Assembly: GCA_009760855.2 (NCBI GenBank)
Contig: WPIO01000019.1
Coordinates: 3,483,501 to 3,547,500 of the forward strand
Source of the DNA: Cristatella mucedo
Lineage: Eukaryota > Bryozoa > Phylactolaemata > Cristatellidae
Length of the DNA stretch: 64,000 bases
Direction: 5' to 3'
Below are positions 1 through 64,000 of this stretch, one piece after another (positions within the stretch are counted from its first letter, which is position 1; every line of letters begins with the position of its first letter). A program made the position numbers and the translations under genes. A model generated the notes under the pieces. That model was not told where the DNA came from and ran no database searches. It saw only the letters and a program-made list of their open reading frames with translations.

Positions 1-136
1 CAGAGAGCTTCCGATTTGCGAGAAATCGCTTTAAGATGCTTCCATTGAGGACGCTTACGGAATACAGGACTGAAACTTGCATAGCAGCGGTAAGCGAACT
101 GGCCAAGGAGGAGACAGAGCTCACAAGCGGTTCCTT

Positions 137-196
137 TGCAGCAAATACAAAGTGCCTAAAAAGAGGCTGAGTTTTCTGAGGGCACTATATCAAATG

Positions 197-227
<31 letters not shown>
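137..227 (+). repeat. L2-type LINE 3' end with (ATT)n tail
   Basis: The segment has the recurrent 3' end seen across this window: aaagtgcctaaaaagaggct, then tctgagggcactatatcaaa, then about ten ATT units. It is the extreme 3' terminus of the L2 family found full-length in the reverse transcriptase region elsewhere (41868-43150). Only the tail is present, as expected of 5'-truncated non-LTR insertions. Confidence 0.8.
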
Positions 228-337
228 ACTACTAGGCCTTCAAAAACCACCACCAGCAAAAACTTCCAGCGGAGCTCAAATGCAATAGCGTAAGGCCGCA
301 GCTAAAAACTAACCTTTTAGTTCGTTCTCTGCTTGAA

Positions 338-503
338 AACAAGTTAGCTGATCGAACGGCCTCGTTTACGTAGCAGCGGCAGAAGAGGTGTATCGGCTAA
401 CACCGCTGCGCGTAGCAGGCAATAAAGGATCCCCAACTGCAGGACTCGAACTTACCATCTGGGTAGTGACGAGCGAGCACGGCACCCTTTGGCTAAGAGA
501 CAT
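338..503 (-). repeat. SINE1 copy (tRNA-derived), diverged
   Basis: Read on the minus strand it shows the SINE1 order: tRNA-like box A region, box B (AGTTCGAGTCC), a cctttattgcc block, a gcggtg core, ctcttctgccgctg and the terminal atcagctaa. It is clearly more diverged than the 52963 or 58221 copies, so it is an older insertion. Confidence 0.65.
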
Positions 504-1124
504 AGGGACATACGTGACCTTCTCCTTTATTTAGCGCGAAAGACGGCCCCTCGACAGCTGCAGCTATGCAAATCTTTTGCTCTTTTCTCGCCGGGATCTG
601 TGGGCAAGCACTGTGCACTGCCACGCACGCTCTTTGAGCGCCTGCCCCGCCCCCCCGGGAGGGGGGGGGGGCCGCCTGGCTGGCTGGCTACTGAAGCATG
701 CGATTACCTCACCCCCGACAGGTGAGTATTATCATTTGCGAGTGGTTCTAGCTTCACTGGATGCGTCGTTCTCCGAGGCGAACGTGGCGATGGCAAAGTC
801 AATGCGGTTAACGGCTAGCGTCCGTTTTACGTCCGTTTCAAATGCTGCCAGCTCCACTAGATGCGCCTAACCGCCGCCCTCCACCGCCAGAGAATAGTAG
901 CTCCGACGTAGGTGACTCTATCTGAGTGCGTCAGCGCTGGCGCGGCGACTCTCTCCGGTACTTCCCAGCACCAGCAGCTGTAAACGGCCGCACGTGTAAT
1001 TTGTCGTCAGCCGAATGCAACTGCTCACGCCAACTTAGCCATCAGCTTTCCTTAGACTTTGACGTGTAAGCATGCTACTCTGTCGTGATCTAGTTTATAT
1101 ATTCACTATTAACAGTTCTTTTGG
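504..1124. other. no gene seen; GC-rich stretch with poly-G run
   Basis: No supportable exon. A near-uninterrupted G run lies at 658-672. Short open frames on the + strand here have no splice-site support and no recognisable similarity. Confidence 0.5.
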
Positions 1125-1450
1125 CACAGAGCGCTCATCCTAGACTGTGGAACTCGCTTCCACAATTCTTACACAATGACAACTATTCTCCTACTGCCGA
1201 CTATGGCACATCTTTTTCAGCGGTCCTGAGCTGCTACTTCTATGCTACTCACTACCTCAACTGCTCTCCTGACTCTGCTATGCTTCCCACTTTCTCTTTG
1301 TTGCGTGAGACGAAGTCTGTTGGCTACCGAATGCGTACCGAAAGCCGCTTAGGCTGTGAGTGCGCTATACAAAACTCTCCTGCGTAACACCCACATGGTC
1401 TTTATGACTTTGTGGAGTTACAGATGGAGATACATTACATTACATTACAT
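1125..1450 (+). repeat. LINE family B (L2/CR1-like) 3' end with (ATTAC)n tail
   Basis: The translated frame keeps the ORF2 C-terminal motif PRLWNSLPQFL, followed by a conserved 3' UTR (accgaaagccgcttaggctg, ctttatgactttgtggagtt) and a pentamer tail of ATTAC units. The same end recurs at 8868, 40551 (-), 44135 and 60893. A non-LTR retrotransposon remnant, not a host gene. Confidence 0.85.
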
Positions 1451-1564
1451 CTTTATTACATCATCTTTGTTATCGAAAGATTTACTAATGGTTTTGTGTA
1501 TAATATCACGCTTTACGCCAGGGCACTGAGGTATCAGCCAATTAGCATGCTTCCGTTCCAGCCA

Positions 1565-1630
1565 GCACAAGTAAAGTGCCTAGAAAGAGGCTAGGGTGCT
1601 GCACACATACTTTATAATTATTATTAACTC
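1565..1630 (+). repeat. L2-type LINE tail fragment
   Basis: Contains gtaaagtgcctagaaagagg and ends in an ATT-rich tail, matching the last ~60 bp of the L2 family in this window. Confidence 0.7.
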
Positions 1631-1914
1631 AACTCGTCTTTTGTAAGGATAGTAAAAAGTAAATAATATTCTTGAAACTCACCGTAAGGGCCCAGTCGTC
1701 AAGGGGTTGATGTGGTAGAAATAAGTATTAGAAAGCTCGATGTTGAATAGTGGCGTGTTATTTTTTCTTGATTGTAATAGCTTTTTCTTTGGATATTTGA
1801 TTTTCGTACTTTGCTTTGCTCCCTGGGACTGTTCGCTTTGCTTTACTCGTTTCGGCCATGATTATTTTGGGTCCACTAAACAATCGCGGCCATGCAATAC
1901 AAGGCCTAGACCTG

Positions 1915-1997
1915 ACAGCCTGCGCAGCAAATGTAAAAAGCCTAGAAAGAGAATGAGCTCTCTAAGGGCGCTACGCAAATTTATTTTTTTATTATTA
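1915..1997 (+). repeat. L2-type LINE tail fragment
   Basis: Matches the L2 3' end (gcagcaaatgtaaaaagcct, agagaatgagctctctaagg, gcgctac) with a T/ATT-rich tail. Confidence 0.75.
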
Positions 1998-3439
1998 CGG
2001 ACGGCGCTAAAGAGGTAGGTTTCAACCTTGTCGCGACGACTTACGAAGAGCTTGCTCACCGCTCCGCTCTCTCCGACGAAACGTGTCGGAGTCCAGCAGC
2101 ACGACAAGCGACCATCCTATCCCTCATCTTTTGTCTAGGCAGTCTGACCAGACGAGCGAATCGGCTGAATCGGTTGGTAAGATGGATCTGAGAGGTTGGG
2201 CTGGTCAGCGCTGCATTGTTGTCCTGAATCGAGACAACCAGTGCAGGAGGCCTATAGCCTGTCCGGAATCGAGATAGCCTGGGAGGGAGCCTGGCCCGAG
2301 CGATGTCTATGGACTCCCAGAAGGGTCTCAAATAAGTTCACTTCCTGCTCAGCAGGAAGCTAATGAACGTAATATGTTTTCAACTGCGGCATGGTTTTAC
2401 CGCGTGACCGTACTGCTACAGCACATTGAAGCATATGTGAATGATTTTGTATCGAAAGCGCACGGCCATATGCGAATGATTTTTGGACGAAAGCCTGCTG
2501 GGCGGAAAGACAGCGTGTACCCCGCGGGTGGGGGATGGGGGTGGAGTCTGGAGTGAGGGCACAACAAAAATGTTTGCTTATCGCCAGCAAGGCTTAACTG
2601 GGAGACCGGGGCTCTAGGAATGCTAGACTAAAAATTCCTCCGGTCCATAGACGACTTTCGTGATAAAGCGCAGCGTTAACTTCTAGGCATAAAAACACCT
2701 GCCTTTGAACAAAGAGCGAGTGTGAAAGAAGAGGGCAATTAAATGCTTTGCAGAAAAGCGTGCGAGAAACCTTCGAGCAACGAGAGTGTTGAGGCTTCGT
2801 GTTGTTGCTAGCGCTGCTGTCGTTCCGTGGCCGCTGCTACGCGCTCGCCACGGAATGCGACTGGGACAACCCGCCTTTATTTCCACGCTGTCCCCCCTCC
2901 CGGGTTGTGGTTTGTAACAGGTCGCGCCCGGTGGCCCGACTCGACTAGGGGAAGGCAACTTCCTCCTGCCCCAGCGATTCTGCCATTGGTCGAATTGTAG
3001 CGTCCCGAGAGTGAGGACAAGTAGGACAGAAGCAGGGACGAGGAAGATTTTTTTCCGACAGTATCGACGTCAAGGGTTTCAAGGCTTCGCGATTCGCAGA
3101 TGATTTTTCTTATACACAAAGGGACGCAGACTGCAGACTGGATGAGATCGGAACGTGGCGGTTAGATGTGAAGAATTTGGTAATAATATAAATTGACAGG
3201 ATACAATCGGAAGAGAATATCTGATTGAGAGTGTGCCTTTTATTGTGATTGGGACTATGCACATGAACCGCAAGAGAAATTAATCGGCCAGTGCACGAAA
3301 TTCGGCACGCGCACGAGTGCCTACACGGTTATCGAAATGAGTGTTAAAAGCAACCGGTACGGGAAGAAGGGACGATTTCTGGACGGCAGAATCAAAACGA
3401 GATCCGAAAAATCTCAAAGAGAACATGAAAAGGGTAAGC
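1998..3439. other. no gene seen; contains an imperfect inverted repeat
   Basis: No supportable exon. At 2210-2254 an imperfect stem is visible, with CTGCA..GTTGTC facing GACAAC..TGCAG around a ~9-nt loop. A 36-bp mini-exon between a ctaggcag acceptor and a GTAAGA donor near 2140-2180 was considered, but has no partner exon. Confidence 0.4.
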
Positions 3440-5020
3440 CAGAAATATTATTTTCTATAATGTGGAATAAAAACCACAGTTTTCGCTGCGCCTATTGTGG
3501 AAAAGGCTGCCGTACCGCAGTCCGATTACGTATGGAGGCTTGCTGGGTCGGGCCATTGGAGGCTACAGCAGGCGAACGGGCATGTGCCCGTGTCAAGAAA
3601 ATGTTTGTGGGTAAACCCGGAGCACGGTTTTCTTCAATATTACAATAAGTATCACAATATTACAATAAATATTACAATATGGTATTACAGCTACAGTTTC
3701 GCGATGGCTATGGTGGAGACAGCAGCTACTTATCGCAGGTTTAAATGTGTCGGGAGACCATCTTGCTCGGACCATTAAAGACCATGGCATAAAAACGCCC
3801 GTGCGCAGGAGCATGAATTTTTTAAGTTAAATCCGGAACAGTGTTTTCTATAATGCGGAATCAAAACCGCAGTTTCACGACGCCTATGCTGAAAATGGCA
3901 GCTGTACCGCAGTTCATAACTGCAGGGCGGCTCTCGCCGTTAGACGCCATTTCGCGAGAGCGAGCGTGAGAATGAGCAAGCGCAATTGCATGAAATTATG
4001 CAGGCAAGCCCGGAACACAGTGTTTTTTGTAATGTGCATTTCGAAGTTTGGTTACCGTCGTACGCAGCACAGAACGTCCGCCGACGACCAGGAGCAGGGG
4101 AAGCGCGGCTCTCTTCCCTCTCTCTCTCTCTCACCCGCCGTAGTCCCGCCTTCCCGCCACTGCCATCGTGTCACGTGAATTACTAACCGCACATCCCGTC
4201 CGCATACCGCTTCGAGCGTCTCAGCTTGACGATCGGGGGCAGGACCGTCGCGTAGACCAAATCGTCGATTCTAAACCGCCGCTGCGTAGCGCCCGTCGTG
4301 GAAATGGCAGCCGTAACGCAGTTCGATTGTGGGGGGGAGGCTGACTGGCCCGGGCCATTGGAGAACATAGCGTGACAACGCGCATGCACTGCGAAATTTG
4401 GCTAGTACAACCGGAACACCGTTGTCTGCCATTTGAAATGAAAACTCCAGTAGCGTGCGGGTTTCTTGTAGAAATGACAGCTGTGTCTCAGTTAAATTAG
4501 TTAGGGCTGCTATCTGGTCGGGCTACTGGAGGCAATAGCGTGAAAACGCGCGAGCGAAATCGCATGAAATCCGGCGGGTTAACGAGCAACATTGTCCTCT
4601 ATAACTAGGCATCAAAATCGCAGTTGCGCAATGAAGTTTGTAGAAATGGCAGCTATATTGCAGTTCGAATGTTTTAGGCTGCCATTTTGGCCCGGCCATT
4701 CGAGACCATGCACAGTATGGGAACGCGAAAGCGCAATCGCGTGCGATCTAGTGGGTGAACTCGGCATACTGATCTCTATAATATAGAATCCAAAATGCAG
4801 TTGCACAAAACATTTTGTGGAAGTGGTAGCAGCTCTATCGCAGTTCGAATTTGCATAAAGGCTGGCTGGCACGAGCCATTTTATGCCACGGCACAAGAAC
4901 GGGCAAGCACAATTGTATGAAATTTAGTAGGTAAACACGTAACACAATTCTGTATAATTTGAAATCCAGACCGCCATTTTCTGACGTTTATCGTAGAAAC
5001 GGCAGCTGTATCGCAGTCTT
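3440..5020 (+). repeat. diverged tandem array, ~175-bp monomer, about 8 copies
   Basis: The landmark GGCAGCTGTACCGCAGTTCG and its variants recur near 3505, 3718, 3898, 4303, 4472, 4643, 4823 and 4996. Late spacings are 169, 171, 180 and 173 bp. Each unit also repeats a block like gcgcaagcgcaatcgcatga and one like ataatgcggaatcaaaaccg. The array is interrupted near 4060-4260 and has an ATTACA-rich insertion near 3640-3685. The units are strongly diverged, so this is an old satellite-like array. Confidence 0.8.
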
Positions 5021-5034
5021 TCGTGTATAGTCTG

Positions 5035-6178
5035 GTTCTTTTCGTGGTTTATGCTCTCACTCTTGCCGATGTGATTGCCAAGCACAATCTAGGCTTTCAT
5101 TTCTATGCGGGTGACACTCAGTTGTACCTTTGATTTGATCCCTCCCAGACCTCGAGCACGTCGAATTCTCTCAACTCCATCGCTGCATGTATCGATGACA
5201 TCTTCTTAAATTGAATGATTATAAAACTAACTTACTAGTTATGGGCAAACCAAGTGTGTTTTAGAAATTGAAAAGACTAGCGCTCAAAATCGGCTCTGCC
5301 AGCAAATCTCCTGTTGAATCTGCACGAATTCTAGTTGTCGTGTTTAAAAGTGACTTTTCGTTATGCGACCACATTAGCTCCACAATCAAGTCTACTTACT
5401 TTTTTCAGCTACGTAAAATTGCTAAAATTTGGACTTGCTTAGATAGGGATACGACATCTAAGTTGGTCCATGCACTAGTGACATCCCGTCTTGCCTTCTG
5501 TAACTCACCGCTTGCTGGTCTACCGGCCTGTGCAATCAGGTGCTTACAGCTGGTGCAAAACTCTGCAGCCAGGCTTGTCTGTTGTGAGCGTCGCAGTTTT
5601 CACATCACACCACTTCTCGCCGAACTGCATTGGCTACCAATCAAGCAACGGATCGACTTCAAGGTTGTGTCGCTCACGCTTAGGTCGCTTCATTCTTTGA
5701 CTCCAACGTACCTATCAGATCTACTCCCCCACCTGGCCAAGCATTGTTAAATCTACTTTTTGGAATCTAACTGTTTACCTATACCTCGTACAAACCTCAA
5801 ATCCTTTGGAGACCGTGCCTTTAGTTTGTTTGCTCCCAAAGCCTGGAACTCACTTCCGACTTGCGTCACGAAATTCCCTGACTTGACCACATTTAAAAAG
5901 AAATTTAAAACGCACCTATTTACGGCCGCATTTAGTGGGTCCCTGTGATTCGTCCTTCATGTGCTTATGCGTGCTGGCACTGTTGCATGCTGCCACTAAC
6001 CACACTTGCATGCCGACCCTGTGCATGTCACCCCTAACCATGTTATTCATGTTGTTTATCAATCATGATACCACTCACCATTCGATCGTGTTTCCGTATG
6101 CAGCAAATGTAAAGCGCCTAGGAAGAGATTGCGTTCTTTGAGGGCGTTTTATCAAGTGCATTATTATTACTATTAGTT
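5035..6178 (+). mobile_element. L2-type LINE, 5'-truncated and decayed
   Basis: Starts inside the reverse transcriptase (frame reads LADVIAKHNLGFHFYAGD, where the catalytic YADD has become YAGD). It continues through the C-terminal domain ([46 protein letters not shown]) and the tail gtaaagcgcctaggaagaga with an ATT run. In-frame stops and frameshifts make it a dead copy. It has the layout of the CR1/L2 superfamily. Confidence 0.92.
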
Positions 6179-6361
6179 AGTGTCATCCAAGAATACGTTG
6201 GGAGGCACAGCTTTGGAGCTCTAGCTCCGAGTCGGTCACTTGCGAGAGAGCAGAAGCTGAAGTCTGAAGCACCCTGGCGCTGCTGTATCGCCAAAGACCT
6301 TTGGAAGCGAGTTCTTCCATCCTTTGAAACGGGTATTAACCATCGGCATCATTACTACCGC

Positions 6362-6384
6362 CAATAATAATAATAATAATATTA
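6362..6384. repeat. AAT microsatellite
   Basis: Short run of about seven AAT units. It may be the remnant tail of a reverse-oriented L2 fragment; a minus-strand L2 piece follows at 6570. Confidence 0.6.
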
Positions 6385-6569
6385 ATATTTCTAATACAAA
6401 TGCTAACACTAAGGCATCTGTATACAGAACCCAAAGAGAGCTAATCTCAGTCTACGAACTTTACATATAGTATACTGAAAAGGAAGCATGCCAAATGATT
6501 AGCGATGCTGTGCAAAGTGTCACTACCTACAACGAAAGATTCGCAGGGTCAGATCAAAAGCTATAAGGA

Positions 6570-6715
6570 ACAGGTAGGTTTCCATTTAAACGCCGTCAAG
6601 TAAGTGAATGTCTTGACGTCAGCCGGTAGTGATTTTCAGGCTTTGGAAGCATGCGAACTGGAGGTATGGTGTCTCTAAAGGATTTGAGCTTGGCTCCAGG
6701 CACAGCTAAAAAATT
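6570..6715 (-). repeat. L2-type LINE fragment
   Basis: Reverse-oriented match to the [14 protein letters not shown] portion of the L2 C-terminus (aggctttggaagcatgcgaa, tctctaaaggatttgagctt). Heavily diverged, with no intact frame. Confidence 0.6.
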
Positions 6716-8867
6716 TGAATGAGAAGAGCGGAATACTCACTCATCAAGCCAAGTCGCCCCCGGCTGCTCGTCGCCGGGCGAAACTATGCGGTCAGCCAAG
6801 CAGCTCGAAAGCCAATCCGTACGCAGCTTCCTGTCGATTGCCTTCGTAAAAACTAAACGGAAAGGGTGAGCACTCCAAGTCGATCATTATCAACATTTCG
6901 TTGTCTACAGTATACCGCAGGAAAAATCAGGCAAAAGTTGGGTTGTTCGAAACTGCTGCTTGTAACCTGAGCGCCCGAGCGCCTGTCGTCAGTCAGCAGA
7001 CAAGAACAGCACATCGGCCAAGCTAATTATGGCTTATATCTATGCTACCCGCCGACCAACCGAGACAGAGCTGCGTTTTCATAAGCTGCTCGTATTGTTG
7101 TATCGGGTTAAATGCAAGGGGTCTTTTCCGCAAAGGGACGTCTATTCCGTCAACAATAAAAAATCAGCGTGCCCACGACTTCTAATTATGATTTCATGGC
7201 ACAACAGATCAGATCAGCGAGACCGGATCAGCAGAAACAATCAGCACAATTATGTCGCCTTCCCAGATCCCAGTGATGATACAAAAAACTGTGAAAGTTA
7301 TTTCTTAAACCTCCAGAACGTTATTAAATCTCGTATGCGAGCGTAGCAGCAGGTAAGCCTATGCAGCCAAGGCACCGCAACTGGGGTTTTGTGTGTCAAT
7401 TCTCGTCACGGCCACGACGCTATTGCCTGTCTTACGATGCCAACTACCTCAGCAGCGGACAGCGTAACTCCTGTCCCTACATGACTGTAATTGTGTACGA
7501 CCTTCGAAACAAGACATATGCTGGCGCCAAAATGCGTAAAACCTCAAACAAATGTCATCAAGTACCACACCTGCAACGTTAGTGGTCGTTACGCAAAGGC
7601 TCTAAACTGAGGCTACGACAAAGAGTACGAGAACCTTTGGAGCAGGCCGAGGTAGAATCAACTGAACCGACTAGAACTTCATCCTGGCTTTTCGGGAGAA
7701 CTTGCTAGGACGGCTTAAACCATAAACCTGCAAGGTTTCCGAGTTAAATTAGAGCACTTGCTTACTGTCTGATGCTGCCATTTGCCCGTGTTGCATAGAT
7801 GTTTTTCTCCACTTATAAAGCATCCCGTTCGCCTACGAACCACCTGGGGCTATCTAAAAATGCTACTACTCTACTGCTGGTTATCATAAAAGTGCGAGTA
7901 TTGTGGAATTTATTGTATTACATTCATCTACTTAGACATTACCTTCGATCGTGCTTTATATAAATGACCCCTTTACAGCGAAGACTATTTAAAGCCCTCA
8001 TGTGAGATAAATCTATGTAGACATATGGAGAATTTCACTTAAAAAGTAGTTTCTCTGGCTAATTTTTGGCATTCGTGCTTTATGTATCAAAGACATTTAC
8101 AGCGTTGTAATTCCCACTATGGCGAGTTTATGGCATAGAGTTATTTCTGGCCCAGCAGAGATCATGGCGCTGCTGTTGGTTTATCGGCCGTTGTAATTTA
8201 TGGCTGTGACTGCTAAGTGAGGCGCTGCAGAAGCCGTCAGTTACAACGAGGACGTCGTGCAAGGCTGTCACGTACTGGCCCATCACAGCGTCTGTGTGAA
8301 TAAACGTCTGTTTGAGCCCACTTCAGTTATCTGCGTGGCGTTGCCTACGATGCTGCCTGCGATCTGGTGAATGTCAAACTACAGTTTCTCTTCCAGAAAT
8401 CAATATAGATATATACAGAATTCTCCAGAGCATATTTTAATCCTTATATTTCCTGCGACTTGGGAATAAATATAAAATCGTGAATTTTTGTCTAAAGTTT
8501 ATGTAAATTTAGGAATACTAACCAACTTTTCATAACATTTTTCAGCGGTCAGGGTGTGAATGTCAGAGCGTACAGAGTGAGCGAACTAGATCTGTATATA
8601 TATAGTTGTCTGTCAGTTGAAACACCACATCGTGAGATGGTCACATATCAAGCTTTCACTAAGCAGTTGGCAAGCGGCTCACCGGCATGCTTCTCCCATT
8701 CAAAAAAAAGTAATCTAGAGCTCCAAACGTTTCTCGGGTCGTGCGAGTCCCAATCCGACTCAGGCTGCTCTCATGTTCTCAGAGTGCTGCAAAAAGGGTA
8801 CCAATTTCTTGGCTTTCCGGCGTGCGCGAGCTGGTATACGCTGGCCAGAGGAGGTAAGCACTGACTT
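6716..8867. other. no recognised gene; short unassigned ORFs
   Basis: Two consecutive + strand open frames (7029-7346, 105 codons; 7361-7582, 73 codons) and one at 8556-8864 (102 codons) are the only notable frames. None has recognisable motifs or convincing splice context. The first starts at AATTATGG after a GC-richer leader. The rest is AT-rich and unremarkable. Confidence 0.35.
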
Positions 8868-8992
8868 TGGCTACCGAATGCGTACCGAAAGCCGCTTAGG
8901 CTGTGAGTGCGCTATACAAAACTCTCCTGCGTAACACACACATGGTCTTTATGACTTTGTGGAGTTACTGGCGGAGATACATTACATTACAA
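8868..8992 (+). repeat. LINE family B 3' end
   Basis: A nearly perfect copy of the family B 3' UTR (ccgaatgcgtaccgaaagcc through gactttgtggagttac), ending in an ATTAC tail. Its identity to the copy at 1325 is high, so it is comparatively young. Confidence 0.85.
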
Positions 8993-10384
8993 GACTTGCA
9001 CAAGCACCGAGGTCACCGAAAGTCGAGCTTGGCATGCATATTGCACCATATACCCCTTAAAAATAAATGCAGCTGACGATTGCAGAGGACATACTGTAGT
9101 CGAATTTTAAGCTAACTGATGTTATCCAGAGTTATTTCATTAAAATTATACGCTGTAGGAAAAAAATAGAATGCACTTCGCAGTGCTGAGCAAGCATTGT
9201 TGCTGTTAGCTTTTCAGCAGTAGCTATGGCTGGAAAGTGAAACTGTATTGCTTTTAGTTAGGTGCCCGCAGTTTGTCTTGCATTGGCTACTAAGATAATT
9301 CAGCATTGTTCATACACAAAATAAATCAAACTAGTTGCCAACGAAACTCCAGAGATTTACTCAACGCTACAAACACTAAAAGACGTAATAGAGCTAAGCA
9401 CTATTAAGCTCTCTGGGAACAGCCACAGCTGCTGTCTGCCTCAGATAATCCTGCTTTCGTAGCTGTAATAAATCGCGGAGTCGCCACTGTCACTGTCCAA
9501 ATGGCCATTGCAGGACGCCGTTGCGCCTGCTTCGTAAAATTGATTTTGAGCTAGCTTTAAACCGAAAGTCTCCTTATATTCGGAAAAAATATTCTTTGAG
9601 AACCGAGCCGCCTTGAACTAAAATATTGAGCTATTTAGCCAAGTGGTCTTTCAAGGCAAAGCTTAAGCTTGCTTTGCAATGCAGTCTATAATCGCGACCG
9701 CCGCCATGCCACGTGGCTGACATGTTAGCCATGCACTGACTGCAGCTGCTCGGCGCAGGCACCTCGTGCTCCATTCTCATATCGGTGCGGCGTATCAAGC
9801 CGCAGCCTCCAAGCCGTGCGTTCTGCTACATCAAACGATAAAGCGATTAGGCACTTGAGCCTCGAGCGACCTTCCTTCCATCTTGAAATAGAGCTGCCTG
9901 TCTGCTCAATTCGTGGCGGCCTACTTTCATCGGCATGCAAACGGCTTTAGTTAAAGACTGCCGTGTTACAACAACCGTCTAGCCCTACAACGGAGAATGT
10001 GGTTACACAGAGCTTCGCTTCGCATGATCGATCGTTCTCGTTTGATCTATTGAGAGACACTTTAGCGGCCTCTGTCTTTGGCACGCCATTTTAAACACGG
10101 CCCTGGGCGGCTGTGTTCGACAACCGCACGACTGCCCCGCGTGCTCCTTTAATAAGATTTGAATGCGCGGCAGACTCTATTTACTTTAAAGAAGATGATT
10201 ATCGCTCTGAAATAGAGCAGCACTCGGCAACGCCTGGCATCGAGCCTGGCATCTCTCTGTATCAGGAAGGCTGAGTCTGGAGTCCAGCGTTAGGAAAAGA
10301 GCACCCGATAGGACTTGCTGGCCTCGGAAAAAGTCAATATCATCCGTCTGAATCAGCTTAGCCGTTCTCGAAAATTCGCTCGCT
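8993..10384. other. no gene seen
   Basis: AT-rich sequence without a supportable exon or a repeat that I recognise. GC content rises from about 9700 towards the putative first exon at 10385-10671. Confidence 0.4.
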
Positions 10385-10671
10385 TTGCCTCCGAGGGTGA
10401 CCTGTCGCCTTGCCACAGCGGCGGCGGCGGCAGCAGCAGCAGCCGAAGCCTATGCAGCAGATGCGGCAGACACGGCAGTTCGGCGGCGCCGCTCCAGGAT
10501 CCTGCTACGGTGCGGGACGCACTGGTCGTCGCTACCGGGGCTCCAGTCGCCCTTTAGGCAAGTTCCACTCCGAGTGCGTCCGTGTCTTGGAGCTACGACG
10601 ATGCCAGACCCAGACAACTCGAGGCTAACGCTGCAGCAGAGCAGTAACAAGCGAGCGGAAGAGGGGAGCGG
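10385..10671 (+). CDS. possible first exon of an unidentified gene
   Basis: A GC-rich, (GGC)/(GCA)-rich leader runs into an ATG at 10601 (context gacgATGcc) that begins MPDPDNSRLTLQQSSNK. The frame stays open to a strong donor, GGTGAGT at 10671-10677, just before an in-frame TGA, so the exon would end at 10671 in phase 2. The same frame is open from a start at 10385, so the true start is unclear. No downstream exon with matching phase was proven; the exon at 18218 needs phase 1, so at least one more exon would be required. I do not recognise the peptide. The alternative is a chance frame in a CpG-rich promoter. Confidence 0.3.
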
Positions 10672-10680
10672 GTGAGTGGG

Positions 10681-10800
10681 GAGGAGGAGGAGGAGGAGGA
10701 GGAGGAGGAGGAGGAGGAGGAGGAGGAGGAGGAGGAGGAGGAGGAGGAGGAGGAGGAGGAGGAGGAGGAGGAGGAGGAGGAGGAGGAGGAGGAGGAGGAG
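10681..10800. repeat. (GAG)40 microsatellite
   Basis: Forty uninterrupted GAG units, purine-only on the + strand. Six-frame readings give poly-Glu, poly-Gly/Arg or poly-Ser/Pro/Leu, so the overlapping long ORFs on both strands are artefacts of the repeat. It begins 3 bp past the putative donor at 10672. Confidence 0.97.
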
Positions 10801-11217
10801 CACCGTAACGCTGCAAGGAAGCGGAAAGTAACGAAAAGGGAAAAGGTGGTGCATATATATGCGTCGGCAGCTGGAGTAGCCGGAGTGAAAACGTGTGCAG
10901 GAATAAGCATGGTCTCAGGAGATTCAACCTCTCGTGGATTGTCGAGCAGATATGTCGTCGTCCAGGCTGAAGGACGGAGATGGTCTGCTTCATTAATCGG
11001 TCGTAGGCGAAAGACGGACTGCCTACGGCTGATTGGCCGCGCTGCAGTAGTTATCAACCGGTCGACCCGCAATGCACGTCGCTTGCTATCATTAGCCCTC
11101 TACTTCCTGCAGAGTGCGGTACAAGTTGCCTGTACACAGTATTATAATTCAGTGTCGCCCGACTGTTTGGTGTAGGATGAGTCGGGGACGAGTTCCGCGA
11201 CTGACGCCTTGAGAACT

Positions 11218-11247
11218 GGCATGTGCCAAATGCATTTGGCACATGCC
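11218..11247. repeat. perfect 30-bp palindrome
   Basis: GGCATGTGCCAAATG (11218-11232) is followed immediately by its exact reverse complement (11233-11247), with no spacer. It could extrude as a cruciform. No gene is adjacent. Confidence 0.95.
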
Positions 11248-12616
11248 TCTTGCTGTTCAATCCTGCGGCTCGTGGCAGACATGGCTCCTTCGAGCAAATG
11301 GCAGACCCTCTGGTTAAGGTCCGCGCTGAGCTAGATTTTTTGACGAATTTAGTTTTTTTTAAAGAATTCGCCGTGTTCTGAGCAATTCCTCCTCCGAAAA
11401 CTCAAATCAGCAAATCATTGGATCGTTTCATATTCAATTTGGGCTCAGTTTTTCTGCTGTACATATTTTGGTCCATCTTTTAGTCAAGTCGCATTCTGCT
11501 TTATTGGTTTAGGCAGACTTTCTATAGGACAAATATGCAGCAATCGTTCGGAGTTACAAAGTGATCTGCAGGAACCAACGTCGTCACAAGTCCTAACATG
11601 ATTTGAACGAAACAACCTGAATTCTAACATGAATTAACATGAACAAAATTAATTCTAATACTATAATCTAACTTTAATTCTAACGCTGTATTCTAACCTA
11701 GCATGAATTCGAACTCCGTACGCAATGTGCTGGACGTTCGCTACAGCACTATTGATTGCTCATCTGAATTAAGCGACGTCTCGTCACTACTCAAATCACT
11801 TCCTGAAAAAATTCATCATTAACGCGCTGAAATTTTCCCGCTCTCCTCATTCTTTGTTATTTAACAGCATTTTGTAGCAATATTATCCAGCTCCAAACCT
11901 CAGTTTCTTATGTGTAGGCGTGTCCTAGGGAAGTCGTGCCCATCTCGAATACCAAAACTGTTCGCAACAAGCAGCCAGCACTTTTCCTGTACAGACGACA
12001 ATCCTAGGACTCATTGCAAAGCATTTGTCTGCTTTCTCTGACCATAATTCCAGCTCATCCTTTTAACTTCTTATCTTTTAACTGGCTTAATCGATCGAGT
12101 CAGCTGTTAGTCTCTCTGTCTCCTGTCTCCGCACTGCTTAAGTCAAGTTGCTATTTCCTAAAGTCAAAACAGAGTGGTTGGAACTCTGGCTCAATTTGCA
12201 ATAGCTGCATGGTTATTGGAATGGGAAGAATACTGGAGCCATCTGTTGTCGAGGCGGTGGTCGAAAGTATTATTGGAGTCATTGCGTGTGGAACTGCAGC
12301 CATCAGCCGTGTCATCATAAACTCCCTGGTAGTTTCATGAACGTCTGCTCGTGATGTAAAGATGGGATGGACGCAGTTTTGGTACATGCGAACGCCATGC
12401 AGTGACCGTGAACTGAAGCTCCAGTCGCACCCTACCAATGTTCATAAGGCGATCAATCGAATGGCAATAGATCTCAACGATCGCAAGTTAATGACAATTT
12501 GGTGAATCGATATGATTATAATAGATCGCCACTCCAGTACTGACCACACCAAATGCTTACAGTCGATGCAACTCATAACTTCCCTTTGGAAGTGCTAGCA
12601 ACTTGCAGTCTTGTCT
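11248..12616. other. no gene seen; AT-rich
   Basis: Contains near-repeats of a short motif (attctaacatgaattaacat) around 11590-11710. A frame at 12014-12340 is hydrophobic and AT-driven, with no splice or family support. Confidence 0.4.
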
Positions 12617-12793
12617 AAAAAAATACTAGCTGATTTAACAGCCTCTTTTTGTATAGCGACAGAAGAGCCTTTACGGCTATCACCACCGCTTTCGGTGACG
12701 ATAAAGGATCGCCCACCATAAGATTCGAACCCACGACCTCGCTGACGAGGTCGTGAAAAGCAACCGCCTTACCTAGTGTGCCATCACGGCGCC
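12617..12793 (-). repeat. SINE1 copy
   Basis: Minus-strand order: box A (TAGGTAAGGCGG), a hairpin CACGACCTCG-ctga-CGAGGTCGTG, box B (GGTTCGAATCT), the cctttatcgtc block, the ggtgatagccgtaaaggctc core and gctgttaaatcagctagt, ending in a T run. It is tRNA-derived by its pol III boxes. Confidence 0.88.
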
Positions 12794-13237
12794 TTTGTTA
12801 CTCTTTCAGCTGCAACAGGCTGAATGGCTCCTTGACTACTTGAACTTCTCGCGCGAGCAACAACTCCTGTGTAGGCAAGCTGATTCACGCACCGGGGACA
12901 GACCGAGGGCAGGCAGACTGATGTGCATAACCTAGTGAGTCATTGCGGAACAAAACAAAGAGGAAAAAACGTACCGTAGCCCGAGACTGGCTGGTAAAAT
13001 TCCGGTCTGACTCACTTTTTAACCGTTTCCTGCTTCTTTACCGAATAAGCTGTCACTGTGAAATGACTAAATAAGTTATTTTAAGGGTCATCTTTAATAA
13101 GTGTTCTCCCCTCACTGAGGCGTGATGCACAGGTAGTCGATCTTGCATGGAGAGCCACACAAATCTATGAGTTGCAATTCGACTCTAGTCAGTTTAATTA
13201 ATTTAAATGTATTATTCTCAGACCGACCGCTGTCTGT

Positions 13238-13400
13238 GGTGCAGCCCCTGGGTCATAGCCCAGGGATAAGGGGCTAATACAACCCGAACCTTGAGCCTTG
13301 GGTTCAAGCCTTGCAGCTGGCAATTCTTTATTGCTCATTGCAAGCAGTGGTGATAGTCCACTACGGCTCCTATTACGCTTGCTAACTGAGGCTGTATTAT
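13238..13400 (+). repeat. SINE1-related copy, diverged
   Basis: Retains box-B-like GGTTCAAGCC, ggcaattctttattgctcat, gcaagcagtggtgatagtcc and a weak gaggctgtattatcag end. The head differs from other copies and carries a GCCCCT..AGGGGC stem. Confidence 0.6.
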
Positions 13401-15023
13401 CAGTCAAATTTTCCTTTTACTGCTGAGTTTTTCACTACGATGTGTCCAAGGTATTGACATGCTGCAATCTTGCGTTGAGGTTTTTATTATAACCCTTTCT
13501 GACTGACTGACCTCTTAGCCTCACACGCAGTGTCCATGGACTGCACTTGACTCATGATCAATGCAGTTTATTCTCCTAATCTTAGACATGTTAGAATACC
13601 TACTTCCTGGATAGATAAGCTCCGGATTATAAAGCTGGTGATCTATAACTGGCAGCTACAGAAGAGTCCAGTTACCGACGCCCTGCATCACGTGGTTCCA
13701 AGGATTCAAATTAGGGACATCGACCATAACATGCATAACAAGTGTGTATGTGTAGCTAGCTGCACGTCTAGTGCATACACGTGGCCGTACCGGTCTTGAA
13801 TCTGCAACCATCGGAAGACGTTGGTTAAAATCTTCGATGAATCTTAGGCTCGGCTCTGACGCTTGTGGAGGTTTCCTGAACGAGCGAAATGTGTACAGTA
13901 ACCTGGTCGCGAGCTGTTTCTTTTTTAACAATCCTTGACTGCTACCTGTATGCAGGGATATCTTAAAATTACATCTAATAAGAATTTATCATCAGAACGC
14001 CCTAATGACGTCTATAACTTAATATGTTGGCACAGGTCTCCTCTAGTATAATAGGGAAAGAAACTCGACGCGATGCCTTTAAAAGTAATTCAAAGGCAAG
14101 CAATACTCTACAAGCCCGGTAATATGCACATGATTTGGTATACTGTAAGTCATATCGTCAGATGTCCCATCAATTTCGACTGTATAGAACATCTTAATGG
14201 TATCTTCCTTCATCTAGATCAAGACATATACACATCGAGTAGTATTTGGCACGACTTTGCATGCGAGTATAACCATCTCAATTATACCATGAATGCCCCA
14301 CAACTAGACAATACGAAACTGCCTATACACTTACTCGAAGAGCGTGCCCCTTAGCAGAATATACCAAGGGGTCATGGTATGCCATGTTGATTTGGGGCGA
14401 CCGCGGTTGCATGTTGCATTCATTACAAGGTAATTTAAAGCGTGCTAGTGGGCATTTAAGTTTACGAAGCTACAGGCCTTCACAAAAGGTCAATGACCGA
14501 TATATGGCTTTTGTAGCATTCGCTACTCGTGTCCTTCTCTGTCTTTCAGCTTTTTTCTATGAAAGCAAGTAAACCCTGCAAGCTTTACGAACCTCGGGGC
14601 TGTAGCATTAACTTTTCATCGCACTTCTGCAATCCTGCAATCCTGCAATCACACTTCCGGTACGCTGCAATCGGCATCACGATGGGGAAGCCGGCGTTAA
14701 AGCATTCTAATGCGCATAATGTCCTCATCTGTGATGTCAAAATGCGGATGCGACTGACGATTACAATCAAGCGTCACTGTTCTTCACTGCAGCAGTAATA
14801 ACCGCATTGTTTACTTGGCTGGCTTGGCTTCGTGCATGGGACATTGAAGGCAGATAGCGTCTTCAGTTAGCCGCTAGACATGCAACGCCCTGTGTGACTA
14901 TCGATTCTGCCACTGATTTCAGAGCCAACTACTGAATACAATTACCACTAGGTAGCGCTTGGAGCCTTTGAGCTTGGCGGTTTTCGGTTGCTCAAAAGGG
15001 TAGCCGGCGGACTCCATGCTGCG
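13401..15023. other. no gene seen
   Basis: Only short frames without splice support. A triplicated 8-bp unit (gcaatcct) occurs at about 14629-14652. Confidence 0.4.
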
Positions 15024-15239
15024 CTAAGTAGCTGGGGAAACAAGATAAGCAGAGCCAGAGTCAGGAAATGTCTGAATGTCTGACGCAGCGAGCAGCGATG
15101 AAGTAGCAGTCCGCGCGCGCGACGAGTGCGATGGAGCCCCCCCAGTTGACGGCATGGGAGAAGCTGTCATAGCTGTGTGAGAATTTCGAACGTCATTTCC
15201 ACTGCTTAGGGCCAACTGAGCAAAAGCTGCTGTCCCCGA
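15024..15239 (-). CDS. possible 3'-terminal exon of an unidentified gene
   Basis: On the minus strand a clean acceptor (ttcctttcacttgcag) precedes an open frame of about 72 codons running to a TAG. It is rich in Ser, Thr and Ala (for example TASPMPSTGGAPSHSSRA). Compositionally it looks like a disordered coding tail, and codon choice is not skewed by any simple repeat. No upstream exon could be joined in phase, and the family is not recognised. It may be a chance frame in GC-richer DNA. Confidence 0.25.
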   Translation of the reverse strand, partial: SGTAAFAQLALSSGNDVRNSHTAMTASPMPSTGGAPSHSSRARTATSSLLAASDIQTFPDSGSAYLVSPAT

Positions 15240-18217
15240 AAGTCTGCAAGTGAAAGGAACACAATAATAATTTTATTCTCCAAAGAGTGTCCGAATATAC
15301 GCGGAGGCTGAACATTCGGTGCACGAGTCCAGCCCAATGCGGACGTGCTAGGCTGGGGTGGGCCTAGTTGGTCAAAGTAAGAATCGTTCTGCTTTGTACG
15401 CTATGTGGAGCCACCGCTGCAGGGTCTCTAGGAAAGAGCCGACGATGAGACATGGCCGTGCACACCTGTTTCCGTCGGCCGTCACTGGCGTAGCAGATCG
15501 TCTATCGAGGCCCAGGCCATTCGCGATGGACATGCAAACCAGCTTCGAACGAGAGGTATAATCTAGGACAAGGATGCAAGCACGAAGGTCAATAGCAGCC
15601 AACTTCGATCGCTTAGCTTGACGGTGCGTAGCTTAACTTGACTAGAGCACCTCGCCGGCGTTAGCGGCCTGTAAGTAATTGCGCAGCCGAGTTTCAGTGG
15701 TCAGAGGCTCTTTCCCGCCAAGCCCCGCCATACTCCGCCTGGTTGGCGGGCCTGTAAGTAATTGGTTGCAAGCAGTAGAGCGCACTTGGGTCAGCGTTGC
15801 CCGCGGTGCAGCACTCGTGCACGAGGTCACACCTGCTCGTCCTATCTTTAAGAGTGTTTTACATGAAAAGGGGGCCGCGGCAGCAGCGGAGCAGCGGCGG
15901 AGCACTACGCTCACGACGTTGTAGAAAGGGGCTCGCGCGGCAAGGTTTGTCCATGCAATGGCCCTCTCGCTCGAGCTATTAGCGCTAGACCGTACCGCCT
16001 AATTGGACTTCCGGCTTTGCCTGGAGTTCGTCCTAGTTGTCTTGGTTTCTGGACAGATTTCAAGGACTCGCAGCAGTCCTGCGTACTCTCGCCAGCATAC
16101 CAGGCTCCAGGCCGGGTATCCGCTAATAGCTGGAAGCTAGTAAGCAACACGAGCGTCACCATGAACCATGCTGCTCGGCATTCCTTCGCTTCTACTCATA
16201 CTTGGTACTAATTGCGTATAGCAAGGAGCGCCAAGACTTCAATCGCCAAGTTTCATCACTTTCCAACCAAATGTCAAGCTGCGTGAACTCAATTCAAGTG
16301 ACCGACGCCAACTCACGCCCTACGACGATCGTACTTTGATTCCAGTTACTAGCTACATTAGGGGTAGGTGCACTGCCATATTTGGATTAGCGGCGGTAGT
16401 TGAGCAGAAAAGCTTATTTAGGGAGCTGCGTGCAAAGTGCAAATGCTCTTTTCTTGTTTCGGACTGAGATGCATTGCATTCAGAGTAATGCAAAACGAAG
16501 AAAATTTCAAGCGCTTTCCAACGGAACGATGAACACGCGATCATGAACAGCTTTCACGGCAATCCAAACCGTCGCCTTCAGAAGGCAGACGCGACAAATG
16601 ATTTCGCGAGACCAAATTAGAGACTACGGCATTTTTAAACCCTCGAAGTGAATGTGTTTCATCATAATCACCTTAAAATATTAAGCGGCGTGAGTGCGGC
16701 AGATACAGTAGATACAGTTGTACAACTGTAAAACATCCTGCTTGCCCAACATCTGCTTACTGAAAGTCTACACTTTGAGCTGACAGAAAGTGACGTCGCT
16801 TTAACAGACACGGCTTCACCTAGCTTCGAATATTGATTAAGAAAACTGTGTGGGTGCTCGCCTAGTACCCCCTAAGGTCTGTTTTTCCATAAGCGATAAT
16901 CAATTTTGACTGTACGCTCAATTTGCTGTTTGTCAAAGGATCGAGGCCGACTGGAAAGTATAAGCATTTATTTTCACCGCTTACCGTAAACAATGAAAAA
17001 ATGAATGGTAGTCACCTCAAACTTTTTTCTGTGAGTAAGACAACGGTATTTGGAAATTTAGCTATCTCAAATGGGAAACGGTTAAATGCCAGCCTTTTAC
17101 CCATTCGGTCATTAAGGAGAGCAAATGAGTCAAGGTTAAATCGCTGTGTTTTGTGCGAAAGACAGCTACGCGAGCTTGCACGTGCTATGGCTCCATGCTG
17201 TTCCTGCTGCCTCAAAGACAAAGATAGCATCAAATTTTGTTGACAAACATCCTCGGAGATCTAAAAGGAATGCCACCATTTTGAAGTCTTTGAGGACCCT
17301 CTCAAAGTCGTACTCGTGTATTTCTCGGCTTCATCAAGGTTTCTACGCTGCTGTAAACCCCAGTAGGATGTGACGCAGAGTGCAGAGCCAGGAGAGAAGA
17401 AGCGGGTGCCTTTTTCTGTATCTAAGCTCAAAGCTTCGAGGCTCCACGGGGCGGGGCTTCGATAACGAGGCGGGTCTTCGATAACGAGGCATTCATCGCT
17501 CATTCTAGGTGCAGGCGAATACGATATTGTTGCACAGGCCAGTCGCACTGTCTCGTTGAGCCCGTCGTGGCAAGTGAACAAGCTGCTGATGAGTCTTTTC
17601 ATCAGTACGCTAGTTGCAAGAGCTCATTTTGGCGAAATAATATGAAATTTCTCTGGTTTTTAGTCATAAGCAGTCACGAAGTATTGTTTTTTAGTATTAA
17701 TTGCAAGGATTATGTATCTAGAAGTAAACTATCGCGCGAGTGCTGCTGTATACGTATGTATGCTCCCTGCATATCTATTTTTATGCAATTAATCACCTTT
17801 CATATTTTACCACCAGGCAAAATTAACTCTTTCAGCAAGATGTTCAATACAAAAAAAGCTCACAATAAAACATCAAAGTCCTCAAGAGGGACGTCGTGCG
17901 CAGGCGGAACGCCTGACGGCGAGTAACAATTTCAAATGCGCTCGTGGATATTGCCATTTCGTTTCGTATGCCGCTAGTGCATCACAAACGCCCGCGTGAG
18001 CCAAATAATTTCAGGTACCTTCAAAGCTACCTAAATTGCATCGCAAAGGATAGGTACGTTCGTAGCGACGGCAGCACTCGAGAGCAGCACTCTAGCTAAA
18101 ATGATCGTATATCGCCGGATCGGCCGGCTGAGGCGGTCGCAGTCCAATTGACCCATGCTCTGCGGAAATATTGCAGGAGTAGAGGCGCACAAGGCAAACC
18201 TCGCGAAGTGATTACAG
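15240..18217. other. no established gene; GC-rich core 15.3-16.1 kb
   Basis: A GC-rich core carries two copies of GCCTGTAAGTAATTG (15667-15681 and 15750-15764), each containing a consensus-like donor. It also has overlapping open frames on both strands (15642-15914 and 15911-16162 on the minus strand) without splice proof. A tandem 18-bp duplication (cttcgataacgaggcggg) is at about 17458-17492. The rest is AT-rich. It may contain a promoter or alternative first exons, but none is demonstrated. Confidence 0.35.
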
Positions 18218-18479
18218 GAAAGCAAGTCGAATGCCTCAAGTCTCAGCTCGAGAGGGCTGGCCATGAGAAGGAACACGAAAGGTCAGCCTGCACTATCGGA
18301 CCTCAGGGAGATGTAAAAGCGCTGGTTGAACGGTTCTCTGCTTCAACCAGCGCTACCGACGGACGCTTTGGCAGCAGAAAGAGCTCCTCGGCGCCAGCTA
18401 CGGCTACAGGTCGAGTAGAGCTTCTCGTCCGCAAGTTTTCGCCTCCTCGTGAAGAAGCAGCGGATAGCTGGCACCTGAG
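18218..18479 (+). CDS. candidate internal exon A of an unidentified gene
   Basis: The frame runs from an acceptor (gaagtgattacag) to a donor (CTGAG|GTAAAA) and ends in phase 2. It encodes a charged segment with two similar motifs, VKALVERFSAS and VELLVRKFSPP, separated by a Ser/Ala-rich linker. The donor joins in phase to exon B across an 86-bp intron, the same size class as short introns in RAD21, which is the main support for a real gene. The exon also contains a perfect hairpin (18318-18354). No domain family is recognised. Confidence 0.45.
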
Positions 18480-18565
18480 GTAAAATTCGGCGCTGCCAAT
18501 ATGCCTGCGCGAGATATCGATGAAAGGGAAGCCACAATATAACAAGCAGCAGAACCACTTTGCAG

Positions 18566-18774
18566 CGACGACGTCGATGAAGGAAGGATAGAAAAAAGGC
18601 AAGCGACGGCCGAGTTACAGTTCGAGGAGCCGCCGTCGCCGATTAGAGCTTCTCCTCCTTTGCAGCAGCAGCGGCAGCAGCTGCTGCTTCACGACTCGGT
18701 CCAGCTATCCGCTGAAGTGCACAGCCGCCGCGCACAGTCGTCTGCAGCGACGTCGCTAGCCAGCAATCGTGCAG
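18566..18774 (+). CDS. candidate exon B of the same unidentified gene
   Basis: Begins after an acceptor (agaaccactttgcag); the split Ser codon is completed in phase with exon A. The product reads SDDVDEGRIEKRQ, then a Pro/Ser stretch and a Gln/Leu-rich stretch encoded by CAG/CTG codons (18662-18690). It can end at GCAG|GTCTGC (18774, phase 1) and join exon C, or read on to a TGA at 18817-18819. Acidic and low-complexity; function unknown. Confidence 0.42.
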
Positions 18775-18885
18775 GTCTGCTGCAGGCAGCGGATGCCGCG
18801 GCAACTTGCCTTTGTTGAGGCGAGCTTTCGTTCACTGGCGGCCGAACAAAAAATAGTATCGCGCTTTGATCTTTTAATATTGCAG

Positions 18886-19053
18886 GAGATCTTGAAGCGA
18901 CCGACGACGCACGTGTCACCTACATGTCGGGTGTCAGCATCAAGCCGAAATGGTTCAGCAGCGCGTTTCACACAACCGTTTGCAGAGATGGAATTCTACC
19001 TACCACCTTTGTCGGACAAGCTACTGTATTAATCTTGCGCATCGTGCGCATTT
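18886..19053 (+). CDS. possible exon C of the same gene
   Basis: A good acceptor (cttttaatattgcag) follows a 111-bp intron. Phase matches exon B and gives a frame beginning DLEATDDARVTYMSGVSIKP that stays open to a TAG at 19051-19053. The first ~20 residues look coding-like; the rest is less convincing, and an internal donor could end the exon earlier. Confidence 0.25.
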
Positions 19054-19414
19054 AGCTAATCTCCTATCAAAACCAGCGAGAGTAATTTATTGCTTTCAGA
19101 TGAGCAGCAGTGTGCATACTTACTTGCCCCAAATTCAACGTCGGCTTGTTTTTTTTATTGCCAGTGCCATGTCTTTTCGACTTTTAAAATAAATTCGAGG
19201 CGCTGCCTTACATGTAAACCTTTGACGTAGGTCCAAGGTCATGACACATCTAAGCGCTAGCTCCTTTTCTAGTACCCTAGCTGCGGGCATTTCTTAATCG
19301 CCGTCCGATGATAGGCAGCGTGCTTTACGCAGCTAAGCTTAGTGAACGTCCACTAAAATCATCTTAATAAGCTGCGGCGACTGATAACTAAATGCCTGAG
19401 GTCATGCCTTAGAG

Positions 19415-19596
19415 CAGTGGTTCTCAAACTGTGGGTCACAACCCCTTTGGGGTCGAACAACCCTTTCACAGGGGTCACCTTAAGATCATCGGAAAACACA
19501 CATTACCACATTTCGCACATAAGAATTTTATGGTCGGTGGTCGCTACAACATGAGGAACTGTATTAAAGGGTCGCGGCATTAGAAAAGTTGAAAAC
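19415..19596. mobile_element. hAT-superfamily non-autonomous element, SPIN/Charlie-like
   Basis: The left end CAGTGGTTCTCAAACTGTGG runs into ggggtcgaacaaccctttca and caggggtcacc. The right part has acatgaggaactgtattaaa, then gggtcgcggcat and an eroded reverse terminal repeat (gttgaaaac). These blocks are those of short non-autonomous hAT elements I know from tetrapod genomes (SPIN/URR1 type). The flanks CCTTAGAG (19407-19414) and CCTTGAG (19596-19602) look like a decayed 8-bp target duplication, as hAT elements make. At ~180 bp it has no transposase. Identification is from memory of the family ends. Confidence 0.85.
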
Positions 19597-19889
19597 CTTG
19601 AGGCATCCATCCGATCGACGTCGTCCGATTTCCTTAACCAAATTGACGATAAAAACCAAAATCCTCGTAGAAAACACTAAGCGCAGTTTGAAGAAGTGAA
19701 AAGGCCACAAGGCCTCTAGAGCTGCCTAGAAGTATGGCTTTGAGATTGGTTAGTAAATCCAAGAAACTCGGCAATTCACCTTCTTTCCAAAGCGAGCGAG
19801 CGAGATGACTCCCGGGTGATCAATGGATACAGAGCTGCTTCTACTCTGAATCCACAAGATAGGCAATGGAGTGGAAGGACCTTCATGCC

Positions 19890-20240
19890 TAGCTCAACTG
19901 AGGGACCTCCTCTTTCAACCTCCTCGTGCCGTAGAATCCTCTGTGGACTATAAACTAGCTGCTCCATTCTTTCTCCAGAAGACCAATAATGACAGAAGCT
20001 TGAATTTTGCGTGCTTTAGACTACGACTTAGACTGTGGAACTCACCTTTCACTACGCTTGTGAAACGTGTTCACTCCTACTGCCGACTCTGGCACATCCC
20101 TCCCAGCTGGCCTGCACTACTATTTCCACGCTGCTCACTTCCTTGGCTGGGCTCCTGACTCAGTGTTGCTTATCGTATTCTCTTTTTTTGCGTAAGGCTT
20201 ATGTGTGCTCGCAACCCTGTGTGGACCGAAAGTTGCCGAG
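19890..20240 (+). repeat. LINE family B-like C-terminal fragment, diverged
   Basis: Translations resemble the family B C-terminus (SVDYKLAAPFFLQKT, then LRLRLWNSPFTTLV; compare CVDNKLAVPFLRLKT and PRLWSSLPQFL at 44.3 kb). It is more diverged than the copies at 1125 or 44135 and lacks the ATTAC tail. Confidence 0.65.
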
Positions 20241-20319
20241 GCCTTGAGCAAGATGTTCGCAGTCGGGCGACCGAAACACGTCTGGAGCTGCCCCACTCCG
20301 TCGTGTCTTGGCGGCTATA

Positions 20320-20497
20320 ATAAAAAAAATACTAGCTTATTTAACAGCCTCTTTTTGTATAGCGACAGAAGAGCCTTTATGGCTATCACCACCGCTTGCA
20401 GTGGCGATAAAGAATCGCCCACTGCAGGAATCGAACCCTCGACCTCGATGCCGAGGTCGTGAAAAGCAACCGCCTTACCTAGGGAGCCATTACGGCT
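20320..20497 (-). repeat. SINE1 copy
   Basis: Minus-strand pol III box A and box B, a hairpin over gacctcg/cgaggtc, the tttatcgcc block and the gctgttaaataagctagt end followed by T's. Structure as at 12617. Confidence 0.85.
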
Positions 20498-20507
20498 GCA
20501 GCTTGTA

Positions 20508-20539
20508 GTCGTGCAACGGACGGTTGCCCGTTGCACGAC
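20508..20539. repeat. perfect hairpin, 12-bp arms
   Basis: GTCGTGCAACGG (20508-20519) and its exact reverse complement (20528-20539) around an 8-nt loop, just beyond the head of the neighbouring SINE1 copy. Confidence 0.9.
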
Positions 20540-20599
20540 TCGAGCCCACGATCTGGCTCGTGAAACCTGACCTCTCAGCTAAGACCCGGGGGCAAAGAA

Positions 20600-21425
20600 G
20601 AACAGCGTCAGGGCAAAGGGCACACAAAAACGACTATTTACGATTTGGCGTATACCTTTCTTTTGAATCAAGCTAGTGCGCACATTTAGAAGCTCAAGTT
20701 GTATTCACGTGAAACAGGTCCACTAGGCTACTTTTAGCCGCTCTTCTCGGTCTCGGTTTTGCTTAGACATATTTGACAGCACCCCTAAAATAAGGATATA
20801 CGAATGGTAGTTTTGTCCGTCTTCGTTAGTAAGTCTCTGCCGAGTCATTTCGCACCATCAACTTTAGTGCATGCCGCACGTGGACTTACATTTACTTGCT
20901 ATCTGGCAAGCTCGCAGCCAAGGATTTTTCAGAAAGTTCACCTATACGTTGGTCTGGATGTGAAGCTATGCAAACAGTCTGAAAATTTCCGAGTTCAAAT
21001 ATGCCTGTAGCAGAAGCATTTTCATAGTAGAACTAGTTTTATCAATAGAAGCGTAGTAGTTGGAGCCCACGCTCTTACAGACAAAAATCGCCATTTTTAG
21101 TGATGCTCTGGATGTAGGAATATTAACGTAGCGAATGACTGGCAGCAGCCGTGGCTAGTCGCCGTCACCCGTAACTGAAGCGGAACAGCCTGAGATCCAG
21201 CATTGGTGTTTCCTTCTCGTTGCAGCCAATTGCACAGCAGATCGCCACCCCGTTTTTGTGAGATCCAGAAGTGTGCGAATACGTACGGTCAGGTACGTGC
21301 CAAAATGCAGTCTTTAGTGCGCACTACCACCCTTGCTACAGAGCGCGACATACAGCAGTATTTAGTGTTGGCCGGTCGCCCGCCCGCCAGAAGTCTTGAT
21401 ACTAATGCATGTAGCCGCATAAGCG
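20600..21425. other. no gene seen
   Basis: AT-rich, with no supportable exon. GC rises past 21180 towards the paired hairpins at 21426-21530. Confidence 0.4.
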
Positions 21426-21530
21426 ATCTGTCCTCAGCGGACCGAGGACAGATTCAGCACTTTATGAAGAAAGAATGTTACAAGATTTGGCCGCCTCTGC
21501 CGCCGCGACGCAGCGACAGAGGCGGCCAAA
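21426..21530. repeat. two perfect hairpins in tandem
   Basis: First: ATCTGTCCTC (21426-21435) faces its complement at 21444-21453. Second: TTTGGCCGCCTCTG (21486-21499) faces its complement at 21517-21530 around a 17-nt loop. Both are mismatch-free. They lie near the end of a + strand frame (21203-21541) for which I see no other coding evidence. Confidence 0.9.
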
Positions 21531-21629
21531 CTTTGCTCTAGTCAGAGACCGATCAAGTCGGTTTTTAGCTTTTTGCTTTAGCAGATAGCTTTTATTCCTC
21601 AAGGTTAAATCCCCACTGAACTCCTCTAA

Positions 21630-22245
21630 CTAGTGCCGTCAAGTCATCCGGTATGTCATGGCGTCAATCAGGAGTGAGTTCCAGGCTTTGGGAGCACACG
21701 AACTAAAGGCGCGTTCGGTCAGCAAAGGATTTGAGGCTGCTCAGAGACACCGCTCAACGACGTCCGAACAAGAGTGGTAGTTACGATGCGTAGTCTCATT
21801 GGGAAATGGTTCGGATTGAGACGGAGAGCAAGAAAATAAAGGCACTTAATTAAAAGGGAGCGACAAAACCTCAAAAGTCTTTACGCTACATAATGAGCAG
21901 CCAATGCAGGTCGGTGAGATGTGGAGTAATATGATAATGCCGAGATGGTTTGGTCCAGCTGTTAAGGAGCTCGCCCGACCAAGGCCTGGCTGAGGTCGTG
22001 GGCTCGAGCCCCGAGGCACATGTGAAGCGCCTGAATAGAGATTTAGTTCTCTTAGGGGGCTATACAAATGAATTATATTTATTTGTTATTATAAAATAAG
22101 GACGTTTACGACAGATAAGCCTAGCTGCAAAGTTCTGCACCAAATATAAGCATCCTATAGTGCACAGGCAGTGAGTGTAACGAGTGAGAGTGTGAGGCAG
22201 CCAGTTACAGAAGTCAAGGCAGGATATTAGAAGCAAGTATATGGA
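21630..22245 (-). mobile_element. L2-type LINE fragment split by a SINE2 insertion
   Basis: Minus-strand C-terminal blocks of L2 (gagtgagttccaggctttgg; agccaatgcaggtcggtgag; cagataagcctagctgcaaa) are interrupted at 21943-22078 by a SINE2. The L2 is therefore older than the SINE2. Confidence 0.8.
21943..22078 (+). repeat. SINE2 copy (tRNA head, L2-like tail)
   Basis: Starts with a tRNA-like head (ggtttggtccagctgttaag), then box B within gggctcgagccccgag. The 3' half reads gtgaagcgcctgaatagaga, ctcttagggggctatacaaa and tgaatta, which parallels the L2 3' end block by block. Inserted in an L2 copy of opposite orientation. Confidence 0.85.
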
Positions 22246-22857
22246 AAAACTTGGCTTCAGGATAGCGCAAACCCACAAAAGTCTTTTAAAATTTACTTTC
22301 TAAACAGCTCGTTAGGTCCGCAACGCCGGGATTACTTAAGAGCAATCAAATTTTATGACACGCTCATCGTGGTTCCAGATAAAGAAACAGGCATTATGTG
22401 AGACGTGCTAAAACGCTTTTATGAGCAACTGAGATTAGGGCTCAAATTGAGCTTTAGGTTTTGACGAATTTACGTTACTTGCACACGCGTCTCAAATGGT
22501 CACTTGCAAGTGACATTTTCTCAAGTAAATAGTATATAGACTTCACGTGAGGCTTTTATTTGAAGGCAATTATTGCAAAGTCATCCTTAGAGCCAGATCA
22601 GTAGGAGACTCTTAACGACGTCGATAAGACTCGACCATTTTGGTGCATGTGCAGAAATCATACGTATCACACATTTGTCTTTACGAAAACAAGTCGGTGG
22701 TTTAGGAAAGACGCTGACTACCCGATTTGTTGCAAGTTATCCTGAAAATTCAAATTCTGCTGACAACTTTTCAAATTATTTGCAAATCGAAAAGGGCTGC
22801 CAACTCTGCCGTCACACGTTTGTCGCATTTTCATACTGCTTTCAAGGATTGCTTTAA

Positions 22858-23612
22858 CATTGCTAAAATTCGGGCTTTTTTAGACAGGGATACCGCGGCT
22901 AAATTGGTCCATGCATTTGCGATATCCCGTCAAGACTTCTGCAACTCTGTAACTTCTGTAACTGCTTGCTGGTCAACTGACCTGTGCACTCAGGCGTTAA
23001 CCGCTGGTGCAAAACTCTGCAGCCAGGCTTGTCTGTCGTGAACGTCGCAGTTGCCACATCACACCACTTCTCGCCGACCTGCAGTGGCTCCCAGTCAAGC
23101 AACGCATCGACTTCAAAGTTTTGTCGCTCACTTTTAGGTCCCTTCATTCTTTGGTTTCAGCCTATCTATCATATCTACTACCCCACCAGGCTAAGCATCG
23201 CTTTTCGGAATCTAACCGTTTACCCATACCTCGTACAAATCTCAAATTATTTGGAGATAGTGCCTTTTGTTCGTATGCTCCCGAAGCCTGGCACTTACTC
23301 CTGGCTTGCTTCACGATTTGTCCTGACTTGTCCTTACTTAAAAAGAAACTAAAAATGCATCTCTATGACAGCACTTAGTGGCGTCCCTGTGATTCGTTCT
23401 TTATGTGCTTATGCATGCTGATACTGTGCGTGCTGCCACTAACCAAATTGGCATTCTGACCCTGTGCACGTTACCCCTAACCATGTTATTCCTGTTGTTT
23501 TGTTGAGCACGCTACCACTAACCATTCGATCGTGTTTCCTGTGTAGCAAGTGTAAAGTGCCTAGAAAGAGCTCCTCAGAGGGTGCTAGATAGGAAATGCA
23601 TTATTATTATTA
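22858..23612 (+). mobile_element. L2-type LINE, 5'-truncated
   Basis: C-terminal ORF2 region with frameshifts: the block AKLVHAFAISRQDFCNS, then [20 protein letters not shown] and [19 protein letters not shown]. The 3' UTR contains gtaaagtgcctagaaagagc and ends in an ATT run at 23600-23612. A dead copy. Confidence 0.88.
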
Positions 23613-24188
23613 TCAAGCAAACCACTGGTTGTATGCAGTCTCTTCCACAGATATTTTTACATGAACTAAATCGACAAATTCTAGCTACTCGAAGGCGTAT
23701 CTAATCTAAGGAATATTACCTTACCAACACACAGCGACGTGGGTGCGAAGCTGACAGGAATCTGTTAGCAATACGTAAGTCTTGATGTAATCACTGAAAA
23801 CGCCATAGCGGTAAACCACAAAGCTTCTCCAGAGGTCTTCTCAAGAGATATCATCCAACGCGAATGACATTCAATTCTTGATTAGAACCGAAATTAAACA
23901 CCACCTTTTGCCAGTACTGGGTTCGGATAGTGCTACAATTAGCCAAGGCTAATCAGTACCAAGCACCAACAGCAATCACACGTCTGCATACGATCCACTC
24001 CCATTGTATAACAGCAATTCTAGCGTTCAGCAGTACGTTTCGGATCTTGATCGATTTCATTCTTAGCCTGGGCGTTACTCCTCACGCTTCAGTTCATAAA
24101 TGCACCGTGCCGGCCTACTTTAGCCAGCGCGATTGGTCTAAGCTAAAGAAGCACTTGAGTTCTTCAGTACCATTCAACTACTATTTAG
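23613..24188. other. no gene seen upstream of the 24.26-kb ORF
   Basis: AT-rich. One 90-codon frame at 23930-24202 on the + strand has no recognisable motif. The frame of the 24261 ORF is closed by a TAG just upstream of 24190. Confidence 0.4.
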
Positions 24189-24260
24189 CTTCACGGCTTT
24201 GAACGAATAGACATTACGGCAAAGCAAAGCCGACTTCAATCGGACCAGCAAAGCCTCTCG

Positions 24261-25070
24261 ATGGCCTCTTCAGCGACCACTCTGTCCAAGCCCGTGCAAA
24301 CCAGATTCTGGCTAACCGTAGAACCGGAATGGATCGAAGCGTACGTAAGCACAAACCGCCTGGCTTCGCCTGGAACTGTTACTGCCACTGCAGCATCAGC
24401 CCTTTTCCTTCTGGCAATGTGCATCGGCTGGCTGAAAGCCGTTGTAGGTGCCACTTGCTGTCCCTCAGTGGGTAGCTGGGGATTGTGCCTCTTCCGAAGG
24501 CATCACAGAATACCAAACTATTATGAGTGGTGGCTCCAAGAATCGCCAGTTGAATACGATACAGAAGGCGAGCCAGTTCATCCCGTTTCCTTACAGAAGG
24601 TGGTTCGCACTATGTCACATCGAAGGGAATTTGTTTTAAACTTGTTATTCTGCTTCTATGCACCGTTTGTGGCCATCCACTGGACGTACATGCATAGTCA
24701 GGCATATCTCAAACGAAATTTATGGAGCAAGTATAGGAATAAGCTACTGTTCTCATCGGATGCAGTCCTGGGCCCTAGAGCCCGACAGAGGCTTCTACAT
24801 GGAGACCTGAACAAGCAACCTCATATCAATGAAGATTCGGTTGCCATCCTCATAGCACACTATGACCTAAAGGCCAATCAGCCAAACAAGGTTTTATCGC
24901 CTGAGTCTACAACATACTTAACAGCTCTGCCCGAGCTCATAGCAGTCGGAACTAACAAACCAGGATTGTCATCAAGCTACAATCTTGCCCACGTAATCCG
25001 TAAGTATAGAGATAGTAAATTACGGCTAAAACAGAAACATAGGCACCATCTCCAGCTTCAAAGCCAATAA
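24261..25070 (+). CDS. unidentified 269-aa protein with two hydrophobic segments
   Basis: The longest ORF here that is not a repeat or LINE. It starts at ATGG (context cctctcgATGG) and ends in two consecutive stops. Residues ~39-62 (ALFLLAMCIGWLKAVV core) and ~124-142 (FVLNLLFCFYAPFVAIHWTY) are likely membrane segments. Between them lie a Cys-rich patch (C66, C67, C76) and the aromatic stretch NYYEWW near 87-91. The C-terminus is basic and His/Gln-rich. I recognise no family. It converges with LSM1 with ~870 bp between stops. It may be a single-exon gene, one exon of a larger gene, or part of an unrecognised element; smaller + strand frames follow at 25082 and 25466. Confidence 0.45.
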   Translation: MASSATTLSKPVQTRFWLTVEPEWIEAYVSTNRLASPGTVTATAASALFLLAMCIGWLKAVVGATCCPSVGSWGLCLFRRHHRIPNYYEWWLQESPVEYDTEGEPVHPVSLQKVVRTMSHRREFVLNLLFCFYAPFVAIHWTYMHSQAYLKRNLWSKYRNKLLFSSDAVLGPRARQRLLHGDLNKQPHINEDSVAILIAHYDLKANQPNKVLSPESTTYLTALPELIAVGTNKPGLSSSYNLAHVIRKYRDSKLRLKQKHRHHLQLQSQ

Positions 25071-25937
25071 TAGGTCAGCTGATGCAGACTCGAACTACAA
25101 CTGTGCCAGATGGACGTTGCATAAAAAGAAAACAGCGCATATGGAGTATAGACGAGCTGACAAAACGCCAAGTAGGAATGTGCAAGGGAATCATTCGACA
25201 GTGCTTCACCGCTGTTAACACTTTTTTGCAGTTCTGTCGGTATCACAAGGTTGAAAGTGGCACTTACAGTGCAAAAAGCTTGACCAAGGGTCTCACCACC
25301 GGTCACAAGTTTAAACACTCCAGATGCGAACAATTCACGTGAGAAAATGCCTACAACTTTCTTGGAACCACCTCACGGTATCGTGTACTATTAGAGACAG
25401 AGCGACGAATCGAGCGAGCATTCCGAGCCTGGTCAAAGGCTACACGTCGAAAGTTAACGCCTGTTTTGCTTCTTGGCAGTAAAATGGCGAAGATTCGCTT
25501 ACCCGAGGATTTTGTAAGGGCACAGTTCACGATGTTGGCAAAGCTCATGCATGCCCACGCAGGTAGCATCGGGTGCGCACAACAACACAGCATTTCCTAT
25601 TTTTTGGCAACTATTTGGTTCTATATCGTAGTCGTCGGTATACGAACACACTCCACGTCCATGTGCAGCAGGCTGGTACACCAAGGTAAGCAACTAGTCT
25701 AGCACAACGATAGCAGTGTTCAATCGACGTGCCCAAGAAGCTGCACAACAGCTTTCGAGTCAGCTGGCCGCACAGCTTCCACAGAGCTTTGAGCCGCACT
25801 GGGCCGAAGACAGGTAATGGGTAATGGGCACCGGCCAGTGGTCAGTGCGCCGAGGTCTGAAACCGGCCTAACCACGGCCAGGCCGACAGAGTCCAGCGAT
25901 GCGAGTTGCAGCAGCCAGCGCAGCACGATGCATCGCT
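25071..25937. other. spacer between the 24.26-kb ORF and LSM1
   Basis: Holds + strand frames of 86 codons (25082-25342) and 78 codons (25466-25702) without recognised motifs, and the LSM1 3' UTR on the minus strand. No clear AATAAA for LSM1 was found close to its stop. Confidence 0.4.
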
Positions 25938-26111
25938 TCAGAATTCCTCCTGCATGGTCTCGAGGTGTGAGTGGGTCAGGCCTCGTTCTCGCAGCGCCCT
26001 CTGCCGGCGCTCGTCGTCCTGCTGCTTCTTGAGCTGCTCCTCGCGCTGCATCTCGAGGATCTGATCGATGGGCAGGGACTCAAAGTTCTGCAGCTCCTCC
26101 TTCCTTGCGTC
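25938..26111 (-). CDS. LSM1: LSM1 coding exon 4 (terminal)
   Basis: Acceptor ctgcggatctatag is preceded by a C-rich polypyrimidine tract. It encodes residues 78-134, the LSm1-specific C-terminal extension, ending HLETMQEEF and TGA at 25940-25938. Confidence 0.95.
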   Translation of the reverse strand, partial: DARKEELQNFESLPIDQILEMQREEQLKKQQDDERRQRALRERGLTHSHLETMQEEF

Positions 26112-29100
26112 CTATAGATCCGCAGGGGGGGGGGAGGGAGGGAAAATAAATAAGCTGCCGAAACTCGGCCGTTGCCCTTACCAGCCACCTGCGCCGAGTC
26201 AGCACCGATGCTCTCACTAGACGAGCACACGCGCACGAGTAGCCTGAGCATCAAGTAACCAACCTCTGCATGCCTAAACCACACAGTTAGTAACTGAAAA
26301 CTAATTCTGTAGCTAAAGCCAAGCAAACCTGCAAACTTAAATGCTCACAGATGAAAAAGTACGAAACCAATGCTGTTTGCTCACGAAAAAGAGACCCGAA
26401 ATGCAGCACTGCCCCAAAATGCCAATTGTTTGAGGTGCTCTCTAAACATGAAGTCAAATCTAGTAACAGAGTCAGACGACTGCTTGACAGGATGACACGG
26501 GAGGAGGTTCATTTAAACCTAGCCTACCAGCACAGGGCCATAATTCGCTATAGCTCTTCACATACAAAATGGTTCAGTCTAGCAAGATCGGGAGCCAAAT
26601 GTAACAGAATTCCTTTATGCCAAGTCACTGTTCAAGGTTGATATTTAGATGGACGAGTTCGTTTGATATACACTATAAACAAACGTGGTTATTTAGGATA
26701 CTGTTAGAGCTCTAGTCTTCCATTTTTAGGAATCTTGGAAAATTAGTCGGCGTTTTAACTTTTAACTGACTCTTTAGGTAAGTAAACGGATTTTTAGCTT
26801 ATTTAACAGCCTCAATATATAGCGGTAGAAGAGCCTTATCGGTTAAACCATCGCCTATAGTAGGCAATAAAGAATTGCCGAATGCGGGACTCAGATCCAC
26901 GAAGGGGTCTGTGAAGTGGAAGCACCTAAGCCCTAGGCTGAGGCCCAGCGGATACACCCATGGGCCGATTCAATGGATCTTCACCAATGAGGCCAGTGGC
27001 ACTTTATTTCTACTAGTTGAGTTAGAATCACGGGCAATAAATATGCAAACACATTCCCTTATTATGACGCATGTACATGCTTATGACTGCTTGAAACCAT
27101 GGTTATTTATGGAAAATAATAATAATAATACATTTGTATAGCACCCTCAGAGAACTCTTCTCTTTCTAGGCACTTTATATTTGTTGCACATGAAGCATGA
27201 CCGAATGGTTAATGGTAGCATGCTCAATGACAACAAGCATAGCATGCTTAGAGGTGACATGCATAGGGTCAGCATGCAAATATGGTTAGTGGCAGCAGGT
27301 ACAGTGTCAGCACGCATAGCCACACAAAGGACGAATCCCATGGACCCACTAAATGCTGTGACAAAAAGATGCGTTTTGGCTTCTTTTTAAATGTCGTCAA
27401 GTCAGGGGATGTTTAAACGCAAGTCGGGAGTGAGTTCCAGGCTTTAGGAGCATACGAAATAAAGGTGCGGTCTCCAAAGGATTTGAAATTGTACATGCAT
27501 TGCTTGACTAGTAGCCAGTGCAGGTCAGCAAGAAGTGGTAAGATGTGGCAACTGAGCTGCTCACGACAGAAAAGCCTGGCTGCAGAGTTTTGCACCATCT
27601 GTACGTGCCTGATTGCACAGAGCTATCAGAACAGCAAGCAATGAGTTACAGAAGTCGAGGCGGGATGTCACAAATTCATGGGCTAATTTAGATGTAGTAT
27701 TACTGTCTAAAATGCTATGGATCTGCAGATTACATGGCGGCTTTCATGCCCTATGAGTTGTCTTTTTAATGATTATGCTGACGCTGCAGGGTTATCAATA
27801 ACTAGGCGAACCTCCTTTACAACAAAAGCAAAGTGCCTAGAAAAACATGTAATTTACTTAGGGTGCGACAAAATATCATTACTATTATTATCCCTCCAGA
27901 TACTTTAACAGTCTAGGTATTCCGAGGACGTGAGAGCATGTTTTTATGTGCGAGCATGGCATTATGCACCTGGTATGCATTATCCACATCCTGCATAAGG
28001 GCAAGCCCGCACAAGCTAGACAAAAGTTACAACCATGGAAAACCCACTAAGCAGAATCCACACACGGATATGGTCACCTCAGGCAAGAACAGTGGGGTAT
28101 GCAAATACGTAGTAGGACCGTCAGCAGGACTCGTCAAGTGTTAGCACATCGAAGCGCCGAGCTGGTTTGGCCCAGTGATTAAAGTGCTCGCCCTGACCAA
28201 GGTCTTGCCGAGATCGTGGGCTCGAGCCCTGTGGCACATGTGAAGCACCTGAATAGAGATTAAGTTCTCTCAGGGCTCTAGACAAATGAATTCTATATTA
28301 CATAAGGAATATCGTGCAGCTACACCGAAAGAAGAATGTGCCATGCTGTCATTGGATTTGTAACCCACAATCTCCGAAACAGATGCAGAGCTACACCAAC
28401 TTACCCATTTCTACATCGATGCTCAAAAAGGCTTAATGCAGCTACTGCACATTCGTCACGTGCACAAAAGAACATTTAATGGAGAAGAAGCAGAACATAA
28501 AAAGAGCTGTATGCCACCATTATCAAAGTAGGTAAGACATAGACATAGGAATCGCAGCTTGCAGCTATTTTGTCAGTAGGCACTGATAGCTGACCTGATC
28601 CATATCTAATTGCACCGAGGCATGAGATGATCGCTGCTTTGGAGGACACTCGTGCATGCGATGATCACAGCTTTAGGGGACAAGCTAAGTCAACCAGCAC
28701 AGTGAAGCAGATCAGCATTTCAAAAGAATGGAAACAGTTGTCAGACAAAGCAGACACTCACGATTTCTCCCAGCAGGACGACATTTTCTCCCCTGATAAG
28801 GAAGACACCACGAGGGATGTCACCATACTTCTTCCCAACGTGAATCCTCTCCACGGTGTTGTGCAAAAGTAAGTTCGCTGCATCAAACACGCAAGCATGT
28901 TAAACAATTCAAGTTACATTGAATAAAAGGTGGAAAAAAATTGAGTCTAGCACAGCATACATAGAGCAACAAACGACAAATATTCTCAATAATGGCAGCC
29001 TATCTTGAGTTCTCAGTCATGAAAAGACTCGTCCAGCAGTGACCAAAAAATGTTTAAACAGGCGACTCCCAGATAAGAGCAGCCTTAAAAGAGCCGGGTG

Positions 29101-32100
29101 CGAGATATTGTGCATCACAGCAATTGCATCAAGCACTTACTACCTAGTAGAGAAAAACCTATCTGACCGAAATCAGACATTTTTCTATAATCATGGAAAG
29201 CATAGGTGTACTTCCATTTCAATTTTCACCCTGATATGTGAAGTATTCGCCAGTTAGGAAATGTAAAAGGCACTAAGCTACATTGAAAATGAGGCTATAT
29301 AAAAGACACAAGAATCCTCAACAACTTCAATCAACATCAGCAACAAAATACTAGCTGATTTAACAGCCTCTTTTTTGAACAGCAGCAGGAGAGCATTAAA
29401 GGCTATCACCACTGCTTGCAGCAGCAATTAAGGACTGACCACGGCAGTATTCGAACTCACGACCTCGTGACAGAGGTCGTGAAGAGCAACTGCATTACCT
29501 AGTGCGCCATTACGGCTCACCGTAACTAGCGTAAGAAGCTTTATGCATGTATCTCGATCTACCAAAGTTCAACAAATTAGGATACAGTGCATGCATTCAT
29601 CATGCATGAGAAATAAAAAAGTAAGATTCGAACCCTTATGCCTCAAAAGACGAAGAATAAAAAATTTGACTACAAGATAGCACTGCCTCACATTGCACAT
29701 TAGGGCAAATATAGGGGCATACGAACGGTGGCAACATTGGGAACTAAATAATTCAGGCAAATTAAAAGAGTGATCACCAATTAAATCCAGGAAATAAACA
29801 GAAATACAAGCAACTGATATTTTGACTGGCTAAAATGCTCACATGCTACCCCTAAAATTGATGCCCAAACCAAAGCAGCCACAAGAAATGCAATGAGAAA
29901 TGCGCCCGTAAGCAGCTTCTAAGCACAAGTGTTTCCTAAAAATCTTGCGAGCGATAAGCATGCCCAATTTCGGCCAAATACGTTCAAAACAGTTGTTTTT
30001 CAATGCTGACCCAGTAAATAACCATGCACCAGAGCCGTTAGCCCAATTCATAGTAAGTAATGCCAAACTCCCTCAATGGGTAACACAACAACGTAGCAAC
30101 GACTGAGCTACTTATGATGCCAACCAGAAACCTCAAACGAATGGGATACAAAGACAGTACTGCAGCTGATAGGGGACCTGACCTTTTTCCCAAACCCGGA
30201 GAGCTAGGCGTACATGATCTTGTGGCATAAACATTTTACATTATACTCCATGTCATATTGATCATTTGCACGGTTTATAAAGTTATCTACATTTCCTATG
30301 TATACAGTTGGATCAGATGACTGCCCGTGAACCTGATGGATCAGATTAAAACCCGTGAACCTGAGCATGCTAACAGAAATGCAGAGCACTCATTTGCCAG
30401 CTGACGAAGCAAACCAGCACCACTCAAAGTGACACGTGGTTTACGCATGCCTGGCACTGCCGAGACTTAGTCAAATCCAACTCACTGCCGTGCATGTGCC
30501 GAAGCAGGACCAAATACCGATACAGCATTGTCTTCTCTTTCTAAGTATAGATCGAATTCCGTCACAGCTTTATGTGCTTATGATAGATGCTTTATGCTAT
30601 ATGTGCTTTAGACTGCCGATTCAACCACTTTAAATTTGTTTACATGCATATCTCATAACACGGAATTCACCCACAGCAGTAGCCATCAAAAATGCTTCGC
30701 ATACGCATTGCTACAGACCATATGAAGAGCCAAGCCTCCTAATCCAACCTCATGCTAAGAATGTCTTATCAAAAGGAATTGGGTTTTATTGCCGTTTAGC
30801 GGAAGAAAATCGACCCACATCCAGGATCGAAAGTCTGAAAGGCAGGCACTCAGTTTATCGGTTGCTGAAGCTGACTCCGATGGTTTAAATGACAAGTAGA
30901 AATGGGTAGCATCAGCATACAAGTGCCACCCTGGTTTGGCTCAGGGGTTAAGGTGCTGGCCTTTAACGACCAAGGTCGTGGGCTCGAGCCCTGAGGCACA
31001 TATGAAGCACCTGGGTATAGATTAAGTTCTATTAAGGCCATACACAATTTAATGTTTTGTTTTTTTAAATTTTTATAGCCGATTCTATGGGCCCAGATCA
31101 CTTTTCCGAGTGGCTGGGTATAAATGGTGAACAGAAAAAGACCATGAACTGACCCTTGTTAAACTCCACAAGTGCCGGGCCTGCTGGACTAGCCATTAGA
31201 CCTCTGCAATCATCATGATAACAATGGTTACTGGTAATCCGACGAGCCTACAAAGTATGGAGTACCCAAGGATCTGTTCCGTGTCTACCAAAGTTTACAA
31301 TCCATACTGCCTCTCTCATCGATGCCATCGCCAAGAACATCATTGGCTCTCTACACGCACGGGTGACACTCAGCTCACCCAAACATTGAGCTTCACTGCC
31401 TTCAAGAAATTAGTACTCTCACCTTTCTTACACCTTACACTGCCGACATTAGTGCTCGGACAGCAGCTAACTTTTTAAGCTTAACGATGACAAGACCAGA
31501 CTATTACTGTGGACAAACATAGAATCTCTTTGAAACTGGAAAGACCCAGCCCCAAGATTTGGCTTAGCCAGAATATCTCTTAACCCCCCCCCCTCCCGAT
31601 TGAACTCTGGACGTCCTATTAAATACGACCCTTCTTTGGATGACCGCAAAGATGTTTTCACATGAAGTTATCACAGACAAATTGGGTCGATGCATTTATG
31701 ATATCCCGTCATGACTTCTGCAACTCTTGACTCCCAGGGTTTAAGGGCCACGATAGCCCAGGAAGTAAGGTGCTCTTCACGACCGAGGTCGCAGGTTGGA
31801 ATCCTGCAGTGGGTATTCTTTTAATGCCAACTGCAAGTGGTGGTGATAGCGGTTAAGGCTCTTCTGCTGCTAGACACGCGAGACTGTTAAATCAGCTAAT
31901 ATTTTTCTTGCCTTTGCAATAACATACAGATGTGCATACACAGGCATCGATTTGCTGCTGTCCTGCATAGCCAACATAATAAATATGCCCTTAGTGTTAG
32001 GTTTTGTCCCTGCAATTTTCAAAAAAAGCTGCTGTTAGGCCACTCAGAAAAGGCAACAACTGACCACACAAACTTGAGCAACTTCCACCAATCTCCCAAC

Positions 32101-33521
32101 TAATACCTCCATCAAAAACACTGGAACAAGTAGTGGCAGACCGGTTAAACACTCTAAGATCAAAACTTCAAACCTAGCATGTTGCAGTCAGGTTTTTTAG
32201 AGCCCATTACTCCTCAGAGTCCGGACTGATGCTAGTGTATAACAATTTTCTCTGGAATGCAAACCAAGGGCGACTCTCTGTGCGTGAATGTTTTGCTAAA
32301 TATTTCGGGAGGCGATGATACTATTGACCATCAAGTCTTTCTCGGGTGCCTCTAGCATCTAGCCTCGAGCACCTCGCCTGGGGATCATTGGCTCAGTGCA
32401 CTGCAATGATTTAGGTCCTATTTCAGAGTGGGAGAGACTCGTGAGAGCATTGATGCCCATGGGCAGTAGTAATCTAAGGATCCTCTAAATTATGGGGTCC
32501 ACCCAGTGATCTGTGCTTGGTCAAACTCTTTTCACAATATATATACCTAATGCCATTGTAATTGCTAAGCATTATATAGGATTTAACTTTCATGCAAATA
32601 AACTACTTTTAAAGTAAAAGCACTTACGAATCCAATGTGGCACTGATGCAGTATTCTACCCACTCGCCTAATCAGAACCCATACAACGTTTATAGGACGA
32701 TATCGACCGGCAGCTAAGGCAGGTGTTCGACCTACTTCAGCAGCCGACCTTTTCAGTAAAATTCAGTCTTTGTGGAATGTGCTACGAAAGACGAGACTCG
32801 GCAGAAGCTTGTGGCTTCTATGCCTCGCCAGATAAAGGAGGTCATTAGGAATCATGATGGGCGACATCATAATAAGTGCATACTTACTAATTGTATGTGT
32901 TTGTTTATGGGCAGCCAGTAACTATTTTTATAGGCTTCAGGACACTTTAGTCTACCTGGCATCGCAGAAAATCCTTCTAGTACTCGAACAGAGTAGCAGC
33001 CAAAGCAGCCAAAGCAGCTGCAGCCGTACTGCAGATGTTTTGCAAATGAGTGCAGCTGTGCCTCTAGCTGACCACAAATCCTTTGGAGATGTGCCTTTAG
33101 TTTGTATGCTTGCAGAGCTTGGAGCTCACTCCCGACTGCCATCATACGACATCCTTAACATAACTACACTAAAAAAATCTAAAAATGTATCTGCTCTTTC
33201 CAGCATTTTCTGGGTCCGTGTGAATTATCTGTTTGCTTAAGCTTGCTGAGGCTGTGCATGTTATCACTTAATAATTGACATGCTTCCTTCACAGCACATG
33301 TAAAGTGCTTAGAAATTTAATTCTCTTAGGATGCTCTACAAGTCTTTTTATTATTATTATTATTATTATTCTCTTATCTGCACTGGCTCCCCAACAATCG
33401 CACCGGCTTCAAAGTTCTACCGCATACTTTTTTAAGTCACTTCATTCTCTTGATCTGGCTTACCTACTTACTCCTAGAGTGTCTGTTGCACCCCTTACTC
33501 GGCTGCCAAGTCGTATAGTCG

Positions 33522-33607
<86 letters not shown>

Positions 33608-35720
33608 GCCAAGTCGTAGCTATACCCCTAACCAACCTCAAATCCTTGGGAGACCAAGCATTCAGTTGTTATGCACCAAAGCCGGAACTCAGCTGTCATA
33701 GTAATAACAATAATAATGACATTTGTATAGCATACCATAAGAAGTAAATCTCATTTTAGACACTTTACACGGTACCCTGACTTTCCATCATAAGACTCGA
33801 AACTGAAAACCCACCTGTTGCTCACAGCATTTGCTTCGCCCATGCAAATCGTCATGGTGACTAACCAGTTAATTTACTTCATTTTCAGCCTGTTGAAGTG
33901 TCTAGAAAGAGATTCAGTTCACTTAATACTATAGAAATGCCTCACTATTAGTATCTACTAGTACATCAGCAATCAAGTGAAACCCACCCACCTGTCATTT
34001 ATGAATGTTAATTTCCGAATGCACATTCAGGTGCAGCCACTAACACAAAGAATTATACAAGTATGCTTACCAAACTGGTCGATGCTGCCCAGATATCCAA
34101 TCAAAGTTCGGCCATCCCTTAACACCACTAGAAGCTTTTCTGTAAATAAGGTAAAACAAGTGCAACCAAGCTGAAGTACCACAGAGTAGTATACAGTATT
34201 ATCGAGATGCACTCAAATACAAACAGTGGCTAATAGATATTGAGAGAAGGCTAGATCAATATCACATCCACAATGGCATCTACAGCACACTTTTAATTCT
34301 CTTTAAGGAAGAGTTTGCCGTCTGTCTTCTACAGCTTGCTAGCCATATCCCTGTGAGCCACGTGTGGGTTATCAGTTCTTGTTTGCATAAAACAATCCTC
34401 AAGCCCCACATGCAACAGGAGACATTCACACAGCAGCTCAGCTAAAGCAGGCCTAGTGATAATAATAATAATAATGACATTTGTATAGCACTATCAGAGA
34501 ACTTAATCTCTTTCTAGGTACTTTATATACTGTAAGGCAAGCATGTTCATATGGTTAATAATATCCTGCATAGCCTCAGCACGAATGAGCACACAGGAAC
34601 AAATGTCACACACCGATGCACCTACTTAGTACCCCCCTTTGGTTCCACTCTTGCAAGCAACGGCATCAGGACACTTCAAGGCAAACATGCAACCAGAAAA
34701 AGGTACCGAAACTCCCAAAAGAAAAGATGAGCAGACCTAGAAGAGATCCTTCCAAAGTTAGATACCTAATCAAGATGAAATAGGTGCATGCTTAGCAAAC
34801 GTAAGATCTAGTCAAGACAGGTCACTGGCAGACCGTTCTAGCTTATAAATTTCATGACTCCCACCACAACTAGTCTCGGGAGCTTGACGATGGCTGCAAT
34901 TGGCTTACAGCCATTAGACACCTTAAATGACTGTCCCAGTACCATCAGCATAATAATAATAAAAAGATATTTGCATACCACCCTAATCGAATCCAATCTA
35001 TTTCTAGGCACTTTAGTTCTGATGGAAAGAGCACTGTAGTTCGCTGTCTCGTTCTAGCAGTTAAGTCACGACCACGACCCTGTCGGTATCGGAGGAAGCA
35101 GCTATCCGTCCCATTGCCAAACGTAACTCCTTAATCTGTGCCATTCCTTAAACGTCCCTCGCTAGGCAGGGCAGCTCTTTCAATTTAGAACTGTTGAGCG
35201 GCGGGTCGTAATACTTGAACATCGACTACTAGAAGTACCGCGATAAGGAAAGCCCCTAAAAGCCACTAAAAAAGGCTGGGGAATTGTCTACGCCTTGGCC
35301 TACGAGATTTACAGGCAGAACAGCAGGTCGACTAAAAGTATCACGCATGCAATTCAATTTCACCTGTCGAGCACGCAGAGACGAACACACAGATACGGGA
35401 AATTTTCCGCGTTACAATTCAAAAGCCTACAATAGGGTCAACTGCTACTCAATTTCACTGGCTCATTATTGATTCCTCGAACATTTCCTTTATTTAGCTC
35501 GTTGAATTAGCGAGTACTGCCAATAATGACCAGGAGGTACTGGGAACCCCTCAAGATTGACTGCAATAATTTTCGATGCTCTATCTCACGTTCTAAGTTA
35601 GGAATACGCGATGAAGTATATAAGAGTCTCGGATCCATTTCCTGCTTCTTTGCTCAACATCCACCTGCACTTACTATCAATTTCCTCCGTCAAGCTCGCG
35701 GTGCCCGGCAGGTAGCTCAT
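25938..35720 (-). CDS. LSM1: LSM1, U6 snRNA-associated Sm-like protein LSm1 (4 exons)
   Basis: LSm1 is the subunit that defines the cytoplasmic LSm1-7 ring, which binds 3' ends of oligoadenylated mRNAs and promotes decapping and 5'-3' decay with Pat1. Coding exons are 35675-35720, 34071-34139, 28762-28877 and 25938-26111. All introns are GT-AG and phases are 1, 1, 0, giving 134 aa (human 133). It starts MSYLPGTASLTEEID. The Sm1 motif (LLVVLRDGRTLIGYLGSID, 18-36) carries the D-G-R loop; Sm2 has IPRGVFLIRGENVVLLGEI (59-77) with the Arg-Gly of the RNA-binding loop. The last exon encodes the charged C-terminal helix typical of LSm1 (SLPIDQILEMQREEQ). Introns 2 and 3 are filled with LINE and SINE copies. 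Identity is secure. Confidence 0.97.
26785..26950 (-). repeat. SINE1 copy, diverged
   Basis: Minus-strand SINE1 core (caataaagaattgccgaatg, tagaagagccttatcggtta, atttaacagcc) with an eroded head. Lies in LSM1 intron 3, sense to LSM1. Confidence 0.65.
27115..27730 (-). mobile_element. L2-type LINE 3' region
   Basis: Begins with the (AAT)n tail and gtatagcaccctcagagaac on the + strand, then reversed blocks of the C-terminal ORF (agtgagttccaggctttagg; agtgcaggtcagcaagaagt). 5'-truncated and frame-broken. Confidence 0.87.
27828..27895 (+). repeat. L2-type LINE tail fragment
   Basis: gcaaagtgcctagaaaaaca then cttagggtgcgac and an ATT-rich end. Confidence 0.7.
28159..28300 (+). repeat. SINE2 copy
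   Basis: tRNA-like head (gctggtttggcccagtgatt), box B in gggctcgagccc, then the L2-like tail (gtgaagcacctgaatagaga, ttaagttctctcagggctct). Antisense within LSM1 intron 3. Confidence 0.85.
28762..28877 (-). CDS. LSM1: LSM1 coding exon 3
   Basis: Acceptor gtttgatgcag; donor GTGAGT. Encodes ANLLLHNTVERIHVGKKYGD and the Sm2 motif, residues 39 (split) to 77. Confidence 0.96.
29343..29517 (-). repeat. SINE1 copy
   Basis: Minus-strand SINE1 with hairpin CACGACCTC-gtgaca-GAGGTCGTG ahead of box B, and the gctgttaaatcagctagt end. In LSM1 intron 2. Confidence 0.8.
29520..30839. other. LSM1 intron 2 interior, no element recognised
   Basis: AT-rich intronic sequence without supportable exons. At about 30320-30365 the unit cccgtgaacctga(t/g) occurs twice. 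Confidence 0.45.
30840..31180 (-). mobile_element. LINE reverse-transcriptase fragment split by SINE2
   Basis: Read on the minus strand, the right part (31070-31180) keeps a QGS..LFLFTIYT reverse transcriptase block. The left part (30840-30925) resumes at LYADATHFYLSF, the region of the catalytic YADD box with the second Asp changed. Between them sits a SINE2 (30925-31062). A dead copy in LSM1 intron 2. Confidence 0.75.
30925..31062 (+). repeat. SINE2 copy nested in a LINE
   Basis: Head ctggtttggctcaggggtta, box B in gggctcgagccctgag, L2-like tail atgaagcacctgggtataga. Confidence 0.85.
31290..31735 (+). repeat. degraded LINE fragments
   Basis: Blocks resembling the LINE region around the RT active site (acgggtgacactcagctcac; cttaacgatgacaagaccag). 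A short L2 C-terminal piece follows at 31681-31733 (tatcccgtcatgacttctgc). No intact frame. Confidence 0.55.
31744..31915 (+). repeat. SINE1 copy
   Basis: Box A region (cccaggaagtaaggtgctct), box B (GGTTGGAATCC), ggtggtgatagcggttaagg and gactgttaaatcagctaata followed by a T-rich end. Antisense within LSM1 intron 2. Confidence 0.78.
32045..32600 (+). mobile_element. degraded LINE reverse-transcriptase region
   Basis: Frame-shifted remnants of the RT fingers and palm: blocks for the NYRPxS segment, for VADRLNTL, and for the AAFDTVDHxIL segment (ctattgaccatcaagtcttt). Many stops. The source is an L2/CR1-type LINE. Confidence 0.6.
33055..33372 (+). mobile_element. L2-type LINE 3' end
   Basis: KSFGDVPLVCMLAELGAHS-like C-terminus, then gtaaagtgcttagaaattta and an ATT run (33350-33370). 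A further LINE piece (cttatctgcactggctcccc) follows directly. Confidence 0.8.
33531..33600. repeat. (AC)35 microsatellite
   Basis: Thirty-five uninterrupted AC units flanked by TATATA on both sides and by an 11-bp direct repeat GCCAAGTCGTA (33505-33515 and 33608-33618). Sits inside LINE sequence in LSM1 intron 2. Confidence 0.97.
33700..33960. repeat. two opposed L2 tail fragments
   Basis: 33705-33775 is a minus-oriented L2 tail (aataataatgacatttgtat). About 33800-33955 is a plus-oriented L2 3' end (gaagtgtctagaaagagatt). Both are short. Confidence 0.65.
34071..34139 (-). CDS. LSM1: LSM1 coding exon 2
   Basis: Acceptor taccttatttacag; donor GTAAGC. Encodes the Sm1 motif (KLLVVLRDGRTLIGYLGSID, residues 17-36) and ends in phase 1. 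Confidence 0.96.
34457..34545 (-). repeat. L2-type LINE tail fragment
   Basis: (AAT)n then gacatttgtatagcactatc and taatctctttctaggtactt, reverse L2 tail, in LSM1 intron 1. Confidence 0.8.
34949..35018 (-). repeat. L2-type LINE tail fragment
   Basis: Reverse L2 tail (ataataataataaaaagata, tctatttctaggcactttag). Confidence 0.7.
35675..35720 (-). CDS. LSM1: LSM1 coding exon 1
   Basis: ATG at 35720-35718, encoding MSYLPGTASLTEEID plus one base; donor GTAAGT. The peptide aligns with the human LSm1 N-terminus (MNYMPGTASLIEDID), which fixes the start. Confidence 0.95.
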
Positions 35721-35744
35721 GGCTAGGGCCTGACGGCTGAACGG

Positions 35745-35752
35745 CCGGAAGT
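35745..35752. promoter_or_regulatory. ETS-type core CCGGAAGT upstream of LSM1
   Basis: CCGGAAGT lies 25 bp upstream of the LSM1 start codon. This is a common proximal element of TATA-less housekeeping promoters. Function is inferred from motif and position only. Confidence 0.4.
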
Positions 35753-35799
35753 AGTGCCTGGAAGGACAGTGGGGCGTCACAACAGTGTCCTCGCTAGTA

Positions 35800-36660
35800 A
35801 GCAGAACTATCCATTATGGCTCATCTTGAGCATCTTTCATGCACTCACGCAGAACTCTGCGCTCTTCATTTCCAATTGAATTTTGTACCTCGCTCATATA
35901 CCTATGTATAAAAGTCAGAAGTCGAGCTTTAATGAGGTTTGGCCCAGAGTTATTTGATGGTTATGTCAACGACAGAATCTTATAGTTTAGCATGCAAAAG
36001 GCAGACGTGACACTTGAATAAGTGGCTACGATTTATTTCTGTGACTTCCTACACGCAGCAAAATCGCGAGCAGAGATATTCCTTGGTTCGATTGTGTGGC
36101 CTGCGGCAGACAGGGTGACGGCGTAATGCCCCGCGATTATGAACTATGAGCTTGACAGTTGAGATTCGATTGAGAACCATGAGCTTTGCCGCTAAATTGG
36201 GACGCTTATGAAATAGCCACGACAAGACAAGGCTAATATCAGCATTATGTATGGTTGTGTACGATTGTTCACTTGCGAACAATGTCACCGAATTGCCCGG
36301 CCTATATTGTCGTAAGCGCCCACTTCAAGACTGGCTCTCTTTGGTTGTGTCGTTTCTCAGTCCCCTCAGCAATGTCATTGGTTCCGACTGGTATTGCGGT
36401 AGGAAGTTGCCCCCTCGTGCAAGCCCTCCCATCTTTGTCATTGGCGCGTCGCTGTTCCTGGACAGTTAAACAACGGACCGACGATTCCTCACCCCCTCCA
36501 ATGTCTTGTGTTTAGAGTTCCCCAGTATTGCTATTTTTAGCTTCCCGTGTTGTGTGTCTCGCGTCGCTATATTATATATTATAAAGTGGTTACAAATATA
36601 AATATCCTTCCAGCGGCCCTAGCCCAGAGACAGCCGCGTATCTACGGGCCTGCATAACTG
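35800..36660. other. LSM1-P5C reductase spacer, no gene seen
   Basis: Upstream of LSM1. Two overlapping + frames (36251-36515) have no family support. Confidence 0.4.
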
Positions 36661-36674
36661 GGACGAGCGGAGTT

Positions 36675-37300
36675 CTATGACGAAACATGTACTCTGTAGT
36701 CCCGGTTACAAAGGCAAAGAAAACCTTTGATGAAGCTGTTGATAGATGATCTTTGTCCATTCACGTCAATATTCTGGAGTCTCCCACTGAGATAGGACCT
36801 GAACCACTGCAGAGCAGTGCCAGTGATGCCCAGGCGAGATGAGAGGCACTCTAGAAGAACTTTGTGAGTATCAAAAGCTGCCGAAAGATCGAGCAAAACA
36901 AGCAGAGACACTCTACCCATGTCTGCATTCCTAAGTAGGTCGTTGTATACCCTAAGCAATGCTGACTCTGTGGAGGGATTAGCTCTAAAGCCAGACTGGA
37001 ACTTACTAGCAAGGTGTGAGGTTTCGATATATGAGTTCAGCTGGTCTGCCACGACCCGTTCCAGTGTCTTTGACAAGAATGGTAGAAGGGAGACTGGGCG
37101 GTAGTTGCTTAAGTTCTCTTGATCTAGTATCGCTTTCTTGAGAAGTGGCCTGACTACAGCTTTTTTGAAAGGTGCTGGGACATGACCTGAGGCTAATGAC
37201 ATATTAATGATGTTAGTTATGCATGGCAGCAGCAGATCAATGCAACGTAGGAGCAGGACAGTGGGAATAGGGTCCAGAGGACTTGTTGTCTTCTTTGATT
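36675..37300 (-). mobile_element. LINE reverse-transcriptase fragment (CR1/L2 superfamily)
   Basis: An open frame of 175 codons covers the RT fingers and palm: NLSNYRPVSLLPFLSKTLER, FQSGFRANPSTESALL, LVLLDLSAAFDT and GITGTALQWFRSYLSGR. The AAFDTxDH motif has lost residues (AAFDTHKVLL), and the fragment stops before the YADD box, so it is dead despite the long frame. It lies in the LSM1-P5C reductase spacer. Confidence 0.9.
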
Positions 37301-37399
37301 GAGATACGAACTTTAGGACTAGATCACTAGTGACCAGCCGAAGTGCAGACGTTGAAGTGTATTTAAGAAGACAGTTGAAGATTCCACCAAAACATTTTC

Positions 37400-38580
37400 T
37401 GCCACCATCATCTAACGTTTAGACACTTATTCTCCGTCATTTGCAATTACTTGTTAACTTGTGATGAAACATGTCCAATCGAGCATTGGGCGTACACACA
37501 TAAAATGACAAACACTCTGCGAAGAGTGCAAATACTCAAAAGGCTTGGAGATCTGGCTAGAGTGGGTGCGTAGCCTTTATTGCAAGAAAGCGCTAAACAG
37601 CCTTGCGCTAAAAGTGGCGATCGTTTGTTGGTCTCGCGAGCTTAATTCGAGTCGCGGTCTAAAAGAATGTGCGGTGTCCGTTGATATCCCTCCAGAGGCG
37701 AATATTCTTCACTCCCAGCCCAAAATAAGTCTTTTGCAGTCCATTATAGATGCATTAAAAACTCGTCAATCTTAACATCTTTTTACACGCTCTATTTTCA
37801 TTTTAAGTGCCGTAATTATACAAAAAAGTAGTTTGGTGAGTTGTAGGGGTTTTGTCAGTATGAGAGGGAGTAGCAAGGAGTTTTCAGGAAAAATGTACGA
37901 TACATCTTCCCACCAGGATAGCCGAGCGATAGGAAACTATGGGGATAGTTAGAAGCGCGGAAAATCTAGCTTATGCTTTACAAATTTGGTGCTATCAAAA
38001 CAGATTACTTGCATTGCCCACAGTAAGCAACGCACGTTCTTTCGTAGGTATAGGTTGACTCGGGATCAAGGCAGTGAAGGTTGCTTGAGTCAAGAGTCAT
38101 AAACTCACCAGTTTAACAGTCTCGTTATTACGCAGTAAAATCAGTGCTCCAAAAAGTTTATTAAAATTCCCTAATCGGATCCAGAATCTTTAAATTCTAA
38201 AGCTTTATCTTGCTAAGATAATGAAATCTGCCAAAAATTAAACCATTCGATAGCTCTCGCTGGCAAACCCAACGATGCAGTCTGGGTGAAAAAATTTACT
38301 AGGTATCACTCTGCTATTCGAATGTATCGCACTGTCATTCCTTTGCATCAGGAGTCGCTCTGTCATTGGTTGCGCAGGCGTTACGCCGTCCTTCGTTTGA
38401 ATCGGGCATGACACTCTCATTTCTTTGTATTGCTAACCCTCAGTAGTGCCTAGAGTATTTAACCAAAAAGCGCTGAGCATTTAGTTTTGTTTATATTGAT
38501 AAATACGGGGCAAGTTTTCATTGGTCAGTTCCCCGGACTTGTAATTTTCTACATTAACCACCCGAGTATCCGCAGCTGTT
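37400..38580. other. spacer upstream of P5C reductase, no gene seen
   Basis: AT-rich, with no supportable exon or recognised repeat. Confidence 0.4.
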
Positions 38581-38588
38581 TGTGGGAG

Positions 38589-38629
38589 CACGTGGCCCAG
38601 ACGTGTTATGAGTAGGAGGGGCTTCCGGT
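38589..38629 (+). promoter_or_regulatory. E-box and ETS-type motif upstream of P5C reductase
   Basis: CACGTG (38589-38594) and CTTCCGGT (38622-38629) lie 107-150 bp upstream of the start codon in a GC-rich, TATA-less stretch. Motif-based inference. Confidence 0.35.
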
Positions 38630-38726
38630 GCATGGGGAGGGTGCTGAACATCTTGACTGACCTACGACCCCGGCGTCCGCCCCATTGTGAGTCCTGCCGC
38701 CGTCTCAACCAGCCGACGCGCCTAGC

Positions 38727-38735
38727 ATGGCATAA
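38727..38735 (+). promoter_or_regulatory. two-codon upstream ORF abutting the start codon
   Basis: ATG GCA TAA, with its stop touching the ATG at 38736 (in the same frame). It could tune translation by termination-reinitiation, or cause initiation at the internal ACCATGG at 38775. Confidence 0.5.
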
Positions 38736-49754
<11,019 letters not shown>

Positions 49755-49885
49755 GAGGCTATCCTAATTTATCGCTAGTGACATGGCCTCAGACTTCAAT
49801 GCAATGGCGAGTGTTGGTACTGCCAAAAGCAGACCAGGTGCAGATTGCAAATATTGTATAAATAATATGAGCCATCACGGATAAA

Positions 49886-49891
49886 AATAAA
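49886..49891 (+). terminator. polyadenylation signal AATAAA for P5C reductase
   Basis: AATAAA 132 bp past the stop codon, the first such hexamer downstream. Confidence 0.6.
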
Positions 49892-50093
49892 AGTGATGCT
49901 AAGTCTAGAACCTGATGAGGGTCACAATGCAAAATCTCCGACAGTTTTTTCACTACCTGTACAATTATTACACAATGCATACTCAGCTACACCTTTGCCT
50001 TCACGACCTGACAACACAATAGGCACAGTGAACTGGTGGCTGGCTACACTCGTGCCCCTTGCAGAGGCCATGTGACTCGAATTGTATAATAGC

Positions 50094-50363
50094 CTAAAAT
50101 GCTCGGTCGAACTTTTCGCCCTTGGAAAGGATTATGTCATCGTAAGGGCTATCCTGCCGAGCAGTGACCAACTGCTGCTTGCACAGCACAAGAACAGTGT
50201 AAAACTTGGCTGCCACCTGCTTGTGACTATGCTTCTTTACCATGTCTTTGAGGCTGACAGTGTTATGTTTGTCAAAGGATTTCGCCAACGTCGATGCCAT
50301 CTGTAGAGTTCTCTTGTTCAATCGCTTATCTTCACCATCGTCACCATTCTCGCGAACTGAATC
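50094..50363 (-). CDS. RAD21: RAD21 coding exon 10 (terminal)
   Basis: Acceptor tttctgtgctacag. Encodes residues 516-604, the SMC1-binding C-terminal winged helix; TAG at 50096-50094. Confidence 0.96.
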   Translation of the reverse strand, partial: DSVRENGDDGEDKRLNKRTLQMASTLAKSFDKHNTVSLKDMVKKHSHKQVAAKFYTVLVLCKQQLVTARQDSPYDDIILSKGEKFDRAF

Positions 50364-53300
50364 CTGTAGCACAGAAAAGGCCACACAGCTTGAAGTAATA
50401 TATTGAAGTGGCAATAACATCTCGTAGCAACCACTAGAGCAAAATATAAATAATTGAATTTATACAGTGCATTTACAAGGCCCGTGCCTGCCTTGCTTGG
50501 CTTCACCAAGTTGATCGTTCTATCAAAGAAGGCAAGTTTGCCCAATGAACGGAATGGTATTTCAAGCTAGGAGCTGAAATGAAAAATTGTCTCTGCTATT
50601 TTCCAAGGGACTACTGGGCCGGATAAAGCAGTCAAAATATAAAATTGCTGTACAGTGATTTTTAGCTTAATAATTTTTATCCAATAATATTCACAACAGC
50701 CTTGAGGCACTAAACTTGTCGATATTTGTTGCCCACTGAAATAATTTCACTCAACACCCTCAGCTATGCACACAAAATGACCACTGACTGACTCACAATG
50801 GTAGGTAGCTAGGCTGCCGGAGATGCAGGCTGGAGGCTACGCACACAGATATACATATGCGGGCGGTTGAGAAAACAGAACACCGGTCACCACTAACCTG
50901 TGAGATCGGGAGTGTGGACAGCTCTGCTGGTAGTTCCACATCGCCATCAGCAGCTACGTCCATCGGCCCGTCCTCCATGCTCTGAGCAGACTGCTCATTT
51001 ACAGGCACGCGGTCCGACGTCTTCTTCCTCTTTTTAAGAGGAGCAACGTCAGGCTCTTCACTTTCCGTTGCCTCAAGAGGTGCTGCTGCAGGCTGCCCAA
51101 TTGACTCATCTTGTTCATCATCCTGTGGACTACTCTGATCACCAGCATCCTCAAACGTGTCTGCAACGCCTGAAAGAAAACACCGAAACGGTCACGAGGG
51201 CCCAATCACACAACACACTACCGTGCATGGCAGCCGCCATAGCACTGCCTTACAACCTGAAGCGTCGCGAGCCATTTCGGGTGGTGAGCCAGGAGAAGCG
51301 GTGGCAGCAGGATGGTCCACTGTACTAGCCAGCTCTTCATCGTCGTCCGCACTTGCTCGTATGGCAATGTTCCTCACAAAAAGCTAAACGGGTAAAAGAA
51401 AAATACAAAGCCCTAACAGGTGGTCGGTAGTGTAGGGATTGCATGACTAGCCATATGTAAGAAGTAGATTTACCAGAAAATAACGTCAAGTCGCAAGCAT
51501 AGACAGTCAAGGCTATGGCTACTTTGCCATAGTCGGTAACAGTATACCACCAGAAACACCACTAAACAACTCAGAAAGACGAGACTCTGCCAAAACTAAT
51601 GCTAAAATGTATCTCTAGAGCTCCAAAGTGCAATAAGAAGCTATTCATGTAAGGCAACTCAAACCAGCAATAGTTAACAATGTCTGTAATCTTACAGGTT
51701 TCGTCCGTGCAAAGACACGACGACACATAACATCCCCAAAGCCGAAGCAACAAGCATAGTCTTCTTAATATATTAAACGAGGTTGGTTAGTATCTTCCCT
51801 ACCTATGCAACTAGTGGCCACAATAAGAATATATCCAAAGATGTAATTAGAATGCCTGCTATCGATTTTAGTGCACCAACTTACTCGTTTTCCGGCTCCT
51901 TGCTTTAGAAAATAAATAGTAATCTCACTCACTCTGGCCCCTTTCAACCGCTCCAAATCAACTTGCAATGCAACGAGTTATAACATGGATATATATAAAT
52001 ATATATATAAACTGTCTTAACATGCTATAAAACGACCTATTATTATAAAGACACATTTGCCCGGAAGTGACTACACAAATATTTAGCCACTGGCCACTAA
52101 TCATTTTGCAGATTCATTTACCTACACCGAAACAGACTGTTCTTGGAGTGACATGTGACTGCAATTAGACTTTCACAAGCATGCTTGTTCAAGTGGTCAG
52201 AAAAATTTATCACGTACGAGGTGGCAGAGGTGAACAGTTCCAGTTGACGTTCACACACACATGACTTTAAAACTATTACCGGACACTAGTCCAGCTGAAG
52301 TCATGCAACATTCAAGTCAGTATTTCAGAAAGATAAGTCTATTTATAGTGTATGTAGCCTGGCATCGTTAGGACCCGGTTTCAAATACACCCTTGTGGGA
52401 CAGCCGAGTTTGTTCAGTCCTTAAGCTACATTAAGGCGCCTGCGACGGTTGGAAGGATGACCCAGTTATTTTGGCAATTTAGCTCAATTTTGGTCAGCTT
52501 TAGTAGATTGAAACAAGAATTCTCTATTTTCACTACTGTCCTTTTTAACTGCCCACTTAAGCTCCGACTCAACTGGGCATTCCGGCTCTAATGCTGAGCT
52601 ATGGTCTATCAAGGCGCCAAATGGGAATTACAATAACTTTGGCTGAATTGCTTTTAGCACGCGATCTCTCACTATTACCGGCAGATGAATAAGTGCTACT
52701 TACAAAAAGTTTTTTGGCTTCACGGCAAGGTGGCAGCAAATTATATATCGTTTTCAGCAGCATCATTTTCAGTACCATGCTATCAGTATGCACGTTAGCA
52801 CTAACCAATTGACATGCTTCCTTTTCAGCCCCTGCAAAGTGCCTAGAAAGAGATTTCGATCTCTTAGAATTATTTACAAATGTCTCATTATTATTGCTAT
52901 TATTATTACGAAATGCCATAAGAAAACTGGATAAACCATGATCCATACTATTTAGGTACTGGTGAGCCGTAATGGCTCACTAGGTAAGGCGGTTGCTTTT
53001 CACGGCCCCTAGGTCGTGGGTTCGAATCCTGCGGTGGGCGATCCTTTATCGCCACTGCAAGCGGTGGTGATAGTCGTAAAAACTCTTCTGTCGCTATACA
53101 AAAAAGGCTGTTAAATCAGCTATTCATTATATTATTGTTATTATTTCTAGCAAACCATTTACTTAAGTATATCATTACATGCATGATCTTGGGTGGTTAT
53201 TTAAAAGAACTACTTAGTGACTTTTAAGACCGACCCTATTCCATCCACAGCTTTATATTTACATGCACTCGCAGTACAGCCCCCTCGCACCTATTAGCCG

Positions 53301-56300
53301 ATATATAGAAAACATAGTATGATCCTCTGATCTCCACCAAACTGCAATGAGATTCGGCTTGGCTAAAAACAGTGACATGCTATAGATTATACGAACATAA
53401 CCAAAGTCGACCTGCCAGCATTCCAGATCCAAATGATACGAATGGTAACACTGAATTCACATCATGTACACACTCTTTGGTGGAAAGCTTTTTATAATCT
53501 GCTGAGTTAAAACAACTAGTGCATGCGACTTAACCAGTGCAATAGGTGCCTTCTCAACGTATCTGTCGTTCCTTTGCAGATCGAACGCAGAATTAACAAA
53601 CATCGAAAAAACTAACGTCTGTACAAAGAAATAAACAGTAAAAGTAGTAACTATCACCAACACACTTTGTGTGATGTTCAAATTGAGCCATAAACTGTAC
53701 CCCTTTCTACAGAACACTGCAAAAACTCAAAAATGACATTTGGAAGATCCAGGGCCACTTGAACCATGCTTCAAATTAAGAAAAAACCTGGGTGTCACTT
53801 CCGATGCTGTCCAAGATCTCAGTATTCACCAGCTATCCCTGCACTTTGATCCGTCCATCGGATCGGTCGATTGTCAAACTCCTAAACTGACTTAGTTGGC
53901 CAAGCAACCAGAGCCCAAAGCCTAAAAGCTTACACAAATAAGTTCATATCTGATGCATCCAAAACTAAACGAATCGGCTATTTACCTTGGAGAGTGCTTT
54001 TGATGACAGAGGCCTCCCAGGCAAAGTAAATAACTTGTTGACACCACCAGTCTCTTTCCAATGTAGCAATCGCTTGGTTGGTGGTGCAAGATCAAGTGTC
54101 GTTACAATATCAACAGTGTCTGACAGTTGAGACTTCATGGCATCACTGGGAATGCTTTTGTCTGAATCAACAATCAACTTCCTTTTACGCTTGGGTCGCC
54201 TCTCAGTTCCTGAAAAGCACGGAAATACGGCCATACATAACCAAAAATGCCACAGCTACGCAATTCGGCTGCCTGGCATGTAAGCTAGCTAATATACAAT
54301 GACATAACCAGGGGTGCAGGTTCTATTGAAAGAGTAAGCCACACATGCAAGCAATTTCTAAAAAAAATCATGGGTGCTAACACCCATGCAAAGAAAGTAC
54401 TATATGTAGCCACCAGACTGCTCCGATGATTTACACTTACCAAAGGTCGACAGATAGTGCAAACTCAATTTTCTTGACATTTCGAGATGACAATTTCATT
54501 CACAGATTTCTATTTAGCCATCTTTTCATTGTTATGTGAAAACAACTGTGACAAAGAAGTCTAACAAGATTTCACCTGGCATTGAAGTGACATCTAGAGG
54601 CTCCAAAGCAAAAGCTTCTTCCTCATCAGTGACTAGCGTCGTCTGATCAATGGTGCTGGGTTGAACAGCTGAAACAACACTTGCCTCGGGTGGTTGAATA
54701 TCTGCAATAAGGAGAAAACTCCTTAAGCATCACTAGATTACAAAAAGGTAAGTATTTTAAAGCATAAGCACAAGGATTGAGCCTACCGTCGGCATGGGTC
54801 CCCTCTTGGTGGCCGTGTGTAAGTTCTTCGGTAATATCCGGTACGGCAGACACTTCATGAGGAGCAGTCTCAAATAGGTGTCCTTCCATGAAATCATTGT
54901 CTGCAAATGATTTTTATCAAGAGAATTTCCACCGAATATTACATGCACTAATACTGATAATAAATCTACATAAGTTGAAAAAACTCCTCTCTGGAAATCT
55001 TACTGAAAAGCACATAAATTAGTTGCTGAATAGATGCACAATTTGAGTATGCATAAGCACACAAAGTACTACTCAGACTGACGAAGCAAACGCTCTGAGC
55101 TATTGGTGGGTTTTTAGCTTCTTGGCATCTTGCGCTTATGACAAAGAGAGCGCAACCTACCAACTGTCTTGTCACAAAGAGATCGCTATTAAGGGTTGTA
55201 CCTAAAAGGCAATTCACAATAAGGCAGCCGTCGTTAAGGTAACAAAATAGGACAAGACTGGCAGCGGACAGTGTAAAAAAAATGCTAGCTGATTCAACAA
55301 CCTCGTTTTGTATAGCGACAGAAGAGCTTTACGGCTATCACCACCGCTTGCAGTGGCGATAAAGAATCGCCCACCGCAGGATTCGAACCCACGACCTCGG
55401 GGCCGAGGTCGTGAAAAGCAAGCACCTTACCTAGTGAGCCATTACGGCAGTGTAGCTCTATATAACAGTGGTAAACCGCATGCATCTAACTGTGTAAAAC
55501 ACTGTTCCAAACACGGTGAAAATGTGCCAAGACACCAGCTTAATATTTGTAAAACAACTTTCTGTTGAGCCATATAAAAGGAGAATAATACTCAATTCAA
55601 GGCAACACTAATGAAAGTCTTACTGAGTCCTTCGTCACCAAATCCATCGTCTCCTGGAGCCTGAGCTAAGTCGACCTCCATGCTCTTCTCAGTTGCCAAA
55701 GAAGTCTTGGACGGTTCAACAGACACAGTGATTTGAGCAACGTCTGAGCTTCTAAAGAGAGAATCCTCTATGTTGGATGCATCCCTGAGAATCTCACGAT
55801 CATCAAAACCAAGATCGCCTGAAAAAATCGCGTGAAACGTAGTATGTAGTCGGAAATATGTTGAAGAAGCATTATGGAAATACTAGAAGTGAGGAGAGCT
55901 TACCGAAGCCATCGTCCGGAATAAATGAGACATGGCCTAGGTCTTCTTTCATAGTTATTTCTTCGGGGCGGCTCTGATTGACAGAGAACTTAGCTTGTAC
56001 CTCGTTCATGCTGAAAAAACCAAAACAAACAGTATAGTGGCTAAATATGTGCACTAAATGCACACATCGAAGATACAACATTAGAACACCATCTGAGTAA
56101 TAAAAGGTTAATATATATATAATGGTAATATTATTAACAAGACATTTTTATTGCACCATAAGTACCGAATATTTCTAGTCTCTTTAAATTCGCCAAAAGT
56201 AATCATAACAATAAGTTAGCGATACAATCCACCGTGTCAACATGTATAAGCTCACAAAGGAGAACTCGGCAAGGATAGAACAAATGCTTCGAGAAAGTGA

Positions 56301-59300
56301 GAGAATGACGCAAGGTCAGAAGGGAACGACTTCCAAGTTTTTGAGCAAGCAAACTGGAGGCATGGTTTCCAAAGTACCTAAGGTTGGTTAGAGGCAAAGC
56401 AAAGTGCGTAGTGTCAGAAGTGTAGGAGGTATAGTGCAAGGCCTCATTAAAAATATTGTGTATAGGTAGGCCAGAGCATGACAATGAAGGGACATTAGAG
56501 AGAATGAAAGAATCTTGATGTCAATATGCTGCTGGATAGTGAGCTAGTTCAGGTTGGTGCGAATTGATGCAACGTGGCGATTGAGATGTTCACGACAGAC
56601 AACCCAAACTGCTGAGTTCTTCAATAACTTAATGTGCCTTACTGCACAGGACCTGGGAATAGTGAGTCACGGAAGTCGAGACGAGATGTCACCAAAGCTT
56701 GCTTTGTTGTGGTATGCCCACATATTTTCAATGGTACATAGCTGACAGTAGGTAGAGTTGACAGAGGAGCTGATGCAATCTTCTAGTGAAAGGTCATTTT
56801 GAAACAGGACACCCAGATTGCAGTTGATATTTACATACTGATGTAAACGCCCCATCCGACCTATCGCATAAGTAGTGCTGCCGGTCAGGCTTGATGATGG
56901 TAGTACATACTTCTGAGTAAATATTGCATTGCATACTAACGTCCTAGTGTTATATTAAAGTTCCAGTATTGTCTAGTGAATAGCATTAGTACAGTACAGC
57001 TTGTAACCATTAAAATTAAACAATATTATGAAGCAAAATAACTTGTAGGGCACTATATTATCCATAGCTAAGAGTCAAGAACATTTCTGTACAAATAGTT
57101 AGTAGGGCCTTTGGTACTTACTCCACTTCGAAGTCGGCAAAATTGGTGTCAAAATCATGAAAACTCTCAGGTAAGGTGACAGCAGCAATAGCAGCCTCCC
57201 TGTTGTTCTCAGGCAGATCAACAGCATCTGGACGGAAGGCCATTTTAATCTTAACGAATGCTTCGTTGCAATCCGTTAGAAGATACTTAGCTTTCCGTGA
57301 ATAGATCCTGACCACTCCTAGCAGCAGATGACCCGATGTTCTCAGGGCCATTTTAACCTAAAATTAAACACTTATGTAAAGACATAACAGGCAAGCTAGC
57401 AAGCCTATATAGCAAATGAAGGACCAGTTATTCTAAATAGTTGTGGGCATACCTCTAATGCTGTGTAGTGAATTTGACTTGTTCGACATTAACGATTATG
57501 CAAACCATTTTCACTCAAAAGAATGGCACGTGCCAAAGAAAACCCTTAAGGATTCTCTCGGATATGTAAAAAAAAATACTAGCTGATTTAACAGCCTTTT
57601 TGTGTAGCGACAGAAGAGCCTTTACGGCTGCCACCACTGCTTGCAGTGGCATTCGTGACATCCCGTCTCGACTTCTGCAACTCACTGCTTACTGGCCTAC
57701 CAGCATGTGCGATCAGGCGATTGCAGCTGGTGCAAAATAACTTGTAGGACACTAACTCTGCAGCTAGGCTTGTCTGCCGTGAGCGTCGCAGTTGCCACAT
57801 TACTCCACTTCTCGCCGACCTGCACTGGCTACCAGTCAAGCAACGGATTGACTTCAAGGTTTTGTCGCTCACTTTTAGGTCCCTTCATTCTATGGCTCCA
57901 GCCTATCTGTCAGACATACTACCCCATCAGGCCAAGCATCGTACCACCCACTTTTCGGAATCCAACAGTCTAGAAATACCTCATACAAACCTTAAATCTT
58001 TTGAAGACCGTGCATTTAGTTCATATGCTCCCAAAGCCTGGAACTCCCTCCCGACTTGCGTCAGAACATCCCCTGACCTGACCACATTTAAAAGGAACTT
58101 AAAAACACACCTATTTAGGACAGCATTTAGTGGGTCCCTGTGATTCGTCCTTGGTGTGCTTATGCGTGCTGACACTGTGCATGCTGCCACTAACCACGTT
58201 TGCATGCTGACCCTGTGCATGAGCCGTGATGGCACACTAGGTAAGGCGGTTGCTTTCACGACCTCGGTCCCGAGGTCGTGGGTTCGATTCCTGCAGTGGG
58301 CGATTCTTTATCGCCACTGCAAGCGGTGGTGATAGCCGTAAAGGCTCTTCTGTCGCTATACAAAAAGAGGCTGTTTAATCAGCTAGGATTTTTTTAACCA
58401 TATTATTCATTTCGTTTGTTTTTCAAGCATGATTTTACTTACCATTCAATTGCATTTCACTTTACAGCAAATGTAAAGCGCCTAGAGAGAGATTAAGTTC
58501 TCTGAGGGCGTTTTATCAAGTGAATTATTATTATTATTATTAATAAAGGATCGCCCACTGCAGGATTCGAACCCACGACCTCGGGACCTCGGTCGTGAAA
58601 AGCAACCGCCTTACCTAGTGTGCCATCACGGCTCACCAATATACAGGTAAGCTCACACGGTAAAGACAAAAACGGGAGAAATTCATTTGACAGCTGCATG
58701 CAATTAAGTCATTACTGCACCAGCTATGGTGCATGCCTTAGCAAGAGTGCCTTCTTTCCGGAAAAGGCATTTTCGACTATTCCTTACAGCGCAAAACTAC
58801 GTCTGAAGATACTTTGAGTACAAAGTATACCTTCAGAATCTGCCTGCACCTAAAGAGAAAATCAGGACAGCAAAGAGTTTTGATACACTAATCACTACGA
58901 TTGGCTACGAAACATGTAGCACTCAAAAAAAGGATACCCACAAAGAATCAGAGGTACACATCATGGGACTACCTGGGACCAGTAAGTGGTACAGAGAAGT
59001 GAAGAACATACCCGAGAAACCAAGTAGCAGCATAATTAAAATAAAAACAATGCATTTGCATATCACCCTATCTCTTTCAAGGCACTTCACATGGGCTGGA
59101 AATGAAGAAAGGAATGGCACACGATTACGGTAAAGGCAATAACAACATCTAGCAATTCAGGATAGGCTTAGCTCATGATCACAGGCAACCAGAACATTCA
59201 GCAGAGAAGACTGAAAGATCCCATACACCCTAATACACATGAAGCATGTCACATACAAAGTTAGTTTCATTGTTGTTCGTGATACCAAACAATGCTATAT

Positions 59301-62300
59301 TGTTGGTGGTACTCCCTGTCATAACGTCACTATTGAGGCCTCAACAAGCCATTTCATAGGTTAGATGCCACAAAACTCGGTGGCTTAATGGAGAACCACC
59401 ATCAACGTCCTTGCTGGGGCCTAAGCAAGTTTTTTTTCTACAGCCCTTAAGAGTCAATGCTTGATAATTTTTTTTTGTTTGGGACTAGGCAGTTGAGGAT
59501 CTGGATAGAGTCGGAACTGATATACACCCAAAAACAAAGAACGAAGTCAGCACTGCTAGGATAGGGTTGCTAAGGTCTAGGGATATCTCAGGAGGAGAGC
59601 TTCATAGGCATTACGGCTGGCTATTGAAGTTTAAGCCAGACTTTGTATCATGAACGACCCACCAACTAGAAATGGGTAAGTGAAAAGGAGCATAGAAACT
59701 ATGTAACATGTATGCAACAGCTTCTTCGTTTACCTGCAACGTATATAAAGTGTGGGCACACCGATATTGGTGGGGGCTGACCAAAGCAATGAAAAAGGTG
59801 CTTTGATTGTAGATAGAGTTTGATTTCACAGATGGCTAGTGTAGGTGGGTGGGTGGGGGGTTCAAAGCGATGAAACTGTCACATTCACAAGGATGAAATT
59901 ATCATACTGATAAAAAAGGCAGTTGTGATTGGGGACAGGCATTTACCGAGTATAAAACAGCTCTAACAACCACACAGGCAGGACGGCAACGTAAAAACCG
60001 CATGAGGAAATGCCCGTGCCGGCTCATTTGCAGGCTACTAATGTTCCCAAAAAGAAGGGCAAATCAGGTTGCAGAAGAGCCAAAGTTAATGGATTAGGTA
60101 CCAGCATTGCGCGGTTATCTGCTGATGCGAGGGTGCTGGCTAGAAAAATCACACAGGAGATCAAGATAACACCTCATATATTTCAGCGATTTCTGGACTG
60201 CTGGTCAATATCCCCCTAGAATGCAGGATGATGCAGGTCAGAACCAATATTTGTAATTAATTGGGCGTGTCACCACCATGGCAAGCCTACTAGGAGGTAA
60301 ACAAATGCAAAATTATTTGTTTGGCAGTTTAAGTTTATGAAAGGGGCCAAGAGTCCACATATAAAAAAAAATGCATTTCAACGGCAGTGCCGAGCACTTC
60401 TTTAGGAACGGTCCAGGTTTGTGACACCACTTTCCCCGCACAAGCGAAGCCCTAGATTTGATATGATTTGCGACTATGCAAGAAATGGATAGATAGTGCA
60501 GTTGGAGCCAGAAACAAGCCAAAGTTTCCTAAAAAAAAGAGCTGTGGGATTAAAGAACTGCTAAAGAAGTCTTGGCAAACACCTGAAATGCAAAAAAGCA
60601 TGATGATCCGCAAGCATAACAATTTTTCCATTGAGATCATGCAGAGATAGTTCAATTTAGTATAAAGCAAACCGAAGGGTAAGACCTAAGAAACACTTTA
60701 CAAGTAATCTTTAATTCAGTATCTATCAGAAAATGCTATTTAGAAGTTTTTTTCTTTGCACCGAGCATAATTTCTTCTTCAAAACATTTTAGGTAATTGC
60801 TTATGTATATTCAAAAGAGCATGCTCTAAACTCTTAATGATCACTGAGCCATTAAGGCTGAGATACACTGTTGCAGAGGGGGATACCCAGTGCATCCGAA
60901 TGCGTACCGAAAGCTGCTTAGGCTGTGAGTGCGCTATACAAAATTCTCCTGTGTAACACCAACGTGGTCTTTATGACTTTGTGGAGTTACAGACAGAGAT
61001 ACCTTACATTAATCCAGTAAAGCTTACTTTCCAGTGATCAGGCAGTGCTACAAAATAACATCCTTCGAAAAGCCAACTAAGTCAGAAGCCAGAAATTGCT
61101 CCAGATACTGCAAATGCATGGTAATTTTGCGTGTTTGCACCCATTAAGTAAACAAAAACAGCAGCATTAACAATTTGCGATAAATATTGCTTCCACACGC
61201 GAATCCTATTATTGTGGATTTTTTGCCCAGAAGTCCGGAAACTCGGAAATATCTTGATCCCTAGGGTGGATGGACTTTTCGGGCTAGCACAATAGATGAG
61301 AGGCCAATCATGCTATAATGATAATAATAATAATGTACTTGATAAAGCGCCCTCAGAGAACTAAATCTCTTCATAGGCGCTTTACATTTCCATATTATCA
61401 GGCAAATCGGTGGCAGAAGAGCTAGTGGTAACAGCTTGAGGAACAGCCAGCACAGCTGGCATGAATACAAGCCCCAAAATAAGTCCCGTGTGAATGTAAT
61501 ATCCGGTATCTCGTCTACTAAAACATTTCTATACATGAAAGTGAACACGGTATTTTAGATAATGGTTGGCAGCAGTGTAGTATTCTGATTTCCAATCTAG
61601 TGCTAGCTCCAGGCTATGTTGAGATGACTTTTCAGCATGATTCCTACTAAAGCTATGAGCTGCTGCCACGTCACAAGCCTGAGGCTATCCCCCCTTTGCA
61701 TTTTGGCTAATAAAGTACACGAACGCAGCAAGCTATTTTTTGAAGGCACCCACAATTTTCTTGATTCGGGAAAATATTCTTGCTTACATTAGTAGGTATA
61801 TCAAAAGATTCGTGAAATGCAAGAAACTTGACCTTTCCTGCAGATAGCACCTGTTGTATCAGAGCATTCAGACACGAATATTAAACAGGAGCACTGCAGC
61901 TCTTTTTACTTAAACAAAGTAAGGCAAGATCTCAGATCTGATTGAGAGCTAAGAAGCAAATGCAGCATTCAGGCTGATTCAACAACATTAATTTCACGTG
62001 ATAAATTAAAAGTGAAGAGTCACACCTAGGCCAAACCATCATATATAGGTTGCTGCTAATGTCTACCTCAAACAAAAGGAATCCCCAAATTAACAAATTA
62101 ACTAACTCTCCAAATATCTTGTAATATTCCGAAAAGCTGGTCTTTTGACGCGATAAATCCTACCTGTGCACTGAGCTTTCTATCCATACCATCCCCAGAG
62201 ATGCCAAGTGGTATTCAGGTCCAAAGACTGACAGGGCCACACTGTTAGCATTACAGACCCTAAATTCAACCCATGTCATAGACAGATGTTTCACACTTGG

Positions 62301-63360
62301 ACAAATGTGTTTGGGCCATTGTTCTGTCAAAAAACAAACGCTATCTCAGCAAAGCCTCATTAAAGCACGGCAACAATCTAGAACAGCTCTAAATAACATC
62401 TTGTGTCATGATGCCCGGTGTGCGATTAAGGACCCCTGGCCTAACGCTACGGAAGCAACCGAAAACCGTGATATCTTTCTACCAAAATGTACCCCTTCTT
62501 AAGTCGATTTCATTGGGATTCCAACATGCACACTTGGGTTTCCAGTTACCAAAAAGGGCAAATTCACTATTTTCGCTCCACCCGAATTTGCTCCAGTCTT
62601 CGTGGTCATGTGTGCTCGTGACCAAGCCCATTGCAAAAGAAGCTGTTTTGTGCATGATGGACAAGATTTCGTTTTTTTTTGCATTTCGAGCAAACATACA
62701 TAGTTCATCAAGTTGCAGCCTAATCGTATCTCTATAAACTAGTTTCCTAGTGACAGGCGGGTGGCCGAATCCCTTCGCTAAATCCATGGATCGGTCATCT
62801 TCATGTTTTACCTCAACGTAGTTACACCAATTTGCAATTTAGCAACTGCAACGTTGCCAAGTCCCATTTCGTGAAATGCCCACAATGAGTCCTTTGTAAA
62901 GACAGATATATTTAAATGACGTTGATTGCTTGCCTTCTCTTTTTTGTGTGCTTCCACTGTTTACAGAACACAACACTGATTCACGCGTTGCAATGTGTGC
63001 AACAATGTGTGCACACAATACCTGACAGACAAGAAGAGAAGTTTGCATGCAAGCCAGCCTCTGGGATGGGCACGAGAGAATATGCTAGTGGATCACTAAA
63101 CTTAGCCAGTGGATCACTAAACTTAGCCAGTGGATCACTAAACTTAGCTAGTGGATCACTAAACTTAGCTAGTGGATCACTAAACTTATCATTTGAATAC
63201 AAATTAACCACATTACCTTTGGCTGAAGAATAGCTTCAACACTTGAGTCAATATTAGTCTCGTACACTTGAGCCTTCGTCAGCTTCTTTTCCCAATGTGC
63301 AGCTAGCCATATCTTCGCGAGTGGTCCCCTCTTGCTCAGTACAAAATGTGCGTAAAACAT
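50094..63360 (-). CDS. RAD21: RAD21, cohesin kleisin subunit (10 coding exons)
   Basis: Kleisin that bridges the SMC1-SMC3 heads of cohesin, binds SA/STAG, and is cut by separase at anaphase. Coding exons: 63217-63360, 57122-57357, 55904-56010, 55624-55818, 54787-54900, 54576-54701, 53986-54209, 51257-51383, 50898-51169, 50094-50363. Introns are GT-AG and phases agree throughout; 604 aa (human 631). The N-terminal Rad21/Rec8 domain (1-~100) begins [20 protein letters not shown]. First separase-type site: [10 protein letters not shown] (168-177). The STAG-binding region contains [10 protein letters not shown] (314-323) and [13 protein letters not shown] (341-353). A second candidate separase site, EMARDAS, is at 418-424; a basic KKRKK patch follows. 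The C-terminal winged helix (~530-604) has NKRTLQM and [12 protein letters not shown]. No AATAAA was found close to the stop. Confidence 0.97.
50364..50897 (-). other. RAD21 intron 9
   Basis: 534-bp intron, AT-rich, with no repeat or other gene recognised. Confidence 0.9.
50898..51169 (-). CDS. RAD21: RAD21 coding exon 9
   Basis: Acceptor gttttctttcag, donor CAG|GTTAGT. Acidic, poorly conserved linker with [11 protein letters not shown]; residues 425 (split) to 515. Confidence 0.92.
51257..51383 (-). CDS. RAD21: RAD21 coding exon 8
   Basis: Acceptor ttacccgtttag. Begins LFVRN, aligning with LFTRC of human RAD21, and holds the second ExxR site (EMARDAS). Donor CAG|GTTGTA is weak but is needed for phase. 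Confidence 0.88.
52755..52912 (+). repeat. L2-type LINE 3' end
   Basis: gcaaagtgcctagaaagaga and a run of ATT units; inside RAD21 intron 7, antisense. Confidence 0.8.
52963..53128 (+). repeat. SINE1 copy, well preserved
   Basis: gagccgtaatggctcactag, box A TAGGTAAGGCGG, box B GGTTCGAATCC, gcgatcctttatcgccactg, gcggtggtgatagtcgt and gctgttaaatcagctatt. The head lacks the extra hairpin of other copies. In RAD21 intron 7. Confidence 0.9.
53986..54209 (-). CDS. RAD21: RAD21 coding exon 7
   Basis: Acceptor ccgtgcttttcag, donor AAG|GTAAAT. Encodes [24 protein letters not shown] and [14 protein letters not shown], the conserved STAG-binding core. Confidence 0.96.
54576..54701 (-). CDS. RAD21: RAD21 coding exon 6
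   Basis: Acceptor ctccttattgcag, donor CAG|GTGAAA. Contains [20 protein letters not shown], close to the human segment. Confidence 0.95.
54787..54900 (-). CDS. RAD21: RAD21 coding exon 5
   Basis: Acceptor aaaatcatttgcag, donor GTAGGC. Acidic linker ([15 protein letters not shown]). Phase and 85-bp spacing to exon 6 support it. Confidence 0.9.
55274..55449 (-). repeat. SINE1 copy with hairpin head
   Basis: Minus-strand SINE1 with stem ACGACCTCGG/CCGAGGTCGT ahead of box B. In RAD21 intron 4, sense to RAD21. Confidence 0.9.
55624..55818 (-). CDS. RAD21: RAD21 coding exon 4
   Basis: Acceptor gcgattttttcag, donor GTAAGA. Starts [15 protein letters not shown], including the first separase ExxR site; residues 163 (split) to 227. 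Confidence 0.95.
55904..56010 (-). CDS. RAD21: RAD21 coding exon 3
   Basis: Acceptor tggttttttcag, donor GTAAGC. Encodes [18 protein letters not shown], matching human QFSLNQSRVEEITMREE. Confidence 0.96.
56200..56860 (-). mobile_element. L2-like LINE fragment, diverged
   Basis: Minus-strand C-terminal blocks ([20 protein letters not shown] and upstream [19 protein letters not shown]), related to but distinct from the main L2 copies. In RAD21 intron 2, sense. Confidence 0.65.
57122..57357 (-). CDS. RAD21: RAD21 coding exon 2
   Basis: Acceptor gtttaattttag, donor GTAAGT. Encodes [20 protein letters not shown] and [20 protein letters not shown], the second half of the N-terminal Rad21 domain. 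Confidence 0.97.
57568..57651 (-). repeat. SINE1 partial copy
   Basis: 3' part only (gctgttaaatcagctagt, aggctcttctgtcgctac), abruptly joined to an L2 copy at 57652. Confidence 0.8.
57653..58540 (+). mobile_element. L2-type LINE copy split by SINE1
   Basis: C-terminal ORF ([39 protein letters not shown]) to 58200, interrupted by SINE1 at 58221-58397, then the 3' UTR and tail (gtaaagcgcctagagagaga, ATT run). It carries a 17-nt foreign insertion at about 57738-57754. In RAD21 intron 1. Confidence 0.9.
58221..58397 (+). repeat. SINE1 copy nested in L2, best preserved
   Basis: Head gagccgtgatggcacactag, box A, a perfect hairpin with stem CACGACCTCGG/CCGAGGTCGTG (58258-58281), box B GGTTCGATTCC, gcgattctttatcgccactg, agccgtaaaggctcttctgt, gctgtttaatcagctaggat and a T run. 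Younger than its L2 host. Confidence 0.92.
58542..58636 (-). repeat. SINE1 head fragment
   Basis: Reverse 5' half only (box B, hairpin CACGACC..GGTCGTG, box A), attached directly to the L2 ATT tail. Confidence 0.85.
59034..59100 (-). repeat. L2-type LINE tail fragment
   Basis: Reverse tail with tgcatttgcatatcacccta and tctctttcaaggcacttcac; in RAD21 intron 1. Confidence 0.65.
59951..60219 (+). other. TATA-like motif followed by a 69-codon ORF
   Basis: TATAAAA at 59951-59957, then an ATG at 60010 opening a 69-codon, Lys/Arg-rich frame inside RAD21 intron 1 on the opposite strand. No family recognised; most likely chance. Confidence 0.15.
60893..61010 (+). repeat. LINE family B 3' end
   Basis: Family B 3' UTR (accgaaagctgcttaggctg, tttatgactttgtggagtta); the pentamer tail is eroded. 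In RAD21 intron 1. Confidence 0.85.
61316..61390 (-). repeat. L2-type LINE tail fragment
   Basis: (AAT)n followed by aaagcgccctcagagaacta and cataggcgctttacatt, reverse L2 tail. Confidence 0.85.
63084..63188. repeat. 21-bp minisatellite, 5 units
   Basis: Five head-to-tail 21-bp units of form GC(T/C)AGTGGATCACTAAACTTA, identical except for the third base. It ends 28 bp from the RAD21 exon 1 donor, inside intron 1. Confidence 0.96.
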
Positions 63361-63395
63361 GGCTGCACTTTCAAAGGTGCCCCAGCACAAAAAAT
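63217..63395 (-). CDS. RAD21: RAD21 coding exon 1 with 5' UTR portion
   Basis: Coding part 63217-63360 ([20 protein letters not shown] to EAILQPK, 48 codons), donor AAG|GTAATG. The 35 bp before the ATG are preceded by a good acceptor (ttttttttaatcttgacag, AG at 63397-63396), so an upstream non-coding exon and the promoter probably lie beyond the window. Confidence 0.92.
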
Positions 63396-63397
63396 CT

Positions 63398-64000
63398 GTC
63401 AAGATTAAAAAAAAACATGTCAACAAAGACTGCATACCCTCTCCACAGCACGTCTGTCATCAACAACTAAAAAACGGAACTGGCGCAGCAGTCACAGAGC
63501 ATGCATCGACAGAAACTAGCACTCGCTGGAAAACGCTCAAGAAAGGGCTGAAATAAGGCCCAGAGGCTATGAGCACTCTATGTAACAACAGAGGGCAAGA
63601 CCTTGCTAGATAACCATTGCATCTCAGCAACCACATTAATTGACGAAAATTAATGTTCCTTTCAATTTTGGTTAAAAATGCACCAATGCTACCTCATCAG
63701 AACGGCAGCTGGCAGCAGCTTGTACAAATCGATTAAGAATGCCAAGAACGTGATAAGAAATAAGAACGTAACAAATAAGACGGTCAAAAGGGAGACACGA
63801 ACACTGCTCGTGTAAGCAGCAGCACCAAAAATAAAAAAGAAACAATTGAGCGTTATGCTTATCCAAGTAGACTGACACCACGAGTAGTCATTGCCTGAGC
63901 TATGAAGTCAACTAGCTAGCCAGCCCTGGGCAAGGTTAACCATGCCGACGAATACCAATATAGATGCCACTTTTTAAATAACTTACGTGCAGTGCAGCAT
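63398..64000. other. probable RAD21 5' UTR intron, no gene seen
   Basis: AT-rich, without recognised exon or repeat. Interpreted as intron upstream of the first coding exon. Confidence 0.45.

Follow-up and report, generated by a model that had tools for sequence, protein, structure and literature searches.

The window, by which we mean the whole stretch of 64,000 nucleotides that was analysed, covers positions 3483501-3547500 of contig C110 in an assembly of 572,011,866 bases (572 Mb; 688 contigs). At 19415..19597 it carries a SPIN-type non-autonomous hAT element, which has lost its 3′ terminus and is 88.2% identical to the 187-bp consensus of its family in the same genome (164/186 aligned columns); this element and its parts all lie on the forward strand. 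The 8 bp immediately upstream, CCTTAGAG at 19407..19414, represent the 5′ copy of a target-site duplication, with a central TA as in nnnTAnnn. They are followed by the 5′ terminal section (19415..19499), comprising the terminal inverted repeat (TIR) and subterminal sequence, where the family consensus equals a provisional SPIN consensus over the first 85 bp. The 3′ terminal section (19521..19597), with a decayed 3′ TIR at its end, corresponds to the part of the family consensus that equals the provisional SPIN at 80/81 of the last bases. The 3′ target-site duplication has left the remnant CCTTGAG at 19596..19602, with one base lost, though its CC could be part of the element instead.

The 5′ TIR reads CAGTGGTTCTCAA in the window copy and CAGCGGTTCTCAA in the family, and the 3′ TIR reads GTTGAAAACC as compared to GTTGAGAACCACTG. 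As the window copy ends with ...GTTGAAAA(CC) at 19595-19597, whereas the family ends with ...GTTGAGAACCACTG, its last bases have been lost. It is also the most diverged of the 40 copies aligned in this study (K2P 0.131) and, decayed and without its 3′ terminus, it is probably unable to move now. Its terminal repeats did not exceed those of shuffled sequences in local-alignment score (1889/2000 shuffles scored as high), which is uninformative because the 3′ end is damaged. Likewise, the single-strand fold of the element was not stronger than that of shuffles (z 0.71 for the whole element and -0.79 for its 5′ part), and we therefore claim no structural role for it. The flanks had been read as an 8-bp hAT duplication, but CCTTAGAG and CCTTGAG match only if one base is missing. 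An equally loose match occurred by chance in 1098/200000 random flank pairs (0.55%) and in 413/63000 pairs at the same spacing, so that the duplication of this copy, taken alone, is suggestive only.

The window contained no second copy of the element. Several other repeats were present, among them a ~180-bp repeat in six copies that are 77-92% alike (12616-12790, 20316-20497, 29342-29519, 52963-53145, 55274-55457 and 58222-58402); by eye it looks like a tRNA-derived SINE, and ARAGORN reported no tRNA gene. A LINE fragment with a match to the reverse transcriptase domain RVT_1 lies at 36675-37202, a dispersed family that is LINE-like by eye at 5030-6175, 41863-43025, 22855-23613 and 57649-58221, and a repeat pair of 94% likeness at 40535-41004 and 44133-44602. 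Exons of a pyrroline-5-carboxylate reductase gene were located at 46007-47218, with a further exon, judged by eye, extending to ~47655. An open frame of 269 aa at 24261-25070 had no Pfam match at E <=0.001 and no match to a PDB sequence at E <=1.

Copies, insertion sites and host genome

When the genome was searched with the element, all 40 scored sequences (the best 40 of 1929 first-look candidates) matched. The 39 copies other than that of the window were 85-89% identical to it, mostly along the whole element, which showed that the sequence blocks quoted in the first-pass annotation, present where it had placed them, were not a product of chance. A majority-rule consensus of these 39 copies, aligned with the window copy, is 187 bp long, starts with CAGCGGTTCTCAACC and ends with GAGAACCACTG. 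Its termini match at 12/13 positions when one of them is reversed, and thus form the short terminal inverted repeats of a hAT element. At <=2 mismatches, a 31-base pattern of the 5′ end had 686 matches in the genome, a 33-base pattern of the 3′ end 663, and an internal stretch of 33 bases 533, with none for any of the three reversed patterns; the family is therefore by no means a single copy. Exact matches, counted by eye, numbered 62, 68 and 54, respectively. A binomial model yielded 1,942, 1,638 and 1,335 copies from the 5′ end, the 3′ end and the internal stretch at a divergence of 9-11%, and from this simple model we infer a total of some 1,335-1,942 (~1,300-1,950) copies.

The 40-copy sample consists of best BLAST hits and is skewed toward window-like copies; the mean K2P of the 39 others was 0.065. 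We took the age figure from a sample of 20 copies instead, picked by their exact 5′ end only, in list order from the 62 exact matches, with one already-sampled copy omitted and ~3.2-3.3 kb of downstream sequence included. None of the 20 departed from the short form; L094 and L104 are truncated, lacking part of their 3′ end. Their mean K2P to the consensus was 0.104 over columns 32-187, and 0.102 without the two truncated copies. Outside the CpGs of the consensus, only one variant was found in >10 of the 59 copies, a T/C at position 100 in 24 copies, the next ones being present in 10, 7 and 6. Since position 100 is a CpG when C, this variant is probably itself a decayed CpG. The near-star pattern and the uniform short form look like the outcome of an essentially single burst in which one deletion derivative multiplied.

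Target-site duplications were evident in the family as a whole. Among the 40 aligned copies, 11 had perfect 8-bp duplications and 11 more matched at 7/8 bases, while the other 18 had 0-6 matching bases in an ungapped count; the window copy is not among the 22. In these 22 good duplications, position 5 was A in 22/22 and position 4 was T in 19/22. Duplications of at least 7/8 bases were likewise present in 11/20 copies of the exact-5′-end sample. The family thus has both the 8-bp duplications of hAT elements and the nnnTAnnn form of the Buster clade. In PMC3499496, nnnTAnnn is given as the duplication of TcBuster, and SPIN is counted among the Buster family. Together with the short terminal inverted repeats, the duplications corroborated the earlier assignment to hAT; the claim that the flanks fit an 8-bp duplication can be upheld for 22/40 copies of the family, and for the window copy only with CCTTGAG one base short.

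Family copies were spread over many contigs, the majority with lengths in the megabase range. For 23/59 copies (counted by eye), the flanks had matches within the window, chiefly in its dispersed repeats. To look at the sites of insertion, the flanks of 39 copies were joined; the 20-copy sample dropped out, its 5′ flanks being too short. In 10/39 copies (L009, L010, L017, L029, L030, L032, L033, L039, L041 and L045), the joined flanks matched an uninterrupted stretch across the join, either in the window or at other loci of the same genome. A base-by-base inspection of five joins gave identities of 85.6% (L033), 81.2% (L029), 79.3% (L045), 76.7% (L032) and 72.6% (L010); the joins of L029 and L045 fall within the window LINE bearing the RVT_1 match. 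As the copies sit in repeats of the same genome for which uninterrupted paralogous sites exist, they were inserted into this genome.

The host itself is an invertebrate, as judged from its mitochondrial code and from mosaic CpG depletion, in line with what had been supposed from the window. Read with the invertebrate mitochondrial code, COX1 on contig C688 forms a single open frame of 517 aa. In this frame, 7 AGA and 4 AGG codons (11 AGR) stand for Ser, 12 ATA for Met, 15 TGA for Trp and 2 AAA for Lys; of the readings of AGR (Ser, Gly, Arg), the formal test covered Ser. In vertebrate mitochondria AGR is a stop. This contig (L108) is mitochondrial, and its genes, named by eye, run cox3-atp6-cox1-nad3 along a single strand; fragments of COX1 on C166, C549, C299 and C83 have the appearance of mitochondrial insertions in the nuclear genome. 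In 4-kb blocks of the window, the observed/expected ratio of CpG was 0.88-1.03 in 1-24 kb, where the element lies in a block of 1.03, and 0.97 at 36-40 kb, as compared to 0.56-0.61 at 28-36, 40-44 and 56-64 kb. This suggests mosaic DNA methylation across the window. Such a mosaic is expected of invertebrates with gene-body methylation, and vertebrate DNA is unlike a ratio of 1.03. The arthropod cuticle domain Chitin_bind_4 (PF00379) had 0 matches in the genome, a weak result as no control genome matched either; the host is thus unlikely to be an arthropod. Equally weak, with no match in any control genome, were the 0 matches in the genome to the molluscan haemocyanin domain PF14830. The telomere repeats TTAGGG x5 and TTAGG x6 gave 0 matches each, which is uninformative on the host as the assembly may lack telomeres.

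Likeness to SPIN

As a reference for SPIN we used a provisional consensus of the non-autonomous element, of non-database origin and written down before the result of the own-genome search was available. The window copy agreed with this consensus in 163/182 aligned columns, at a local score of 176, whereas none of 1000 shuffles scored above 29 and none of 316 other window tiles above 26. The family consensus was closer still, with 180/184 aligned columns in agreement. The middle of the provisional SPIN is missing or different in the family consensus, which at 187 vs 223 bp is 36 bp shorter. At the 21 sites where the family consensus differs from the window copy, the provisional SPIN sided with the family consensus in 18/21 cases, and it was therefore not copied from the window. 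The ends and subterminal sequence of the family are what we take to be those of SPIN, judged by this provisional consensus.

The first-pass annotation had called the element SPIN/Charlie-like. Its SPIN part was supported by the ends, at 85/85 bases of the 5′ and 80/81 of the 3′ side of the provisional consensus; the Charlie-like part proved too broad. An identity with OC1 (OposCharlie1) was rejected, as a provisional OC1 5′ end of 32 bases had 0 matches at <=3 mismatches, with 0 for the control. Neither exact SPIN-type patterns, in viral contigs and in the contigs of bacterial and archaeal genomes, nor the element itself, by blastn in phages and plasmids, gave a match; these searches thus provided no stray copy from another host that could serve as a reference. 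A literature search for SPIN-type end sequences listed matches that were, by their titles, all on unrelated subjects.

Origin of the family and known relatives

Very probably, the element is a copy of SPIN from the Buster clade, whose forebear reached an ancestor of this host by horizontal transfer and gave rise to a 187-bp derivative that was amplified in trans and then decayed. In such a scenario, an ancestor of this invertebrate would have acquired a SPIN element, and an internal deletion would have produced the 187-bp derivative. SPIN transposase acting in trans would have bound the conserved ends, excised the element and multiplied the derivative, which would have been inserted by an 8-bp staggered cut at nnnTAnnn sites. 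Essentially one burst may thus have made ~1,300-1,950 copies, which would subsequently have decayed to ~10% divergence, with the window copy losing its 3′ terminus. We infer the action of the transposase in trans, as well as the transfer itself, its route and its date.

Conceivably, a SPIN-like element dates back to the ancestor common to this invertebrate and the tetrapods, with its ends kept by function. Indeed, transposase binds the ends of an element, and these are under selection while the family is active. However, the agreement with the provisional SPIN extends over ~165 bp of non-coding sequence, beyond the TIRs, and the mean K2P of 0.104 in 20 copies and the near-star pattern point to a burst far younger than the split. 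Since non-coding copies are ~10% from their consensus, near-identity to a tetrapod family has not been kept since the common ancestor. Vertical inheritance is therefore extremely unlikely, and horizontal transfer is the best reading of a burst too young for common descent with tetrapods, which sustains the earlier proposal of a horizontally transferred transposon. For scale only, a rate of 3.21e-9 per site per year would turn the mean K2P of 0.104 into ~32 My, the rate being that of marsupials and not calibrated for this host. This figure falls inside the range of 15-45 My to which the transfers of OC1 are dated in PMC3621081, which also gives the marsupial rate.

We also regard it as highly unlikely that the family is an unrelated hAT family of the host, the ends of which resemble SPIN through shared Buster ancestry, with no need for a transfer of SPIN. 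Short motifs are common to hAT ends, the comparison relies on a provisional SPIN consensus, and a separate hAT family in the same genome is very young. On the other hand, 180/184 aligned columns equal the provisional SPIN, with the first 85 bp unbroken, and the other young hAT family has entirely different ends, none of its 20 tested loci having a BLAST match to the SPIN consensus. The chance that vertebrate DNA contaminating the assembly accounts for the copies is negligible: SPIN is best known from tetrapods, but the copies occur, with matching target duplications, on numerous contigs that mostly reach megabase length. The block around the element, with a CpG ratio of 1.03, is unlike vertebrate DNA, and contamination is refuted by the flanks, which lie in repeats of this genome with uninterrupted paralogous sites. 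The earlier argument against assembly contamination was thereby strengthened, and chimeric flanks are excluded (10/39 joined flanks).

SPIN (SPACE INVADERS) reportedly comprises non-autonomous hAT elements of tetrapods, as is said to have been described by Pace in 2008 and by Gilbert in 2010 and 2012. With tetrapod SPIN, the non-autonomous form of which is ~190-220 bp long, the family apparently shares its ends, its length, TA-centred 8-bp duplications, a high copy number and an internally deleted form. Unlike tetrapod SPIN, it resides in an invertebrate, and no autonomous copy was found among the loci examined; its internal segment, with 36 bp less, deviates from that of the provisional mammalian form. 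SPIN also occurs in Lymnaea stagnalis. According to PMC11614815, SPIN is present in another invertebrate, Rhodnius prolixus, and was acquired horizontally from vertebrates. That species is a blood-feeding insect that also has OC1, whereas the present genome had 0 Chitin_bind_4 matches and OC1 was undetected by its provisional 5′ end. PMC5440852 describes a hAT element of Biomphalaria glabrata with significant identity to SPIN, ~1,000 copies and no intact transposases in the assembly. This too is a non-arthropod invertebrate with a similar copy number, but it is a different host; here the window has a GC content of 46%, and the molluscan haemocyanin domain gave 0 matches (weak, no control match). 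The match had been called unexpected, which in the light of PMC11614815 and PMC5440852 was overstated: the host is a new one for an already known invader. Finally, OC1_Das_NA of the Tasmanian devil is presented, in PMC3621081, as a homogeneous 192-bp family, thought to be an internal deletion, that arose in a single burst and was horizontally transferred. It thus resembles our family, for which a single burst and horizontal transfer are probable, but it belongs to OC1, a hAT family other than SPIN, and has 387 autonomous copies there.

No report of SPIN tied to this host was found in the literature searched, and we make no claim to a first report. It is possible, though rather doubtful, that SPIN has here entered an animal phylum outside Chordata, Arthropoda and Mollusca, with a host that has neither a blood-feeding link to vertebrates nor OC1. 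If true, SPIN would spread by routes beyond blood-feeding parasites, for example through shared water or shared viruses. Each new distant host of SPIN narrows how DNA transposons cross between phyla. With >1,000 copies, most of them in one short form and many between clear duplications, and with an assembly of long contigs that apparently contains SPIN without OC1, the time of the invasion, its source and co-transfer become testable.

Autonomous partner and a second hAT family

With the hAT dimerisation domain as query, 138 matches were listed in the genome, 63 of them at >=69 bits and 75 weaker. No SPIN end was found near the 17 of the 75 weaker loci that were examined, and none of the 20 end-selected copies was long; the check for an autonomous partner proposed at the outset therefore found none among these loci and copies. 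Such a partner may have died out, may be lacking, or may lie at one of the 58 remaining weaker loci.

The stronger matches included a second hAT family, at loci L048-L070 (e.g. L068:1165-4363, L069 and L070), with elements of 3.2 kb that have the ends TAGGGCTGTACCGG...CCGGTACAGCCCTA and encode zf-BED and hAT dimerisation domains. The 20 loci fetched from the >=69-bit set all belonged to this one family, which is unlike SPIN. As autonomous partner of SPIN it was rejected, since its ends are entirely different and BLAST aligned none of the 20 loci with the SPIN consensus. Among the 63 matches at >=69 bits, 16 had open frames of 635-642 aa. Locus L053 was 98.96-99.86% identical to the 19 other fetched loci; this very young family was probably active recently and is possibly another horizontal arrival.
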